In this document: in pieces, positions 1 to 64,000 of the stretch
How the letters are laid out: every line of letters begins with the position of its first letter
Position numbering within the stretch: position 1 is the stretch's first letter
Assembly (NCBI RefSeq): GCF_021646685.1
Contig: NZ_JAKJHW010000011.1
Coordinates: 20,728-84,727, forward strand
DNA from: Pseudalkalibacillus salsuginis
GTDB lineage: Bacteria; Bacillota; Bacilli; Bacillales; Fictibacillaceae
DNA: 64,000 bases
Direction of reading: 5' to 3'
The notes under the pieces: model-generated
Databases searched by the model: none
Told to the model about the DNA's origin: nothing
What the model saw: only the letters and a program-made list of their open reading frames with translations
Program-made: the position numbers and the translations under genes

Positions 1-164
1 TCATCTTCTTCGCTTTTATCAGAGTCATGATTATCGTGTTGGCCGCTATGTTGATTGTTTTCTTTATCATCCATTCCCTCGTGATTGTCCGGAGCATTGC
101 TGCAGGCTGCTATTACGAGAATGATGATGCCAATCAACAGTGGTTTCAAATAAGATGCTTTCAT
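1..164 (-). CDS. His-rich lipoprotein, N-terminal part (runs off window)
   Basis: Partial gene whose 3' part lies beyond the left edge. An ATG (162-164) preceded by AGGAGG opens a frame with a hydrophobic signal and the lipobox VIAAC, so the mature protein should be a lipid-anchored extracellular lipoprotein. The visible mature part is rich in His, Asp, Glu and Asn (e.g. NQHSGQHDNHDSDKSEED), a composition often seen in metal-binding lipoproteins such as YdhK/DUF1541, but too little is visible to name a family. It lies 47 bp downstream of the sensor kinase in the same direction and is probably in the same operon. Confidence 0.7.
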   Translation of the reverse strand, partial: MKASYLKPLLIGIIILVIAACSNAPDNHEGMDDKENNQHSGQHDNHDSDKSEED

Positions 165-211
165 TTCAGACCTCCTAATCAATTACGTTTGAAAATAATT
201 TTACTAAATGA

Positions 212-1312
212 TTATGAAGAACTTGTGAAGGAATCTTGATCTGAAATGGGCAGTTGTACATATACAGTCGTACCATCCTTTAATTTACTATCGATTCCAA
301 CTTGACCGCCATGAGCCTCAACTAAGCGTTTCACAATTGCCAACCCGATCCCGCTGCCGCCAGATTGACGATTTCTTGAGGGGTCCTCCCGATAAAACCG
401 TTCAAAAGCTCTCTCGATCGATTCGTCGTTCATGCCAGAGCCGTTATCCCTAACAGCGATAAGTATGGATCGGCCTTTTTCTTCGGTTGTGACAGTGACC
501 TTGCCGCCAGGTGGTGTGTATTTTAAACCATTCATCAATAAATTGATAAGGACTTGTATCATTCTCTGCTGGTCCATATACACACATACATCCTTGATCC
601 TTTCCTTAGACAAAGTGATGTCTTTCCGGATAAAAGCACTATACACTGCATCCATGCTTTGATTGATGACATTTTCGATGGGTACACGCTCTAAATGCAA
701 TTCAAATTCAGGGGCTTCCATGCTGTTCAACTGCTCTAAATCACTGACAAGATGTATCAGCCTATTTATTTCTTCCGTACATGAACCTAAACGTTCTCTC
801 GTAGGATCCCATATCCCATCCTCAAATGCCTCCATATGGCTTTTTAAAGTGGCTAACGGTGTGCGGAGTTCGTGGGCGATATCAGCCGTCATATTCTTAC
901 GCAACCTATCTTGTTTTTCAAGTTGTTGAGCAAGATGATTGAATGAATCGGCAAGCTCGCTTATTTCATCTTTGTTTTTCATATGAATACGGGTTTCCCA
1001 ATGGCCATTTGCCATCCGTTCTGCAGCATGCCTCATTTGTACCAATGGGTTAGATAGCTTTTTCGCCACAAAATAGCTTACGATGAAAACCAGGAAGAGC
1101 GAACCAATGAAAGTCCAAACGATGGAAGAGAGCATAGCTTTCTCCAAATGAAAATTGATCGTATGCAAGTGATGAGAGCCTGAAGTCTCTTTTTGAGCCA
1201 TTTCAAAATGGTAATGAATTTCGAACATAATAATTAAACTGGCAATCACGAGTATGGAAGAGGTGGCGATAAAAAAACTGATCGCCAACCTGCGTTGCAA
1301 TCCTTTAATCAC
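212..1312 (-). CDS. Two-component sensor histidine kinase
   Basis: Membrane sensor kinase of 366 aa partnering the adjacent OmpR-type regulator. Two membrane segments (about residues 10-32 and 62-83) enclose a short extracytoplasmic loop; then a HAMP region, a DHp domain with H-box around His147 (DIAHELRTP), and an HATPase domain with N-box, a DNGSGM G1 motif and GGSGIGLAIVK G2 motif. The short loop contains about six His (33, 35, 47, 48, 50, 55), suggesting metal sensing (inference). It overlaps the regulator gene by 4 bp, so the two are translationally coupled. The signal is unknown. Confidence 0.95.
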   Translation of the reverse strand: MIKGLQRRLAISFFIATSSILVIASLIIMFEIHYHFEMAQKETSGSHHLHTINFHLEKAMLSSIVWTFIGSLFLVFIVSYFVAKKLSNPLVQMRHAAERMANGHWETRIHMKNKDEISELADSFNHLAQQLEKQDRLRKNMTADIAHELRTPLATLKSHMEAFEDGIWDPTRERLGSCTEEINRLIHLVSDLEQLNSMEAPEFELHLERVPIENVINQSMDAVYSAFIRKDITLSKERIKDVCVYMDQQRMIQVLINLLMNGLKYTPPGGKVTVTTEEKGRSILIAVRDNGSGMNDESIERAFERFYREDPSRNRQSGGSGIGLAIVKRLVEAHGGQVGIDSKLKDGTTVYVQLPISDQDSFTSSS

Positions 1313-1995
1313 TGGTTTCCTCCTGTGAATTTATACCCGACTCCGTAAACGGTAGTAATATAAGTTGGTTTTTTTGGGTTCTCTTCGATTTTGTAACGTA
1401 AGTTTTTGATATGCTGATCGATGGTTCTCGTATCCCCTTCGAAATCAAATCCCAAAACCTTTTCTATCAGGTCATCCCGTGTGAAAGTCCGTCCAGGGTG
1501 TTTGGCGAGGACGACGAGCAGCTTGAATTCATTCGGTGTCAATGAGAGGGCTTCACCTTTGACCCTTACAGTCTGTTTTGTCTGATCAATAGTTAGATCA
1601 CCGTAGGAAATCTGATCTGCCAGAAGGTGATCATGATAGGTACGCCTGAGGATGGTTTTAACACGCATAACCAACTCTCTTGGACTGAAAGGTTTGATCA
1701 TGTAATCATCGGCACCCAGTGAGAGGCCGTGGATCATGTCGTCCTCTTTTACTTTCGCTGTCAACATCAGAATCGGTATGGATTGTTCCCGTCGAATCAT
1801 CTGGCAGACTTCTTCACCAGAGCGATCAGGTAACATTAAATCGAGTACGAGGAAGTCTACAGAGGTGCGTTGGATGGTCTCCAAAGCCTCATTACCAGAT
1901 TGGGCTTCTATAGTCTCGTATCCTTCTTTTTGGAAATAAGAAGCGATGACGTCTCTTATTTTCTTTTCATCATCTACGATCAGGATTCGTTTCAT
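1309..1995 (-). CDS. Two-component response regulator, OmpR/PhoB family
   Basis: 228-aa transcription regulator. The receiver domain (1-115) has the acidic pair DDE near residues 8-10, phospho-acceptor Asp52 (LDLMLP), Thr79 and Lys101 (IKPF). The C-terminal winged helix of the Trans_reg_C family ends with the typical TVYGVGYKF strand. The ATG has an AAGGAGAG site. It is first in an operon with the sensor kinase and, probably, the His-rich lipoprotein. No specific regulon can be read from the sequence. Confidence 0.96.
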   Translation of the reverse strand: MKRILIVDDEKKIRDVIASYFQKEGYETIEAQSGNEALETIQRTSVDFLVLDLMLPDRSGEEVCQMIRREQSIPILMLTAKVKEDDMIHGLSLGADDYMIKPFSPRELVMRVKTILRRTYHDHLLADQISYGDLTIDQTKQTVRVKGEALSLTPNEFKLLVVLAKHPGRTFTRDDLIEKVLGFDFEGDTRTIDQHIKNLRYKIEENPKKPTYITTVYGVGYKFTGGNQ

Positions 1996-2066
1996 AATGA
2001 CTCTCCTTGAGTTGGTTCTTTTTCTTTAACTCTATTTTAAAGTTCGCAGACAAGCAATTTACCAGC

Positions 2067-2123
2067 TTGACATGTAACCAAAAGGTTTCGTATAATTAAA
2101 CGTGACACCAAAAGGTTTCGTAT
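2067..2123 (+). promoter_or_regulatory. SigA promoter with duplicated operator
   Basis: TTGACA (2067-2072) and TATAAT (2091-2096) are separated by 18 bp. A 17-bp direct repeat, accaaaaggtttcgtat, occurs at 2077-2093 inside the spacer and at 2107-2123 just downstream of the expected start, 30 bp apart. Each copy holds the dyad aCC-aaaa-GG. This fits autoregulation by the ArsR protein encoded at 2552-2881 (inference). Confidence 0.75.
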
Positions 2124-2138
2124 TTAGGAGGTTATAAT

Positions 2139-2546
2139 ATGGCAGTAGAGTCGATTAAACATTCATCTTTATTCAATGCACCGATTCAAAAGGTATGGAA
2201 AGCAGTGGCATCTTCAGAGGGGATTTCTGCATGGTTTATGCCGAATGATTTCGAACCTGAAATGGGGCATGAATTTTCGTTACATACCCCTTATGGCATT
2301 TCACCATGTAGGGTAACGGAATTGGAACCGCCTAACCGACTTAGTTTTACATGGGGCGAGGATTGGCATGTTACATTTGAGCTGAAGGAGCTTGAAGGAA
2401 AAACAGAGTTCACTTTGATCCACGCCGGCTGGGATGAAAAGAAGGTTACGGAAACGGGCGAATCGTATGCTGTTATACGTGAACGGATGGATCACGGTTG
2501 GAGAGAGGCTGTCCTCCCAAGACTCAAGGAATATGTTGAGGTGTAA
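2139..2546 (+). CDS. SRPBCC / AHSA1-like domain protein
   Basis: 135-aa protein of the START/SRPBCC (activator of Hsp90 ATPase homologue 1-like) family: IKHSSLFNAPIQKVWKAV at the N-terminus, the W-F sequence SAWFMPNDF, and a C-terminal HGWREAVLPRLK helix. Such proteins bind hydrophobic ligands, but the ligand here cannot be inferred. The start has an AGGAGG site. It is the first gene of a two-gene unit with an ArsR repressor 5 bp downstream, a very common pairing in Bacillaceae. Confidence 0.88.
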   Translation: MAVESIKHSSLFNAPIQKVWKAVASSEGISAWFMPNDFEPEMGHEFSLHTPYGISPCRVTELEPPNRLSFTWGEDWHVTFELKELEGKTEFTLIHAGWDEKKVTETGESYAVIRERMDHGWREAVLPRLKEYVEV

Positions 2547-2551
2547 GGAAG

Positions 2552-2881
2552 ATGTCGACTGCTCCAAATCATGATGTTTTCCAGGCAGTAGCGGACCCGA
2601 CAAGAAGGAGATTACTGAAGCTTCTTGCGCAAAATGATCGAGCTCTACATGAATTGACCGATCATTTTGATATGAGTCGTACAGCGATCTCAAAGCATTT
2701 ACAAATTCTTTCAGAAGCTAACCTTGTCAGCGGAAGGAAGTCTGGAAGGAACAAAATCTATCATTTGCATCCGGAACCATTGAAAGAAGTCAAAGATTGG
2801 CTCGCTTACTATGAAAAGTTCTGGGAAAACAAAATCAATATGCTTAAGCATTATGTGGAGAAAGACGATTCAGATCATTGA
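2552..2881 (+). CDS. ArsR-family transcriptional regulator
   Basis: 109-aa winged-helix regulator. The N-terminal FQAVADPTRRRLLKLL and the recognition region MSRTAISKHLQILSEANLV are typical of ArsR/SmtB proteins. There is no ELCVC metal motif, so it belongs to the non-metal subgroup usually linked to SRPBCC genes. It most likely represses its own operon through the repeats at 2077-2123. Confidence 0.9.
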   Translation: MSTAPNHDVFQAVADPTRRRLLKLLAQNDRALHELTDHFDMSRTAISKHLQILSEANLVSGRKSGRNKIYHLHPEPLKEVKDWLAYYEKFWENKINMLKHYVEKDDSDH

Positions 2882-2905
2882 ACGAATGAATAGGGGGATA
2901 AAGCC

Positions 2906-3448
2906 ATGTTAATTAAAGGGGAGAGGATCCATCTTAGACCAATACACATAGAAGAAGTCGATGCACTTCTTGATTTGAACGTCAGGAATAAGGATTTTTT
3001 CAAGCGCTATTCTATGATACGAGAAGAGAAATATTATACGGTGGAAGGGCAGATTGAGAGACTCCGACAGTTTGAAGATAACAGGAAAAAGGATCTTGGA
3101 TACCATTTCGGAATCTACCTTAATCAGGCTGAAACGTTAATCGGAACCATTGATCTGTTCCAAGTATTGCGCAGCTCTCTTCAGAGTGCCTTTATCGGCT
3201 ATTTCCTCGATCAGCAGCATAATGGGAAAGGGTATATGACAGAAGCCGCAAAATTAGTGGTCAAATATGCATTCGGGGATTTGCATTTGCATCGGATTGA
3301 GGCAGGAGTCATGCCTCACAACATTGGTTCGATACGTGTTTTGGAAAAAGCAGGATTCCATAAAGAGGGCATCGCGAAGAAAAATGTAAAAATTAACGGG
3401 AAGTGGGAGGATCACCAAGTACTTGCCATCATCAACCCAAATGATTAA
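2906..3448 (+). CDS. GNAT N-acetyltransferase (RimJ/RimL type)
   Basis: 180-aa acetyltransferase of the GNAT_3/RimJ-like group. It begins IKGERIHLRPIHIEEVDALL, has the acetyl-CoA region around QQHNGKGYMTEAAKLVVKYAF, and the HRIEAGVMPHNIGSIRVLEKAGF signature. Substrate unknown; relatives acetylate protein N-termini or small amines. RBS GGGGGATAAAGCC precedes the ATG. It is followed by a strong terminator. Confidence 0.9.
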   Translation: MLIKGERIHLRPIHIEEVDALLDLNVRNKDFFKRYSMIREEKYYTVEGQIERLRQFEDNRKKDLGYHFGIYLNQAETLIGTIDLFQVLRSSLQSAFIGYFLDQQHNGKGYMTEAAKLVVKYAFGDLHLHRIEAGVMPHNIGSIRVLEKAGFHKEGIAKKNVKINGKWEDHQVLAIINPND

Positions 3449-3450
3449 GG

Positions 3451-3484
3451 AACAAGTGCAACCCATGAAGGGCTGCACTTGTTT
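3451..3484 (+). terminator. Rho-independent terminator after the GNAT gene
   Basis: aacaagtgcaaccc / gggctgcacttgtt form a hairpin ending in a T-containing run just after the stop codon at 3448. Confidence 0.8.
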
Positions 3485-3796
3485 ATCTGCTCATTTGGAG
3501 GACTGTTATTGGAAGTGGTGCAAATATGCTGCTTTTGATGAAAACATTTTTGAGAGTCGTGCAATTAATTTTAATTCTGGTGCAATCTTTTCTGAAAACC
3601 GCGCAATTAATCAAGTGGCTATACTTTGCAGGTTGTTATGCCACATTGATACGCCATTCAAATCGAAAAATGCTTCAACACGCTCCAAAATGACAGTCAA
3701 GCTCTAAGGTTTAAACTTTATTGGACTTTAGATGATTCAACTCCTACATTAGTGCTATTTGTATATGTGTGAAAATCGATAAGCAGGGGGATTAGC
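3485..3796. other. Non-coding stretch with repeated GTGCAA-type words
   Basis: No convincing gene. Four similar words recur: gtgcaaat (about 3518), gtgcaatta (about 3560), gtgcaatc (about 3580) and gcgcaatta (about 3601), spaced 20-40 bp. Open frames crossing it have no RBS or recognisable protein. It may be a degenerate intergenic repeat. Confidence 0.4.
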
Positions 3797-3800
3797 ATAA

Positions 3801-3838
3801 AAAAACGTGCAACCGCTGATGGGCTGCACGTTCGTTTT
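3801..3838 (-). terminator. Terminator of the siderophore-binding protein gene
   Basis: On the minus strand an aacgtgcagccc...ggttgcacgtt hairpin is followed by a run of T, directly after the stop codon of the gene ending at 3838. Confidence 0.8.
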
Positions 3839-4815
3839 TATTCTTCAATTTCAAAGTATTTTTCAATGTCATCCAATGTTAGGTTGGCAGCTTTTACTCC
3901 GCCTGCAGTATTCCAGATTGCGTCGCTTACACGGTGTGCATTTCCTTCTTTTACAACGTCAAGGTTCTTCCAAAGTGGATCGCTTGTCCATTCTTCTTCT
4001 GTTTTTGTTGCTTCATCATCACCAGTTTCATAGGTGAAATAGAAGAGGATGTCACCTTCCATATCAGGAATACGTTCCTTCGTCACTTCATCAGCGAAGT
4101 CTGGCTTATCTTGAGATTCAGGACGCTTAAAGCCGATTTGTTCTAAAATGACCCCAGAGAAGGAATCTTTATAGTAGATCCGTGAGTTGCCAGCTAAGAA
4201 ACGGACCACGGATACTTCCATGTTCACCTTGTCTCCCAGTTTTTCCCTAATATCCTCAATACGCTGGTCGAATTCAGCTAATACCTTCTTACCTTCTTCT
4301 TCTTTATTCAATGCCTTAGCATATAATTCGAAGTTGATTTTCCAATCTCCGCGTAACTCACCAGAGAACACAGTTGGAGCAATATCACTTAATTGATCAT
4401 AGAACTTTTCTTGACGCATCTTGTTCCCGATAATCAGATCAGGTTTCAATGCTGCGATTGCTTCAAGGTTGATATCACTTTCTGTTCCGACGACTTCAAC
4501 GCCTTCCATATCATCAGCAATATGGTCATACCAAGGGTCACCTAACCATGATTGAACGGCTCCGACTGGTTTTACTCCCATTGAAAGAAGTGCTTCGGTT
4601 CCTTCATTCGTAAGGATGACAACTCTTTCAGGTTTTTCAGGGACTTCTGTTTCTCCCATTGCATGTTTAACCTTAAAAGTAGATTCGGATTTTTCCCCGT
4701 TATCTCCCTCTTTCTTATCCTCAGACCCTTCCTCGGATCCACCACTGCATGCTGCCAATGCAACAACGAATGCTAACATGATTGCAAATAAGCTAAAGCC
4801 TTTCCATTTTTGCAT
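3838..4815 (-). CDS. yfiY: Siderophore ABC transporter substrate-binding lipoprotein (YfiY-like)
   Basis: 325-aa lipoprotein: signal peptide with lipobox ALAAC, Cys23. It belongs to the Fe(III)-siderophore-binding PBP family (type III, two lobes joined by a helix). Sequences such as VVILTNEGTEALLSMGVKPVGAV, LKPDLIIGNKMRQEK and WNTAGGVKAANL match what I recall of B. subtilis YfiY, a hydroxamate siderophore (schizokinen/arthrobactin) binder. It faces the two permease genes as yfiY does in B. subtilis, and a Fur box lies in its leader. The ligand in this organism is inferred. Confidence 0.88.
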   Translation of the reverse strand: MQKWKGFSLFAIMLAFVVALAACSGGSEEGSEDKKEGDNGEKSESTFKVKHAMGETEVPEKPERVVILTNEGTEALLSMGVKPVGAVQSWLGDPWYDHIADDMEGVEVVGTESDINLEAIAALKPDLIIGNKMRQEKFYDQLSDIAPTVFSGELRGDWKINFELYAKALNKEEEGKKVLAEFDQRIEDIREKLGDKVNMEVSVVRFLAGNSRIYYKDSFSGVILEQIGFKRPESQDKPDFADEVTKERIPDMEGDILFYFTYETGDDEATKTEEEWTSDPLWKNLDVVKEGNAHRVSDAIWNTAGGVKAANLTLDDIEKYFEIEE

Positions 4816-4840
4816 ATGTATATCCTCCTAAACAGTTTAT

Positions 4841-4859
4841 TGATAATGAATCTCATTCA
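4841..4859 (-). promoter_or_regulatory. Fur box of the yfiY promoter
   Basis: tgataatgaatctcattca resembles the 7-1-7 Fur operator. On the minus strand it sits just downstream of TTGACA (4891-4896) and TAAACT/TATAAA (about 4868-4875), so Fe-Fur would block yfiY transcription. Confidence 0.75.
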
Positions 4860-4904
4860 CAACTAGTAGTTTATAACTGTTCAAACCGGTTGTCAACAGG
4901 AAAA

Positions 4905-4948
4905 TGATAATGATTATCATTGACAGTTGATAAATACAAGAATAGACT
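4905..4948 (+). promoter_or_regulatory. Fur box and promoter of yfiZ-yfhA
   Basis: tgataatgattatcattga (4905-4923) is an almost perfect Fur operator. It overlaps the -35 TTGACA (4920-4925), which is 17 bp from TAGACT (4943-4948). Each divergent transcript therefore has its own Fur site. Confidence 0.85.
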
Positions 4949-4983
4949 TAAATAGGAATGTTTATTAGGAAAGGTTTATACAT

Positions 4984-5994
4984 ATGAGGGAACTTTTGCG
5001 TACTAATTTGAAAAAGTGGATCGGATTTATTACGGGTATACTCCTCGTAGTCTTTTTCATCGGGTGCAGTATAGTATACGGTTATACGAGTGTGAATTGG
5101 GGGATGGTTGTCGCTTCCTTCACACAATTCGATGGGTCAAACGCACATATTATCATACAGGAGAGCCGCGTGCCGCGGGCACTCATCGGTGCTGCAGTAG
5201 GTGCCAGCCTTGCGATCGCAGGGGCTTTGATGCAAGGAATCACAAGGAATCCGTTAGCATCCCCGAGCATATTTGGTATCAATGCAGGGGCTGGGTTTTT
5301 CATTGTCCTTGCAGTGACGCTCTTCTCTATTTCTTCCATTCATCAATTTGCCTGGATTGCCTTCTTTGGCGCTATGGTTACTTCATTGATCGTCTATTTT
5401 CTTGGTTCTTTAGGAAGGGACGGCCTTACACCGGTCAAGTTGACGCTAGCGGGAGCTGCAATGGCAGCGATGTTCGCTTCATTGACCCAGGGTATGCTGG
5501 CACTTGATGAAAAAGCGTTAGAAGAGGTCCTATTTTGGCTGACAGGGTCCATTGAAGGACGGAAGCTTGGCATACTTACTGCAATGCTGCCGTACCTCAT
5601 CGCCGGATGGCTAGGATCTTTGATGATTACTGGCCAGATGAACACCCTTTCCATGGGGGACGATGTCGCAGCAGGGCTAGGACAAAATACAGCCCTTGTT
5701 AAAATCAGTGCAGCAGTCGTAATCGTCTTACTTGCTGGTTCTGCAGTTGCGATTGCAGGACCGATCGGTTTCATCGGGATTGTCATTCCACATATCGCCA
5801 GGGGGCTTGTCGGCATCGATTACAGATGGATCATCCCGTACAGCGGGTTGTTAGGGGCGATCTTATTGTTACTTGCTGATATCGGTGCAAGATACATCAT
5901 CATGCCGAAGGAAGTGCCTGTCGGTGTGATGACAGCACTTATCGGGACGCCATTCTTCATCTATATAGCTAGAAGGGGGTTGAATAAGCTATGA
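4984..5994 (+). CDS. yfiZ: FecCD-type siderophore permease subunit 1
   Basis: 336-aa integral membrane protein of the FecCD/BtuC family (about 9-10 TM segments). Diagnostic segments include SRVPRALIGAAVGASLAIAGA, MQGITRNPLASPSIFGI and GPIGFIGIVIPHIARGLVG. It forms the inner-membrane channel with the next gene and receives ligand from YfiY. No ATPase gene is nearby, as in B. subtilis where a shared ATPase (YusV) energises several permeases, so the ATPase is probably encoded elsewhere. Overlaps the next gene by 4 bp. Confidence 0.92.
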   Translation: MRELLRTNLKKWIGFITGILLVVFFIGCSIVYGYTSVNWGMVVASFTQFDGSNAHIIIQESRVPRALIGAAVGASLAIAGALMQGITRNPLASPSIFGINAGAGFFIVLAVTLFSISSIHQFAWIAFFGAMVTSLIVYFLGSLGRDGLTPVKLTLAGAAMAAMFASLTQGMLALDEKALEEVLFWLTGSIEGRKLGILTAMLPYLIAGWLGSLMITGQMNTLSMGDDVAAGLGQNTALVKISAAVVIVLLAGSAVAIAGPIGFIGIVIPHIARGLVGIDYRWIIPYSGLLGAILLLLADIGARYIIMPKEVPVGVMTALIGTPFFIYIARRGLNKL

Positions 5995-7040
5995 ATAAAT
6001 ACCAACCCTTACGATTGAAATGGTTCTCCTATTTAGTAGATAAAAAGGCTGTCCTTTGCATCATGCTGTTAGCTATTCTTACTTTAGCCCTATTAATTTT
6101 CAGTGTCAGCATGGGTCAAATGAAAATCCATCCCGTTGACGTAGTAAGGACCCTACTCGGGATGGGTGAGTCGATGAATGAACTTGTCATCAAATCCTTT
6201 CGACTGCCGCGTATCCTCTTAGCCCTGGTTGCTGGGATGGCTTTAGCTGTCTCTGGTGCCATCCTGCAGGGGATCATCCGCAATCCACTGGCTTCGCCGG
6301 ATATCATCGGAATCACCGGCGGCGCATCATTGGCAGCAGTCACATTTCTGACAATCTTCAGCGGCCGCGGGACTGAGGTGACTGTAAGTATCCAATGGAT
6401 GCCATTTGCTGCGTTCATCGGTGCTTCAGTACTTGGTTTGTTAGTATACATTTTATCGTGGAAAAATGGTGTGAATCCGGTAAGGCTCGTTTTGATTGGG
6501 ATCGGCCTTGCAGCAGCTATGCAGGCACTTACGAATATGATGATCTTATTCGGTCCACTGTACCTGGCGACACAAGCCCAAATCTGGATAACAGGCAGTG
6601 TCAATGGTGCGAACTGGAATCAGGTCAAGACGCTTACACCATGGGTGCTCCTCTTCCTGTTATTCGTCTGGATGTATGCGCGCAGGCTGAATATACAGGA
6701 GCTTGGGGAAGATCTTGCGCGAGGCTTCGGAAGTGTCGTTCAAAAGGATCGACTTGTCCTCTTACTCTTCAGTACAGCACTTGCTGGAGGAGCCGTAGCA
6801 TTTGTAGGGGGTGTCGGGTTCGTAGGTTTGATGGCACCGCACATTGCTCGTAAGCTTGTAGGATCTTCTTTCGGTGCGTTGATTCCAGCTTCAGCATTAG
6901 TTGGCGCGTTACTTGTAATGGGGGCGGATCTCATCGCCAGAACAGCATTTGCACCATTAGAAGTGCCAGCCGGAGTTTTCACGGCTGCATTAGGGGCTCC
7001 ATACTTCATTTATTTACTCTACCGTTCGAGAAACCTATGA
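5991..7040 (+). CDS. yfhA: FecCD-type siderophore permease subunit 2
   Basis: 349-aa second FecCD permease with SFRLPRILLALVAGMALAVSGA, LQGIIRNPLASPDIIGI and GGVGFVGLMAPHIARKLVG, about 9-10 TM helices. It overlaps yfiZ (ATGA junction), implying coupled translation of the heterodimeric channel. Fur regulation comes from the box upstream of yfiZ. The symbol follows the conserved yfiY / yfiZ-yfhA arrangement. Confidence 0.9.
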   Translation: MNKYQPLRLKWFSYLVDKKAVLCIMLLAILTLALLIFSVSMGQMKIHPVDVVRTLLGMGESMNELVIKSFRLPRILLALVAGMALAVSGAILQGIIRNPLASPDIIGITGGASLAAVTFLTIFSGRGTEVTVSIQWMPFAAFIGASVLGLLVYILSWKNGVNPVRLVLIGIGLAAAMQALTNMMILFGPLYLATQAQIWITGSVNGANWNQVKTLTPWVLLFLLFVWMYARRLNIQELGEDLARGFGSVVQKDRLVLLLFSTALAGGAVAFVGGVGFVGLMAPHIARKLVGSSFGALIPASALVGALLVMGADLIARTAFAPLEVPAGVFTAALGAPYFIYLLYRSRNL

Positions 7041-7203
7041 TATGATTCTGCAGATTCAAAATGATCCCCAGCTTGCTCCCGAGGCATGCGGGGATATGTT
7101 ATGTATAAAAAATCTAAAGCTGCTATTTGTAAAAAATAAAACCTATCATGGATTTTAAGCCAATAAGGTCTCTGGTACCCGTTAATGGTTTCGAAACAAA
7201 AAA

Positions 7204-7239
7204 AGCTGTCCCTGACATGTATATGACATGGGGACAGCT
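7204..7239 (-). terminator. Bidirectional terminator between yfhA and the SurA-like gene
   Basis: agctgtccc / ggggacagct with an inner gacatg motif, flanked by A-rich sequence on the left and T-rich on the right, suits both converging genes. The remaining 7041-7203 holds only a weak CCCC..GGGG hairpin at 7062-7093 and no gene. Confidence 0.75.
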
Positions 7240-7256
7240 CTTCTTTTTCGCTGTTA

Positions 7257-8012
7257 TCAGATTTTTACGCTGATTTCAGCGTCTTTCTTCAATTCCTTCA
7301 CTTTTTGAGCTACTTTTTCTTGCTGCTGTTGTTGCTGAACCTGTTGCTTAAGCTGATCTTTCACCTCTTCATACTTCGGAGCTTGATCACCTTGAGCCTG
7401 TTTCATCTGATCATAATACTTCTTCATCTCTTCCTCTGATACTTCATCTGTTGGTATTTCTTTTTCGACATAAGTCTCATACTGGATTTGATCCGCGATC
7501 TGTTCTTTCAATTGGTCTTCAGTCAGCTTGTTCGTCTTCAATGCTTCTTCAAACTTCTTTTCATCATCGAATTGACCCTTGATTTCATCGATCTGCTTGT
7601 TCACATCTTCTTCGGAAGCTTTATAGCCTTTGGATTCGGCCTCTTGAATGATTACTTCAAAGTCTACAAGGCCGGTGACAACTTGTTTTTTCAGTTGTTC
7701 TGCAACTTCTTTTGAAGTAGGGTCTTGCCCCATTTGCTGATACTGCATTTGCATCTGACCTAATGCCCGGTTGTAGTCGATTCCCTTGATTTCTTTATCA
7801 TTGACTTGTGCAACGACCTTATCTTCATCAACCTGCTGTTTTTCCATCTTTTTCTGCATTTCTTCCATTTGTTCAGTTTTTTCTTTATCTTTGTTATTTT
7901 GTTGTTGTTTATCCTTATTTTTTTCGTCACCTTTACTCTCTTCATTGCCACCACATGCTGCCAGGGCCAGGACAAACACGGCAACTAAAGCTGTGTACAT
8001 GATTTTTCGCAA
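7257..8012 (-). CDS. SurA N-terminal domain lipoprotein (PrsA-like chaperone)
   Basis: 251-aa lipoprotein with lipobox ALAAC (Cys20) and a charged low-complexity linker (Lys/Glu/Asn/Gln, about 22-65) that would span the cell wall. A helical SurA_N-like domain starts at VAQVNDKEIKGIDYNRAL. No parvulin (PPIase) domain is evident, so it is likely a chaperone rather than an isomerase. The TTG start at 8012 is chosen for its AAAGGGG site 8 bp upstream. The C-terminal Gln-rich stretch (VQQQQQQEK) is a short coiled-coil-like tail. Confidence 0.85.
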   Translation of the reverse strand: MRKIMYTALVAVFVLALAACGGNEESKGDEKNKDKQQQNNKDKEKTEQMEEMQKKMEKQQVDEDKVVAQVNDKEIKGIDYNRALGQMQMQYQQMGQDPTSKEVAEQLKKQVVTGLVDFEVIIQEAESKGYKASEEDVNKQIDEIKGQFDDEKKFEEALKTNKLTEDQLKEQIADQIQYETYVEKEIPTDEVSEEEMKKYYDQMKQAQGDQAPKYEEVKDQLKQQVQQQQQQEKVAQKVKELKKDAEISVKI

Positions 8013-8391
8013 GGAAATTTCCCCTTTCAGGCTAATTGATATTCCTCATTTTGAAAGCTGAGGTAACTTTTACACCCCTCATTTTACAATCTTCGAACAA
8101 GGGGGAGCTTTTTGGTCCCATATGGTAGATTTTACAAAAAGAAAAATCTTATACCAAATGAAAGTACATTTGGTCACCTATGTTAGTACAAGTTCCGTAA
8201 AAAGTAAAACCATATGAGGTTGTTTTTCATTAAAGGATGCCGGGAATGCCCGCCATTTACATGATGGATTGATTCTCGACATTTCTTTGAATAAGGGATA
8301 CGGAGGGAGTAAATCTAGACGATATTGTAGTATTCGATTATGTTTCTAGATCGTCTTCAAAATTTCTTCAAAATTTCTTTCTGAATATGTG
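8013..8391. other. Intergenic region, no gene seen
   Basis: The leader of the SurA-like gene and upstream DNA of argG. A small hairpin accaaatg-aaagta-catttggt (8153-8174) without a T-tract and a tandem cttcaaaattt (8355-8376) are the only structures noticed. Confidence 0.4.
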
Positions 8392-8470
8392 TTGACATTC
8401 CTATCGAAATAAAGTAATTTAGTATCAATTGATCGTGAATAAACATACATTAAAATAAATAAAAATACAC
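8392..8470 (+). promoter_or_regulatory. argGH promoter with two ARG boxes
   Basis: TTGACA (8392-8397), 17 bp, TAATTT (8415-8420). Two half-operators, gtgaataaacatacat (about 8435-8450) and aataaataaaaatacac (about 8455-8470), match the ArgR/AhrC consensus CATGAATAAAAATKCAAK. The arginine repressor probably represses argGH here. Confidence 0.75.
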
Positions 8471-8488
8471 AACAGGGAGTGGAACGCA

Positions 8489-9724
8489 ATGAGCAAAGGG
8501 AAAGTAGTATTAGCGTATTCAGGTGGGTTGGATACATCTGTATCAATCAAATGGATTCAAGAAAAATACGGTTATGACGTAATTGCACTCGGATTGGATG
8601 TAGGGGAAGGGAAAGACTTAGAAACAATCAAGAACAAAGCACTGAGCGTTGGTGCAATCAAATCGATCGTAGTTGATGCGAAGGAGTTGCTTGCAAAGGA
8701 ATATCTGTTGCCGGCATTGAAATCTAACTGCCTGTATGAAGGGAAGTATCCATTATCTTCGGCTTTATCCCGTCCTCTTATTTCGAAATTATTGGTGGAA
8801 GTTGCTGAACAGGAAGGTGCGATAGCAGTTGCCCACGGTTGTACAGGGAAAGGAAATGATCAGGTTCGATTTGAAGTTTCCATTCAAGCTTTGAACCCAG
8901 ATTTACAGGTCATTGCGCCTGTACGAGAATGGGGAATGACAAGGGACGAAGAAATTCAATATGCAGCAGAGAAAGGGATCCCGATTCCGGTCAACCTCGA
9001 CAATCCTTTTTCAATTGATGCAAATATCTGGGGACGTGCTTGTGAAGCTGGAGTATTGGAAGATCCATGGGCAGAAGCACCAGAGAATGCGTTTGATTGG
9101 ACCAATCCGATCGAAATGACCCCAGATGAACCGGAATACCTTGAAATCGATTTTGAAGAGGGTGTACCAGTTGCTCTGAATGGCCAAAAAACACCTATTG
9201 TCGAGTTGATTGAAACATTGAACGAAATAGGTGGAAAACATGGATATGGAAGAATCGATCATATTGAAAATCGTCTTGTCGGAATCAAATCGCGTGAAGT
9301 ATACGAAAATCCCGCAGCGTTATTATTGATCCAGGCGCATAAAGAGTTGGAATTCTTGACACTCCCTCGTGAGGTCACCCAATTCAAGCCACAGATTGAA
9401 CAACAGATGGCGAAGCTTGTGTATGAGGGATTATGGTATTCACCTTTACGTTCCGCATTGGATGCCTTCATCAATGAAACGCAAAAATTTGTGAGTGGAA
9501 AAATTAAAATCAAGCTTCATAAAGGAAACGCGACAGTTGTGGGACGCAAGTCAGACCACAGTTTATATAATGAACAGCTTGCGACTTACTCTAAAGGCGA
9601 TCTCTTTGATCATAATGCAGCTGTCGGCTTCATCAAATTATGGGGGCTGTCAACAAAAGTGCATGCAGAAGTGAATACCAAACCGAACCTTAAGGTGTAC
9701 AGCAAGGAGAAATCCTATGTCTAA
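8489..9724 (+). CDS. argG: Argininosuccinate synthase
   Basis: 411 aa. Catalyses ATP-dependent condensation of citrulline and aspartate to argininosuccinate, the penultimate step of arginine synthesis. The N-terminal PP-loop [16 protein letters not shown] is intact, followed by [15 protein letters not shown] and the aspartate/citrulline-binding segment [20 protein letters not shown]. Length is typical. RBS GGGAGTGG precedes the ATG. The 3' end overlaps argH by 8 bp. Confidence 0.98.
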
Positions 9725-11105
9725 GCTTTGGGGGGGACGCTTTACGAAAGATACGAATGAGCTTGTTGAAGAATTCACAGCCTCCATTGAATTCGACCAA
9801 CTGCTTGCATTAGAAGATATCCAGGGCAGTCTCGCCCATGTCCAGATGCTTTCTGAGTGCGACATCATTACACAGGAGGAAGCAGATAAGATCAAGGGCG
9901 GACTCCAAACCCTGAAGAAGAAAATCGAGAATGATGAGCTTGAATATGCAGTGGAACATGAGGATATCCATATGAATATCGAAAAGCACTTGATTGATGA
10001 GATCGGCAGCGTCGGTGGAAAGCTGCATACTGGACGAAGCCGGAATGATCAGGTTGCTACCGATATGCATTTATACTTGAAGAAGAAGACGACAGAACTG
10101 ATCCAATCAGTCGAGCTGGTCCAACAATCGATATTGGAACAATCCAAAGCTAATGTGGATACGATTTTACCGGGGTATACGCATTTACAGCGTGCCCAGC
10201 CGATTTCCTTTGCTCATCATCTGATGGCTTATTTCTGGATGTTTGAAAGAGATAAGGAACGACTGATCGACAGCTTGAAAAGGGTGAACGTCCTTCCACT
10301 TGGAGCGGGAGCTTTGGCTGGTACGACATTCTCCATCAATCGGGAAAGGGTCGCTGAAATTTTAGAGTTCGATGCCATTTATCCAAACAGTATGGATGCG
10401 GTAAGCGATCGTGACTTCATATTAGAGTTCCTATCGATCGCATCAATCCTCATGACACATATTTCCCGTTTATCTGAAGAAATGGTGATCTGGTCCAGCC
10501 AGGAATTCAGGTTCATTGAATTGGATGATTCGTTCTGTACCGGTTCAAGCATCATGCCGCAAAAGAAAAATCCAGACGTTCCTGAGCTCCTGCGGGCAAA
10601 AACAGGCCGGACCTATGGAAATCTCATGGGATTGTTGACCGTCCTGAAAGGCTTACCATTAGCGTATAACAAAGATATGCAGGAAGATAAGGAAGGGATG
10701 TTCGATACAGTCAAGACATTGGACGGTTCCTTGAAACTGTTAGCACCGATGATCGAAACGATGACGGTGAACAAAGGAGCTATGCAAAAAGCTGTGAAGG
10801 AAGACTATTCCAATGCAACTGATCTGGCAGACTACCTTGTTACAAAAGGGTTGCCATTCCGAGAAGCGCACGCCATCATCGGGCAGATCGTCCTCCATGC
10901 AATCCAAGAGCAAAAATATCTCTTAGATCTCAAGCTGGACGTTTATAATCAATTCAGTCCTTTATTCGAGGAAGATATTTATGATGTTCTTGCACCAGAA
11001 AATGTTGTGGCAGCCAGAAGCAGTACTGGTGGAACGGCTCAAGCCGAAGTCCGGAAACAGATTGAGCTTGCTGAATCAAAGCTTAAAAGCGTTGAAAAGG
11101 TATAA
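9717..11105 (+). CDS. argH: Argininosuccinate lyase
   Basis: 462 aa. Splits argininosuccinate into arginine and fumarate. Starts [11 protein letters not shown], has [13 protein letters not shown], and the fumarase/aspartase-superfamily signature [12 protein letters not shown] carrying the catalytic Ser of the mobile loop. Expressed with argG from the ARG-box promoter. Confidence 0.98.
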
Positions 11106-11108
11106 ATG

Positions 11109-11144
11109 GAGGGTTGGTCCATATGTGTAGGCCAACCCTTTTCC
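11109..11144 (+). terminator. argGH terminator
   Basis: gggttggtcc / ggccaaccc hairpin followed by TTTTCC immediately after the argH stop. Confidence 0.8.
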
Positions 11145-11194
11145 TATTCCTTCTAGAATCAAAAGAATCACAACAAAAGCACTTAAATCCCCTA

Positions 11195-12748
11195 TTAAAT
11201 CGTGTAAGGTGAAATCAAAAAGATGATCATCAACGTGTGAAACAAAGCAAAACAGCCAAATTCTTGATAGAAGTTCCAATTCGTTTTCCTTACCAGATGC
11301 GTAAAGAACCAGCTTATTAGGACAAGGACGATCGGAACGATGATTGAGTACATTTGGAACGATAGGTAAATCGGTGAGTAAGCTTCAAACACCGGGGTGA
11401 AGAATCGTTGCAGCAAGAAATATTGGAATAGGGTGAATAGACCGATTGCACCGTACCGGACCCAGCTCCGGCTATGTTCAATCGCATCTTCATTCCAGAA
11501 GGATACAAAGAATATGAAAATGGTAGCCGGTACAAGCCAAATGATGGCAACTAACAAAAGAATCAATCCGTAAGGCACTTTCGCCATGCCCGTGTAAAAC
11601 CCATTAATCCAATCTGAAGCTTGGAGAGTTTCGGCTTTTTCGACTAAGGATGGATTATCGGAAACAGCCATGATTTTAGAATCCTTTCCTCTAGTATCCA
11701 GCCAGAATAGTTCACCCTCATCTACATAGACATGGTTTTTTGATACAGAGGTTGAAGTACTGATGTGGCTTGCGATCCATTTACCATCCTTAGGAATAGC
11801 TTTATAAACGTTCCAGCTTTCATTCTTCGGTTTGATCATGCCTCTTATGGATAAAAATAATTCCGGCCCTCTTTCCGTCATGATCAGGTCCAAATTTCCG
11901 ATTACTCTTTGTCTACTCTTCGTAAACGTATCATAGATTTTGATCTCTTCAAATGCTGGTTGTTCATGTGGAGTGGTGAACAGGTAATAATGCCCTCTGA
12001 CAATGATCGTTCCTCCGTGGGATTGGGCGGTTTGATAGATGAGATGAAGCCCATCCTCGTTTTCTGCGATATCAATGTTTTTAACATTTTCCCCACTAAT
12101 GGAATCAATGTTGAATGCCTGTATTTTTTTAGCCTTACCTTTATCCGTTTTATAAACAGAAACTTCGGTTGTATACTGTTCCTTTTTACTTATGACAGCA
12201 AAAAGCCCTTTTTGTTCACTAGTAGACAGTTTAGTGATAGGATCGCTTGTTTGTAAGAGCTGACGCGAAGAGTTAGTGGCTGGGTCAATTGTGTAAACTC
12301 TGTCCTCTTTCCAATAGTAGAGATTTTCAGTCGATGCTTCAAACCCGTCTATATCTGTATCAACTGTCTGCTCTTTTTTTCCATCAAAATAGACCAGCTC
12401 TTTATCTTCAAGGTAGTAGGCTTCGTCATGATTTGCCCAGATGGAAGCATTTAAATTAAGCTGGACCGGAAGTGATTGTTTATTTGTCACTTCAAGGTTT
12501 TCATTGACTTTAAGATTTGTCAGCTTGCCATTTTCATTGAAGTGGATATCATACCCATTCCCAACTTTTTTTGCAGTCAACACTTTTCCTATAGCTCCAT
12601 CCGTAACTTCAGTATTACGGCTTAAGCCATCAGGTGCCAGATCCCTTACCTTTATCGCGTGGTGAAACGTCAGCAGCCCGATCAAAACTATGAGAAGAAA
12701 GACCGGTAAATAAATGGCACGTTTTCTTTTTATATGCTGAAACACCAC
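11195..12748 (-). CDS. Large membrane protein of unknown function
   Basis: 517 aa, not recognised. An N-terminal membrane anchor (about residues 14-31) is followed by a long extracytoplasmic region (about 35-385) rich in beta-strand-like repeats (e.g. YYLEDKELVYFDGKKE, LYYWKEDRVYTIDP), which could be a beta-propeller. About four C-terminal TM helices follow (from LILLLVAIIWLVPATIF to the end). It has a GTG start with an AAAGGGGGG site. It converges with argH; no partner gene is apparent. Confidence 0.7.
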   Translation of the reverse strand: MVFQHIKRKRAIYLPVFLLIVLIGLLTFHHAIKVRDLAPDGLSRNTEVTDGAIGKVLTAKKVGNGYDIHFNENGKLTNLKVNENLEVTNKQSLPVQLNLNASIWANHDEAYYLEDKELVYFDGKKEQTVDTDIDGFEASTENLYYWKEDRVYTIDPATNSSRQLLQTSDPITKLSTSEQKGLFAVISKKEQYTTEVSVYKTDKGKAKKIQAFNIDSISGENVKNIDIAENEDGLHLIYQTAQSHGGTIIVRGHYYLFTTPHEQPAFEEIKIYDTFTKSRQRVIGNLDLIMTERGPELFLSIRGMIKPKNESWNVYKAIPKDGKWIASHISTSTSVSKNHVYVDEGELFWLDTRGKDSKIMAVSDNPSLVEKAETLQASDWINGFYTGMAKVPYGLILLLVAIIWLVPATIFIFFVSFWNEDAIEHSRSWVRYGAIGLFTLFQYFLLQRFFTPVFEAYSPIYLSFQMYSIIVPIVLVLISWFFTHLVRKTNWNFYQEFGCFALFHTLMIIFLISPYTI

Positions 12749-12914
12749 AATCCCCCCTTTAGATGTTCCAAAATATGTATAAGCTTGTTCATCGTATCAT
12801 ACGGGTTATAAGAGTAATAGTTTCATTTTTACCGAAATTTCACCTGAACTGAAGGGGATCCGATGATGGAGGAAGAAAGTTAGAGAATGGAAGGAAGAGG
12901 GGGAGATTAGTTGT

Positions 12915-13551
12915 ATGGGCAGTCTAGTCATGTTAAGCAATATTGATAAGCACCTTGAGTCGAGAATTAGAGAATAGGATCCGTCATCTTGTTTTAGAAA
13001 AGGGGCCCGTGCTTGGGTATATCCCATCCCAATACGATCCAACGAAATTTTACTTTCATCGAGCGAAACAGCATCTGGATCGGTTCGGTTTTCAAGAGTA
13101 CCGCTACTTTGACATTGATGGGGATTACAAACCTGGACAATTAGAAACATTGTCGCAGTGTGATGCGATCTATTTATCTGGTGGAAATACATATTATTTT
13201 TTGAAGAATCTCCGAAAGAGGGAACTGCTTTCCTTCTTGAAGGACTTTGTGGAGAAAGGCGGTTTGCTGATCGGTGTAAGTGCTGGCGCAATGGTGATGT
13301 CTCCGACCATTGCCGTTGCCCGATTTTTAGATGCAAACGAGGTGGGGTTATCCGACTTAAACGCATTGGAACTTGCGCCGTTACATTTTCTGCCGCATTT
13401 TAGCGAAAGGGTCTCTGATGTAATAGCTGTAAAGAGCTTCGCAGACCAATCCTTCATTCCCCTTTATGTATGTGATGATCAGGCGGGGATCATCATCGAA
13501 AACGATAAAATGAGTTGTTATGGAAATGTTAAAAGGGCTGGCCAAATCTGA
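12915..13551 (+). pseudogene. Peptidase E-like (S51) gene, apparent N-terminal frameshift
   Basis: The 3' frame encodes a type-1 glutamine-amidotransferase-like/S51 peptidase: AIYLSGGNTYYFLKNL and the nucleophile elbow IGVSAGAMV. The expected start (ATG 12915, with GGGGGAG site) reads MGSLVMLSNIDKHLESRIRE and then meets TAG at 12975-12977. The body is in another frame from about 12965 on (RIRHLVLEKGPVLGYIPSQY). Without a frameshift only a TTG (12943) lacking an RBS could start the body. So it is either a recent pseudogene or a one-base sequence error. Confidence 0.65.
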
Positions 13552-13580
13552 GGCAAGTCTTTTCTTTGTTTCGATTAAAG

Positions 13581-13752
13581 TGTCTAGCTCCAACCCCCAC
13601 CCACTTGGATCACTTCAGACCTCCTGTAACGTTCGACACATTGATTTAGGTCGAAGCTTTTACCCACGCAGAACCGAACTTTGTTTGGTTCGAGCCTCCT
13701 CGTCGGACTTCCAGTGACCTTCGTGGCTGATCAGGGCGTTTGCGCTTTTCTT
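13581..13752 (+). repeat. Dispersed hairpin repeat, copy 1
   Basis: 172-bp element starting tgtctagctcc and ending tgcgcttttctt. Its outer parts pair (aacgccc-type with gggcgtt; ccacttgg..cacttcag with ggacttccagtgaccttcgtgg) and the core has a gaacc...ggttc hairpin. Related to the Bacillaceae intergenic elements that begin TGTCTAGCTCC and end CGCTTTTCTT. Open frames inside it are not genes. Confidence 0.85.
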
Positions 13753-13931
13753 GATACTCGAGATTATCTGTTTAATATGTTGATTTAAAATAAATTCTGA
13801 TAATTTATAATAAAGTTTATTAAAATTTTTTTGTTCCGCAAACGGGCCATATTCTGGAATAACGTAACTGTAAGATACCTGTAATTCTACATTAGACATT
13901 AGCGGAGAAAAAATCCTTTTTCGTAAACCCT

Positions 13932-13975
13932 TAGAGGCCATTAACACCTTTAATTCCTGGTGTTAATGGCCTCTA
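13932..13975. repeat. Perfect 17-bp inverted repeat
   Basis: tagaggccattaacacc - 10-nt loop - ggtgttaatggcctcta. No T-tract on either side, so not an obvious terminator. The flanks (13753-13931 and 13976-14065) are AT-rich and contain no recognisable gene. Confidence 0.7.
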
Positions 13976-14065
13976 ATCTTTATTATCGGAGATTAAAAAT
14001 TCATTGGTCTCACAAATTTTTACTTAGTTACATAAAAGGGTTTTCATCCTTCAACAGATGCTTGT

Positions 14066-14704
14066 TTATGTGATTGTAGACAGGGTTTGAACAATTTCTT
14101 TTTCAATAACAGAATCATCAACTGTATCGAGATATTCCGATTTAAACAGCTGATACTTTTTCAATTGGTAAAAGTCCATAAGTGCTTGTTTTAATGTAAG
14201 ATCATACTTTATGGAAAATGAAGGTACCATAATACGACGAAGGACAGCATCATCCTGAACCATAAACAACACAGCATTTATCTGGTTAAATATCTCCTGA
14301 TCCATACCGGCCTTAAAGAAAGCTTCTAGGTTTTTGTTACGATTTTGTTGGGCCAGTTCAAGGTTCTCAAACAAATACGGATAGGATTCTTTGAGATCGT
14401 TTAAAAATAAATCAGATACATAGATGACACATTTCAACGATTGTTCAAACGTTTTCTGGAAACGTTCGATAAATGAGATATTTTCATCTTGAACAATAGT
14501 ATCGGCTTCAGAAAGGTAGTCAATATAATGCGCTACCACTACCTGTATAATCTCGTCTTTCGTAGAAAAATTCTTATAAAGTGTTGCCTTACTAATATCC
14601 ATATACCTTGCAATATCATCTATTTTTAGTTGACTAAACTTGGTTTTTCTTATAATCGGTTTTATCTTTTCGATGTATTTTTCAATACTTGCTGCCTTTT
14701 TCAC
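14066..14704 (-). CDS. TetR-family transcriptional regulator
   Basis: 212 aa from a GTG (14704) with AGGAGGG 9 bp upstream; longer frames lack a ribosome site. The N-terminal HTH (IDDIARYMDISKATLYKNFSTKDEIIQVVV) is a standard TetR domain. The C-terminal ligand-binding region is unassigned. It is transcribed divergently from a short-chain dehydrogenase and probably represses it and itself through the inverted repeats between them. Confidence 0.88.
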   Translation of the reverse strand: MKKAASIEKYIEKIKPIIRKTKFSQLKIDDIARYMDISKATLYKNFSTKDEIIQVVVAHYIDYLSEADTIVQDENISFIERFQKTFEQSLKCVIYVSDLFLNDLKESYPYLFENLELAQQNRNKNLEAFFKAGMDQEIFNQINAVLFMVQDDAVLRRIMVPSFSIKYDLTLKQALMDFYQLKKYQLFKSEYLDTVDDSVIEKEIVQTLSTIT

Positions 14705-14750
14705 AAAAAGGACCCTCCTTTCTCTACATACACCATTATACCGAATTAGA

Positions 14751-14831
14751 ATACAAAATAAACAATATCGACAAATTAAACACACTATACAAAAAAGGTC
14801 AATTTGGTTTACTTTGTTTATATTGTATTAT
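14751..14831. promoter_or_regulatory. Divergent promoter with inverted operator arms
   Basis: atacaaaataaacaatat (14751-14768) and actttgtttatattgtat (14811-14828) are inverted copies (15/18 matches). The right arm lies within the SDR promoter TTGGTT (14804-14809), 16 bp, TATTAT (14826-14831). They are likely TetR operator sites. Confidence 0.55.
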
Positions 14832-14869
14832 ATACTTCTTGTAATGAATCAAAAAGGGAGGCAATAAAG

Positions 14870-15682
14870 ATGAAGACGATTTTAATTACAGGAGCTTCTT
14901 CGGGTATCGGAAGAGCAACAGCCAACTATTTTTCAGAGCGAGGATGGAATGTGGTGGCCACCATGCGGTCTCCAGAGAAGGAAACGGAATTGAATCGATT
15001 GGATCGTGTTTTGGTGACAAAGCTAGATGTCGAGCAAAAAGTAACGATTCAAGATGCCATTACAAAAGGAATTGAACATTTCGGTAAAATTGATGTCCTG
15101 CTAAATAATGCGGGTTATGCTGCATTTGGCGTTTTTGAAGCTGCTACAGATGTCCAGGTGAAAAAGCAATTTGACGTGAATGTGTTTGGTGTCATGAATA
15201 CAATTAAAGCCATTCTGCCCCATTTCAGAACGAACAAGGCAGGAATGATTATTAATATATCGTCTATTGGTGGACGTGTTGCCTTTCCGCTTATATCCCT
15301 TTACCATGCGAGCAAGTGGGCAATTGAAGGATTTTCGGAATCACTTTACTACGAACTAGCACCTCAAAATATTAAGGTAAAAGTGTTAGAGCCTGGAAAC
15401 GTTGCCACGGACTTTACAGGTCGATCCTTGGAATTGATAATGGATGAATCCTTGGAAGTGTATAGAACCTATCATGAAAAGGTACTTCAAAAGCAAATGG
15501 AAAGTTTTCAGACCAACGTCTCTACACCGGAACTCGTGGCTAAGGCGATTTATGAGGCTGCTATAGATCAAACAGAGCGTTTTCGATATCTTGTCGGAGA
15601 AGATGCAAAGTTTCTAGAGAACATGAGAAAGGAATCATCGGATGAGGAGTTTATGACGTTTATTACAAGTAACTTTCGATGA
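14870..15682 (+). CDS. Short-chain dehydrogenase/reductase (classical SDR)
   Basis: 270 aa from ATG 14870 with an AGGGAGG site. Classical SDR: cofactor motif TGASSGIGRA near residue 8, LLNNAGYAAFG, catalytic Ser in INISSIGGRVAFP and YHASK (Tyr-x3-Lys). The substrate is not deducible. The sequence after the active site (EPGNVATDFTGRS) is like the ketoreductase/RhlG-type subgroup. Controlled by the divergent TetR gene (inference). Confidence 0.9.
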   Translation: MKTILITGASSGIGRATANYFSERGWNVVATMRSPEKETELNRLDRVLVTKLDVEQKVTIQDAITKGIEHFGKIDVLLNNAGYAAFGVFEAATDVQVKKQFDVNVFGVMNTIKAILPHFRTNKAGMIINISSIGGRVAFPLISLYHASKWAIEGFSESLYYELAPQNIKVKVLEPGNVATDFTGRSLELIMDESLEVYRTYHEKVLQKQMESFQTNVSTPELVAKAIYEAAIDQTERFRYLVGEDAKFLENMRKESSDEEFMTFITSNFR

Positions 15683-15764
15683 GACGTGGATGGGAACGGA
15701 GGCTCCTTTACCCCTATAATACGAACCAGCAAATGCAAGTTGTGGAGTTATTCAAGAATAGGGC

Positions 15765-15793
15765 GCGATTGCTGCATAGGTGATCGCTTTTTT
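15765..15793 (+). terminator. Terminator after the SDR gene
   Basis: gcgat...atcgc short stem followed by six T. The preceding word gggcgcgattg recurs at about 16526. Confidence 0.5.
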
Positions 15794-15887
15794 CTTGCTT
15801 TAAATTAACGAACTTTAATAAGGAAGGAAAATTATTGGCTTTACCAGTATTCTTACAGTAAATGATTTTAAGGTAGGGGGATGTCTA

Positions 15888-16503
15888 GTGGTAAGACACG
15901 GAGAAACAGTGTGGAACACAGAAAAAAGAATGCAAGGATGGTTAGATTCTCAACTTACTGAAAATGGAGAAAAAAATGCCGTATCTTTAGGAAACAGACT
16001 TAAAGAAATAGAATTAACTGCGATATATTCAAGTCCCAGTGATAGAACTAAAAGAACCACTCAGTTGATACGGGGAGTTAGAGATATACCTGTATATTAC
16101 GATGAAAACCTTAAGGAGATTAATATGGGGGACTGGGAAGGTAAAACACTCTCATTAATTAAAGAAATGTATCCATTAGAGTTTGAATCTTTCTGGAATA
16201 CACCACACCTTTATACTCCTCTTGGAGGGGAAACTTTTGAAGAAACACGAGAGAGCAGTTAAGTTTCTAAATTTTATTAAAAATCAGTATAAATCAGGTA
16301 ATGTTTTAGTCGTTACGCACTCTGTAGTAATCAAATGTTTATTTTCCATTTTTAAAAACACAACAATTGAAAACCTGTGGGATCCCCCTTATATACACGA
16401 TACAAGTTTAACTAGTGTAGAACTTAATGAAAATGAATATAAAATCTTATTAGAAGGGGATTTATCTTATAGGGAAACCAATAAAGTTAATGTACAGAAT
16501 TAA
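15888..16503 (+). pseudogene. Histidine phosphatase (phosphoglycerate mutase-like), frameshifted
   Basis: The first frame has the catalytic RHGETVWN motif, SSPSDRTKRTTQ and EINMGDWEGK, then stops after GGETFEETRESS. The second frame continues ERAVKFLNFIKNQYKSGNVLVVTHSVVIK, the expected C-terminal half with the second catalytic His. The join lies in a short GA run (gagagag, about 16248-16258); restoring two bases would rejoin the frames as TRERAVKFL. A typical intact protein would be about 205 aa. The GTG start at 15888 also seems to lack the usual first beta strand (MxxxxLVRHG). Confidence 0.75.
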
Positions 16504-16602
16504 TGACTATTCTTATTAAAGAAAAGGGCGCGATTGTTGAACAACACAGACAGAAAATGATCAAACTTTTTTATAAAAGCTAAATAGTCAATATCAAAAG
16601 CG

Positions 16603-16644
16603 GAATCCATTTTGATCAATCTTTTTTCAAAATGGATTCTTTTT
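16603..16644 (+). terminator. Terminator downstream of the phosphatase pseudogene
   Basis: gaatccattttga / tcaaaatggattc, a 13-bp stem followed by TTTTT. Confidence 0.8.
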
Positions 16645-16717
16645 GTTTGCAGTAGAATTTCGGGTTACATGGGATTTTTGATCAAACTTTATTTCACACC
16701 TACATAATATTCCGTCA

Positions 16718-16769
16718 TTGACCTATATAAGACGGAACGATATACTAATATTCAAAAGAACGTTTGAAT
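16718..16769 (+). promoter_or_regulatory. cad promoter and CadC operator
   Basis: TTGACC (16718-16723), 17 bp, TATACT (16741-16746), then the dyad attcaaa-N6-tttgaat (16750-16769) just downstream of the -10, resembling the pI258 cad operator. CadC would block transcription until Cd/Zn/Pb binds. Confidence 0.75.
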
Positions 16770-16790
16770 GAAAAACTGAGAGGTGAAAAA

Positions 16791-17165
16791 ATGACGAAGG
16801 TCGATGTTTGTAAAGTAACCTGTGTCCATGAAGGAAAAGTGGAACGGATAAAGGCTGACATAGAAGGAAAAGATACAATGTCAGCGGCGAAGATATTCAA
16901 AGCATTAGCGGATGATACGAGAATCAAAATCGCCTATGCCTTATCGATTGAAGATGAACTATGTGTATGTGATGTATCAAATATTGTGGATTGTACAGTT
17001 GCAACCGCTTCTCATCACCTGCGATTGCTTCGGAATATGGGGCTTGCGAAATACCGGAAAGTTGGAAAGCTCGTTTATTACTCTCTGGATGATGACCATG
17101 TTAGAGAGATCATCCAGACAGCATTCTCCCACTTGGAGGAGGGTAAACATCTTGGAACAAGCTAG
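16791..17165 (+). CDS. cadC: CadC, metal-sensing ArsR-family repressor
   Basis: 124 aa from ATG 16791 with an AGAGGTG site. All CadC metal ligands are visible: Cys7 and Cys11 in the N-terminal arm (VCKVTC) and Cys58/Cys60 in ELCVC, as in S. aureus CadC. The HTH is TASHHLRLLRNMGL. It represses the cad operon and releases DNA on binding Cd(II), Pb(II) or Zn(II). It overlaps the cadA start by 14 bp. Confidence 0.93.
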   Translation: MTKVDVCKVTCVHEGKVERIKADIEGKDTMSAAKIFKALADDTRIKIAYALSIEDELCVCDVSNIVDCTVATASHHLRLLRNMGLAKYRKVGKLVYYSLDDDHVREIIQTAFSHLEEGKHLGTS

Positions 17166-19278
17166 AGTGGTTGAACCAGAACAACATGTTTACAGGATTT
17201 CTGGTTTCACCTGAGTAAGCTGTGCGAATAAGTTCGAAACGAACGTAAAACGCCTGGATGGTGTTTTGGATGCAAAAGTGAATTTTACAGCCTCGAAACT
17301 TACAGTTATAGGAACAGCAGAAATCCATCAAATTGAAAAAGCAGGTGCCTTTGAAAACTTGAAGGTCCGCCCAGACCACTTGGAAGAAGAGAGTAGACCG
17401 CCAATTTGGAAACGCCATTGGAATGTTTTCATTTCTGCTCTTTTATTATTGACCGGTTGGGTGATTCGTTTAATGAATGGAAACGAATCGATTCTTTCCA
17501 ACGGTTTTTATGCAGGTGCGATTCTTCTTGGGGGATATGGATTATTCCGATCCGGTTTAAAGAACTTGATACGGCTTGAATTCGATATGAGGACACTTAT
17601 GACAATCGCCATCATTGGTGCTGCTTTGATCGGTGAATGGGGTGAAGGGGCTATGGTCGTCATCTTATTCGCGGTCAGTGAGATCCTCGAAATCTATTCA
17701 ATGGATAAAGCACGGCAGTCGATACGTGGGTTGATGGAAATCGCCCCGAAAGAAGCAACTGTCAGGCGGAATGGTATTGAAATGACTATCCCAGTCGATG
17801 AGGTTCAAGTAGGGGACACGATGATGATTTTACCCGGTCAAAAGCTTGCGATGGACGGTATTATCCTGAAAGGTTCTTCTTACGTCAACCAATCCGCAAT
17901 AACTGGGGAATCTGTCCCTGTCCATTTATCTGTGGGAGATGAAGCTTTCGCAGGTACTTTGAATGAAGATGGATATTTGGAAGTGGAAGTGACGAAACGG
18001 GTAGAGGACACGACATTAGCCAAGATCATCCATCTTGTGGAGAAAGCACAAGAAGAGCGTGCCCCTTCCCAATCGTTTGTCGATCGATTCGCAAAATACT
18101 ATACCCCTGCCATCATTTCAGTTGCGGCCGGGGTAGCGATTATTCCACCGCTGTCAGGGGGTAGCTGGAGTGAGTGGGTCTACCAGGGGCTTGCTGTTCT
18201 TGTTGTCGGTTGCCCATGTGCACTGGTGATTTCTACTCCGGTTTCTATTGTAACAGCGGTAGGAAATGCTGCGCGAAACGGCGTTTTAGTAAAAGGTGGC
18301 GTTTACTTGGAAGAAGCGGGTAAATTGAAATCGATCGCTTTTGATAAAACAGGGACGTTAACGAAGGGCATACCCGAAGTGACAGACATTATCAGTTTGT
18401 CTGGATACAGAGATCCTGAGATCATACGAATTGCCGCTGCTTTAGAAAGCCATTCGCAACATCCCTTAGCCTCAGCCATTTTAAAGAAAGCTGAACAAAA
18501 TGGTGGAGGCAAAATTGATGAAGAGGTTGAGAACTTCCGATCAATTACCGGCAAGGGGATAAAAGGGGAAATCAATAAGACTGTTTTCTATGCAGGAAGC
18601 CTTGTGTTATTTACCGATGAATTGCAATTGACCCTTCAAGAGGAAACAATCGAAGTTATAAGTCGGCTCAGGAATGAAGGGAAAACAGTACTGGCAATCG
18701 GTACTGAGGAATCTGTGATCGCGATCATTGCCGCAGCAGACACGATTCGGGATGAAAGTGGTGACGTCGTGAAAGCTCTACATGATCTGAATATCAAAAA
18801 TACGATCATGTTGACAGGTGACCATCAGCTGACAGCAAAAAGTATCGCGGAGAAAATGGGAATCTCAACGGTGAAATCCGAGTTGTTACCAGAAGAAAAA
18901 CTAAACTATATCAAAGCATATGAACAACGGTACGGGAAGGTAGCAATGGTCGGTGATGGTATAAACGACGCTCCAGCACTTGCAGCCTCCACAGTCGGGA
19001 TCGCAATGGGAGGTGCCGGGACCGATACAGCTATAGAAACAGCGGATATCGTCATGATGGGTGACGACCTGCGAAAGCTTCCTTATACAATCAAGTTAAG
19101 CCGAAAAACACTTGCCATCATTAAACAAAATATCGCATTTTCCCTCGGTCTTAAGCTATTGGCATTGTTGCTTGTCGTACCAGGTTGGTTGACCCTTTGG
19201 ATTGCCATTTTTGCTGATATGGGTGCAACCCTTCTTGTGACTCTGAATGGGCTTAGACTGATGAAGGTAAAAGAATAG
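17152..19278 (+). CDS. cadA: CadA, Cd/Zn-exporting P-type ATPase with an in-frame TGA
   Basis: P1B-type ATPase (708 codons from TTG 17152, GGAGGAGGG 8 bp upstream). All core motifs are intact: TGES, the CPC ion-binding motif near residue 354, DKTGTLT near 398, [10 protein letters not shown], and [11 protein letters not shown]. The N-terminal HMA domain reads ...RISGFT, then TGA at 17212-17214, then VSCANKFE. The stop therefore replaces the first Cys of the CxxC metal-binding motif. Translation may restart downstream (a TTG at 17266 lacks a clear RBS), giving a pump without its HMA domain. Alternatives are nonsense mutation, sequence error, or recoding. Confidence 0.85.
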
Positions 19279-19520
19279 CAATCAGTGATTACTGGATAAT
19301 TGCCAAGATGAGGGAATAACCGAAATGTGGAGGATATGGGAAAAAGATTGATAGCATGTATGGGGAAATCCATCGTCTAAATCCTGAATAAAAGCATAGA
19401 ATGTACCTGTGAGATTCAAAAAGCATATTACAAATAAATTACGCTTTTCACAATTCTGTTTTATTGCAAGAAATGCAGGGTAGAGAATAAGACAATTTTC
19501 GGAAACTGTTGATTTATGCG

Positions 19521-19549
19521 ATGACATCCTTAGATAGTGGTGTTATAAT
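19521..19549 (+). promoter_or_regulatory. Promoter of the antitoxin RNA
   Basis: ATGACA (19521-19526), 17 bp, TATAAT (19544-19549); it precedes no protein gene but a terminated RNA overlapping the toxin mRNA. Confidence 0.7.
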
Positions 19550-19555
19550 AAGAAA

Positions 19556-19693
19556 AGATTTTCAGATTAGAAAAATAAAAACGCAGGTGCGCCAACACCT
19601 GCGTATCATACGATAAGCTTTTCCCTCAAAGGGATCGGCTGACTAGAGTAGACCGTGGCCTAAAGTGTGCAGCTCAAGGACGGTCTATTTTTT
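19556..19693 (+). ncRNA. Putative antisense antitoxin RNA of a type I toxin-antitoxin locus
   Basis: Predicted ~138-nt RNA from the promoter at 19521-19549 to a terminator with stem tagaccgt (19647-19654) / acggtcta (19680-19687) and TTTTTT. It is complementary to the 3' part of the toxin mRNA encoded on the other strand, the same convergent 3' overlap as txpA/RatA and bsrG/SR4. Ends are inferred from promoter and terminator only. Confidence 0.65.
19571..19604 (-). terminator. Terminator of the toxin mRNA
   Basis: On the minus strand acgcaggtg-ttggcg-cacctgcgt is followed by TTTTTATTTTT. Confidence 0.8.
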
Positions 19694-19768
19694 ATTCGGG
19701 AATGACAATACGCTGATAATCAACGTGGCAAACGAGATGGTAACCATCAACGTTTGAAATACTGTCAT
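19685..19768 (-). CDS. Small hydrophobic holin-like type I toxin (27 aa)
   Basis: The ATG at 19768 follows AAAGGGGTGG and encodes MTVFQTLMVTISFATLIISV plus LSFPNKK: one membrane helix with a short charged end, the form of the 'putative holin-like toxin' family in Bacillales. Its mRNA (about 19835 to 19572) has a 13-nt 5' segment, ctcaaggacggtc (19799-19811 complement), complementary to a segment just after the stop codon (19673-19685). This 5'-3' pairing near the ribosome site is known to hold such toxin mRNAs inactive. Confidence 0.8.
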   Translation of the reverse strand: MTVFQTLMVTISFATLIISVLSFPNKK

Positions 19769-20029
19769 TTGTACACCACCCCTTTCGAGTGTAGTGCCGA
19801 CCGTCCTTGAGGTACCGAAACTTATCGTATTTATACAATTTTATCACTTTTGGTAAAATTTCTCATGATACATATGGACCAGTTATAGGACGGCCAAACC
19901 TCCTACTAATATGGGAGAATAAAAATGGGACAAGGGTTATGTATGTGAAAAGTTACAGTTATCGTTAGTTTGGGAATAATAGGGTATGGTACCCTTTAGA
20001 CAGCAATAATCATAATGGAGGGGAAAAGT
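19769..20029. other. Toxin promoter region and nadE upstream region
   Basis: On the minus strand TTTACC and TATAAA (16-bp spacer) near 19830-19860 could drive the toxin. On the plus strand, the dyad agggta-tgg-taccct (19981-19995) sits just upstream of nadE and could be an operator for an NAD regulator; this is only a shape match. Confidence 0.4.
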
Positions 20030-20863
20030 GTGAGTTTACAAAATGAAATCATTAAGAGGTTACATGTCAAACCGAGCATTTTACCTGGAGAAGAGATTGA
20101 TCAACGTGTTGATTTGCTGAAGCAATATGCGAAAGAGTCCGGTATGAAAGGGTATGTTCTGGGGATCAGTGGCGGCCAGGATTCTTCCCTTGCTGGGAGG
20201 CTCGCTCAGATGGCTGTTGAACAATTACGTGAAGAAACAGGAGAAGAATATACGTTCATTGCAATGCGACTGCCGTATGGTGTCCAGAAGGATGAAGAGG
20301 ATGCCCAAAAGGCGCTTCAATTCATCAATCCTGATAAGACCGTGACCTTTAATATAAAAGAGGCGGTTGATGCTTCTTATCGTGCATTCAGGGAAGGCAC
20401 TGGGGAAGAGTTAAGCGACTTTTTAAAAGGGAATACGAAGGCTCGTGAGCGTATGAAGGTCCAATATGATCTTGCAGCTCATCATAATCTGCTTGTTATC
20501 GGAACTGACCATGCTGCAGAAGCTGTGACTGGCTTTTTTACGAAACATGGGGACGGAGCATGTGACATAGCACCCCTCTTTGGACTTGACAAAAGACAAG
20601 GAAAACGACTCTTGGAAGAACTAGGCGCTCCAGAAACATTATTTACGAAAGTTCCAACAGCTGACCTTGAAGATGATCGACCAGGCCTCCCTGATGAAGA
20701 AGCACTTGGATTAACCTATGATCAAATTGATGATTACCTGGAGGGTAAAGAGATTGATTCTGAAGCAAGGAATACGCTCGAAAACCATTACCTGAAAACA
20801 CGGCATAAGCGTGAAGGGGAAGTTACCCTTTATGATGACTGGTGGAAAAACAATTCGAAATAA
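20030..20863 (+). CDS. nadE: NH3-dependent NAD+ synthetase
   Basis: 277 aa. Final step of NAD synthesis: adenylation and amidation of nicotinate adenine dinucleotide. PP-loop [20 protein letters not shown], then [20 protein letters not shown] and [21 protein letters not shown] are diagnostic. The GTG at 20030 ([16 protein letters not shown]) matches the B. subtilis start and has GGAGGGG just upstream; an ATG at 20015 overlaps that RBS and is less likely. Confidence 0.97.
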
Positions 20864-20887
20864 AACCTTTTTATACAACGCTAAAAG

Positions 20888-20917
20888 AGCTGCCTGGAAA
20901 CGAAAGGCAGCTTTTTT
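20888..20917 (+). terminator. nadE terminator
   Basis: agctgcct / aggcagct with 9-nt loop followed by TTTTT. Confidence 0.85.
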
Positions 20918-20960
20918 AAAAAGGTAAGGAAGTATAAAAAATTTGTTTGCGGTGAAGTGA

Positions 20961-21132
20961 TGTCTAGCTCCAACGCCCAACCACTTGGATCATTTCAGTT
21001 CTCCTGCGGCGGTCGACACATTGATTTAGTTCGAAGTGTTTACCCACGCAGAACTGAACTTTGTTTGGTTCGAGCCTCCTCGTCAGACTTCCAGTGACCT
21101 TCATGGCTGATCAGGGCGTTTGCGCTTTTCTT
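20961..21132 (+). repeat. Dispersed hairpin repeat, copy 2
   Basis: Full-length 172-bp copy (tgtctagctccaacgccc ... gggcgtttgcgcttttctt). The preceding ~35 bp (gaagtataaaa...tgcggtgaagtga) is also shared with copies 4 and 6, so the unit may extend to about 20925. Confidence 0.85.
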
Positions 21133-21247
21133 GTCTAGCTCCAACGCCCAACCACTTGGATCACTTCAGTCCTCCTGCGGCGGCGACAGCCTCCTCGTCG
21201 GACTTCCAGTGACCTTCGTGGTTAACCAGGGCGTTTGCGCTTTTCTT
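21132..21247 (+). repeat. Dispersed hairpin repeat, copy 3 (internally deleted)
   Basis: Directly abuts copy 2 (tcttgtctagctcc junction). It retains both paired outer arms but has lost about 55 bp of the core between tcctgcggcggcgaca and gcctcctcgtcgg. Confidence 0.85.
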
Positions 21248-21288
21248 ACTGACTCTACAATATTTATGAAGTATATCATTGCTCAGCA

Positions 21289-21792
21289 TTAGAAAAGTAT
21301 ATGGATCAGGATGAAGATGAAAGAAATATAGGCCGAATAACGATGGAATCTTCTCCGTTTTCCAGAAGACTTTTTTTTCCGTAAATACCCTGTCACCAAT
21401 AAGGGGATCAAAGCACAGACAGCCAAGAAACCTGAGGTACCTTGCAGGGTTCGTCCCCATCCTCCATTAAGCATATGAACGATATGAAAAAGAATAGAAA
21501 TGACACCTAAAATAGCCATCGCAACATGGAAACGTATGAAAATCCGTGTAAAGGTGACTATTTTTTTGCGTATCGGTGTTTTCCCTAAGTTGCTGATCAA
21601 TCGCAAAAAGATATACAGCAGGAATGAAAGGAGAAAATAAGTCAATGCCGTGTATGCCCATAGAAGCGCTTTTGTATGGTTGTCCGGAATCATAAATATA
21701 TAAACGAACCATGGTGAAGACAACAGACAAACAACCACCATGCTCTGCCAGACATTGATCTGGTAGAAGAACTTGAACAATTGTATTTTCAT
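21289..21792 (-). CDS. Small membrane protein with cytochrome b-like His pattern
   Basis: 167 aa from an ATG at 21792 (GGGAGGGG 9 bp upstream; an ATG at 21801 abuts the RBS). About five hydrophobic helices. His residues lie in helices at RFHVAMAILGVISILFHIVHML and RRFHRYSAYISFIFILIHILF, reminiscent of b561/ferric-reductase-type heme helices, but no family can be named with confidence. A His-rich helix pair is what the sequence shows; heme binding is inference. Confidence 0.6.
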   Translation of the reverse strand: MKIQLFKFFYQINVWQSMVVVCLLSSPWFVYIFMIPDNHTKALLWAYTALTYFLLSFLLYIFLRLISNLGKTPIRKKIVTFTRIFIRFHVAMAILGVISILFHIVHMLNGGWGRTLQGTSGFLAVCALIPLLVTGYLRKKKSSGKRRRFHRYSAYISFIFILIHILF

Positions 21793-21891
21793 TAAGCTCA
21801 TCCCCTCCCATTCTTGATTGCATCCTACACTTCCTCACTGACGATTGCATATTCTGCATTATAGACGAATATCACAATTGGGGGAAGAAGT

Positions 21892-23289
21892 ATGGGGATT
21901 GAGCTGACTATGCTCCATGGTGTATATCTGTTATTCATATTCATCATAATCGGCATCATGATCATGCGAAGGGATACCACACTTATTTGTGTGATTGGCA
22001 TTTTCCTTTTAGGATTGATTGCTTCGAGTTCGTTGAATATAGCAGTGAGCGGAATTTTCAACAGTTTCATTTTTGCTATCCGTGAACTTTTAGGGACTAT
22101 TCTGATCATCTCGATTATCGTTGCGATGAGCAGGATTTTGATAAGACTTGGCATAAATGAAGTGATGATATCACCTTTTACAAAAATGATCCGGACACCT
22201 GCACTGGCTTATTGGACGATCGGAATCTTAATGATGGTCATATCCTGGTTCTTCTGGCCATCTCCGGCAGTCGCTTTATTGGGAGCTGTGCTTTTACCTG
22301 TGGCTTTAAGAGTCGGACTTCCAGCTTTGGGGGTGGCAATGGCGATGAACCTCTTTGGTCACGGGATTGCATTGTCTGGAGATTATATCATACAAGGTGC
22401 ACCTAAGCTGACTGCTGATGCGGCAGGAATACCTGTAGGGGAGGTCATGGCGGCGAGCGTTCCGCTTGTGATCATTATGGGGGCAGTTACGACTGTGGTG
22501 GCATTTTGGATGCTGAAAAGGGATATGAGAAAGGGGAAATTAAGTGTTTCAGAGGAGGAATTGGTTCTCCATCAAGAGGATGAAAAGCATGAGGTTTTAT
22601 CTTATCAAACGAAGAAATTACTTTCCGTTTTGATCCCTATTCTGCTTTTGATTGATGTCGTGGTCATGTTCACCCTCGGTTTACAGGGTGGGGATGCGAC
22701 GGCACTTATAGGTGGTACGGTCATTTTCATCCTGATCCTGATTGCCATGTTGGGTTACCGGAATCAAGGGATGGAGAAAATTACGTCTTATATGATTGAA
22801 GGTTTTCAATTCGGTTTTAAAGTGTTTGGACCAGTGATCCCTATCGCTGCCTTTTTTTATATGGGAGACGCCGGCTTCACCTCCGTTTTCGGAGAATTGT
22901 TGCCTGAAGGATCACAAGGAATTGTGAATGATCTCGGGTATGCATTAGCCCAGAGTGTCCCTGTCCACGATTCAATTGCAGCCATTACATTGACGATTGT
23001 AGGTTCGATAACAGGGCTGGATGGATCGGGATTCTCAGGCATCTCATTAGTAGGTTCGATTGCGAGCCTGTTTGCTGTAGCTATAGGCAAAGGTATCGCT
23101 ACTTTAACTGCTCTCGGTCAAATATCAGCCATTTGGGTTGGTGGAGGTACGCTTGTTCCATGGGCCCTGATTCCAGCCGCGGCCATTTGCAATGTCAGTC
23201 CTTTTGAACTGGCCAGGAGGAATTTGTTCCCGGTGATCATCGGCCTGTTTGTAACGACAATCGCCGCAATGTTGATCCTATCCATTTAG
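21892..23289 (+). CDS. Multi-TM permease (ion-transporter-like), possible partner of the cyanophycin genes
   Basis: 465 aa, about 11-12 TM helices with paired re-entrant-like motifs FWPSPAVALLGAVLLPVALRVG and SVPVHDSIAAITLTIVGSITG, the look of IT-superfamily carboxylate/amino-acid carriers. A polar loop near 225-245 divides two halves. It lies upstream of cphB-cphA in the same direction but behind a hairpin, so co-regulation is uncertain. A role in moving cyanophycin building blocks or breakdown dipeptides is inference from position. Confidence 0.65.
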   Translation: MGIELTMLHGVYLLFIFIIIGIMIMRRDTTLICVIGIFLLGLIASSSLNIAVSGIFNSFIFAIRELLGTILIISIIVAMSRILIRLGINEVMISPFTKMIRTPALAYWTIGILMMVISWFFWPSPAVALLGAVLLPVALRVGLPALGVAMAMNLFGHGIALSGDYIIQGAPKLTADAAGIPVGEVMAASVPLVIIMGAVTTVVAFWMLKRDMRKGKLSVSEEELVLHQEDEKHEVLSYQTKKLLSVLIPILLLIDVVVMFTLGLQGGDATALIGGTVIFILILIAMLGYRNQGMEKITSYMIEGFQFGFKVFGPVIPIAAFFYMGDAGFTSVFGELLPEGSQGIVNDLGYALAQSVPVHDSIAAITLTIVGSITGLDGSGFSGISLVGSIASLFAVAIGKGIATLTALGQISAIWVGGGTLVPWALIPAAAICNVSPFELARRNLFPVIIGLFVTTIAAMLILSI

Positions 23290-23346
23290 AATAAATAGTT
23301 TCCTCGAACCTGTGTGTATAAGAATAAGATAGTTTGAATAAAATAG

Positions 23347-23381
23347 TAAAAATCACTCATTTTGAAAAGTGGGTGATTTTT
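23347..23381 (+). terminator. Terminator between permease and cphB
   Basis: aaaaatcac(t)ca ... gtg(g)gtgattttt hairpin with TTTTT end. Confidence 0.7.
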
Positions 23382-23443
23382 CGGTTTTGCGCGCCCAAAA
23401 ACTGGGTATAAGATATCACTTTATGTTAAAGGTGAGATGAAGC

Positions 23444-24268
23444 GTGATCAAGAGGAGCGGGGATTTATTCATAATCGGCGGGAATGAAGATAAGGAAGGT
23501 GATCTGGAGGTCTTATCTATTTTCGTGGAGGATGCGATTTCAAATGGCGGACATATTGGCATTCTAACGACCCCTACAGGATATCCAGAGGAAATCGGTG
23601 GTGAATACCGAGACATTTTCTTGAAGCTTGGAGCCTCTAAGGTTGATCTATTACATATTGATACCCGTGAAAAAGCTGATGATGGCTCGTTTACAAATCA
23701 AGTCAATGGTCTATCAGCATTATTCATGACTGGCGGAGACCAGAATAGGCTTTCGAGCATCATAGGAGGAACAGCTTTTTTTAAAGAAATGCAAAAAGCT
23801 TGGCAAAATGGAATGATCATTGCAGGGACAAGTGCGGGTGCTGCTATCATGAGCAGGCATATGATCGTTTCAGGAAAAACGAAACTGAAACATGACAAGA
23901 TCAACGTAGAAATAGGAGTAGGCTTCGGATTTCTTGAAGACGTCGTCATCGACCAACACTTTTCACAAAGAGCCCGCTTTGGTCGTCTGCTATACGCAAT
24001 TGCGCAAAACCCCCAGGTTATCGGAGTCGGAATTGATGAAAACACAGCCATCTGGGTGAAGGATGGCGGCCAGTATTTTGAAGTTATTGGTGAACATTCA
24101 GTAACCGTAATAGATGGTTGCAAACTATCGTTTGTCGATATTGCAGATGAAGCTGAGAGTGATGAAGTGACGATCACAGGTGTACAACTGCACTCGATTG
24201 CAAAAGGCTATCAATTTGACTTGGAGAACCGTAAGTTAATCAAGAAAGAGAAGGGATCTGCCCAATGA
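23444..24268 (+). CDS. cphB: Cyanophycinase
   Basis: 274 aa, peptidase family S51. Hydrolyses cyanophycin (multi-L-arginyl-poly-L-aspartate) to beta-Asp-Arg dipeptides. The N-terminal DLFIIGGNEDKEGD, GGDQNRL, nucleophile elbow IAGTSAGAAIMS (Ser130) and FGFLEDVVIDQHFSQRARFGRLL match the family. GTG start with an AAAGGTGA site. It overlaps cphA by 4 bp, so polymer synthesis and breakdown are co-expressed. Confidence 0.95.
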   Translation: MIKRSGDLFIIGGNEDKEGDLEVLSIFVEDAISNGGHIGILTTPTGYPEEIGGEYRDIFLKLGASKVDLLHIDTREKADDGSFTNQVNGLSALFMTGGDQNRLSSIIGGTAFFKEMQKAWQNGMIIAGTSAGAAIMSRHMIVSGKTKLKHDKINVEIGVGFGFLEDVVIDQHFSQRARFGRLLYAIAQNPQVIGVGIDENTAIWVKDGGQYFEVIGEHSVTVIDGCKLSFVDIADEAESDEVTITGVQLHSIAKGYQFDLENRKLIKKEKGSAQ

Positions 24269-26901
24269 AAATCAATAAAGTTAAGTTTCTTTCTGGGCCA
24301 AACTATTATAGTTATAAACCGACCATTTGGCTTGAGTTAGATATTGAAGAACTTGAAGATATGCCGTCCAATACAATTCCTGGTTTTACAGACAGGTTGT
24401 TAGAAGTCATGCCTACATTGAAAACGCATTCTTGTTCACTGGGGTATGAAGGCGGCTTTGTTGAGCGGTTACGCGAAGGAACGTGGATGGGACATATCCT
24501 CGAACATGTGGCGATCGAACTTCAATCGCTTGCCGGTATTAGTGTGAAAAGAGGAAAGACGATTACAAGTGAGCACGTTGGCATCTATTATGTCACCTAT
24601 CGTTACGAGGAAAAAGAGTCTGGATTATATGCCTTTAAAGCAGCGATGGAAATCGTCAATCATCTTCTCGAAGGACAAACTGTCTCGAGTGCTCCTTATG
24701 TGAAAAAAATTGAAAAGCTTTACTATGAAAATAAATTGGGCCCAAGTACAGAAGCGATTTTCAAAGCAGCGTATGAACGTAAAATTCCAGTCGAGCAAAT
24801 CGGGGATGAAAGTATCCTGCGGCTGGGCACTGGTAGAAAGCAAAAACGTATGGAAGCAACAATGTCCAGCCAAGCATCCTTTTTAGCAGTGGAATATGCT
24901 TGTGATAAGGTGATGACAAAATCGATCTTACAGGATGTTTGCCTTCCGGTTCCAGAAGGCTGTGTCATATCATCTGAATCTGAACTGCTCGAGGAGGCAG
25001 AGCGTCTCAGTTATCCCCTTGTCATAAAGCCTGTGGATGGCCATCAAGGGCAAGGTGTCTGGACGAATTTACGTTCTCAAAAAGAGCTGGTTGCTGCCTA
25101 TAAACAACATAAGAATGAAGAAAAAGCCATTCTAGAGCGTTATTATACAGGTGACGATTATCGGTTTACTGTTGTGGACGGCCAGCTTGCTGCAGTCAGT
25201 TTACGCCTTCCGCCTTTTGTCGTCGGCAACGGTCACGACTCGATAAAGGTGTTGATTGAAAGAGAGAACGAAAATCCGTTACGTGGTGAAGGCCATGAAA
25301 AACCGATGACGAAAATACCGATCAATGATTCTGTTGAAAATTATCTCCGCCAAACGAATTTGAATCTTGAAACCGTACTTGATGAAGGGCAGACTGTTCA
25401 ACTGCTGGGGAATGCCAATCTATCGACGGGTGGATTAGCGATTGATGTAACTGATAAAATACACCGTTCTTACAAAGAGATTGCAGAAAGGTCAGCCCGA
25501 GCAATCGGATTGGATATTGCAGGGATCGATATGATCATTCAAGATATTACGGCTGCTTACAGACCAGGATGTGCTGCAGTCCTCGAAGTGAACGCGGCTC
25601 CGGGGATCCGGATGCATCATTATCCTAGTGCAGGTACGCCAAGGGATGTCGGCGGTGCTATTGTCGATTACCTTTTTAAAAATCGGGAGGAAGCGGCTAT
25701 TCCAACAGTTGCTGTAACAGGAACAAACGGAAAGACAACGACAGTGAGGCTAATCTCACACTTTCTGCAACAAAAAGGAAAGACGGTAGGAATGGCGCAT
25801 TCAGATGGAGTTTATATTGGCAATCGTTGTATCGATAAGGGTGATTGCAGCGGTCCTGTCAGTGCCAGGAAAGTCCTCCACCATCCTGAAGTGGATGCCG
25901 CTGTTCTTGAAACGGCTAGAGGAGGAATGCTTCGAGAAGGGACAGCCTTTCGTTTTTGCGATGTGGGAATCGTAACGAACGTTTCAGAGGACCATTTAGG
26001 CCTGGATGGGATCGAGACTCTCGATGAACTTTGTAAATTGAAACGGTTGATTCCAGAGGTTGTCCATCCAGATGGATATTGTATTTTGAATGCTGACGAT
26101 GCGGCTGTGGCCGAAATGAAGGAATATACGGACGGGTCGGTCGTATTCACTTCATTGGATGAAAAGAATGCTTATTTGCAAAACCACCGCTCAGCTAATC
26201 AGGAATGCTGGTATGTGCAAGGCGATTGGATTGTCCACGAGAAGGAGGGCAAGTCCGAACGGTTTATGAAGTATGCTGAAATCCCGATCACGTTCAACGG
26301 ATATGCGAAACATAATATAAGCAACTTGCTTCAAGCCTTAGCTTCTGCGCATTTACTTGGTGTTTCATACAAAATGTTACGCAAGAAGGTTCTCACTTTC
26401 TTTCCAGACTTCCTGCAAAGTCCTGGGCGCTTCAATAAAGTCGATCAAGATGGCAGGACGATCGTCGTTGACTATGCCCATAACACAGCAGGACTCAAAG
26501 CGATTTATAATACACTCAAGGCAATCCCGTGCGAGCGGCTGATCACTGCTGTTTCATCCCCTGGGGATCGTTTGAATGAAGACATCCGCAATATGGCAGA
26601 AATCATCGGCAAGGAAACCGATATTGTCGTCATAAAGGAAGATGGGGACTTACGTGGAAGGAAACCGAAAGAAGTTGCTGCCATCATGGATCAAGTGCTG
26701 GCCAAGCAGCTCCCATCTAGCTGCCGGATCATCGAGCTTAAGGAACAGCAAGCGTTCCATAAAGCCTGGGAGACCTCACGCCCCGGTGACTTGCTATTGT
26801 TCCTTTATGATTCTTTCAGCTCGGTAGAAAACTTCTTCAAAGAGTATAAACAGAGACGCTCCGAGCTTATGAACCGATACCGCAAAACCTCTTCATTGTA
26901 A
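24265..26901 (+). CDS. cphA: Cyanophycin synthetase
   Basis: 878 aa, close to the usual CphA1 size. Makes cyanophycin from Asp and Arg with ATP. Order: N-terminal domain with GFVERLREGTWMGHILEHVAIE; ATP-grasp domain (about 205-470, KPVDGHQGQGVW, EVNAAPGIRMHHYPS); Mur-ligase-like domain with P-loop GTNGKTTTVRLIS from about residue 486, LETARGGMLREG, VTNVSEDHLGLDGI and VDYAHNTAGL. It stores N and C as insoluble granules. ATGA overlap with cphB. Nearby argGH would supply Arg (inference). Confidence 0.97.
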   Translation: MKINKVKFLSGPNYYSYKPTIWLELDIEELEDMPSNTIPGFTDRLLEVMPTLKTHSCSLGYEGGFVERLREGTWMGHILEHVAIELQSLAGISVKRGKTITSEHVGIYYVTYRYEEKESGLYAFKAAMEIVNHLLEGQTVSSAPYVKKIEKLYYENKLGPSTEAIFKAAYERKIPVEQIGDESILRLGTGRKQKRMEATMSSQASFLAVEYACDKVMTKSILQDVCLPVPEGCVISSESELLEEAERLSYPLVIKPVDGHQGQGVWTNLRSQKELVAAYKQHKNEEKAILERYYTGDDYRFTVVDGQLAAVSLRLPPFVVGNGHDSIKVLIERENENPLRGEGHEKPMTKIPINDSVENYLRQTNLNLETVLDEGQTVQLLGNANLSTGGLAIDVTDKIHRSYKEIAERSARAIGLDIAGIDMIIQDITAAYRPGCAAVLEVNAAPGIRMHHYPSAGTPRDVGGAIVDYLFKNREEAAIPTVAVTGTNGKTTTVRLISHFLQQKGKTVGMAHSDGVYIGNRCIDKGDCSGPVSARKVLHHPEVDAAVLETARGGMLREGTAFRFCDVGIVTNVSEDHLGLDGIETLDELCKLKRLIPEVVHPDGYCILNADDAAVAEMKEYTDGSVVFTSLDEKNAYLQNHRSANQECWYVQGDWIVHEKEGKSERFMKYAEIPITFNGYAKHNISNLLQALASAHLLGVSYKMLRKKVLTFFPDFLQSPGRFNKVDQDGRTIVVDYAHNTAGLKAIYNTLKAIPCERLITAVSSPGDRLNEDIRNMAEIIGKETDIVVIKEDGDLRGRKPKEVAAIMDQVLAKQLPSSCRIIELKEQQAFHKAWETSRPGDLLLFLYDSFSSVENFFKEYKQRRSELMNRYRKTSSL

Positions 26902-27266
26902 TGTGTAATAAACGTCAGGCACCCCTATACAAAGATTTGCATTCAATTTTAAATGTAAGCTTGAAGTGTAGGGTAAGCCTGACTTTTTCTCTTGCATCGG
27001 TCAACAAATTGAAAGATGACTATGTGGCTCAATGCCGTTTAATGGATTTTGATGATTATGTGTCGGATTCGCAGACACAGGGGAACTTATTTAAACAAAG
27101 GCTGTTTTCTAAAAGTTTGCTGTTAATTGAATGCTGGCAAGAGCAAGAGGATAAAAAAAGTGACCTACGTCACTTGGCGGATCGCTTCCGATTTTCTTTC
27201 GCTGAGTATTTTCCCAATTCTAAAACAACAATCTATACGAACCTGGACAAAAAAGCCATGGTCTAG
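26901..27266 (+). CDS. Doubtful hypothetical protein (121 aa)
   Basis: Not recognised. An ATG overlapping the cphA stop by one base opens 121 codons, without a clear RBS. The C-terminal half (CWQEQEDKKSDLRHLADRFRFSFAEYFPN) looks protein-like; the first ~35 codons overlap an imperfect gtcaggc/gcctgac dyad and may not be coding. It could be a decayed or small lineage-specific gene. Confidence 0.3.
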   Translation: MCNKRQAPLYKDLHSILNVSLKCRVSLTFSLASVNKLKDDYVAQCRLMDFDDYVSDSQTQGNLFKQRLFSKSLLLIECWQEQEDKKSDLRHLADRFRFSFAEYFPNSKTTIYTNLDKKAMV

Positions 27267-27408
27267 AAAAATACATTGGCATTCTACTGTGCAAGACCCC
27301 AAATAAAGCAGTATGTGTCCACTAGTTTTGGTTGAATACACATGGCACCAACAGCGGAATATTTATCCTCTGTCAACAATAGAACGGGCCTCCAGTTGCA
27401 ACAAAGGA

Positions 27409-27441
27409 AACCCACGGAGAATTTCTCCATGGGCATTTTTT
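27409..27441 (+). terminator. Hairpin terminator before the DUF3905-like gene
   Basis: cccacggagaa / ttctccatggg followed by catttttttgg. It probably serves the cphBA transcript. The 27267-27408 stretch shows no gene. Confidence 0.65.
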
Positions 27442-27463
27442 TGGTCAACCTCTTTATTGTTGC

Positions 27464-27802
27464 TCAGTCCCTGGCATAGCTTACATCTTTGGTAGGATGC
27501 ATAAAAGGACTGCCCTTCGGTATACGGTTCTCCTCAGCAAGCTCTCGGTTTTCAGTTGAATTCCAACCAATATCATTATAAGGATGGACCCATTCATCTC
27601 CAGACATGATTGCTGGATCGGTTTCATCGCTCCAGTTCTCAAGTGGAGAATTTTCGGATTCATAATGACTATCCCCAATTGTCACCCCATATTGATTGAC
27701 AAATGGCTGGCGTTTCTCTTCATCAACATTTTCAAACACGGGAGCATTGGCCTGATGAGGAAGCGTACCTTCAATTGATGGATTTTCTTTTTTACGATCC
27801 AT
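27464..27802 (-). CDS. DUF3905-like small protein
   Basis: 112 aa, acidic and Trp/Asp/Glu-rich, no membrane segment. The conserved-looking HYESENSPLENWSDETDPAIM and GDEWVHPYNDIGWNSTENREL match my memory of DUF3905 proteins of sporulating Bacillaceae. Function unknown. Strong AGGAGGTG site before the ATG. Confidence 0.7.
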   Translation of the reverse strand: MDRKKENPSIEGTLPHQANAPVFENVDEEKRQPFVNQYGVTIGDSHYESENSPLENWSDETDPAIMSGDEWVHPYNDIGWNSTENRELAEENRIPKGSPFMHPTKDVSYARD

Positions 27803-27936
27803 TTAATGACACCTCCTAAAGAGGATACCCTTATTGTAAACAACCTCTGTTTTTTTATGTTGATACCTTCAACGGATTATACCGGATTCTGTAATATTAG
27901 TTTGGAATATCACTTTTATATCAGGTCGGGATATTG

Positions 27937-28261
27937 CTACGGCTTGAACTGTAAAATTATATAACCAGAAAGCAGTTTTTCTTTTATTTCTGGAGGATAT
28001 TATCGATTGGAATGCTTCCTTCCAAATCCTCCAAATTCTTTTGTTTTTCATGCTGGATATATGGAAGGATATCCCGATGTAAAGTATCCATATCAATTAG
28101 TGTCTTGATGTAGGATATATAGGTGGTCCCGGTTTCTTTTTTTATCTTATAGCGCACAAAATCTTTTGAGCTGGATGCCATGTCAATGAGATCAGAAAGG
28201 GTTTTAGGTTCTTTTCAGTTTGTTGAGAAGAGTTCATCCATTTTTGAAACAATTTCTTCAT
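27937..28261 (-). pseudogene. Remnant of a GerA-family spore germination receptor subunit
   Basis: The minus strand starts MKKLFQKWMNSSQQTEK (ATG 28261, AAAGGA site), shifts frame near 28205, and continues SDLIDMASSSKDFVRYKI, YISYIKTLIDMDTLHRDILPYI and IPIDNI. It shifts again to PPEIKEKLLSGYIILQF, then stops. This is the order of the N-terminal GerA domain; the membrane part is absent. The remaining 27803-27936 and 28262-28400 hold nothing else. Confidence 0.6.
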
Positions 28262-28401
28262 CACAAAATTCCTTTCCCGACCATCTTGGTTTTCCTTATC
28301 AGTTACCAATTATTAGTACGAGTATGCGATAATGGAAGAAACCCTTTTGTCTGGATAAAATGTAATAATTGGGGTTTTATAGCAAAATAAACGACTCGAA
28401 A

Positions 28402-28431
28402 TATAAAAAGAAGGTCCGCAATTGGACCTTC
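28402..28431 (-). terminator. Terminator of the chemotaxis receptor gene
   Basis: gaaggtcc-aattgc-ggaccttc followed by TTTTTATATTT on the minus strand. Confidence 0.8.
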
Positions 28432-28452
28432 AGAGTGCGTTTTCGGACCTTT

Positions 28453-29781
28453 CTATTTCAACTTGAATGATTGAATGGACTTCAACAGGGCTTGGGCTGT
28501 CCTCGTTAACGAGTCCGCTTGGTTGTTGACTTCCACCATCGTTTCCAGTTGTTGATCGGTGGTCACAGATACCTGCTGGGTACGTTCTGCAGATTCTCTT
28601 GCGATTCGTGCCGTTTCAGATGTTGATGAATGCACTTGCTCGGAGCTCGCTGAAATTTCTTCGACAGAAGCAGAGACATCTTGAATTTGGCCGGCAACCT
28701 CTTCAATGAGTGTGGCGATTTTTTCAAATGATTGTTCAGCATCACCAATCACATGGGTGCCATTCGCTACTTCTTTCTTGCCGTTGTTCATTACTGAGAC
28801 CGTCTGTTGTGTGTGGGTTTGAATTCGTTTGACGAGTTCTGATATTTGGGAAGCGGATCGTTCTGATTGTTCTGCAAGCTTTTGAACTTCTTTCGCTACG
28901 ACAGCGAATCCTTTTCCATGTTCACCGGCACGGGCAGCCTCAATGGCCGCATTCAATGCGAGGAGGTTCGTCTGATTAGCGATCTCCGTGATGACATTGA
29001 CAATCTGGTTGATTTCCTTCGATTGAGAGCTGAGCTGCTGGATTTCGTCTGCTACGTTGTCTGTGACAGAGTCGATCGCATCCATCTGTTCCCGTACTTT
29101 TATAATGAATGTCTTACCAGAATCAACTTCTTCTGTAGCTTTATTTGACATTTCTGCGACAACAGAAGCTGATTCAGCGATACGATGGATTCCAGTCGTC
29201 ATTTCATCCATGATCTGAGCCGTTTGTTCTGCACCGCTTAATTGTGTATCGGTACCAGTTGCCACTTCTCTTAGCATCGTATTGATTTCCTTTGAAGATG
29301 CGGTCGTCAATTGGACTTGGTCGATAAATTGTTTTGACGTATCGACAACTTGATCGCTGTTTGTCCTGACATCTTCTATAAGTGCCCTTAAATTATCGGT
29401 CATTCGATTAAAAGCAGCTGCAAGCTGTCCAAATTCATCCTTGGTATGAATCTCAAGCTTTGTCCTTAAATCACCATTCGCTACCTTTTTCATCGTTCGT
29501 ACGGCTTCATATAAAGGATTCAAGATGAGCAGGCGCACGGCTAGCATGATAAGGAAGGAAGTAACGGCAAGGCTTACGATCGTATTGAGAACAAAAGCGA
29601 CAATTACAGGAAGATCATCGATCAACCCAGAGATCAGACCATTCAGGAATGTCGAGATAGGTATGCTGATGAGCAAACTGATAAGCAATACAAGAAAGAG
29701 TTTAACGCCGACACTTTTCAACGAACGTTGAAATTTGAAGGATGAAACGGTGTTGGTTAGGACAGAGCTTTTTGTGGACAT
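28453..29781 (-). CDS. Methyl-accepting chemotaxis protein
   Basis: 442 aa from ATG 29781 (GGAGGAAC upstream; an ATG 15 bp earlier overlaps that site). Two TM helices (about 28-50 and 60-84) are joined by only ~10 residues, so there is no extracellular sensing domain. HAMP follows, then a long signalling coiled coil with the hairpin tip [38 protein letters not shown]. The input may be membrane or cytoplasmic. A SigD-type promoter precedes it. Confidence 0.94.
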
Positions 29782-29829
29782 TTTATGTTCCTCCATTTCA
29801 AATAAATAAGCCAGTTCATTCTACATATA

Positions 29830-29856
29830 ATATCGACACTTTTCGGAAAACTTTGA
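29830..29856 (-). promoter_or_regulatory. SigD-type (flagellar) promoter of the chemotaxis gene
   Basis: Minus strand CAAA, 14 bp, GTCGATAT, against the SigD consensus TAAA-N14-16-GCCGATAT. Confidence 0.65.
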
Positions 29857-29892
29857 CACCATCTTTCAGCTAATGAATACTTTATTCGTCTT

Positions 29893-29918
29893 TGAAACTT
29901 TTCCGGGTGAAAATCGAC
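29893..29918 (+). promoter_or_regulatory. ECF-type autoregulatory promoter of sigX
   Basis: TGAAAC (29893-29898), 16 bp, CGAC (29915-29918): the AAC / CGAC pattern recognised by SigX-group factors. Confidence 0.7.
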
Positions 29919-29948
29919 TATTAATAATAAGAGGGGGAGAAAGCCGTG

Positions 29949-30494
29949 ATGGAGCATATATTTAACCGGTTATATGTGGACTATCACCAATCGCTGTTTC
30001 AATTTCTCGTATATATGTTAAGAGATCGAGATACAGCAGAAGAACTCGTTCAAGACGTTTATATCAAGGTGATAAACTCCTATGACAAGTTCAAAGGGGA
30101 TAGCAGCGAAAAAACATGGTTGTTTTCAATCGCGCGAAATGTAGCGATCGACTATATGAGAAAGCAGAAAAGACAGAGAAAAACAGTAGTAGGCTCATTC
30201 GATATAGAAGAGAGAGAGAATCAACTGATCCATCCTGACAAATTACCGGATGAGATTCTTGAACAGAATGAATCCTTCAAACAAATGTATGATGCATTAT
30301 CTCAATGTAAGGAAGATCACCGACAATTGATCTTATTACGATACATTCATGGTTTTAGTATAAAAGAATCGGCAGCCATCATGGGTTGGTCCGAAGGAAA
30401 GGTGAAAACCGTGCAACACAGGACACTGAAAACGTTGAAAACCATTCTTGATGACAGCAGGAAGGAGGAAGAATTGTCAAATGGGACAGTCTAA
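29949..30494 (+). CDS. sigX: ECF sigma factor SigX
   Basis: 181 aa. Region 2 (LYVDYHQSLFQFLVYMLRDRDTAEELVQDVYIKV, SSEKTWLFSIARNVAIDYMRKQ) and region 4 (LRYIHGFSIKESAAIMGWSEGKVKTVQHRTLKTL) closely resemble B. subtilis SigX, which controls cell-surface charge and envelope genes. The ATG 29949 is preferred over an adjoining GTG by spacing from GGGGGAG. It overlaps the next gene by 14 bp. Confidence 0.92.
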   Translation: MEHIFNRLYVDYHQSLFQFLVYMLRDRDTAEELVQDVYIKVINSYDKFKGDSSEKTWLFSIARNVAIDYMRKQKRQRKTVVGSFDIEERENQLIHPDKLPDEILEQNESFKQMYDALSQCKEDHRQLILLRYIHGFSIKESAAIMGWSEGKVKTVQHRTLKTLKTILDDSRKEEELSNGTV

Positions 30495-31719
30495 ATGGAA
30501 CGAAGAAAAAATCATTCAAATACTCCGTGATTTTCCTGCTATTGAGGACCGGCAAAAAAAAGAAGAGTTGTTTGCGAAGATTGAAAAGCGAATTGATTCA
30601 AAAAAAACGAAACGGAAGCCTTTCCGCATCATGCCGATGCTTGCTGCAGCCTGTGTCCTGATCATAGCTGCCATCATTTCACCGGTTGTCCTCCAAGAAA
30701 CAGTGCTCAAGAAACCGGGAAGCGAAACGGGACAAAAATCATCAGGTTCCCCATCAGAGCCAGGAAATGAGCCTACGGAAATACAAAAAATCCCCGAAGA
30801 ACCTATACCACCAGCTTCTGGATCAGAAGGGACATCGCTCAAAGCAGAACCATCTGCAGAAAGTGAGATTGAACCAAAAGCTTATGAAAGCCATAATGTC
30901 ACCTATCATTCAGGGGTGGTGGAAGTACCACAAGACAAGCAGGTGGTCACTGTCTATTATACGGATTCCCGGGCAGAAGGCGTAGTGCCAGTCAGTTATT
31001 TGGCGGATAAGGAATTGCCAAAAATCGAGGCGCTACAACAGGCGTTCCAAATGATCAACCCGGATAAATTAGGTGTTCTGGAAACGGTATTCCATGAGGG
31101 TGATAAGGTCAAAGTTTCAGATGATCTGGAAAAGAAAACGCTGATCGTAGATATCAAACCGGGAGTGATCCAGGGGGGGACGGGTGAGCGTATGTTTATG
31201 GATACTGTGAACTACACCGCCTTTAACCTCGGATATGAGAAAATCGTTTTTAAAACGAGCGGGGAGCCAGGTTATGACTTCCCTCATATCGGACCACAGG
31301 ATATGGTGGAGATTGAATCACCAAAAGGCGTCAGCACTTTATTGACAGATAACGGTACACTTCTTCTTGTAGAAGGTACCAGAGCGGACGAGTCAATAGA
31401 TGGATCATCATTGGAGGAAAACATCAGGACAATAAAAATCGATACAAGCAGGTTGGGGCATGAAGAGGCCATCCAACCTAGCGTCTTCATTAAAGAGGTA
31501 AATAAAAATGAAAAGACTGTATCAGTTGAGCTTGTTGAAGGATCAAGGCTTGAAAACAACATGATGTACATCGCAATGATTGAAGCCATGTTGTTGACAT
31601 CAGGCCAGTTTGGCTTCGAATATGTGCAAATTCTCGGTTCGGATACAAAAGAAGTTGGGCCCTATAACCTGGCGGAACCGATTCCTGTTCTGAAAGCACC
31701 GAATGTGATTTCAAAATAA
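30481..31719 (+). CDS. rsiX: Anti-sigma-X factor RsiX
   Basis: 412 aa. The N-terminal cytoplasmic sigma-binding segment (SKWNEEKIIQILRDFPAIEDRQ) matches RsiX. One TM helix (about 50-70) leads to a Pro/Ser/Glu-rich linker and a large extracellular domain with two GerMN-like repeats (about 150-270 and 285-400: VPQDKQVVTVYYTDS, NLGYEKIVFKTSGEPG). Start chosen at ATG 30481, coupled to sigX. It holds SigX inactive at the membrane. Confidence 0.9.
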   Translation: MGQSKWNEEKIIQILRDFPAIEDRQKKEELFAKIEKRIDSKKTKRKPFRIMPMLAAACVLIIAAIISPVVLQETVLKKPGSETGQKSSGSPSEPGNEPTEIQKIPEEPIPPASGSEGTSLKAEPSAESEIEPKAYESHNVTYHSGVVEVPQDKQVVTVYYTDSRAEGVVPVSYLADKELPKIEALQQAFQMINPDKLGVLETVFHEGDKVKVSDDLEKKTLIVDIKPGVIQGGTGERMFMDTVNYTAFNLGYEKIVFKTSGEPGYDFPHIGPQDMVEIESPKGVSTLLTDNGTLLLVEGTRADESIDGSSLEENIRTIKIDTSRLGHEEAIQPSVFIKEVNKNEKTVSVELVEGSRLENNMMYIAMIEAMLLTSGQFGFEYVQILGSDTKEVGPYNLAEPIPVLKAPNVISK

Positions 31720-31722
31720 AAG

Positions 31723-31748
31723 ACAGCTGTCATCGGGCAGCTGTTTTT
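31723..31748 (+). terminator. sigX-rsiX terminator
   Basis: acagctg / cagctgt stem followed by TTTTT. Confidence 0.8.
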
Positions 31749-31792
31749 GTATAAGGATAAGAAAGTATAAAATTTTGGTTGCGGTGAAGAAA

Positions 31793-31963
31793 TGCCTTGC
31801 TCCACCGTACGACCACTTGGATCAGTTCAGTCCTCCTGAGACGGTCGACACATTGGCTGAGATCGAAGGGTTTACCCACGCAGAACCGAACTTTGTTTGG
31901 TTCGAGCCTCCTCGTCGGACTTCCAGTGACCTTCGTGGCATGTCAGGGCGTTATCACTTTTCT
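31793..31963 (+). repeat. Dispersed hairpin repeat, copy 4
   Basis: Diverged 171-bp copy (tgccttgctccaccg ... gggcgttatcacttttctt) preceded by the shared ataagaaagtataaa extension (31757-31792). An open frame through it and on to 32056 is discounted as repeat-derived. Confidence 0.8.
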
Positions 31964-32045
31964 TTAAGAGTAGATAAACCGTGGGATTGGGCAATGATAC
32001 GGGATATGAGCGATGTTCCCATCCAGGTAGATCCAACGCAAAAAG

Positions 32046-32076
32046 AAAGAGGCTGAATATATGGCTCAGCCTCTTT
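32046..32076 (-). terminator. Bidirectional terminator at the motB end
   Basis: aaagaggctga / tcagcctcttt, an 11-bp perfect stem flanked by A-rich and T-rich sequence. Confidence 0.8.
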
Positions 32077-32078
32077 TA

Positions 32079-32834
32079 CTAGTCAAACGGTAAGATTTTC
32101 ACCTCAACTCTTCGGTTCTTTGCTCGTCCTTCACTGGTGTCATTTGAGGCTACAGGTTGGAATTCTCCATACCCAGTTTGACTTAATTTGGTCGGATCAA
32201 GTTTTTCATTTCGAAGCAATAATTGCATGAAATTGATGGACCGGTGCGCACTTAACTCCCAATTTGAGCTGAATTGGTTATTTTTGATAGGAACATTATC
32301 TGTATGCCCAGCTATGACGATCTGCCTTGGTGGATCTGTAACGAGCAGCTGCGAGATCTCTCTTGCCAGGCCGATAGCATCTTCTTTAATGTATGCACTT
32401 CCTGAATCGAATAATGCATTATCCAGTATCGTTATGATCAATCCACTCTCTGTAAGGGTCGTTTTCAAGCTTTTATTCAAGCCATTATCATTGATATATC
32501 CATCAATTTTCTTTTTAATTTCCTGAAGCTGCAGCTGATCAAGAGCACCGTTTTCTTCTTCACGGTCATCTGTCGGAATGATCGCATTTTCGCTTGTTGG
32601 AATCGATGTCTGTTCAACAATACTTACAGGACTCGTATAATCCAGGGGACCTGTTCCTCCGTTCAGTGCAGACTTAAAGGAATTCGCCATATTTTCAAAT
32701 TTTGCTGCATCGACGGTGCTTACCGCAAAAAGGACAATGAACAAGGCCAGCAGCAAAGTCAGCATATCTGCATAGGGAATGAGCCATGTTTCATCAATGT
32801 GCTCTTCTTTTTTCTTTTGGCGGGTTTTAAGCAT
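32079..32834 (-). CDS. motB: Flagellar motor stator protein MotB
   Basis: 251 aa from ATG 32834 with AAGGAG upstream. One TM helix carrying the proton-channel Asp (ETWLIPYADMLTLLLALFIVLFAV), a plug/linker, and a C-terminal OmpA-like peptidoglycan-binding domain (IVIAGHTDNVP...SNWELSAHRSINFMQLLL). It anchors the stator to the wall. It overlaps motA by 8 bp. Confidence 0.96.
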   Translation of the reverse strand: MLKTRQKKKEEHIDETWLIPYADMLTLLLALFIVLFAVSTVDAAKFENMANSFKSALNGGTGPLDYTSPVSIVEQTSIPTSENAIIPTDDREEENGALDQLQLQEIKKKIDGYINDNGLNKSLKTTLTESGLIITILDNALFDSGSAYIKEDAIGLAREISQLLVTDPPRQIVIAGHTDNVPIKNNQFSSNWELSAHRSINFMQLLLRNEKLDPTKLSQTGYGEFQPVASNDTSEGRAKNRRVEVKILPFD

Positions 32835-33627
32835 TAAGTCCTTCTCCTTCCCGTACAACAGGAGCTTCTTGATTACGTTGCTTCGCAGGGACATAGATCT
32901 TCAACTTTTCTTCTATGACACGGGGAGAAGCACCATCCTGAATTGATAGAATCCCCTCAACCATGACCTGCTTTACCATTACTTCTTGCTTGGACTTACG
33001 TTTCAGCTTGTTCGCAAATGGATGCCATAACACGTATCCGGTGAAAATACCGAATAAAGTTGCAATGAATGCTGCAGCAATGGCATGACCTAGTGCTTCG
33101 ATATCCTGAAGATTCCCTAATGCGGCAATTAATCCGACAACAGCACCCAATACTCCTAGGGTAGGAGCGTAGGTACCAGCCTGTGTAAAGATAGCAGCTG
33201 AACTTTCATGGCGTTCTTCCATTGCCGCAAGATCTTCAACCATGACATCACGGATGAATTCGGGTGTCTGTCCGTCAATCACCATCTTCATTCCATTCTT
33301 TAAAAATGGATCATCAATGTCATCAGCATGTGCTTCCAGTGCAAGCAGTCCTTCTTTTCTTGCAATAGTCGCCCACTCTGCAAAAATCGGCACTAATTCT
33401 TCTACTGTCGTCATTTTTTTATCTGTAAACAAAATCTTCAAGAGCTCAGGGAATTTTTTGATTTCGTTCAAAGGAAAGGCAATCAATATGGAAGCTGCTG
33501 TTCCCGCAAAAATAATCAAGAGTGCAGCAGGGTTGAACAGCGCAACAGGGTTCACCCCTTTTAAAACCATACCCACGCCGATTGCAACGACTCCAAGAAT
33601 GATTCCGATCACTGAAGCTTTATCCAT
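32827..33627 (-). CDS. motA: Flagellar motor stator protein MotA
   Basis: 266 aa, four TM helices (about 2-20, 30-50, 150-170, 182-203) with a large cytoplasmic loop (50-150) that contacts FliG, and the conserved Pro-rich TYAPTLGVLGAVVGLIAAL. With MotB it forms the ion-driven stator. A SigD-type promoter lies upstream. Confidence 0.96.
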   Translation of the reverse strand: MDKASVIGIILGVVAIGVGMVLKGVNPVALFNPAALLIIFAGTAASILIAFPLNEIKKFPELLKILFTDKKMTTVEELVPIFAEWATIARKEGLLALEAHADDIDDPFLKNGMKMVIDGQTPEFIRDVMVEDLAAMEERHESSAAIFTQAGTYAPTLGVLGAVVGLIAALGNLQDIEALGHAIAAAFIATLFGIFTGYVLWHPFANKLKRKSKQEVMVKQVMVEGILSIQDGASPRVIEEKLKIYVPAKQRNQEAPVVREGEGLNA

Positions 33628-33706
33628 AAGAAGCTCATCCTCACTTTAAATTTCTACTCTAATTCGCCCGATTGTCTATGTGTAAAAACGTATATTGTTA
33701 TGTCTA

Positions 33707-33734
33707 ATATCGTCAGCTTTCCTCTATTTGTTTA
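33707..33734 (-). promoter_or_regulatory. SigD-type promoter of motAB
   Basis: Minus strand TAAA (33731-33734), 16 bp, GACGATAT (33707-33714), 7 of 8 matches to the SigD -10. Confidence 0.75.
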
Positions 33735-33885
33735 TAGGAATTTGGAATCAATGGAAGGATAAACGGAAAAATCGACCTTATACATGTATGAGTAGAAGAT
33801 GGACATTAGGGGACACACTAACAGACAAATAGTTAAAAAGGTCTCCATCACCTTGATAGATGGCCTGATCAAAGGAGGTCCCAAA

Positions 33886-35235
33886 ATGGAAGATAAACAT
33901 GTTTTAAAAGAGCTGACAGATACGGTTAAACCTGAGATGCCGGCAAAAGAGGTAAGGGACGGTAAGGAGATTACGAATCCTTACCTTATTGTCCAGCAAT
34001 TAATCGAGCGGGCATGTCAAACGCTGGAACTGCAAGAGGGTGTATTTGATATTTTGAAAAAGCCGAAACGGATCATGAAGGTTTCAATCCCAGTCCGTCG
34101 TGATAATGGTGATGTTGTCAATTATACGGGTATGCGTGCGCAACATACTGATATCCTCGGGCCGACGAAGGGAGGGGTCCGCTTTCATCCGAACGTGAAT
34201 GAAGACGAGGTCATAGCATTATCGATGTGGATGTCTTTGAAAGCGGCGATTGTCGGTATTCCGTTCGGGGGTGGAAAAGGCGGTATCATAGTCAATCCGG
34301 AAGAGATGTCTGAACGCGAAATCGAAGAGTTGAGCAGAGGGTTTATCCGTGAGCTTGAACCGATCATGGGCCCAGAAAGGGACATTCCTGCTCCCGATGT
34401 TAACACTAGCCCACAAATCATGGGATGGATGCTGGACGAGTTTGATCGACTCAGAGGTCGCAATGTTCCCGGGTTCATCACAGGGAAACCATTGATCATC
34501 GGTGGTTCAGAAGGTCGGATTGAGGCGACAGGCCGGGGTGTGGTCATGACCATACAGGAAGCCGCGAAACGTCTTGACCTTGAGCTCACTGGAATGAAGG
34601 CGGTCATTCAGGGGTTTGGAAATGTCGGTTCCATAACGGCAAAATATTTGCATGAAGCAGGAGTCAAGGTCATTGCTGTCACTGATGCCAAAGGCGGAGC
34701 GATGGATGAGAATGGTTTGGACATCCAGGCATTGATCAGCTACATGACAGAACATAAGTCTGTAAAAGGGTTTTCTGACAGTAAGGATCTATCAAATGAG
34801 GAATTGTTCAGGCTAGACTGTGACATCCTTGTGCCTGCCGCATTAGAAAACCAGATTACGGGTGAAAACGCAGGGGATATAAAAGCGAAAATCGTTGCCG
34901 AAGCGGCGAACGGTCCGACAACGCCAGAAGGCACACGGATTTTAGAAGAAAAAGGCGTGTTCATCATCCCGGACATCTTATGTAATTCAGGTGGTGTAAC
35001 GGTCTCTTATTTTGAATGGGTACAGAATGCGATGCACTATGCATGGAAAGAAGACGAGGTTCTTGAAAAACTTGAAGACAAGATGACGACGGCTTTTAAA
35101 GTAGTATACGATATGAAAGAGGCTAAGCAGGTAAGGATGAGGGAAGCAGCATACTTGTTAGGTGTTGGACGTTTAGCTCAGGCTATGAAAGCAAGGGGTT
35201 GGATCAAGAATTGGGAAATGCCGATCGACTGTTGA
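33886..35235 (+). CDS. Glutamate dehydrogenase (Glu/Leu/Phe/Val dehydrogenase family)
   Basis: 449 aa from ATG 33886 with AAAGGAGGTC. Interconverts glutamate and 2-oxoglutarate + NH3. Catalytic segment GPTKGGVRFHPNVNEDEVIALS, GIPFGGGKGGI (catalytic Lys), RDIPAPDVNT, and Rossmann motif IQGFGNVGS near residue 245. It is about 25 residues longer than B. subtilis RocG/GudB at the N-terminus and ends with RGWIKNWEMPIDC, so it is a family paralogue and I give no symbol. An RNA hairpin ccatc...gatgg (33844-33863) precedes the RBS. Confidence 0.92.
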   Translation: MEDKHVLKELTDTVKPEMPAKEVRDGKEITNPYLIVQQLIERACQTLELQEGVFDILKKPKRIMKVSIPVRRDNGDVVNYTGMRAQHTDILGPTKGGVRFHPNVNEDEVIALSMWMSLKAAIVGIPFGGGKGGIIVNPEEMSEREIEELSRGFIRELEPIMGPERDIPAPDVNTSPQIMGWMLDEFDRLRGRNVPGFITGKPLIIGGSEGRIEATGRGVVMTIQEAAKRLDLELTGMKAVIQGFGNVGSITAKYLHEAGVKVIAVTDAKGGAMDENGLDIQALISYMTEHKSVKGFSDSKDLSNEELFRLDCDILVPAALENQITGENAGDIKAKIVAEAANGPTTPEGTRILEEKGVFIIPDILCNSGGVTVSYFEWVQNAMHYAWKEDEVLEKLEDKMTTAFKVVYDMKEAKQVRMREAAYLLGVGRLAQAMKARGWIKNWEMPIDC

Positions 35236-35489
35236 ACCATTCCTGACCCTAGTGCACCATGTGTAACCCGGAGGTAGCCCCTGGCTGGATGAATGATGAT
35301 TTTGAAAAAATAAATGGATCTTAAAAACAGAATTCAAAATGTGATTCAAACAGAAGTTTTTTTCTTTGATCCAACCGGTTCAGACAAAATTGCTTGTCCC
35401 GGATTTGACAAATGCCGGGAGGATTTAGACTATAGTCCGCTTACTTTATTCGACTTATTTTGTAGTCCTATCTATGATCACGAAGGAGG

Positions 35490-37346
35490 TCACTCATCGC
35501 TTTTATCTTTGCCAGCATATTCAGCGAACCTTAACAAGTCTCCGTAGATGAGGCCATCAGATAAATCCAGTTCCTTAAGCTTCTCCGTTGCTTTTGAACA
35601 AGCCTGGTTATTCACTTCTTTTCCGGTTTTGCGTTCATAACAGGTATCGGAAGTATAGACATACTTATCAGTTACGACACTCCGATCTCGGAAAATGGTA
35701 AAGTCTTTATGATCAGGGGAAAAGAGATCTGTACCGAATTGGACCCCTTCATCCTCAATTCCAAGCAGATTCAAGATAGTCGGTTTTAAATCGATCTGGC
35801 CTGAAACATTTGAAATCGTTTTCCCCTCATGACCAGGAATGTGGATGATCAGGGGGACACGTTGCAATTGTACACTTTCATAAGGGGTGATCTCTTTACC
35901 TAAGATCTGGGCCATCGCGTTGTTATGCTGTTCGGATATACCATAATGATCTCCATAAATGATAATGACCGAGTCCTTGTATAAGCCTTCATTTTTCAAT
36001 TGTTGAATGAAGTTTTTGATCGCCTCATCTGTATATCGGACGGTGACTGGATAACGGTCAACAATCGGATCACCAGTGTCAAAAGCAGGGACCAACTGAT
36101 CCTCTTCACTGAATTTGAATGGATGATGGTTGGTCAAGGTGATAAATTTAGCATAAAAAGGTTGTGGAACTTCCTTTAAATATTTCATCGATTGATTGAA
36201 GAAAGGCTCATCCTTCAACCCGTAATTGATTTTATTCGTTTCATTTATTTCATAATATTCTTCAGCAAAAAACTTATCATAGCCTAATGACTGGTACATG
36301 TTATTCCTGTTCCAGAAGCTTTTGTTGTTTCCGTGAAAAACGGTACTATAATACCCCTTCTCTTTGATGATTTCAGGTATGGCATAATATTCATTCAAGG
36401 CGTGCGTTTGGAACACAGCACCTCTAGGCAATGGGTACAAAGCGTTATCGATGGTGAACTCGGAATCTGACGTTTTTCCCTGCCCAGTTTGGTGATAAAA
36501 GTTGTCAAAGTAATAACTCTCGTTAATGAAATCATTGAGGAATGGTGTAATCTCCTTACCGTTGATTTCTCTTCCGATCACAAACTGCTGGGTCGATTCC
36601 ATTGAAATCAAAATGATGTTTTTCCCTTCAGCGATCCCGTAAAAATCCTCATTCGGTTCAGCAGACTTTTTCTTTGTATAATGATTGATCTCAACGATGT
36701 CGACATTGTCAGCCAAAACCTTTTGAGCTGAAGTCTTGGACTGCAGGACTAGATCGTATAGATGATAATTGTATGTACCCAAATTCTTTACGAGCAGTTC
36801 CCTGTCAAAAGTACGTGTCAACAGTTCCGGTCGTTCAGACTCAGCAAGGCCTAGATTGACAGCCAGGAAAATAAGGGCTGTAAGTAAAATCTTATACAGC
36901 CTTTTCTTCGAATAGACCGCTGGTTTAAGCTGTCCCCGTTGTGCTAGGAAATACAGGAAAATGAGGTCAGCAAAAAAGACGACGTCATACCAATACGTTT
37001 GGGCGATGACACTATTTCCGATATCACCGACGTTATTTGTCTGGAATAAGACAGGAACCGTAATGAAATCATTGAAAAACCGATAATACAGCGTGTCAGC
37101 ATAAAGGATGATGGTGAAACTGACAGAAATGATCCAGATCATCCGGTTTCGAAGCCGGACTGGAAAAAGAAAAATAAGTGCTAATGAAAACAAGACGGAA
37201 CTAAGAGGATTGATGAAGAGGATCAATTCCTGCATCCAATTGCTCGTCTCTAAATTAAAGCAAACTTTATATACAAAATAGGTTTTGAGCCATAACAGAA
37301 TAGCTGTTATGACAAGGCTATCGTAACTTTTGACTCGCTCTTTCAT
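35490..37346 (-). CDS. LTA synthase family sulfatase (lipoteichoic acid synthesis)
   Basis: 618 aa. Five N-terminal TM helices (within 1-165) and an extracellular sulfatase-fold domain. Catalytic nucleophile Thr292 in GQGKTSDSEF, metal-binding Glu250 (ILISMES), FHGNNKSFWNR, and the IIYGDHYGISEQHN metal site correspond to LtaS-type glycerophosphate transferases. The paralogue (LtaS, YfnI, YqgS, YvgJ) cannot be decided. AGGAGG site before the ATG. Confidence 0.93.
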   Translation of the reverse strand: MKERVKSYDSLVITAILLWLKTYFVYKVCFNLETSNWMQELILFINPLSSVLFSLALIFLFPVRLRNRMIWIISVSFTIILYADTLYYRFFNDFITVPVLFQTNNVGDIGNSVIAQTYWYDVVFFADLIFLYFLAQRGQLKPAVYSKKRLYKILLTALIFLAVNLGLAESERPELLTRTFDRELLVKNLGTYNYHLYDLVLQSKTSAQKVLADNVDIVEINHYTKKKSAEPNEDFYGIAEGKNIILISMESTQQFVIGREINGKEITPFLNDFINESYYFDNFYHQTGQGKTSDSEFTIDNALYPLPRGAVFQTHALNEYYAIPEIIKEKGYYSTVFHGNNKSFWNRNNMYQSLGYDKFFAEEYYEINETNKINYGLKDEPFFNQSMKYLKEVPQPFYAKFITLTNHHPFKFSEEDQLVPAFDTGDPIVDRYPVTVRYTDEAIKNFIQQLKNEGLYKDSVIIIYGDHYGISEQHNNAMAQILGKEITPYESVQLQRVPLIIHIPGHEGKTISNVSGQIDLKPTILNLLGIEDEGVQFGTDLFSPDHKDFTIFRDRSVVTDKYVYTSDTCYERKTGKEVNNQACSKATEKLKELDLSDGLIYGDLLRFAEYAGKDKSDE

Positions 37347-37579
37347 ACACGCAACCTCCTAGTTGACACAAGCGCACACTGTAAATATGACCTATTTTAT
37401 AGACGAGCGGACGTAGATAAAGTTCCGTGTTTATCCGCGGAATTTATATGATAGACCTCTATAATAACAAATTTTGTTAATTCGTTGAACTATAAAGATT
37501 TCTTGCAAAGACTCTTCCTCAATTACTATTGCCAATTCCAGATAACATGACTATAATAAGAAAAAATTAACAATGAACT

Positions 37580-37804
37580 TTGGTGAAGAGGAAAGTAAAT
37601 ATCAGGTGATCATAAAGCGAGCTGGAGTCGGTGGAAGTCCAGTATAGCCTGTTTTTGAAACGCACCTCGGAAAAGCTTTTTTGAAATGGAGTAGGAAAAG
37701 CCGTTACCCAGCGTTAAAGGGTCAAGTTGGTTCTAGATTATATGAACAAGCAGAGTGGTACCGCGGGATATTCTCGTCTCTCATTTATTGAGAGGCGTTT
37801 TTTT
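37580..37804 (+). promoter_or_regulatory. Arg-specific T-box leader of argS
   Basis: The conserved T-box AGAGTGGTACCGCGG is at 37752-37766, followed by terminator cgtctctca / tgagaggcg with seven T (37775-37804). In Stem I the likely specifier is CGC (37661-37663, context gaaaCGCAcctc), an Arg codon. Uncharged tRNA-Arg would favour antitermination. The upstream 37347-37579 shows only AT-rich promoter-like DNA. Confidence 0.9.
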
Positions 37805-37822
37805 AATACGTTAAGAAAGTGT

Positions 37823-37861
37823 AACTTTTCAGCGATGTAGCTACGATGTAGCAGAAAAGTT
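37823..37861 (+). repeat. Hairpin with internal duplication between T-box and argS
   Basis: aacttttc / gaaaagtt pair around two copies of gatgtagc. The rest of the gap to 37957 contains a degenerate aaggctcagccttcgcc element also seen near 53850. Confidence 0.55.
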
Positions 37862-37957
37862 TACGAACGAAGTTAGTGCAGTTAAGGCTCAGCCTTCGCC
37901 AAGTTTTGGCTTGATCAAGTGTACTACCAACATTAATTTATAAAGGAGTGACAGGTC

Positions 37958-39646
37958 ATGACGATTCAAAAATACACAGCACAACATTTAGAGCAGATGA
38001 TCGATGTACCGGTGGATAAGATTGCTGAAGCGCTTGAAGTTCCTCCTGATCGATCATTAGGAGACCTTGCCTTTCCGTGCTTTATTCTAGCAAAAAAATG
38101 GAAGACATCACCGGTTCAAATTGCCCAAACACTAGCTGGAAGATTGAAGGATTCAAAAAGCTTCGAACGAGTAGAGGCTGTTGGCCCGTATCTGAACCTA
38201 TTTTTACCGAAACAAGAGCTTACAGAAGAAGTCATCACGGAGATTCTGCGAAAAGGGGAGTCATATGGAGATAAAACCGTGAATAAAGGCACGATTACCA
38301 TTGACCTCTCATCGCCGAACATTGCCAAGCCGTTCTCCATGGGCCATTTGCGTTCTACAGTAATCGGAAATGCGATTGCAAACATTGCCTCCAAGAAAGG
38401 GTATCAGCCTATCCGTATCAACCATTTGGGAGATTGGGGAACACAATTCGGGAAACTCATGGTTGCCTACAACAAATGGGGTGACGAAGCTGCTGTCAAG
38501 AAAAGTCCTATCAAGGAATTGAATACTCTCTATGTTAAATACCACGAAGAAGTGAAAGGTGATCCTGACCTTGATGATGAAGGAAGACAATGGTTCAAGA
38601 AACTTGAAGATGGTGATGAAGAAGCTAGAAAGCTATGGACATGGTTCAGAGAAGAATCATTGAAAGAATTTCAAAAGATATATGATCTGCTCGACGTCCA
38701 ATTCGATTCTATGCATGGGGAAGCTTTTTATAACGATAAAATGAAAACTGTAGTAGAAGAGCTTTGTGAGAGAAATCTTATGAAGGAATCAGAAGGCGCA
38801 ATGGTAGTGGATCTTTCAGAATTCGACCTTCCCCCAGCTTTGATTCAAAAGAAGGACGGCGCCTCCCTTTATGCGACAAGAGACCTTGCTGCCGCCCAAT
38901 ATCGGAAGGCAACTTACCAATTCGCGAAATCCCTTTATGTTGTAGGGCATGAACAATCCTTACACTTCGAACAGGTGAAAAAGGTCCTATCAAAAATGGG
39001 GTATACTTGGGCAGATGACATGGAACATATTCCGTTTGGCATGATCCTTCAAGATGGCAAGAAGATGTCTACTCGTAAAGGGAAGACGGTACTGCTTGAA
39101 GAAGTCCTTAATCAAACGATCCAGCAGGCAAAAAAAAGCATCGAAAGCAAAAATCCCACTTTGGAAAACAAAGAAAAGATCGCTGAGATGGTCGGTGTTG
39201 GAGCAGTCATATTTAATGATTTGAAACAATCGAGATTGAATAGCGTCGAGTTCAATATCGAAAGCATGCTTCGATTTGAAGGGGAAACCGGTCCTTATGT
39301 CCAGTACACCTATGCCCGAGCTTGTACCTTATTAGCGAAGGGAGACTGGGACGTTGAGAACTCAGCTTCCAACGATGTCGATGAACCGTATTTGTGGGAG
39401 ATCATTCTGACGCTGGAAAAATTCCCTGGTACAGTAGAAAGAGCTCTCCAAGAGTATGAACCGTCGATCCTATCACGTTTTTTGATCGAGCTCTCACGTT
39501 ACTTCAACCAGTATTATGGAAAGGTCCGAATCTTGGCCGGGACGGAAGAGGAGCAAATGGCACGACTCAATATCGTAAAAGCTGTGACGATAGTGCTGGA
39601 GGAAGGACTGCGTCTACTCGGCATAAAAGCACCAGAGAAAATGTAA
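37958..39646 (+). CDS. argS: Arginyl-tRNA synthetase
   Basis: 562 aa, class I. HIGH-like motif in SPNIAKPFSMGHLRSTVIGN, INHLGDWGTQFGKL, the Arg-binding ATRDLAAAQYR region, GMILQDGKKMSTRKGKTVLL with a KMSKS-like loop, and the DALR anticodon domain at the C-terminus (YVQYTYARACTLL). Controlled by the upstream T-box, so it is induced when tRNA-Arg charging falls. RBS AAAGGAGTGA. Confidence 0.98.
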   Translation: MTIQKYTAQHLEQMIDVPVDKIAEALEVPPDRSLGDLAFPCFILAKKWKTSPVQIAQTLAGRLKDSKSFERVEAVGPYLNLFLPKQELTEEVITEILRKGESYGDKTVNKGTITIDLSSPNIAKPFSMGHLRSTVIGNAIANIASKKGYQPIRINHLGDWGTQFGKLMVAYNKWGDEAAVKKSPIKELNTLYVKYHEEVKGDPDLDDEGRQWFKKLEDGDEEARKLWTWFREESLKEFQKIYDLLDVQFDSMHGEAFYNDKMKTVVEELCERNLMKESEGAMVVDLSEFDLPPALIQKKDGASLYATRDLAAAQYRKATYQFAKSLYVVGHEQSLHFEQVKKVLSKMGYTWADDMEHIPFGMILQDGKKMSTRKGKTVLLEEVLNQTIQQAKKSIESKNPTLENKEKIAEMVGVGAVIFNDLKQSRLNSVEFNIESMLRFEGETGPYVQYTYARACTLLAKGDWDVENSASNDVDEPYLWEIILTLEKFPGTVERALQEYEPSILSRFLIELSRYFNQYYGKVRILAGTEEEQMARLNIVKAVTIVLEEGLRLLGIKAPEKM

Positions 39647-39664
39647 GAAAGGGGCTTATTTTCA

Positions 39665-40069
39665 ATGAAAAGGAAGAAAGGACTCATCCACCATATTGAA
39701 ATTTATGTCTCGGATCTGAATAAGACAATCGACTTTTGGGGGTGGCTGTTGCCAGAGCTCGGGTATTTCGAATATCAGAAATGGGATAAGGGACGGAGCT
39801 GGAAGCTTAGAGATTCATATATCGTTTTCGTACAAGCAGAAAAAAAGTATCTGGATGTACCGTTCCATCGCTGCCGGGTAGGTTTGAACCATCTTGCCTT
39901 CCATGCGGATTCAATGGATCAAGTGGATCATTTCACGGCCGAATTGAAGAAAAGAGGTGTAACCATTCTTTACACGGACCGCCATCCTTACGCGGGTGGA
40001 TCTAAACATTATGCAGTGTATTTTGAAGATCCCGACCGGATTAAGGTGGAAATCGTTGCGCCGTTTTGA
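39665..40069 (+). CDS. VOC/glyoxalase-fold protein
   Basis: 134 aa. LIHHIEIYVSDLNKTIDFWGWLLPELGY with metal-ligand His in the first beta-alpha unit, GLNHLAFHADSMDQVDHF, and KHYAVYFEDPDRIKVEIVAP with the terminal Glu ligand. A vicinal-oxygen-chelate metalloprotein; substrate unknown. It follows argS by 18 bp and may be co-transcribed. Confidence 0.88.
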   Translation: MKRKKGLIHHIEIYVSDLNKTIDFWGWLLPELGYFEYQKWDKGRSWKLRDSYIVFVQAEKKYLDVPFHRCRVGLNHLAFHADSMDQVDHFTAELKKRGVTILYTDRHPYAGGSKHYAVYFEDPDRIKVEIVAPF

Positions 40070-40079
40070 GAGAAAGGAA

Positions 40080-40128
40080 GGAAAAACCTAGACGGGCTAT
40101 TTTCCCTCTCAGGTTTTTCCGCTTTTTT
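40080..40128 (+). terminator. Terminator after the VOC gene
   Basis: ggaaaaacct / aggtttttcc stem with downstream TTTTTT. Confidence 0.75.
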
Positions 40129-40140
40129 CAAAACTGACTA

Positions 40141-41001
40141 TTATTGACTTGGAGTCCAGGATACAGTCCAAACGCCTTTCGACTCATCAAAAACGAGCCT
40201 GAAGTGTTTAGTGTTCTCTTGCGTCTCCCCCCATGTGATATACGCTTCTTTCCTATTCTGGGGAGTCTCCTGGATAACTTGATTGAATGCCTCAATTTCC
40301 TGAATCTGTTGAAGTTTCATTACAGTATTTTCACGTAAAGCAGGATCTTGGGCAATGTTATCGAGGTAGTCCCGTTTAGATGGCATGGATCCCGCAGGGT
40401 CATGGAAATACATCACAAATTTTGTTTCATGATCTTCTTGTTGTTCGGCATGGTAATAGATCTGCATCACTTCAAAGGGTTCTAAACCTATGAGTGCTTG
40501 TTGGTCCTCATCCGTTTTCAATTGTTTATATACCGATTCAAGACGCTCATCTATGGGAAGCAATGGGCCTGAGATCGTCTGTTGGTCAGCATCGCCTTTT
40601 TCAGCTATTGAAAAATCATCTTTTTGTGATCGGTCTTCCGTATTGTTCTGCCCTTCTTCACCTAAAGCAGGCATTGTTTTATCAGGTCCTGCGCTTCCGC
40701 TGTCACTGCTAAGGTCTTCTGAAGATTTCAGGGTAGTATTCTCATTTCCGCCTGATTCACTTGAACTTGGGCTTTCTGTTGAGAAATGATCAATGGCTAC
40801 TCGTACAACACCTATGAACAGAAACAGGCAAACGGCGGTACTGAGTATCGGCTTCCAATGAGAAAACACGAATACAAACCGCTTTGACCGTTTTTTGGCT
40901 ATGGCGTTCCTGATGTTCTGCTTTTGTTTTTCTGTAAAGCGTTCTTCTGTTGACATCAACCGGTTCAAGCTTTTATTTAAATTTTTAAGTTGATTGTCCA
41001 T
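40141..41001 (-). CDS. Anti-sigma factor-like membrane protein
   Basis: 286 aa. Cytoplasmic N-terminal helix bundle (1-45), one TM helix (about 47-66, WKPILSTAVCLFLFIGVVRVAI), a Ser/Glu/Asp-rich linker (75-130) and an extracellular domain without a recognised fold. It overlaps the ECF sigma gene, the classic layout for a cognate anti-sigma factor. The signal sensed is unknown. Confidence 0.75.
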   Translation of the reverse strand: MDNQLKNLNKSLNRLMSTEERFTEKQKQNIRNAIAKKRSKRFVFVFSHWKPILSTAVCLFLFIGVVRVAIDHFSTESPSSSESGGNENTTLKSSEDLSSDSGSAGPDKTMPALGEEGQNNTEDRSQKDDFSIAEKGDADQQTISGPLLPIDERLESVYKQLKTDEDQQALIGLEPFEVMQIYYHAEQQEDHETKFVMYFHDPAGSMPSKRDYLDNIAQDPALRENTVMKLQQIQEIEAFNQVIQETPQNRKEAYITWGETQENTKHFRLVFDESKGVWTVSWTPSQ

Positions 41002-41575
41002 CACCGATACTCCTTTCTGATGAAATAAGTTCCTTAAGAAGCTGGCGGCCTCGATGCAGGCGTGTCTTTATAGTAGATTCATTCGTAAGAAGCATCAGGC
41101 TGATTTCTTGTATGGACAGCTCCTCGAAATAATAGAGCAGCAGTACTTCCCGATATTTGAGAGGTAAGGTGAGTACTTGCTTGGCTAGTGCTTCACTTTC
41201 ATCTTTTGCGATCAGGTCAGCTTCAGGTGTATGTGTTTCTCCCTTCATCCAACGGGATATTTTATCAGTGAATTGAAGGTTACGGAATGACCATGTCCTC
41301 TGGTAGTCATGGCAACGATTGATTGTAATCCGGTATATCCAGGTTTTGACGGAGGACTCTCCACGGAACGTATCTAATTTTGTATAACAAGCCACAAAGG
41401 TCTCTTGGACGATATCCTCCGCCTTTCCCCAATCCTTTACATAGGTATAGGCAAGGCGAGTCAATTTTTCTCCGAACTGATCCATCATGATCTCGATGAT
41501 TTCGTCTTTCGGATAACGGCCGATCACGTTATCAATCTGTATCTTGGACCGATTTTTCGGCTGATATTCTTCCAA
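40985..41575 (-). CDS. ECF sigma factor
   Basis: 196 aa from TTG 41575 with GGGAGG 8 bp upstream. Region 2: LTRLAYTYVKDWGKAEDIVQETFVACY and SSVKTWIYRITINRCHDYQR; region 4: LPLKYREVLLLYYFEELSIQEISLMLLTNESTIKTRLHRGRQLL. A longer frame to an ATG at 41644 would include its own promoter (41611-41637), so the short start is preferred. Distinct from the SigX pair at 29.9 kb. Confidence 0.9.
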   Translation of the reverse strand: MEEYQPKNRSKIQIDNVIGRYPKDEIIEIMMDQFGEKLTRLAYTYVKDWGKAEDIVQETFVACYTKLDTFRGESSVKTWIYRITINRCHDYQRTWSFRNLQFTDKISRWMKGETHTPEADLIAKDESEALAKQVLTLPLKYREVLLLYYFEELSIQEISLMLLTNESTIKTRLHRGRQLLKELISSERSIGDGQST

Positions 41576-41610
41576 CCTGCTGACCTCCCTAAACTGTCTT
41601 TTAACCTTTT

Positions 41611-41637
41611 GACGTAAATGATGATTGAGACGTTTCA
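41611..41637 (-). promoter_or_regulatory. ECF-type autoregulatory promoter
   Basis: Minus strand TGAAAC, 17 bp, CGTC, the SigM/SigW-type bipartite promoter, positioned to start transcription about 30 bp before the TTG start. Confidence 0.7.
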
Positions 41638-41749
41638 TTTTCAAGAAAATGACTTACAATTATAGACGTATAACGATCAAGTGAGTAAAGTAATATGTAA
41701 GATATATGTTTGATGGTCAAAGAAATAAACCAGAGATGAGGTTATTACT

Positions 41750-42262
41750 GTGAAAACCAATACCACTATCAGATGCGCCTGGTGCGAAGAAGACCCTTTG
41801 TTGATCAGTTATCATGACAAAGAATGGGGGAAGTGTCTAACGGGTGATGACCACTTATTCGAAGCATTGACGTTGGAAATTTTCCAGGCAGGGTTAAGCT
41901 GGAAAACCATATTACATAAACGTGAAAATTTTAGAAAAGCCTTTGACCACTTCTCGATCGGTAAAGTGAAGGCTTACGGGGAAGAGAAAATTAAAAAGCT
42001 CTTGGAGGATAAGGGGATTGTACGCCACCGCAGAAAGATTGATGCCACAATCCATAATGCGAATGTGGCGGAAGACCTGATTGAAAGATACGGAAGCTTG
42101 AAAAACTATTTTGACTCATTACCAAAGGATAAGCATGAGAAACAAAAAGCAATCCAAGCAACATTCAAGCACGTTGGTCTGACAACGGCTGAAAGTTTCC
42201 TGATGGCAGCAGGATTCATAGAACCAGAACACAGTGAAGAATGCTTTTTAGGAAAGAAATAA
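41750..42262 (+). CDS. tag: DNA-3-methyladenine glycosylase I
   Basis: 170 aa. Removes 3-methyladenine from alkylated DNA. RCAWCEEDPLLISYHDKEWG and LEIFQAGLSWKTILHKRENFR are typical of Tag. The zinc-snap ligands appear as an N-terminal Cys/His pair and EPEHSEEC at the C-terminus. GTG start at 41750. A little shorter than E. coli Tag (187 aa) but all motifs are present. Confidence 0.95.
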   Translation: MKTNTTIRCAWCEEDPLLISYHDKEWGKCLTGDDHLFEALTLEIFQAGLSWKTILHKRENFRKAFDHFSIGKVKAYGEEKIKKLLEDKGIVRHRRKIDATIHNANVAEDLIERYGSLKNYFDSLPKDKHEKQKAIQATFKHVGLTTAESFLMAAGFIEPEHSEECFLGKK

Positions 42263-42287
42263 AAGAAGGATAATGAAACCCTTCTTT
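42262..42287. terminator. Bidirectional terminator between tag and the peptide precursor
   Basis: aaagaagg / ccttcttt stem with A-rich and T-rich flanks; the two genes converge here. Confidence 0.65.
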
Positions 42288-42540
42288 AACACTTTACGTT
42301 CATTTCCATCGGAGGTAATTCATCGATAGCAATAGTCGATTTATTCATGGGTGGCAATTCATCAATAGCAATAATCGATCTATTCATAGGTGGTAGCTCA
42401 TCAATGGCTATAGATGATTTTATCATTGGAGGTAGTTCATCAATTGCAACTTTGTTATGATTTAAAACACCATGGATACTTACTAGTATTAGCGCAACTA
42501 AAACAAGTGCTGATATACCTAAGAAAGTATGCTTTTTCAT
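42286..42540 (-). CDS. Secreted signalling-peptide precursor with four AIDELPPM repeats
   Basis: 84 aa from ATG 42540 (AAAGGGGTG 9 bp upstream). Residues 1-24 form a Sec-type signal or anchor (KKHTFLGISALVLVALILVS). The mature part is four tandem 13-residue units: VAIDELPPMIKSS, IAIDELPPMNRSI, IAIDELPPMNKST, then IAIDELPPMEMNVKC. In DNA the units start exactly 39 bp apart (42307, 42346, 42385, 42424). Codons for the core differ between copies at third positions while the peptide is unchanged, so the peptide itself is conserved. It follows an RNPP-type regulator gene by 22 bp, as papR follows plcR and nprX follows nprR. Release of AIDELPPM-like pheromones is inference. Confidence 0.85.
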   Translation of the reverse strand: MKKHTFLGISALVLVALILVSIHGVLNHNKVAIDELPPMIKSSIAIDELPPMNRSIIAIDELPPMNKSTIAIDELPPMEMNVKC

Positions 42541-42562
42541 GATTATATACACCCCTTTATAA

Positions 42563-43819
42563 TTAAAAGAAATTTTTTCTTGAATCATTTGCTAATTTAT
42601 AATACTCACTAGATTTCTTATACTGGGATTTTTTAAAATAGTATTCGGCAAGTAGTTCGGACGCATCGCTTAAATATTCCCAGAGATTCTTCTTGTTAAA
42701 ATATGGAATAGCTTCCTTTCTTAAAAGATTTTCATATGATTCATCCAACTCATTGATAACTCTTTTATATAAGATACTGTAGTGTAAATAATATTCGTAA
42801 TTATAATTTTCATCTAATTTTTCTTTAACTTTATTTAACCATTCCAAAGAGGATTTCTTATCCTTTATACGGAAGTACTCTCTTGCAATTAAATAGTAAG
42901 TAATAAAACTGTCTTGTGTTGGTAATTTTGATTTAAGATTAATACTTTTATGGTACAACTCGATAGCTTTCTTAGTTTCGCCCATACTAGAATGTACGTA
43001 CCCTAGGTTATGGTAAATGATAGCTATAGTTTGCAATTCATTAAAGGTCTCAGCGAATTTTAAAGCTTTATTGAAATGAAATCTTGCCTGTGAATAATTG
43101 TTTATTCTTCGGTTACTAATGCCTAATAATATATGGCAATCCGCACTTCTATTAAAGTTGTATTCTTTATCGAAGATCTCTAAGGCTTTATAACAATAAT
43201 TAATAACAGATGTATTATGGAAAAAGTGGCTATGCGCAAGTGCAAGGTTATAAAAGAAAACTCCTCTTTCAACAGGGTTTAGAGGGATTTGTTGTATAAA
43301 TTTCTCTGCATTTTCGAAATAAGATAAAGAGGATTGAAATTCCTTTTTGTTATAAAAATAAATTCCTATTATATGGTTATAATGAAACTCTAAATCACTT
43401 TCAAATTTATTATCATGATGGTTTTTTATTTCTTTAATCAATTTATCAGCTTTATCAAATTTTTTATTACTAACTAAACTCTTTACAAGGAAAACTTTAT
43501 ATTTTAACTGTATTACTGGATCTTCTATAAAAGGTATGTAGGTTTCTATTTTTTTTTGTGTTTCTGAAGATTCCTTCCATTTTCTGGATGTCATCAGATA
43601 GTTCCACTCATTAAGTAATCCGAGTATATTTACATCTAGTTGTTCTTCAGCAGCGGAGATTCCAAGCTTTTCACATAGGAGTTCTATAACGTCTTCGCTA
43701 GATTTGGCATCTCCATTTTCGATTTTACTAAGGTAAGAGATGGAGCAAATTCCCCTGGCTAATTCTTCTTGAGTGAGGCCTTTTGTTTTTCTGTAATATC
43801 TTATTCGTTGACCTATCAA
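42563..43819 (-). CDS. RNPP-family quorum-sensing regulator (NprR/PlcR-like: HTH + TPR)
   Basis: 418 aa from TTG 43819 with GGGAGGGGGG 6 bp upstream (an upstream extension lacks an RBS). The N-terminal HTH (IGQRIRYYRKTKGLTQEELARGICSISYLSKIENGDAKS) is of the NprR/PlcR type. The remaining ~340 residues are about eight TPR-like repeats (e.g. SALAHSHFFHNTS-type helices, IAIIYHNLGYVHSSMGETKKAIELYHKSI). Such proteins bind re-imported oligopeptides and then activate or release DNA. The size is close to NprR (423 aa). Its ligand is probably the repeated peptide encoded next to it; target genes are unknown, with the divergent gene at 44060 the first candidate. Confidence 0.88.
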   Translation of the reverse strand: MIGQRIRYYRKTKGLTQEELARGICSISYLSKIENGDAKSSEDVIELLCEKLGISAAEEQLDVNILGLLNEWNYLMTSRKWKESSETQKKIETYIPFIEDPVIQLKYKVFLVKSLVSNKKFDKADKLIKEIKNHHDNKFESDLEFHYNHIIGIYFYNKKEFQSSLSYFENAEKFIQQIPLNPVERGVFFYNLALAHSHFFHNTSVINYCYKALEIFDKEYNFNRSADCHILLGISNRRINNYSQARFHFNKALKFAETFNELQTIAIIYHNLGYVHSSMGETKKAIELYHKSINLKSKLPTQDSFITYYLIAREYFRIKDKKSSLEWLNKVKEKLDENYNYEYYLHYSILYKRVINELDESYENLLRKEAIPYFNKKNLWEYLSDASELLAEYYFKKSQYKKSSEYYKLANDSRKNFF

Positions 43820-43994
43820 ATTATTCCCCCCTCCCGAACTTGGGAAAATCGACCCGAAAACCCCTTGAATATCGTCTATCAAAACTACCATTTTTCCCAA
43901 TACAGGACCATATGTTCCTTTGATAAAATAAATATAACACAAATTAAGCTCATTAGTTAGTCTTTCAAACTAGTTTTTCTGTATTTTGGAAAAA

Positions 43995-44015
43995 TTATTA
44001 CAAAAATTGTAGTAA
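43995..44015. promoter_or_regulatory. Candidate operator between regulator and divergent gene
   Basis: ttattacaa-aaa-ttgtagtaa, a 9-bp dyad with one mismatch, upstream of the gene at 44060. A second near-palindrome, ggaccatatgttcc, lies at 43905-43918. Assignment to the RNPP regulator is inference. Confidence 0.4.
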
Positions 44016-44059
44016 GATTGTTCTTGTTTTAATTATGACATGAATGGGAGGATAGCATA

Positions 44060-44863
44060 ATGGGAAAAATGGACAATTTCTTTCACAAGACCTACGAATC
44101 GAAAGACCCTTTTTATGCTTCTAATGAGCTTGAATCCGGATATAAATCAAGAAAGTCGAAAAGAAAAACAGTGAAAAATACCCAAGTAACTTCAACAGAT
44201 CTACTTATTGATGATCATCAAAATAAGTGGTATTATAATCGGATTGACAAAAAGGGAAATATCACACTTGTGGCGCTTAATTCGAATAATGATGTCATCA
44301 TCCAGAAGAAACTCTATGGGACTCCGAATATCTATGAATTTCCTGATCATGTAGTGGTTGCTTGTGAAGGGGACGGCGAGACAGGCTCGGTTTGTCAATT
44401 TTCCAAATCCACCCTAGAGTTAGTGGAAGATTGGGAGATTGATGGCTTCATATGGGATGTCAATATGTTCAACAATTCTGTATGTGTTTCTGCTTATGTG
44501 GTCGATCTCGATATGGCACGGTTATATATCCTTAATGGCCGGTCGATTGATTTTGTCGAGCTTGGCACTCACTTTGCACCAGCAGATTTGTTAGTATTAC
44601 AAAAGGATTTGTTCATTTCGGCATATCCATTGACCGAAAAGAGTCCAAAGAAAATACTGAGGCTCAATAAAGACTTTGATCTTGAAAAAGAATACGATGT
44701 CTCCATCTGTCCTAGGTTCCTCTTTAAAAACGGCGAAGAGATCTTGATCCAAGAGTTGGATGTAAAAACCGGACGCTCTGATCGATATTGTTCCTTGGAT
44801 CTGTGTACAGGTAGGGAGATCATCTCGAAACGGAATAAGCCGAGACAACAGGTAAGCTTCTAA
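44060..44863 (+). CDS. Hypothetical protein, possible beta-propeller
   Basis: 267 aa, not recognised. No signal peptide or TM helix; the N-terminal ~40 residues are Lys/Ser-rich (SGYKSRKSKRKTVKN). The rest alternates short strands with Trp/Tyr/Asp (KWYYNRIDKKGNITLVAL, VEDWEIDGFIWDVNMF), suggesting a propeller. GGGAGGAT site before the ATG. It is divergent from the peptide-sensing regulator and may be its target. Confidence 0.7.
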   Translation: MGKMDNFFHKTYESKDPFYASNELESGYKSRKSKRKTVKNTQVTSTDLLIDDHQNKWYYNRIDKKGNITLVALNSNNDVIIQKKLYGTPNIYEFPDHVVVACEGDGETGSVCQFSKSTLELVEDWEIDGFIWDVNMFNNSVCVSAYVVDLDMARLYILNGRSIDFVELGTHFAPADLLVLQKDLFISAYPLTEKSPKKILRLNKDFDLEKEYDVSICPRFLFKNGEEILIQELDVKTGRSDRYCSLDLCTGREIISKRNKPRQQVSF

Positions 44864-44881
44864 TAATATAACTATTCCATT

Positions 44882-44910
44882 AGGTTGGCCTTCAAAGGTC
44901 AGCCTTTTTT
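44882..44910 (+). terminator. Terminator after the hypothetical gene
   Basis: aggttggcc / ggtcagcct stem (with G-U pairs) and six T. Confidence 0.75.
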
Positions 44911-44983
44911 CATTAAATGTTCAAATGGTCTGAAAGGGATCGGGCCAAATATGAGAAAGAAGTGGGTGAGAGGAGGGATAATT

Positions 44984-45388
44984 ATGTGGAAAGGCTCAGC
45001 TGCTGTATGTATAAAAGATCAAAAGGTGTTATTGGTTCAACAAGGCAAGCCTGATGAAAGGAAGCTTTGGACCATCCCTTCTGGTGAAAAGGCAGGGAAT
45101 GAAACCTATGAAGCTTGTTGTTTAAGGGAGTTAGAGGAAGAAACTGGATATAAGGGAGTGATTCAACGCTTTTTGTTCAGAAAGGAAGGACAAAGTTTCG
45201 GAATAGATGTAACAGTCCACTACTTCCTTGTCGATATTACAGGAGGAGAAAGGATTATCCAGGATCCGGACGGATTGATATATGATATCAAATGGATGTC
45301 ATTAAAGGAGTTACATGGGATTGACTTATCCTTCCCGGAAGATCTGGCTTTTCTTTCCGAATACATAAGAAGACCTGGTTTACAATGA
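44984..45388 (+). CDS. NUDIX hydrolase
   Basis: 134 aa from ATG 44984 (GAGGAGGG upstream). The Nudix box GxxxxxExxxREUxEExGU is present as GEKAGNETYEACCLRELEEETGY. It would hydrolyse a nucleoside diphosphate derivative; substrate unknown. An ATG at 44951 and others upstream lack a suitable site. Confidence 0.9.
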   Translation: MWKGSAAVCIKDQKVLLVQQGKPDERKLWTIPSGEKAGNETYEACCLRELEEETGYKGVIQRFLFRKEGQSFGIDVTVHYFLVDITGGERIIQDPDGLIYDIKWMSLKELHGIDLSFPEDLAFLSEYIRRPGLQ

Positions 45389-45540
45389 AGCATATGGAAA
45401 ATTCAGAAAATGGGAATTTTTGTTTTGCGAATTTCCCAAAATTAAAAGAAAATGGTAATTGGAATGAAATCCTTTCAAAATGTCTTTCTTTTACGAATGC
45501 TATTGTTAGACCAAAAATCTTTTAATAGGGGCACTGTAAA

Positions 45541-46767
45541 ATGAAAAGGGTAAGCATATTATGTGTGTCTCTTCTTTTAAGTTTTGTTTGGGTACTCCCG
45601 CAAAATGCAAATGCAGAAATCGACGAACCAACAGACCTTTTAAGTGAGACCTCCATTTTAATCGATGCAACAACCGGTGATGTTTTGGCAGAAGAACATC
45701 CAGATAAAAGAATGTATCCTGCAAGTATTACGAAAATCGTCACAGCCATTCTGGCTATTGAATCCGGAAAAATGGATGAAGAAGTGACCATCAGTGAGAA
45801 TGCCGCCTCTACTCCAGGAACTCAGGTATATCTAGTTGAAGGAGAGAAAATGACTCTCAGACAGCTTGTCCAGGGCTTGATGATTAATTCTGGTAATGAC
45901 GCAGCCGTTGCAATTGCTGAACACTTATCCGGAAGCACAGAAGCTTTTTCAGAGGATATGAATACATTTGTTGAAGAGGAATTAGGATTAAGCAACACTC
46001 ATTTTGTCAATCCGAATGGCCTGCATGATGAGAACCATTATTCAACAGCTTCCGATATGGCTAAAATCACACAATATGCACTGCAGCTGGATGAATTCAA
46101 AGGTATAGTCAGCACAAAAGAAATGGAATGGAAAGGCGCTGAATGGGAAACCACACTTTATAACCACCATAAGCTGCTCTGGCGTTATGAAGGCGCAATC
46201 GGTGTAAAGAATGGTTATACGAGTAAATCCAAGCACACCTTAGTTACTGCCGCAAGCCGTAATGGGACCTCTTTAATCGTTGTGACGATGAAAAATGATT
46301 CATCGGAACAAGCCTATCAGGATACAGTAGAACTATTGGATTATGGATTCGAACATTTTCAAACTGAAAAGATCAAAAAAGGTACGATTATTTCAAGCCC
46401 CGATGGTGAAGAAATCAAGTTAAATGAAGATAAAATGTTTACCCATAAGATTGGTGAAGGATTTGAAACACTCATCAATGATAAAGGGAACCTCGTCATC
46501 AAAAATGAAGCAGATGAAGAAATCGCCACTTTCCCGCTTGTTCCTAAGACGGAAAAGAACAGTGAAGTAAAGGCGGCTATTGGAAAAGTGGGTGCAGAGG
46601 AATCCCAAAACCCTTCCTTCTTACCCGTTTTATTAAAAGGAAGCTTATGGATTCTCTTATTGCTTTTTGTCTGGAACTTCATTAGGAAAATAAAAAGGCG
46701 TAAGAAGAAAAGATTGCGAAAAAAAAGAATGATGGCAGAAATCAACCGGAGAAGGGGATCGATTTAG
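45541..46767 (+). CDS. D-alanyl-D-alanine carboxypeptidase (DacF/PBP5 type)
   Basis: 408 aa. Signal peptide (1-25, cleavage after NANA), peptidase S11 domain with the nucleophile motif SITK (Ser62, Lys65), SGN in LMINSGNDAA, and the third box reading KNG (GVKNGYTS) instead of the usual KTG. A C-terminal PBP5-like domain and a TM anchor (LLKGSLWILLLLFVWNFI) with a very basic tail follow. Trims D-Ala from peptidoglycan stem peptides; KNG may alter activity. Confidence 0.92.
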   Translation: MKRVSILCVSLLLSFVWVLPQNANAEIDEPTDLLSETSILIDATTGDVLAEEHPDKRMYPASITKIVTAILAIESGKMDEEVTISENAASTPGTQVYLVEGEKMTLRQLVQGLMINSGNDAAVAIAEHLSGSTEAFSEDMNTFVEEELGLSNTHFVNPNGLHDENHYSTASDMAKITQYALQLDEFKGIVSTKEMEWKGAEWETTLYNHHKLLWRYEGAIGVKNGYTSKSKHTLVTAASRNGTSLIVVTMKNDSSEQAYQDTVELLDYGFEHFQTEKIKKGTIISSPDGEEIKLNEDKMFTHKIGEGFETLINDKGNLVIKNEADEEIATFPLVPKTEKNSEVKAAIGKVGAEESQNPSFLPVLLKGSLWILLLLFVWNFIRKIKRRKKKRLRKKRMMAEINRRRGSI

Positions 46768-46894
46768 ACTTTATAGTCTTATTGATCCCTTTGTCTTTTC
46801 CCTTTTAATTGGCTTATATAGGAAATACCGATCAGTTGGGTTATAATCAGCGTAAGCGTTATTCAGAATACAGTTCAGGGGGCTGCTAATCATC

Positions 46895-47374
46895 ATGCGT
46901 TTGGAACCATCTAACCAAATTGCGCCGAAAGCATTGACAGTATGGCGTATTTACGGCGCTTTCAATAGTCTGTTTTTCATCTTATTATCGATCGGAAGCA
47001 TTGTTTTAGTGATAATGACTCCAGTTCCGATGTGGGTATCGATCGTTACCATTGTTGTTACAGCTTTACTTACATATTTATTTGTCCTGGTGCTCCCAGC
47101 CATTCGACACCGTGTTTGGCGATATGAAGTACGGGAATTCGAAATTGAGTTGAAGTTCGGTCTTTTGATCATTCGCAGAGTGTTGATCCCGATGGTGAGG
47201 GTGCAGCATGTCGATACGAAGCAAGGTCCGATCCTCCGGCACTATGATTTATCAACTGTAACGATTTCGACTGCTGCGACCACACATGAAATTCCAGCTC
47301 TGGACCGTGAGACAGCGGATCAAGTACGTGACTATATTTCACAAATGGCTAGGGTGACTGAAGAAGATGTATGA
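46895..47374 (+). CDS. ydbS: PH-domain membrane protein YdbS
   Basis: 159 aa, two N-terminal TM helices (about 23-65) and one bacterial PH domain (bPH2, DUF304: RYEVREFEIELKFGLLIIRRVLIPMVRVQHVDTKQGPILRHYDLSTV). The length equals B. subtilis YdbS; it overlaps ydbT by 8 bp. The ydbS-ydbT pair confers resistance to certain bacteriocins in B. subtilis as far as I recall; the role here is inferred by synteny. Confidence 0.9.
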   Translation: MRLEPSNQIAPKALTVWRIYGAFNSLFFILLSIGSIVLVIMTPVPMWVSIVTIVVTALLTYLFVLVLPAIRHRVWRYEVREFEIELKFGLLIIRRVLIPMVRVQHVDTKQGPILRHYDLSTVTISTAATTHEIPALDRETADQVRDYISQMARVTEEDV

Positions 47375-48797
47375 TCCGACAAGACTCCATCCATTAGCAG
47401 CAGGGTTGTCCTTTTTAAAGATGCTTAAAGAATGGATCATCCCACTTGTATTATTTTTACTGTTCGGTCCAGGGAGTCCTGAAGGTATGGCATGGGTTTC
47501 GTTTGCCCCATTCATCTTCGTCCTCCTATTAGGCGGATACGGGATCCTCCATTGGTATCGGTTCACCTATCATATTGAAGGTGATGAATTGAAAATAGAG
47601 TATGGTGTGTTTGTAAGGAAGAAACGGTACATACCAAAAAACAGGATCCAATCAATCGACTATACTCAAGGTATCTTCCACAGGGCTTTTGACGTCGTGA
47701 AGATCAATATTGAAACAGCTGGCGGCCCAGGGGGAGCGGAGGCTTCTTTATCGGCTGTCCGTAAAACAGATGCGGATCAATTAGCGCTCGCTTTACGTGA
47801 GGAAAAAAAAGCATCTGTTGATGAAATAGAATTGGAGACGCAGAAAGAAGAAGCTTCTTATACGTATAAATTATCTTTAAAGGACCTGCTTCTGGCAGCT
47901 TCTACTTCAGGAGGAATCGGAGTCGCATTACCCCTTACCGGTACACTCAGCTCTCAATTCGATACGTTTTTACCGGATGACTTCTATGTTGAAGCCTTCA
48001 ATTGGCTTAGTGGTTTCAGTTGGATAGTCATTGCTGTGATGGCCTTCTTATCTGTATTCATTGCATGGTTTGTCTCGTTTATCGGCGTGATTTTAAAATA
48101 CGCCAACTTCCAAATCAACAAGTTCGAGGATCGTATTGTGATCAGCAGAGGCTTGCTGGAAAAACGGGAACTGACACTTCCGCTTCAACGAATACAAGGA
48201 TTACGGGTAGTGGAAAGCATTTTTCGCCAGCCATTCGGCTTTTCAACCGTACATGTAGAGAGTGCTGGTGGGGCTGGACCGGAAATGGGTGTTTCAGCAA
48301 TGCTCTTTCCGTTCATCAAACGTTCTCAAATCAATGATGAGTTAGCGGAAATCCTAGAAAGTTATCATATCCCTGAGGAGAAGATGGTTCCTTTACCGAA
48401 ACGAGCTATGAGACGTTATATTTTAAGAAATGCTGCTCCTGTCCTATTCTTGATTCCTTTATTTTGGTTCGTCCCTACATCATTGTGGTTCTTGTTATTC
48501 ATTCCTTTACCAATCCTTGTTATGTGGGGAATCCTGGATTTCAAAGACAGCAAATGGTTGATTGATGGCCAGTCCTTCTATATTCAAACACGTACACTTT
48601 CACGTTGCTTACTTATTACAAAAAAAAGAAGAATGCAGGATTTTGAGATCAAACAATCCATTTTCCAAAAACGTCACGATCTGATGACGATGAAGACGGC
48701 GATTTTATCAGGTGGTGTAGGGAAGGTTTTTCAATTGAAGGATATCGAATTCGGAAGATGGAGAGAGGTTTGTGGCTGGTTTTCTCGAAAGTATTGA
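47367..48797 (+). CDS. ydbT: PH-domain membrane protein YdbT
   Basis: 476 aa with three bPH2 (DUF304) repeats: about 65-140 (DELKIEYGVFVRKKRYIPKNRIQSID), 255-330 (DRIVISRGLLEKRELTLPLQRIQGLRV) and 400-465, separated by pairs of TM helices. Partner of YdbS in the same operon. Confidence 0.9.
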   Translation: MYDPTRLHPLAAGLSFLKMLKEWIIPLVLFLLFGPGSPEGMAWVSFAPFIFVLLLGGYGILHWYRFTYHIEGDELKIEYGVFVRKKRYIPKNRIQSIDYTQGIFHRAFDVVKINIETAGGPGGAEASLSAVRKTDADQLALALREEKKASVDEIELETQKEEASYTYKLSLKDLLLAASTSGGIGVALPLTGTLSSQFDTFLPDDFYVEAFNWLSGFSWIVIAVMAFLSVFIAWFVSFIGVILKYANFQINKFEDRIVISRGLLEKRELTLPLQRIQGLRVVESIFRQPFGFSTVHVESAGGAGPEMGVSAMLFPFIKRSQINDELAEILESYHIPEEKMVPLPKRAMRRYILRNAAPVLFLIPLFWFVPTSLWFLLFIPLPILVMWGILDFKDSKWLIDGQSFYIQTRTLSRCLLITKKRRMQDFEIKQSIFQKRHDLMTMKTAILSGGVGKVFQLKDIEFGRWREVCGWFSRKY

Positions 48798-48871
48798 AGA
48801 GAGTAGATTATTATGAAAGACAACTGTATGAAAAAAAGAAGTGATCAAAACACATTAATCCTAAAATCAAA

Positions 48872-48905
48872 ACAGGAGTTGAAGAAGATACTCCTGTTTT
48901 TGCAT
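48872..48905 (+). terminator. ydbST terminator
   Basis: aaacaggagt / actcctgttt stem followed by TTTT. Confidence 0.75.
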
Positions 48906-48968
48906 TTAAAAAAGTGTGCATTTATTAATTGTAAGATATGAAAACATGAAATTCTGGGCGCTTTTCCT

Positions 48969-49142
48969 GGCGTCCAGCTTCATCGCCCAGCCACTTGGAT
49001 CACTTCAGTCCTACTGTGGCGGTCGACACATTGATTTAGGTCGAAGGGTTTGCCCACGCAGAACCGAACTTTGTTTGGTTCGAGCCTCCTCGTCGGACTT
49101 CCAGTGACCTTCGTGGCTGCCCAGGGCGATTGCGCTTTTCTT
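48969..49142 (+). repeat. Dispersed hairpin repeat, copy 5
   Basis: Copy with gcgtccagcttcatcgccc start and tgcgcttttcttt end. Its right end touches the stop codon of the rhomboid gene, so it may serve as that gene's 3' end structure. Confidence 0.85.
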
Positions 49143-49732
49143 TAACCATACCGTTTTCGTTTTCCCATCAGGATGATCGGACCTAAGGCTGCTCCTCCAA
49201 TTAAACCGAAAAGGTGGCCCAGTATATTGATGTTAGGGGTTACGAATGTCATGACCAAGCTTAAAACAAGGATTGTCATAACGATTTGTTTATTTTGTTG
49301 ATCGATCAGCTCTTTGCGTGCATAAATAATGTATACATATAAACCGAATAGGCCGAATATCGCACCAGAGGCACCGATGTGACTATAACTAGGTCCTTGG
49401 AGAATGAAAGTTGCGATATTTGCAATTACCCCGGATCCGATGTAGCCTATGATGAATTTGAATTTCCCTAAGATCCGTTCCAGTCCTGGACCGAATAGGA
49501 ATAATGAAAATGTGTTGAACAGGACATGGGGAAAAGATTCGTGGATGAAAATCGGCGTTACGAGCCTCCAATATTCACCTAATCCGATATAAAAATTGAT
49601 GCCAGCTGTAAGGTGCAACAATGCGGGGAATAAATTGACACCGATAAATAAAACGATATGAAGAGCCATGATTATGGTGATAATAGGATACAACCTTCTG
49701 AACGATCGAAAATTTTCTGTCCGGATAAACAT
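49142..49732 (-). CDS. ydcA: Rhomboid family intramembrane serine protease
   Basis: 196 aa, six TM helices. Catalytic Ser in HIGASGAIFGLFG and catalytic His in NILGHLFGLIGGAALG; the first loop has WRLVTPIFIHESFPHVLFNTFSLFLFGP. The position between ydbT and acpS equals B. subtilis ydcA. Substrates unknown. Confidence 0.9.
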   Translation of the reverse strand: MFIRTENFRSFRRLYPIITIIMALHIVLFIGVNLFPALLHLTAGINFYIGLGEYWRLVTPIFIHESFPHVLFNTFSLFLFGPGLERILGKFKFIIGYIGSGVIANIATFILQGPSYSHIGASGAIFGLFGLYVYIIYARKELIDQQNKQIVMTILVLSLVMTFVTPNINILGHLFGLIGGAALGPIILMGKRKRYG

Positions 49733-49889
49733 GGGGAAGCCCTCCCTTTACAAATAGGGTTCTGTTTGTGTTACTGAATGAAAGATTCAAAATAAATGTT
49801 ATGGAATCATCACCTATTCAGTTTATCATATTAGTTGAATGGAGTCTGATTGTATGATTCCAAATTGCAGATAAGAGGTGTCAAACAAT

Positions 49890-50252
49890 ATGATCATTGG
49901 GATCGGCATAGATATTATTGAAATAGAACGGATCAAACATACATATGAACGTCAGCCAAAATTTGCTGAGCGTATTTTGACAGAGACAGAGCTCCGCCAT
50001 TTCCATATATTTAAACGTCGAAAAGGCTTGGAGTTTTTAGCCGGCAGATTTGCTGCTAAAGAAGCGTATGCGAAAGCGGCAGGGACAGGTATCGGAAAGC
50101 GCCTTAGCTGGAAGGACATTCAAATCCTCCCGAATGAAGCCGGAAAACCAATAATAGAAGTCCGGGATCCTGAGTGGAGTGCCCATGTCTCCATTTCCCA
50201 TAGCAAAGAATTTGTAGTTGCGCAAGTAATCCTTGAAAGCTCGTCAAGCTAG
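49890..50252 (+). CDS. acpS: Holo-[acyl-carrier-protein] synthase
   Basis: 120 aa from ATG 49890 (AGAGGTG site). Transfers 4'-phosphopantetheine from CoA to apo-ACP. GIGIDIIEIERI with the Mg-binding Asp near residue 7 and FLAGRFAAKEAYAKAAGTGIG are the AcpS signatures. Standard size; trimeric in B. subtilis. Confidence 0.96.
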   Translation: MIIGIGIDIIEIERIKHTYERQPKFAERILTETELRHFHIFKRRKGLEFLAGRFAAKEAYAKAAGTGIGKRLSWKDIQILPNEAGKPIIEVRDPEWSAHVSISHSKEFVVAQVILESSSS

Positions 50253-50544
50253 TCTGCATATTGCCAGAAGTTGTCTCATATATTTGTAGTGCGGTTAGGA
50301 GGGAACGCTGAAACATATGGGCAGATGGTCAAGCGAGCAGCCGCCAAAGGTTTTTAACAAGGGGGTGTAGATCCAAGGAAAACTGCTTGCATTCACCATA
50401 CTGGGAACCTTATACCTCAATTCGCACTACTATAACGTTCAGGGAATCTGTGTATCCCCATGGCGGTGCATCAAAGGCCTATCTGTATAAACATATGTGA
50501 GGTCCCTCTTTTGTCATCTATATGAGGCAAAGGAGATGAAAAAT
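50253..50544 (+). other. Unusual intergenic region with long-range complementarity
   Basis: No protein gene is obvious, but GC is high for a spacer here and gtagtgcg (50286-50293) pairs with cgcactac (50423-50430). A GGAGGG (about 50298) precedes a 17-codon frame (MGRWSSEQPPKVFNKGV) ending at 50370. It does not match a riboswitch or ncRNA family that I recognise. Confidence 0.35.
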
Positions 50545-51549
50545 TTGAAAAGAATACTCTCGCTTCTTGTGATTGCACTCATGATCACGGTGCTTGCTGC
50601 TTGTGGGTCGAAAAGCCAGAAGGATGTACTGTCGGATTTAGAAAGTACGATGGATAAAATGTCCGGTTATAAATCTGAGGCTACAATGACTCTCCAGACT
50701 GGAGAAAATCCACTGACCTATGAGATTGAAATTTGGCATAAAAAGCCGAGTTTCTACCGGGTCAGCTTGAAAAACGCCGAGAAGGATCAAAGCCAAATGA
50801 TTCTGAGAAACAGTGATGGTGTGTTCGTGTTGACACCAGCACTCAACAAGAGCTTCCGCTTCCAGAGTGATTGGCCGGAAAACAGCAGCCAGGTGTACTT
50901 GATGGAATCTTTGATCAGCGATATCCTGATGGATGATGATCGTAATTTCAAGACTGGAGACAAAGGCTATGTCTTCAATACCAAAACAAATTATCAAAAC
51001 AAGAACCTTTACCAGCAAGAGATCACCCTTGATAAGTCCAACTTGCTCCCGAGCAAAGTGAAAGTAATGGACAAAGATATGAAGGTCTTAGTAGATGTAA
51101 AGTTCAAGAATACGAAGTTGAATACGAAATTCGACGACGGAGCGTTCGATATGGAGCGCAACATGGAAAGTGCCCAGCTGGAAGTTCCGACAATGGCATC
51201 AGGGGAGAAAGACAAGAAACTCACCCCGGTGTTTCCGGAATTCGTTCCTGAGGGTACGACATTGTTAAACCAGGTCGCGAACAGCACAGGTGATGAAGCC
51301 ATTCTCACATACGCGGGAGATCAATCATTCACCATCATCCAAAAGCAAGCGACTGTTGCACCTGCAGCCAAGATGCTGACGATGAACGAAGGTGAGCTTG
51401 TCGATTTAGGTTTTGCAGTTGGTGTATTGAATGGTACAACACTTAGCTGGTCAGTCGATGGAGTAGATTATTACCTTGCCTCGAACGATCTGACAGTAGA
51501 AGATATGGCAGCAATCGCATCATCAATGGTGACGACGCAAGGAAAATGA
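50545..51549 (+). CDS. ydcC: Lipoprotein YdcC (LolA-like)
   Basis: 334 aa from TTG 50545 (AAAGGAG 9 bp upstream; an ATG at 50536 touches the RBS). Signal with lipobox VLAAC, then a LolA/LppX-like half-barrel (DVLSDLESTMDKMSGYKSEATMTLQTGENPLTYEIEIWHKKPSFYRV) and a C-terminal DUF4367-like part. In B. subtilis YdcC is linked to sporulation; the conserved position between acpS and alr supports the name. Confidence 0.9.
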   Translation: MKRILSLLVIALMITVLAACGSKSQKDVLSDLESTMDKMSGYKSEATMTLQTGENPLTYEIEIWHKKPSFYRVSLKNAEKDQSQMILRNSDGVFVLTPALNKSFRFQSDWPENSSQVYLMESLISDILMDDDRNFKTGDKGYVFNTKTNYQNKNLYQQEITLDKSNLLPSKVKVMDKDMKVLVDVKFKNTKLNTKFDDGAFDMERNMESAQLEVPTMASGEKDKKLTPVFPEFVPEGTTLLNQVANSTGDEAILTYAGDQSFTIIQKQATVAPAAKMLTMNEGELVDLGFAVGVLNGTTLSWSVDGVDYYLASNDLTVEDMAAIASSMVTTQGK

Positions 51550-51556
51550 TGGATTG

Positions 51557-51602
51557 ACAGGCTGGAAGAATAGAACTGATATTCTTTTAAGCCTGTTTTT
51601 TT
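51557..51602 (+). terminator. ydcC terminator
   Basis: acaggct...agcctgt with an inner agaata/tattct stem, followed by TTTTTTT. Confidence 0.8.
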
Positions 51603-51623
51603 GTGAATAGTGGCTTTCGAATA

Positions 51624-51734
51624 TCGGTGCCAGGCACCGAAACAGACCCCAACTGCCCCAAGGGTTTTCAAATTGTACCAGGCACCGAAAGAGAGTCCTA
51701 CTGGGGCAAGGCATCTGAGTCGGTGCCTGGTACA
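51624..51734. repeat. Nested GTGCC(A/T)GGCAC palindrome cluster
   Basis: tcggtgccaggcaccga (51624-51640) is self-complementary; tgtaccaggcaccga (51674-51688) and tcggtgcctggtaca (51720-51734) form a perfect 15-bp inverted repeat. Two ~31-bp similar spacers contain gccccaagg and ggggcaagg. Lies between the ydcC terminator and alr. Confidence 0.75.
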
Positions 51735-51843
51735 CAAAGATTAAACACTGCTAAACACAACAGGTAACCTCCAAAAATAAATTTACCGTTTCGAAATGGT
51801 TATGTACAATAGAAGGAAATAGATTGGGCTAGGAGTCGTTTTC

Positions 51844-53001
51844 ATGCAATTCTACAGACCTACTTGGGCAGAAATCAATTTGGATCACATTATAGATAAC
51901 TACCTTCATATACAAAACCATTTAAAGGGCGGGACGAAAGTAATGGCGATTGTGAAGGCTAATGGATATGGACATGGTGCCGTACAAGTCACAACAAGCC
52001 TGATCGAAAATGGTGTGGATCACTTAGGTGTAGCTCTGTTGGATGAAGCGATTGCCCTCAGAAGAGCCGGAATCCAGACACCGATCCATGTTCTAGGGTG
52101 GACTGATCCTGAATATGCTTCAATAGCTGCACAATACAACATTTCATTAACCGTTTTTCAATCCGAATGGCTGCAAAATCTAGATGGAATGGAAGATGAA
52201 TTAAAGCTTCATATCAAGTTTGATACTGGCATGGGCCGTTTAGGTATAAATGATGAGAATGAGGCAAGGATAATAATCAATCAAATTAAACAAAATCAGA
52301 GTTTGAAGTTAGAAGGCGTTTTCTCACATTTTGCAACAGCTGATGAACTAGACTCCGAGCTTGTGGATCGTCAAATGAATCGCTTTTCGGACTACCTCTC
52401 TCTTTTAGAGGGCGAAGGTGTATCTCCAGGGCTCATCCATTTCGGAAACAGTGCCGGGGCTATTCGCTTTCCGGAGTATAAACAACATTATGTCCGGGTT
52501 GGAATTTCGCTTTATGGCCTTTCTCCATCAGAGGAGATTAAAAGTATCCTGCCATTTCCTCTTAAACAAGCTTTTTCATTACACAGCAGGTTGACCCATG
52601 TGAAAAGAATCAAACCTGGAGATACCTTAAGTTACGGGGCGACTTATCGTGCTGAAAAGGAAGAGTGGGTTGGAACAGTACCTATCGGGTATGCAGATGG
52701 ATGGTTCCGAAGATATGCTGAAAAAGGCTCAGTCCTCGTCAATGGTCAATTGGCAAAAATCGTCGGCCGCATCTGTATGGATCAGCTTATGGTGAAATTG
52801 CCATATAAGATTGCTGTAGGAACTGAAGTCATACTATTGGGGCATCAAGGGTCTGAGGCGATTACCATCGATGATGTTGCAAACCAAAACGGAACGATCA
52901 ACTATGAAATACCCTGCGCGATCTCCTCTCGAGTGCCGAGAATTTACAAAAAAAATAACAAAATCATTGAAACAATGAATCAAACTTTAAATAATTCGTA
53001 A
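51844..53001 (+). CDS. alr: Alanine racemase
   Basis: 385 aa, PLP-dependent, supplies D-Ala for peptidoglycan. PLP Lys38 in VMAIVKANGYGHG, the second catalytic Tyr in SYGATYRAEKEEWVGTVPIGYADGW, and RICMDQLMVKLP. The conserved position before ndoAI-ndoA supports the assignment. Confidence 0.97.
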   Translation: MQFYRPTWAEINLDHIIDNYLHIQNHLKGGTKVMAIVKANGYGHGAVQVTTSLIENGVDHLGVALLDEAIALRRAGIQTPIHVLGWTDPEYASIAAQYNISLTVFQSEWLQNLDGMEDELKLHIKFDTGMGRLGINDENEARIIINQIKQNQSLKLEGVFSHFATADELDSELVDRQMNRFSDYLSLLEGEGVSPGLIHFGNSAGAIRFPEYKQHYVRVGISLYGLSPSEEIKSILPFPLKQAFSLHSRLTHVKRIKPGDTLSYGATYRAEKEEWVGTVPIGYADGWFRRYAEKGSVLVNGQLAKIVGRICMDQLMVKLPYKIAVGTEVILLGHQGSEAITIDDVANQNGTINYEIPCAISSRVPRIYKKNNKIIETMNQTLNNS

Positions 53002-53132
53002 ATTATTAAAGGAAATCGGCTGATATTGGCGAAAAGGATATACTGAGATTGCTTTGCAAAATTACGTCTAGGATGGTACTATTAATAGGGGATTTCAGAG
53101 AGAGCGTAGCAGTTAGCTGGAGGTGGATTTTT

Positions 53133-53411
53133 GTGTCAGATCTGAACACAAAGCGAATTGTCATAAGCTTACCGGAGCAACTGATAAAAGAGGTGGACGG
53201 AGCGATTATGAACGAAAACTTGAACAGAAGCGAGTTTATTCATCAGGCAACCAAAATGTATCTGCGAGAACGGGAGAGCAGCCATATCCGTGAGTCAATG
53301 CGTCAAGGGTATAAGGAAATGGCCAAAATCAATTTGAACATTGCATCAGAAGCCTTTCTTGCTGAGGAGGAAGCTGATCTAACTTTGGACCGCTTAGTAA
53401 GCGGGGTGTAA
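53133..53411 (+). CDS. ndoAI: Antitoxin EndoAI (ribbon-helix-helix)
   Basis: 92 aa from GTG 53133 (GGAGGTGG upstream). RHH DNA-binding N-terminus ([33 protein letters not shown]) and a toxin-binding C-terminus ([34 protein letters not shown]) match B. subtilis EndoAI (93 aa). It neutralises EndoA and probably autoregulates. Confidence 0.95.
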
Positions 53412-53415
53412 TGAT

Positions 53416-53766
53416 TTGATAGTGAAGCGTGGCGACGTTTACTTTGCAGATCTTTCTCCAGTAGTAGGGTCGGAGCAAGGAGGTATCCGGCCGGTATTGA
53501 TCATACAAAATGATATCGGTAACCGGTTTAGTCCGACAGTAATCGTCGCGGCCATTACAGCCCAGATTCAAAAGGCTAAACTACCTACTCACGTAGAAAT
53601 CAGCGCTAAAAAATATAAGTTCGAACGAGACTCTGTCATCTTACTAGAACAGATCCGGACAATCGACAAACAAAGATTAACAGACAAAATAACACATCTA
53701 GACGATGAAATGATGAAAAAAGTTGATGATGCTCTTCAAATCAGCCTGGGGCTCATCGATTTTTAA
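53416..53766 (+). CDS. ndoA: Endoribonuclease EndoA (MazF family toxin)
   Basis: 116 aa, nearly identical in pattern to B. subtilis EndoA/Maz[41 protein letters not shown] and [18 protein letters not shown], with catalytic Arg and Thr/Ser retained. TTG start. Cleaves single-stranded RNA at UACAU in B. subtilis. Four bases after ndoAI, upstream of the SigB module. Confidence 0.96.
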
Positions 53767-53782
53767 CCGTCATGACAGAGTA

Positions 53783-53809
53783 AGCTGCTGATTTTCCAGC
53801 GGCTTTTTT
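53783..53809 (+). terminator. ndoAI-ndoA terminator
   Basis: agctgctg / cagcggct followed by TTTTTT. Confidence 0.8.
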
Positions 53810-53828
53810 ACATTTAAAGAACGTTTTG

Positions 53829-53931
53829 TCTTTATTCAATATCAGTGTAACTACGGCTCAGTCTGCGCTAAAATCTTGGCAAATCCCGAGTTTTCTTTAA
53901 AAGATAAGAAAGTATAAATTCGATGAAGTGA
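53829..53931 (+). repeat. Degenerate intergenic element before repeat copy 6
   Basis: agtgtaactacggctcag...ttggca resembles the sequence before argS (about 37877-37920), and ataagaaagtataaa...gaagtgatg matches the leaders of repeat copies 2 and 4. No gene. Confidence 0.5.
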
Positions 53932-54117
53932 TGTCTAGCTCACCGCCCAACCCCTTGGATCACTTCAGTCCTCCTGCGGCGGCGACACATTGATTTAAGT
54001 CGAAGTGTTTACCCACGCAAAACCGAACTTTGTTTGGTTCGAGCCTCACGATACCGTTCGATTCGCGTAGGACTTCCAGTGACCTGCGTGGTTAACCAGG
54101 ACATTTTCGCTTTTCTT
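53932..54117 (+). repeat. Dispersed hairpin repeat, copy 6
   Basis: 186-bp copy (tgtctagctcaccgccc ... acattttcgcttttctt) with a short insertion (acgataccgttcgattcg region). 54118-54290 beyond it has no gene that I can support. Confidence 0.85.
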
Positions 54118-54292
54118 ATAGATAAAAGGGTTGTGTGATCAGCTCTTGCCTTTTGAGTAGCATGACGTTAAAAGGGTTTGGTTTTCCCGGATTCCAAGCC
54201 TTCTGACAAAAAATACAATCGAAGACGAAGAGTTTAATGTAAGAAGGACATTTACGCAGCTATGCATAAACGAGGCCATAAAGTCAAAAGAA

Positions 54293-54321
54293 TTGAAAGA
54301 TTTACACAATAATGAAATAAT
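54293..54321 (+). promoter_or_regulatory. SigA-type promoter of the sigB operon
   Basis: TTGAAA (54293-54298), 17 bp, AATAAT (54316-54321), about 35 bp before the rsbRA start. Confidence 0.55.
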
Positions 54322-54357
54322 GTTTTTATGGATTATTTTTGATCGGAGGGTACTGGA

Positions 54358-55182
54358 ATGTATTCGACAATAAATGAAGTTATCATTCATAATCGTTCAT
54401 CTATTGAAGAAGAATGGAAGTCGCAGATGATGCAATTTAAAGAAGATGAGCGTGAATTAGCTAGTGTTACGAATGAAGTATACAAAAATTCAAATACAGA
54501 GTTCATAGATAATTTATTAAACCATGTCATAGATGGTCAAGATGAGATAAGTTCAGACCTTCAAGATTTCTTTGAAAGAACAGTCCAGATCGGATGGCCT
54601 TTGAGTTATGTAACAAAGGGCCTTCAACTTTTTCGTCGAATCGGATTGAAAACCATTGTTAATAAAAAAGAAAACATTGATGGCATCATGGATACGTTCG
54701 AGGTTTTCGATCGGTCGATAGACACCCTCTACGAAAAAATCGTAACGTATTCCACACAGAATTGGAAAGATACCATATCCGTACAGAAGAAAGCCTTACT
54801 TGAATTATCAGCACCGCTGATCCCTGTTTTTGAGAGTATCAGTGTCATGCCTCTGATCGGAACCATTGACACAGAACGGGCAAGGTTGATTATGGAGAAT
54901 CTGTTGGATGGTGTCATAAAAAATCGCTCTCAAGTGGTATTGATTGATATAACAGGTGTTCCTGTAGTCGATACGATGGTCGCCCATCATATCATCCAAG
55001 CAGCAGAAGCTGTAAGATTGATCGGATCTAAATGCATCCTTGTCGGAATCCGTCCGGAAATTGCCCAAACTATCGTTAACCTTGGAATCGATTTAAGTGA
55101 ATTCCCTACAAGAAGTACTCTACTCAAAGGAATCGAAGCAGCACTGGAATTAACGAATAAAAAAATAGAAGCCTTATCGTAG
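54358..55182 (+). CDS. rsbRA: RsbRA stressosome co-antagonist
   Basis: 274 aa. An N-terminal non-heme globin-like helical domain (about 1-140) and a C-terminal STAS domain (about 155-270) with phosphorylatable Thr in PVVDTMVAHHI and LIGSKCILVGIRPEIAQTIVNLGI. With RsbS it forms the stressosome that holds RsbT until environmental stress. Confidence 0.93.
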   Translation: MYSTINEVIIHNRSSIEEEWKSQMMQFKEDERELASVTNEVYKNSNTEFIDNLLNHVIDGQDEISSDLQDFFERTVQIGWPLSYVTKGLQLFRRIGLKTIVNKKENIDGIMDTFEVFDRSIDTLYEKIVTYSTQNWKDTISVQKKALLELSAPLIPVFESISVMPLIGTIDTERARLIMENLLDGVIKNRSQVVLIDITGVPVVDTMVAHHIIQAAEAVRLIGSKCILVGIRPEIAQTIVNLGIDLSEFPTRSTLLKGIEAALELTNKKIEALS

Positions 55183-55194
55183 GGGGGACTACGG

Positions 55195-55551
55195 ATGAGA
55201 GTACCAATTCTTAAACTTCATGAATATTTATTGATTTCAATTCAAGTCGAACTTGATGATAAGACTGCTTTGCAATTCCAGGAAGATTTATTAAGTAAGA
55301 TCCATGACACAGGCGCTAAAGGGATCGTCATAGACCTTACTTCAGTGGACATGGTCGATTCCTTTATTGCGAAGGTACTTGGCGATGTCGTCAAAATGTC
55401 TAATTTGATGGGTGCCAGAGTGGTTTTGACTGGGATACAACCACCTGTAGCCATAACATTGATTGACCTTGGCATCAATATGAGGGATGTGCCAACTGCT
55501 TTAGATTTAGAACAGGGGCTAGATAAATTACAACAGGACTTGGAGGGATGA
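55195..55551 (+). CDS. rsbS: RsbS stressosome antagonist
   Basis: 118 aa, single STAS domain with phospho-Ser in [14 protein letters not shown]. Sequesters RsbT; its phosphorylation releases it. Follows rsbRA by 12 bp. Confidence 0.95.
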
Positions 55552-55553
55552 CT

Positions 55554-55955
55554 ATGGCCATCCAATCCTGTGTAGATGTGCGTAATGAATGGGATATTGT
55601 AAGTGCACGCCAACTGGGACGGGATTTAGCGAAAGATCTTGGTTTTTCAAGTGTGGATCAAGCTAGGATCACTACGGCGATATCCGAATTAGCAAGAAAC
55701 ATATATCTATATGCAGGGAATGGAAGAATCTGCATCGAGCCGATTGAAGAAGGAAACCGTAGAGGCCTCCGAATCATCGCCAATGATACCGGTCCTGGAA
55801 TTCAGGATATACGTAAAGTAATGGAAGATGGATATACAACGTCCGGTGGTCTGGGAGCTGGTCTGCCGGGAGTGAAAAGACTTATGGATGAGTTTGCAAT
55901 TCATTCCACAGTAGATGTAGGTACAGAAATTCATATAACGAAATGGCTCCGCTAG
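55554..55955 (+). CDS. rsbT: RsbT switch kinase
   Basis: 133 aa from ATG 55554 (GGAGGG 6 bp upstream). GHKL-type Ser/Thr kinase: ARITTAISELARNIYLYAG (N-box), IANDTGPGIQDIRKVMEDGYTTSGGLGAGLPGVKRL. Phosphorylates RsbS/RsbR and, once free, activates RsbU. Overlaps no neighbour but is tightly packed. Confidence 0.96.
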   Translation: MAIQSCVDVRNEWDIVSARQLGRDLAKDLGFSSVDQARITTAISELARNIYLYAGNGRICIEPIEEGNRRGLRIIANDTGPGIQDIRKVMEDGYTTSGGLGAGLPGVKRLMDEFAIHSTVDVGTEIHITKWLR

Positions 55956-55966
55956 GAGGATCGCAG

Positions 55967-56980
55967 ATGTTGGGGGAAAAAGGTTTATTAGTAGAAAGAT
56001 ATGAGCAATTTTTATCTGCTTATTTAAGCGGCAGAACAGAACAAGCCTTATATAAAGCGCAACAATTCAGCCGGAAAATGATCGAACAAAACATCTCCCC
56101 TGAAGAAGTGATCAATATTCACTATACGGTACTGGAATCACTGAACGGAGACATTCCTGAACAAGTGAAAGACTCATTTGATTTCTTGATTGAAGTCATG
56201 ATGGGATACGGCATGGCATATCGGGAACATCAAATTCTCCGTGATAAACAATTGGCCCTTGAATCTGAGATTGAGGTGGCTGCTAGCATGCAGCAGACTC
56301 TTCTTCAAGGGGAAGTGCCAACAGTCGATGCATTGGAAATCGGCGTGATCAGTAAAGCGGCCAAGAAAATGAGCGGGGATTACTATCATTTCGTCCAAAA
56401 CAGCCCTGATTCGATTAGTGTGGCTGTAGCGGATGTTATCGGAAAGGGCGTACCCGCTGCCCTTTGTATGTCCATGATCAAATATGCGATGGACAGTTTG
56501 CCTGAACAACAGAACCATCCAAGTATCGTTCTTGAAAACTTAAACCGTGTGGTGGAACAGAACGTTGATCCGACCATGTTCATTACGATGTTTTATGGTC
56601 ATTACAACACAGACCTTCATCGCTTTTTTTATGCTGGTGCAGGTCATGAGCCAGGATTTTATTACAATGCCTTGACTGACGGTTTCGAAGAATTCACTGC
56701 CAAAGGCCTTGTGTTAGGTGTCTCTCGGAACACGAAATACAAACAATACGAAAAGAAGATTGAAGTCGGGGACATGATCATCATGCTTTCAGACGGTGTC
56801 ACAGAGTGCCGGACAAGCAGTGGCTTCATTTCAAGAGATGAAGTGGTTTACTTGATACGTTCCCACATGCATTTATCGCCACAAGAAATCGTAGATAATG
56901 TCTATGCTGAACTGGAACAATTACAGGAATTTGAATTGCGTGATGATTTTACCTTGATAATTTTAAAAAGAACGGTTTAG
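55967..56980 (+). CDS. rsbU: RsbU PP2C-type phosphatase
   Basis: 337 aa from ATG 55967 (AGGAGG 7 bp upstream), near the B. subtilis length (335). N-terminal RsbT-binding helical domain (1-85), linker coiled coil, and PPM phosphatase domain with metal Asp residues in MSGDYYHF, AVADVIGKGVPAALCMS and MLSDGVTE. Dephosphorylates RsbV. Confidence 0.95.
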   Translation: MLGEKGLLVERYEQFLSAYLSGRTEQALYKAQQFSRKMIEQNISPEEVINIHYTVLESLNGDIPEQVKDSFDFLIEVMMGYGMAYREHQILRDKQLALESEIEVAASMQQTLLQGEVPTVDALEIGVISKAAKKMSGDYYHFVQNSPDSISVAVADVIGKGVPAALCMSMIKYAMDSLPEQQNHPSIVLENLNRVVEQNVDPTMFITMFYGHYNTDLHRFFYAGAGHEPGFYYNALTDGFEEFTAKGLVLGVSRNTKYKQYEKKIEVGDMIIMLSDGVTECRTSSGFISRDEVVYLIRSHMHLSPQEIVDNVYAELEQLQEFELRDDFTLIILKRTV

Positions 56981-57000
56981 TTTCAGTTAGGTTGTGGTAT
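56975..57000 (+). promoter_or_regulatory. Internal SigB-dependent promoter
   Basis: GTTTAG (56975-56980), 14 bp, TGGTAT (56995-57000), close to GTTTAA-N12-15-GGGTAT, overlapping the rsbU stop as in B. subtilis. Gives SigB autoinduction of rsbVW-sigB-rsbX. Confidence 0.7.
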
Positions 57001-57040
57001 GGATAGAGTAATGCATTCCTATATACCAAGGGGGAAGTCA

Positions 57041-57379
57041 ATGATGAATTTACAGATCCAAAAGAAAGACACAGATGATCATATAGACGAGTTGGTTCTA
57101 ATCGGTGAGGTTGATGCCTATACAGCACCTAAACTGAAAGAAACATTGCTGGAAGCTGCACAAAAGCAAGGACAAAAAATCATTGTCAATCTCAGTGGTG
57201 TTCAATATATGGATAGTACGGGTCTAGGTGTTTTCGTAGGCGCTCTAAAATCCTCACAGCAATCCGGAAGTACCTTGACTTTGACAGGTATGACCGAACG
57301 GGTTGAAAGGTTGTTCGAGATCACGGGTCTCACAGAAGTGATAAACATCGAGAACACCCAAGAGGAGGAGGCGCGATGA
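57041..57379 (+). CDS. rsbV: RsbV anti-anti-sigma factor
   Basis: 112 aa STAS protein. Phospho-Ser in VQYMDSTGLGVFVGAL. When unphosphorylated it binds RsbW and frees SigB. ATG 57041 (or 57044) follows AAGGGGG. Overlaps rsbW by 4 bp. Confidence 0.95.
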   Translation: MMNLQIQKKDTDDHIDELVLIGEVDAYTAPKLKETLLEAAQKQGQKIIVNLSGVQYMDSTGLGVFVGALKSSQQSGSTLTLTGMTERVERLFEITGLTEVINIENTQEEEAR

Positions 57380-57849
57380 GTGACATTATCGAAATGGTGA
57401 TACCAGCAAAGCCTGATTATGTTGGTGTGGCCAGGTTGACGGTTTCTGGGATAGCCAGCAGAATGGGGTATACTTTTGACGAAATCGAAGACATTAAAAT
57501 CGCAGTCTCTGAAGCGATCACGAATGCAGTGAATCATGCATACGGAGCAGAGGATAAGGGTGAAATCCACCTGTCCTATGGAATGTATGACGATAAGATT
57601 GAGATCACTGTCACGGATAAAGGAAAGAGTTTTGATGTAGAAGCAACAAAACTTAGTACCGGTCCGGTCAATGGAAAGCCAGTCGATCAAATTAATGAAG
57701 GAGGGTTGGGTCTTTTCTTGATTGAGACGCTAATGGACAAAGTGGATATTAGCGATGAAGCAGGAGTGGTAGTCATGATGACGAAATACCTAAACAGAGA
57801 TGAGGTGGATGAAAGTGTCGACCAATACAAGTCAGCCCCCTCACAATAA
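57376..57849 (+). CDS. rsbW: RsbW anti-sigma factor / kinase
   Basis: 157 aa GHKL kinase: EDIKIAVSEAITNAVNHAYG (N-box) and GGLGLFLIETLMDKV. Binds SigB or phosphorylates RsbV. Overlaps rsbV and sigB, giving fixed stoichiometry. Confidence 0.96.
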   Translation: MSDIIEMVIPAKPDYVGVARLTVSGIASRMGYTFDEIEDIKIAVSEAITNAVNHAYGAEDKGEIHLSYGMYDDKIEITVTDKGKSFDVEATKLSTGPVNGKPVDQINEGGLGLFLIETLMDKVDISDEAGVVVMMTKYLNRDEVDESVDQYKSAPSQ

Positions 57850-58612
57850 GGACTTCGTCTATGAGTTGTTGGAACAGCTTCGGGAAGACCCCGAAAACCA
57901 GGAAATCCAAACCATTCTTGTTGAACATTATCAAGATCTGGTCCATTCACTCGCACGTAAATTTTCGAAAGGGAAAAGCATCCACGATGACTTAGTGCAA
58001 GTCGGCATGATCGGTCTTCTGGCTGCTTTTCGACGTTATGACCCTGAGTTTGGAAGAGGCTTCGAATCATTCGCGGTTCCGACGATCATCGGAGAAATCA
58101 AACGCTTTATCCGTGATAAAACATGGAGTGTCCATGTACCACGTAGGATCAAGGAACTTAGCCCGAGGATAAAGAGGGCAGTTGAAGAACTTACAAATCA
58201 ATTGCAACGTTCACCTAAAGTTGCAGAAATTGCAGATTATCTAGAAACTTCTGAAGAAGAAATCCTTGAAACGATGGAAATGGGTAAAAGTTATCAAGCC
58301 CTTTCAGTCGACAGCTCTATTGAAGCTGACCAGGAAGGAAGTACCGTTACTCTCTTGGATCTTGTAGGGAGTACGGAAAGCGGTTATGAACAAACAGATC
58401 AGCGCATGTTGCTGCAAAAAGCTTTTCATGTATTGTCAGAACGGGAACAACAGATTTTGCGATGCACTTACTTTGAAAATTTAAGTCAAAAAGAAACAGG
58501 TAAACGCTTGAATATTTCACAGATGCATGTTTCGAGACTACAACGCAGAGCACTTGAAAAGTTGAAGGATGCAATACGTGTCGATCCGTCGGAGGCACTT
58601 AACCATGATTGA
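57815..58612 (+). CDS. sigB: RNA polymerase sigma factor SigB
   Basis: 265 aa from GTG 57815 (GAGGTGG 6 bp upstream), overlapping rsbW by 35 bp. Sigma-70 group 3: region 2 DDLVQVGMIGLLAAFRRYDPEFGRGFESFAVPTIIGEIKRFIRDKTWSV is split by family-typical residues, region 3 RIKELSPRIKRAVEELT, region 4 LSQKETGKRLNISQMHVSRLQRRAL. Controls the general stress response. Confidence 0.96.
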   Translation: MSTNTSQPPHNKDFVYELLEQLREDPENQEIQTILVEHYQDLVHSLARKFSKGKSIHDDLVQVGMIGLLAAFRRYDPEFGRGFESFAVPTIIGEIKRFIRDKTWSVHVPRRIKELSPRIKRAVEELTNQLQRSPKVAEIADYLETSEEEILETMEMGKSYQALSVDSSIEADQEGSTVTLLDLVGSTESGYEQTDQRMLLQKAFHVLSEREQQILRCTYFENLSQKETGKRLNISQMHVSRLQRRALEKLKDAIRVDPSEALNHD

Positions 58613-59207
58613 AAACAATGTCCATTATCATGTTGACTGGAGTACCTTCCAACGTTCCAAAGTGGAAGGACAGTGTAACGGTGACAGTTATTTTGCCAAA
58701 GAAACAGATGATTATTTCATCTGCATAGTGGCCGACGGACTAGGTAGCGGGCAAGCGGCACATGATGCGTCCACTAAAACGGTAAAAGTCGTAGAAGAAC
58801 ATCACAACAAAAATGTAGATACACTGATGAGTCTGTGCAATAAGTCTCTCCAATACACAAGGGGGGCAGTATTGACGATTTTCAAAGTCCATTTCAAAAA
58901 GAACTTGCTTGAATATTGTGGTGTAGGCAACATTCGATTGATTATTGGCCAGCCATCTGGAAAAATCGTCCATGCAATTCCGAAATCGGGCTTCCTGTCA
59001 GGAAAACCTGCCAAATTTGATGTAAGAGAAATTGAATACCAAGCAGGTTTCATGTTTATTGCTTATTCTGACGGCATTGAACTTTCCTCGCCGGATAAAC
59101 GGAATGTGATGAAATCACAGAATCCTAAAGCGGCAGCGAGTTATCTGCGGCAAAAATGCAGTATTATCGCTGATGATATGACCTTTGTTATAGGCAAAGT
59201 TACCTAA
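58605..59207 (+). CDS. rsbX: RsbX phosphatase
   Basis: 200 aa from ATG 58605 (GGAGGCAC upstream), overlapping sigB by 8 bp. PPM/PP2C fold: VADGLGSGQAAHDAS and FIAYSDGIELSS. Dephosphorylates RsbS/RsbR to reset the stressosome. Confidence 0.94.
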   Translation: MIENNVHYHVDWSTFQRSKVEGQCNGDSYFAKETDDYFICIVADGLGSGQAAHDASTKTVKVVEEHHNKNVDTLMSLCNKSLQYTRGAVLTIFKVHFKKNLLEYCGVGNIRLIIGQPSGKIVHAIPKSGFLSGKPAKFDVREIEYQAGFMFIAYSDGIELSSPDKRNVMKSQNPKAAASYLRQKCSIIADDMTFVIGKVT

Positions 59208-59208
59208 A

Positions 59209-59246
59209 GAGTTTTCTCATAGTAAGTGGGGGAGCTCTTTTTTTTG
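59209..59246 (+). terminator. Terminator of the sigB operon
   Basis: aagagttttctc / gggggagctctt stem followed by eight T. Confidence 0.75.
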
Positions 59247-59369
59247 TGTCATTAGAAGTCATTCTTCGGGAAAGTGCAACCTTCAGGTGACTTCATAACC
59301 GTTGATTACATAGCAGGGGTTTCTTTGGTAGACTTGTACGTATATCAGTTTTATGAGGAGGAGCAAGTT

Positions 59370-61526
59370 TTGGAGATGAATAATGAACTCATTTCACAAG
59401 TAGCCAAGGAAACAAAATTATCCTTGAAATACGTTAAGAATATCATTGACCTTCTAGAAGAGGGAAATACTGTACCTTTTATTGCGAGGTACCGTAAAGA
59501 ATTGACCGGCGCAGCTGATGAAGTGCAGATCCGAAGTGTTTCAGAGGAATGGGAATACAGACGGAACCTTGAAAAACGAAAAGAGGAAGTCCTTCGTTTA
59601 ATTGAAGAACAAGACAAATTGACGGATGAATTGAGGACAGAAATACATAAGGCGACGAAACTTCAACAGGTTGAGGACCTTTACCGTCCTTATAAGCAAA
59701 AGAAACGCACACGTGCGACCACCGCGAAGGAAAAAGGGTTAGAACCACTGGCAGTTCTGATTCTTGAACAGAAAAAAGGTGTGGACATAGAGGCAGAAGC
59801 CCAAAGATTCATTTCAGAAGACAAGAAAGTTCTTAGTATTGAAGAAGCCATCCAGGGTGCTGAGGATATCATTGCTGAGAGGGTATCTGATGATTCAGAA
59901 AACCGATCCTGGATCCGTTCGATCACTTTTCAGGAGGGTATTGTCGAAACAAAACTGAAAGGAAAGGTAGAACCTGAAGAGAAAACGTACGAGATGTACT
60001 ATGACTATCAGGAGCCTGTTAAAAAAATCGTTCCTCACCGCACATTAGCAGTCAATCGCGGAGAAAAGGAAGATGTCCTGAAGGTTTCCATTTCAGCTCC
60101 TACAGATAAAATCCTGAGAAAATTGAACAATAAGTATATAAAAGGGCAATCCTCCTCTACGGTTTATATCGAACGTGCAATCCTAGACGGATACAAGCGA
60201 TTGGTTTCCCCCTCGATTGAACGCGATATTCGGAGTGAATTGACGGAGACTGCGGATGAACAAGCGATACGGATCTTTTCGGAGAACCTCAGACATCTTT
60301 TATTGCAACCACCGCTGAAAGGAAAGATAGCGCTCGGTGTGGATCCGGGTTATCGAACAGGTTGTAAGCTAGCAGTGGTCGATGAAACGGGCAAGACACT
60401 AGCGGTTGATGTGATATACCCGACTCCGCCGAAATCTGAAACGGAAAAATCAAAATCAATCCTGAAAGGTTTGATTGAACGTCATGACGTTGAAATTGTT
60501 GCTATAGGAAATGGAACAGGCTCCAGGGAGACTGAACAATTCGTTGCCGAACTCATCAAAGAGATGGACCGTCCTTTAGTTTATTTGATCGTTAGTGAAG
60601 CTGGAGCGAGTGTATATTCCGCATCGGATATTGCTCGCCAGGAGTTTCCTGATCTAAAGGTAGAAGAGCGGAGTGCAGTATCGATCGCACGTAGGCTTCA
60701 GGACCCATTATCTGAACTTGTAAAAATCGATCCGAAGTCAATTGGTGTCGGCCAGTACCAGCATGATGTCTCGCAGAAACGTTTAAATGAGTCCCTTACA
60801 TTCGTTGTGGAGACTGTGGTCAACCAAGTGGGTGTCAATGTAAACACAGCTTCTCCATCCTTGTTACAGTACGTAGCAGGCCTCTCGAAAGCTGTTGCAA
60901 ATAACATCGTGAAGAAAAGAGAGGAAGAAGGGAAGTTCACAAGCAGAACCCAATTAAAAAAGATTCCACGTCTCGGTACGAAGACGTACGAGCAATGTAT
61001 CGGTTTCTTAAGGATCGTCGAAGGGAAGCATCCTCTCGATCAAACTCCGATACACCCTGAAACCTATGCAGATACACGCAAGTTGTTGAGTTTATTGGGG
61101 TTGACAGAACAAGAAATCGGAACAGATGAGATTCGGAAGAAACTCCAGTCGATTGAATTGAAAGAGTACGCCGAGAGACTGGATATCGGGGAACTGACCT
61201 TAAAGGATATCGTCGATGCACTGGTTAAACCATCAAGGGATCCACGGGATGAAGTGACGAAACCTTTATTGAAGACAGATGTTTTGAGGATGGAGGACCT
61301 GAAAGAAGGAATGGAACTGGAAGGAACTGTCCGGAATGTCGTCGACTTTGGCGCGTTTGTCGATATCGGGGTCAAACAGGACGGACTTGTCCATATCTCA
61401 AAGCTTAGCAAAAACTACGTCAAACATCCTATGGATGTCGTGCACGTAGGTCAAGTCGTAAAGGTTTGGGTAGAACAGGTAAATCTGGATAAGCAACGGA
61501 TCGCTCTGACGATGGTTACCAATTAA
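59370..61526 (+). CDS. tex: Tex family RNA-binding protein (YdcI)
   Basis: 718 aa from TTG 59370 (GAGGAGGAG upstream), typical size. Order: N-terminal Tex helical region (KLSLKYVKNIIDLLEEGNTVPFIARYRKELTG), YqgF-like domain (ALGVDPGYRTGCKLAVVD), two HhH motifs (VNVNTASPSLLQYVAGLSKAVANNIV) and a C-terminal S1 domain (GMELEGTVRNVVDFGAFVDIGVKQDGLVHIS). Nucleic-acid-binding, transcription-associated. Confidence 0.95.
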   Translation: MEMNNELISQVAKETKLSLKYVKNIIDLLEEGNTVPFIARYRKELTGAADEVQIRSVSEEWEYRRNLEKRKEEVLRLIEEQDKLTDELRTEIHKATKLQQVEDLYRPYKQKKRTRATTAKEKGLEPLAVLILEQKKGVDIEAEAQRFISEDKKVLSIEEAIQGAEDIIAERVSDDSENRSWIRSITFQEGIVETKLKGKVEPEEKTYEMYYDYQEPVKKIVPHRTLAVNRGEKEDVLKVSISAPTDKILRKLNNKYIKGQSSSTVYIERAILDGYKRLVSPSIERDIRSELTETADEQAIRIFSENLRHLLLQPPLKGKIALGVDPGYRTGCKLAVVDETGKTLAVDVIYPTPPKSETEKSKSILKGLIERHDVEIVAIGNGTGSRETEQFVAELIKEMDRPLVYLIVSEAGASVYSASDIARQEFPDLKVEERSAVSIARRLQDPLSELVKIDPKSIGVGQYQHDVSQKRLNESLTFVVETVVNQVGVNVNTASPSLLQYVAGLSKAVANNIVKKREEEGKFTSRTQLKKIPRLGTKTYEQCIGFLRIVEGKHPLDQTPIHPETYADTRKLLSLLGLTEQEIGTDEIRKKLQSIELKEYAERLDIGELTLKDIVDALVKPSRDPRDEVTKPLLKTDVLRMEDLKEGMELEGTVRNVVDFGAFVDIGVKQDGLVHISKLSKNYVKHPMDVVHVGQVVKVWVEQVNLDKQRIALTMVTN

Positions 61527-61541
61527 GGAATAGACAAAAAG

Positions 61542-61569
61542 CACTGCTTACTAGGAGCAGTGTTTTTTT
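61542..61569 (+). terminator. tex terminator, overlapping the end of cmpA
   Basis: cactgct-tactagg-agcagtg followed by TTTTTTT. The loop contains the complement of the cmpA stop codon. Confidence 0.8.
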
Positions 61570-61664
61570 CTGTAGAAAAACCAGCATTGGTTTAATAATT
61601 TGATTTGATAGCGGTCTTTGTTAAAATAAGCATTCCTCAACTGCTTTTTAAACCAGTAAGGCAC
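61551..61664 (-). CDS. cmpA: Cortex morphogenetic protein CmpA (37 aa)
   Basis: GTG start at 61664 with GGAGGG 6 bp upstream. Encodes MPYWFKKQLRNAYFNKDRYQ then IKLLNQCWFFYRKKHCS, 37 aa, the same length as B. subtilis CmpA and with the same KDRYQIKLLNQCWF core as I remember it. CmpA directs degradation of SpoIVA in cells with faulty coats, a sporulation quality check. The location between tex and sprT, antisense, is conserved. Too short for most gene finders. Confidence 0.93.
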   Translation of the reverse strand: MPYWFKKQLRNAYFNKDRYQIKLLNQCWFFYRKKHCS

Positions 61665-61804
61665 GATGAGCCCTCCTCACTTTCCTTAATGGTGGTTATT
61701 AGTCTATGTACAACTGCTTGCCATTGTTCGTGTCAGACTGTTTACTTTTCATTTCGCTGCACCTTTGGCACAATAGATGGTAGTAACGTAAAGGATTGAA
61801 GGAA

Positions 61805-62263
61805 ATGGATATAAAAACACTACAACAATTAGTTGAAGATACATCACTTGAGTTTTTCGGCAGACCCTTTAGGCATAAAGCACGGTTCAATCATCGACTA
61901 AAAACGACAGGCGGAAGGTATCTGTTGAGAAGCCATGATCTTGAATTCAATCAAAAGCAGCTTGAAGAACATGGGATGGAAGCGTTTATCGGTATCATCA
62001 AACATGAGCTTTGCCATTATCATCTTCATCTGACGAAAAAAGGTTATAGGCATCGTGACCGTGATTTCAAGCAGTTGCTGAAGGAAGTCGGCGGCAGCCG
62101 ATATTGTGAAGTGATTCCTGGTCAGAGAAGGCAAGAAAAGGTCAAATTCATCTATTTATGTAATAATTGCGGGCAACGATATCCTAGAAAACGGAGAGTG
62201 GATATTCGTAAATTTTCCTGTGGGAAATGCAGAGGGAAGTTGAAGCAAAAAAGTATTGACTAA
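61805..62263 (+). CDS. ydcK: SprT-like zinc protein (YdcK)
   Basis: 152 aa from ATG 61805 (AAAGGA site). Metalloprotease-type motif HELCH in [30 protein letters not shown], then a zinc ribbon ([14 protein letters not shown]...[10 protein letters not shown]). The family resembles SprT/Spartan; function in Bacillus is not established. Confidence 0.92.
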
Positions 62264-62431
62264 AAAATACGTGTATGTTACCTTAATTAAGTCGCTACAG
62301 AGACAACTTCTACAAATACGACTAGGTCACTTAAAGAAATTCGGCAATGCCAAACCTTGGTAAAGGTTAGCCATAACCGCATTTTTACTGAAGAGTGCAA
62401 CAAATAATTTATTTTTCTTCTAAAAAAGTTA

Positions 62432-62460
62432 TTGACTTCATCGTTTGTGTGTAGTATGAT
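62432..62460 (+). promoter_or_regulatory. tRNA/rRNA operon promoter
   Basis: TTGACT (62432-62437), 17 bp, TATGAT (62455-62460), 36 bp before the first tRNA. Confidence 0.75.
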
Positions 62461-62495
62461 ATTTATTGTCGCCAAAAAACAGAAACACACATTAT

Positions 62496-62570
62496 TCCAC
62501 AGTAGCTCAGTGGTAGAGCTATCGGCTGTTAACCGATCGGTCGCAGGTTCGAGTCCTGCCTGTGGAGCCA
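62496..62570 (+). tRNA. tRNA-Asn (GTT)
   Basis: Full cloverleaf: acceptor tccacag/ctgtgga, anticodon GTT in ctGTTaacc, T-arm ggttcgagtcc, encoded CCA. Confidence 0.97.
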
Positions 62571-62573
62571 TGC

Positions 62574-62664
62574 GGAGAAGTACCCAAGTGGCTGAAGGGG
62601 CGCCCCTGCTAAGGGTGTAGGTCGTGTAAGCGGCGCGAGGGTTCAAATCCCTCCTTCTCCGCCA
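62574..62664 (+). tRNA. tRNA-Ser (GCT)
   Basis: Class II tRNA with long variable arm; acceptor ggagaag/cttctcc, anticodon GCT, encoded CCA. Confidence 0.97.
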
Positions 62665-62691
62665 TTCTATTCCAATTCAAACGTTGCAGCT

Positions 62692-62766
62692 GGCCCCTTG
62701 GTCAAGTGGTTAAGACACCGCCCTTTCACGGCGGTAACACGGGTTCGAATCCCGTAGGGGTCACCA
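62692..62766 (+). tRNA. tRNA-Glu (TTC)
   Basis: Acceptor ggcccct/aggggtc, anticodon TTC in cctTTCacg, encoded CCA. Confidence 0.97.
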
Positions 62767-62828
62767 TTTACTTCATATAAAATCAGCTGGTGCACAATAC
62801 GGTATGCACAGCAAATGAATTACCAAGT

Positions 62829-62904
62829 GGACCCGTGGTGTAGGGGTTAACATGCCTGCCTGTCACGCAGGAGATCGCCGGTTCAAATCCGGTCGGGTCC
62901 GCCA
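62829..62904 (+). tRNA. tRNA-Asp (GTC)
   Basis: Acceptor ggacccg/cgggtcc, anticodon GTC in ctGTCacg, encoded CCA. Confidence 0.97.
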
Positions 62905-62935
62905 TTTATAATTTGAAAATTTTATTGTTATGCGA

Positions 62936-63010
62936 TGGGCTATAGCCAAGCGGTAAGGCAACGGACTTTGACTCCGTCATGCGTTGGTTCGAATCCAGCT
63001 AGCCCAGCCA
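62936..63010 (+). tRNA. tRNA-Gln (TTG)
   Basis: Acceptor tgggcta/tagccca, anticodon TTG in actTTGact, encoded CCA. Confidence 0.97.
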
Positions 63011-63014
63011 TAAG

Positions 63015-63090
63015 GAGCCATTAGCTCAGTTGGTAGAGCATCTGACTTTTAATCAGAGGGTCGAAGGTTCGAGTCCTTCATGGCTCACCA
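63015..63090 (+). tRNA. tRNA-Lys (TTT)
   Basis: Acceptor gagccat/atggctc, anticodon TTT in actTTTaat, encoded CCA. Confidence 0.97.
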
Positions 63091-63097
63091 CTTTTTT

Positions 63098-63183
63098 GCG
63101 GGTGTGGCGGAATTGGCAGACGCGCTAGACTTAGGATCTAGTGTCCTTGCGACGTGGGGGTTCAAGTCCCTCCACCCGCACCA
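63098..63183 (+). tRNA. tRNA-Leu (TAG)
   Basis: Class II; acceptor gcgggtg/cacccgc, anticodon TAG in cTTAGga, encoded CCA. Confidence 0.97.
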
Positions 63184-63248
63184 TATTTTAAAAATGGTGC
63201 AACGTCTTTTATGGAAGGTGCATCACTAGTTTTAAACAGCACAATTTA

Positions 63249-63334
63249 GCGGTCGTGGCGGAATGGCAGACGCGCTAGCTTGAGGGGCTAGTGGGTGTAT
63301 ACCCGTGGAGGTTCGAGTCCTCTCGACCGCACCA
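63249..63334 (+). tRNA. tRNA-Leu (GAG)
   Basis: Class II; acceptor gcggtcg/cgaccgc, anticodon GAG in ctTGAGggg, encoded CCA. Position matches B. subtilis trnS-leu2, the ICEBs1 attachment gene, here followed directly by the next tRNA. Confidence 0.97.
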
Positions 63335-63362
63335 TAAAAATCAACTTCAAACATGAATCAAT

Positions 63363-63439
<77 letters not shown>

Positions 63440-63444
63440 TTTAA

Positions 63445-63521
63445 CGGGAAGTGGCTCAGCTTGGTAGAGCACCTGGTTTGGGACCAGGGGGTCGCAGGTT
63501 CAAATCCTGTCTTCCCGACCA
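63445..63521 (+). tRNA. tRNA-Pro (TGG)
   Basis: Acceptor cgggaag/cttcccg, anticodon TGG in gttTGGga, encoded CCA. Confidence 0.97.
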
Positions 63522-63529
63522 TCACATTT

Positions 63530-63603
63530 GCGGGTGTAGTTTAGTGGTAAAACAAGAGCCTTCCAAGCTCTGGTCGTGAGTTCGATTCTCATCACCCGCT
63601 CCA
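63530..63603 (+). tRNA. tRNA-Gly (TCC)
   Basis: Acceptor gcgggtg/cacccgc, anticodon TCC in cctTCCaag, encoded CCA. Confidence 0.97.
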
Positions 63604-63612
63604 TTTAATTAT

Positions 63613-63689
<77 letters not shown>

Positions 63690-63897
63690 TTAACACCTCC
63701 TTCGAATAGAGTTTCTGTCAATTTTGGATCTCCAACATCGAAGTCGGCCCATTCATGGGCAATACAGCTCTTTGAAAACTGAACAAAAGCCAAGCGTGAA
63801 ACGGGTCTTTTTTAAAAAGAACCCAAAATCAATTTCGATTTACATTTAATGAGCAATCAAACAATGCTCAAAAAATTCAGTGGCATTTGCCCAACAA

Positions 63898-64000
63898 TTT
63901 TTTGGAGAGTTTGATCCTGGCTCAGGACGAACGCTGGCGGCGTGCCTAATACATGCAAGTCGAGCGGACCAACGAGGAGCTTGCTCCTCAGAGGTCAGCG
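63898..64000 (+). rRNA. 16S ribosomal RNA, 5' end (runs off window)
   Basis: Starts near tttttggagagtttgatcc; contains the universal gagtttgatcctggctcag and catgcaagtcgagcgga. Only about 100 nt are present. The leader 63690-63897 holds no gene. Confidence 0.97.

What the first reader, a model, noticed from the sequence alone, without database searches (positions are those of the whole stretch)
42286..43819. Possible new RNPP quorum-sensing pair with a four-repeat pheromone precursor
Seen: a regulator with NprR/PlcR-type HTH plus TPRs, followed 22 bp later by an 84-aa secreted precursor with four 13-residue tandem units (exact 39-bp period), core AIDELPPM. Codons vary between copies at third positions while the peptide stays the same, which suggests selection on the peptide. 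Known: PapR (ADLPFEF) and NprX (SKPDIVG) come from precursors of similar layout, usually with a single copy. Inference: export, proteolysis to AIDELPPM-like peptides, Opp re-import, binding to the TPR domain. Multiple copies would raise pheromone yield per precursor.
Basis: partly seen in the sequence, partly recalled or inferred. Interest (0 to 1): 0.93.

Follow-up and report, generated by a model that had tools for sequence, protein, structure and literature searches.

The report
Swappable four-copy quorum-sensing pheromone cassette
Two neighbouring genes of a Bacillus-like bacterium encode an NprR-type receptor and a small precursor with four copies of one peptide that likely acts as a cell-to-cell signal; compared with a sister species the sensing half and the signal differ as one block, most likely exchanged by recombination, while the DNA-binding half and its predicted target site are kept, so species would change their signal without rewiring the genes it controls.

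Summary
In detail: an HTH-TPR receptor (42563-43819, minus strand) is followed after 22 nt by an 84-aa precursor with four exact AIDELPPM units that differ only at synonymous sites. It is an NprR-type RRNPP pair; multi-copy precursors are already published for NprR, so that part is not new. Three things go beyond the finding. (1) Thirty of 33 complete orthologous loci in the family carry arrays of 3-9 copies of an [DE]xxP core, mostly species-specific. (2) Against a sister genome that is 96.3% identical around it, the sensor domain plus array is 57.7% identical with sharp edges, while HTH and promoter stay about 97%; other close pairs show the same, trees conflict (AU tests), and sensor divergence tracks the pheromone rather than the flanks. 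The block looks like an exchanged pherotype cassette. (3) The output side is fixed: a paired site, TTGGGAAAA-N43-TTTTCCCAA, lies 18-20 nt before 33 of 33 receptors (one by a relaxed pattern), occurs in 34 of 34 family genomes (148 sites, 1 reversed-control hit), and heads secreted-protease genes among others. Mature peptide, binding and regulation are untested. Novelty: new variant of a known kind.

The parts
42563..43819 (-). NprR-type receptor gene, 418 residues, TTG start; N-terminal HTH, then TPR helices
43652..43819 (-). HTH part, residues 1-56, the conserved output half (mean aa identity 0.913 over 528 family pairs against 0.477 for residues 87 to end)
42265..43597 (-). Exchanged block: receptor from about codon 74 to its end, plus the precursor; 57.7% identical to sister genome G005 against 96.3% outside
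42286..42540 (-). Likely pheromone precursor gene, 84 aa, four 13-residue units; AAAGGGG 11 nt before its ATG
42463..42540 (-). Predicted export signal of the precursor (about residues 1-26)
   Evidence: hydrophobicity only
42424..42447 (-). Unit 1, AIDELPPM
42385..42408 (-). Unit 2, AIDELPPM
42346..42369 (-). Unit 3, AIDELPPM
42307..42330 (-). Unit 4, AIDELPPM
43840..43900 (.). Predicted paired operator TTGGGAAAA-N43-TTTTCCCAA; half-sites 43840-43848 and 43892-43900; ends 20 nt before the receptor start codon
42262..42287 (-). Terminator-like hairpin with T-rich tail, at the downstream edge of the exchanged block
   Evidence: pattern match; 1 found, 0.6 expected
41750..42262 (+). DNA-3-methyladenine glycosylase I-like gene (name recalled), convergent; synteny anchor in 31 of 33 family loci

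Best explanation
This is an NprR-type receptor gene followed by a gene for a precursor with four copies of a likely pheromone, and its sensor domain and array differ as one block from the sister species, most likely through recombination, while the DNA-binding domain, promoter and predicted operator are kept; the precursor is predicted to be exported and cut into AIDELPPM-like peptides, which would re-enter the cell and switch the receptor on its operators. Shown here: gene layout, repeats and purifying selection on the core; orthologous arrays with other [DE]xxP cores across the family; the block and its edges; conflicting trees; co-variation of sensor and core peptide; a paired site of fixed spacing before every receptor examined in the family and before secreted-protease genes among others. 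Inferred: at low density the receptor would be peptide-free, perhaps holding Spo0F; imported peptide would lock the TPR coil and let receptor subunits occupy the two half-sites about 52 bp (roughly five helical turns) apart, changing transcription of secreted proteases and of the receptor-precursor operon itself. Because sensor and signal move together, a recipient would change pherotype in one step and keep its regulon. The proteases may in turn help to cut the precursor.
For: Orthologue at E <= 1e-90 in 33 of 34 family genomes, cut by a contig end in the 34th. Three or more cores in 30 of 33 complete loci, receptor-precursor gap -1 to 24 nt, tag gene convergent in 31 of 33. Core pN/pS 0.079 against linker 0.416 over 30 and 26 arrays. 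Window versus G005: 0.577 identity over 1324 aligned positions inside 42265-43597, 0.963 over 9397 outside; edges at receptor codon 74 and 20 nt past the precursor stop. Other close pairs with different pheromones, % nt far-upstream/HTH/TPR/downstream: G017-G011 95/97/60/93, G020-G044 91/93/61/91; same-pheromone pair G012-G018 94/94/85/94; distant pairs sharing a pheromone class: G020-G041 flank 75, TPR 77; G042-G044 flank 73, TPR 82 (48 of 253 pairs passed its filters). AU test on TPR data rejects four flank sister pairs, p 0.0042, 0.0011, 4e-71, 3e-4; flank data reject six TPR clades, p 0.017 to 1e-117. Partial Mantel TPR-pheromone given flank r 0.533, 0 of 5000 permutations; flank-pheromone given TPR r -0.044. 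The window's copies are at synonymous saturation (0.58 observed, 0.54 expected from random codon choice), so the array should be older than the G000-G005 split and was more likely acquired whole. Paired site: before 33 of 33 receptors, 32 exact and 1 by a relaxed pattern, spacer 43 in all; 34 of 34 family genomes, 148 sites against 1 in the reversed control (my sums of the table). Genes at sites: subtilases, M4 proteases, PhoX, DJ-1/PfpI, Rap-like TPR proteins and others. Import is possible: 7 SBP_bac_5 proteins in the genome.
Against: No experiment; the donor of the window's cassette was not found (best relative 57% identical). Three family loci break the array rule: G009 (39-aa ORF, no core), G040 (one copy), G008 (no clear repeat). 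Of the NprR residues that PMC4970707 names, R126, Y165, R343, H205, H206, N306, D309 and N407 are not kept, and one of four Spo0F contacts (Y118) is lost. The own-genome sites at subtilase genes carry one mismatch each; with up to 3 mismatches the own genome has 13 places against 7 in the reversed control, whose mismatch split is not shown. The three exact own sites are the receptor promoter, one between MFS and fdhD-like genes, and one 387 nt from an SDR gene. Outside the family the pattern is in 25 of 288 genomes (38 sites, against 7 control sites), and 11 of 11 genomes of family f21, which hold most of the nearest outside receptors, have no exact site. The window row is a long branch in the TPR tree and its AU result is the weakest of the four. 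Some arrays are near duplicates (G013/G019, G044/G046), so the 30 are not all independent. One genome per species: variation within a species was not seen.
Confidence: 0.8

Rival explanations
1. Discrete sensor-plus-array alleles are an ancient balanced polymorphism sorted differently into species; no recent transfer between lineages, only recombination within populations that keeps the flanks homogeneous.
For: Shared pheromone classes in distant species (G020/G041, G042/G044) with TPR identity equal to or above flank identity; synonymous saturation inside the window's array shows an old allele.
Against: It needs many alleles kept through speciations; both models need exchange at the same edges, and my data do not separate them.
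Confidence: 0.2
2. No exchange: the locus diverged in place under strong diversifying selection.
For: RRNPPA receptors are a fast-evolving family (PMC12700828, passages).
Against: Identity falls from about 97% to 58% within some tens of bases at both edges; synonymous positions inside the array are saturated while flanks differ by under 4%; AU tests.
Confidence: 0.05
3. The repeat protein is not a pheromone precursor but another secreted repeat product, such as a surface or antimicrobial peptide, beside an unrelated regulator.
For: No peptide has been detected; 84 aa with a hydrophobic N-terminus is not specific.
Against: Its core co-varies with the receptor's sensor domain independently of the flanks, it starts within -1 to 24 nt of the receptor stop in 33 loci, and the layout is that of published NprR/Rap pairs.
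Confidence: 0.05
4. The paired site belongs to a different regulator that controls the receptor and the proteases.
For: No binding data; 11 of 11 f21 genomes with close outside receptors lack an exact site.
Against: It is in all 34 family genomes and before 33 of 33 receptors at near-fixed distance; outside the family it lies 79-355 nt before the NprR-like receptor match in 7 of the 17 outside genomes printed (positions).
Confidence: 0.1

Closest known systems
NprR-NprX (Bacillus cereus group); PMC4970707, PMC4147580 and PMC5641580 (passages read)
   Same: HTH plus nine-TPR receptor, small secreted propeptide encoded just downstream, protease targets; strain-specific pairs, seven pherotypes in the B. 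cereus group
   Different: NprX is a 43-aa peptide giving SKPDIVG; here four copies of AIDELPPM with an [DE]xxP core; several NprX-contact residues are not kept; the sensor-array block is exchanged with an edge just after the HTH; a 43-bp-spaced paired site is identified
Duplicated NprX and Phr propeptides; PMC9765709 (sections 7 and 10 and passages), PMC5199041 (passages), PMC11343458 (outline, introduction, discussion)
   Same: Several identical pheromone copies in one precursor, up to six or eight
   Different: Those papers treat duplication as a route to new specificity or more signal; here whole old arrays appear to move with the sensor domain
ComQXPA pherotypes of Bacillus subtilis; PMC6334282 (passages)
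   Same: Signal genes and the 5' part of the receptor gene are hypervariable, leaving separate communication groups
   Different: ComP is a membrane kinase and ComX a modified peptide with its own enzyme ComQ (recalled); here a cytoplasmic transcription factor whose HTH is the fixed part
AimR operator of phages SPbeta and phi3T; PMC6458997 (passages)
   Same: Two inverted boxes with a long spacer bound by an RRNPP receptor
   Different: AimR: 6-bp boxes, 25-bp spacer, binding shown; here 9-bp boxes, 43-bp spacer, several chromosomal sites, binding not shown
Rap-Phr
   Different: Rap lacks the HTH; PMC5199041 found no evidence of recombinant Rap proteins

Membership tests
NprR (RRNPPA) | N-terminal HTH domain | tested here: met
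   HTH_3 6e-13, residues 6-57
NprR (RRNPPA) | Nine-TPR superhelix after the HTH | tested here: met
NprR (RRNPPA) | Secreted propeptide encoded just downstream | tested here: met
   22 nt; hydrophobic N-terminus, secretion itself not shown
NprR (RRNPPA) | Spo0F contacts D107, Y118, E188, Y223 | tested here: inconclusive
   D100, L111, E184, Y220: 3 of 4 kept, by one pairwise alignment
NprR (RRNPPA) | Peptide and lock residues R126, Y165, W167, H201, N306, D309, R343 | tested here: inconclusive
   H201 kept, W167 replaced by F, R126 by K, the rest changed; the ligand differs too
NprR (RRNPPA) | Controls neutral or other secreted proteases | tested here: inconclusive
   Paired sites before subtilases in the own genome and M4 proteases in three Fictibacillus genomes; no expression data
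NprR (RRNPPA) | Peptide-induced tetramer that binds DNA | not testable with these tools
   needs purified protein
PlcR (RRNPPA) | Five-TPR receptor, about 290 residues | tested here: not met
   418 residues, 18 helices after the HTH; PlcR chain 2qfc (293 residues) matches only at residues 2-54
Rap | No HTH domain | tested here: not met
   HTH present
ComQXPA-like pherotype locus | Polymorphic signal plus sensing region between conserved flanks | tested here: met
   Between species; within species not seen
ComQXPA-like pherotype locus | Modifying enzyme and membrane kinase beside the signal | tested here: not met
   The cassette holds only the cytoplasmic receptor and the precursor

The most novel reading that the evidence does not exclude
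In Fictibacillaceae the quorum-sensing locus is built as socket and plug: the HTH and a family-wide set of 61-bp paired operators form a fixed output socket, and the TPR sensor plus its multi-copy pheromone array is an interchangeable plug passed between lineages by recombination at the HTH-TPR boundary, giving species private [DE]xxP signals while the protease regulon stays wired. The receptor bridges half-sites about five helical turns apart, to my recollection the longest spaced operator of any RRNPP receptor.
Probability: 0.6. Interest if true: 0.85.

Novelty: new variant of a known kind. Interest (0 to 1): 0.76.

Why it matters
How a peptide signal and its receptor change together without losing function is an open question, usually answered by promiscuous intermediates. 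Here the change appears to come as a ready-made pair cut at a domain boundary, with discrete alleles, known edges, sister species on either side and a countable set of candidate target sites, so specificity, regulon conservation and frequency-dependent selection can be tested directly. The paired site gives a sequence handle on NprR-type regulons, and the boundary shows where natural recombination splices sensor domains onto a DNA-binding domain.

Tried and rejected
PlcR-type reading: rejected on TPR number and length.

Active codon scrambling that protects the repeats from recombination: rejected; synonymous differences do not exceed random codon choice (4 of 30 arrays above expectation).

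RNA element in the leader: no Rfam match near its gathering score; the promoter strand folds no better than shuffles (z 0.82), so the inverted repeat is read as DNA.

A second-locus control: the genome's other RRNPP pair (L155, L156) is 91-100% identical in 100-nt blocks over the receptor body between G000 and G005 and keeps its peptide, so the drop at the window locus is not genome-wide; the surroundings of those two loci do not align, so it is a control for the genes only.

A single-box motif with up to 3 mismatches gave 8 places against 20 in the reversed control: uninformative; the paired pattern was used instead.

Donor search: nothing above 57% identity. NprR operator in print: not found by find in PMC7756075 (no occurrence of the terms) and PMC4970707 (passages) and in search listing 94. 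Exchange of an RRNPP sensor-signal block in print: not seen in search listings 60, 65, 66, 98, 109; NprR with Fictibacillus: no paper. The library lacks most subscription journals.

Bugs and choices: the genome labels and precursor ends are wrong (an HTH key shared by several loci); the positions relative to the receptor start are right, and precursor ends were recomputed by hand. start the window precursor at upstream start codons (100 and 88 aa); the 84-aa ATG form is used here. The flank-data AU clades were named after the TPR tree was seen; the TPR-data pairs came from identities.

Rows dropped: G045 (receptor cut by the contig end) from the 34 genomes; G009, G040 and G008 (fewer than 3 cores); four more arrays from the linker figure (26 of 30); L047, L053 and L056 from the trees and Mantel test, which used 20 of the 23 loci; four duplicate loci, whose 63 loci still include near relatives.

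Full report

Family picture. The orthologue is in 33 of 34 family genomes at E <= 1e-90 and cut by a contig end in the 34th. Of 33 complete loci, 30 encode a precursor with 3-9 copies of a short core: AIDELPPM, YDENPPM, AIDQTPEP, AHDDTPDL, AHDDNPRA, FDHTPGP, IDNGPNPT, ASDNSPGI, ATENNPGI and others; the exceptions are G009, G040 and G008. The shared feature is an acidic residue, two variable residues and proline. Outside the family 56 of 63 precursor candidates hold [DE]xxP after residue 20 (26.1 expected from shuffled tails); the seven misses hold [DE]xP, and ten loci gave no candidate under the filter. Within arrays the core is under strong purifying selection (pN/pS 0.079) and the linkers much less (0.416).

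The exchanged block. Sister genome G005 is 96.3% identical over 9397 aligned positions around the locus but 57.7% over the 1324 of block 42265-43597. The block starts at receptor codon 74, just after the HTH, and ends 20 nt past the precursor stop. Residues 1-40 are 100% identical between the two, residues 81-160 about 33%; G005's sensor is instead 42-98% identical, segment by segment, to those of G003, G006 and G002. Fictibacillus pairs behave alike: F. enclensis and F. solisalsi share 95% far upstream, 100% of the promoter stretch and 97% of the HTH, but 60% of the sensor, and have different pheromone cores. In the nine different-pheromone pairs the best-fitting edges lie at codons 57-86 and from 3 nt before to 55 nt after the precursor stop (recomputed; see Tried and rejected); outside identity in these pairs is 0.79-0.96, inside 0.55-0.63; the same-pheromone pair gives 0.84 inside, 0.93 outside. 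Flank and sensor trees conflict, and AU tests reject four flank pairs on sensor data and six sensor clades on flank data. Sensor distance tracks pheromone distance after correcting for flanks (r 0.533, 0 of 5000), flank distance does not after correcting for the sensor (r -0.044). The window's four copies are at synonymous saturation although the flanks are only 3.7% diverged, so this array should predate the split from G005; arriving whole would explain why all four copies carry the same peptide.

The fixed output. Aligning 33 promoters shows two conserved boxes. As a pair, TTGGGAAAA-N43-TTTTCCCAA stands before 33 of 33 receptors (32 exact, one by a relaxed pattern), 18-20 nt from the start codon. 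Allowing spacers of 30-60, the pattern occurs three times in the own genome, each time with 43, control 0, and in 34 of 34 family genomes with 148 sites against 1 control site; of the 75 family sites printed (15 genomes), 74 have spacer 43 and one 44; N42 was also seen. In the wider order 25 of 288 non-family genomes have it, 38 sites against 7 control sites, and 11 of 11 genomes of family f21, close outside relatives by receptor, have none. Own-genome sites with up to one mismatch (six): the receptor promoter; two before subtilase genes (one also before a divergent DUF1287 gene); one before a DUF2188 gene; one between MFS and fdhD-like genes; one 387 nt from an SDR gene. Of the 18 non-receptor family loci, three head M4 proteases, three S8 subtilases (one by Pfam, two by the same N-terminus), five DJ-1/PfpI-like genes (by resemblance to L213), two Rap-like genes, two fdhD-like genes, one PhoX and two others.

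How it would work (inferred). The precursor would be exported and cut; the alanine often found two residues before the acidic residue may mark processing. Seven oligopeptide-binding-type proteins make import possible. Peptide binding would let receptor subunits occupy both half-sites, as the tetramer model of NprR suggests (PMC4970707, passages). Three of four Spo0F contacts are kept, so a second, peptide-free role in sporulation is possible. Subtilases under the paired site could feed back on maturation, as the protease WprA matters for duplicated Phr propeptides (PMC11343458).

Known and new. Multi-copy NprR propeptides (PMC9765709) and pherotype loci (ComQXPA, PMC6334282) are known. I did not see, in search listings 60, 65, 66, 98 and 109, an RRNPP locus in which sensor and array move together on a fixed HTH, nor an NprR operator sequence.

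Noticed in passing
L155 (G000 contig C7:898156-901262): The same genome has a second RRNPP pair: an HTH-less Rap-like receptor (about 360 aa) followed 14 nt later by a 143-aa precursor with nine HDGIIKDS units; relatives carry 9 (L156), 9 HDGIIKP-type (L158) and 3 copies (L157).
   Followed up: partly
L071, L078, L080: Precursors ending in three SEPDHPKIV units follow NprR-like receptors in two Metabacillus records and one Peribacillus record, which suggests transfer between genera.
   Followed up: no
L149 (G049 C1:528700-536000): Four NprR-like receptor genes in tandem, without a recognisable precursor ORF within 250 nt downstream of any.
   Followed up: no
L224, L226, L228-L232 and one search places: Outside the family the paired site (spacer 42 or 43) lies before some NprR-like receptors (L224 and six more genomes) and before subtilase genes (five by Pfam, L232 by the same N-terminus), so it may be an NprR operator more widely; L227 heads an unrelated gene, and f21 genomes lack exact sites.
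   Followed up: partly
L216, L220, L187, L198: Paired sites also precede HTH-less Rap-like TPR genes (two confirmed by Pfam RapH_N), a possible link between the two kinds of receptor.
   Followed up: partly
window 48972-49144: A stretch of about 170 nt matches two other places in the G005 contig at 83-84% identity, plus a 42-nt piece at 88%: a dispersed repeat.
   Followed up: no
loci: Precursor and tag gene are 26-72 nt apart in six Pseudalkalibacillus-genus loci (378 in G006) but 406-474 nt apart in the other genera, where extra sequence lies between them.
   Followed up: no
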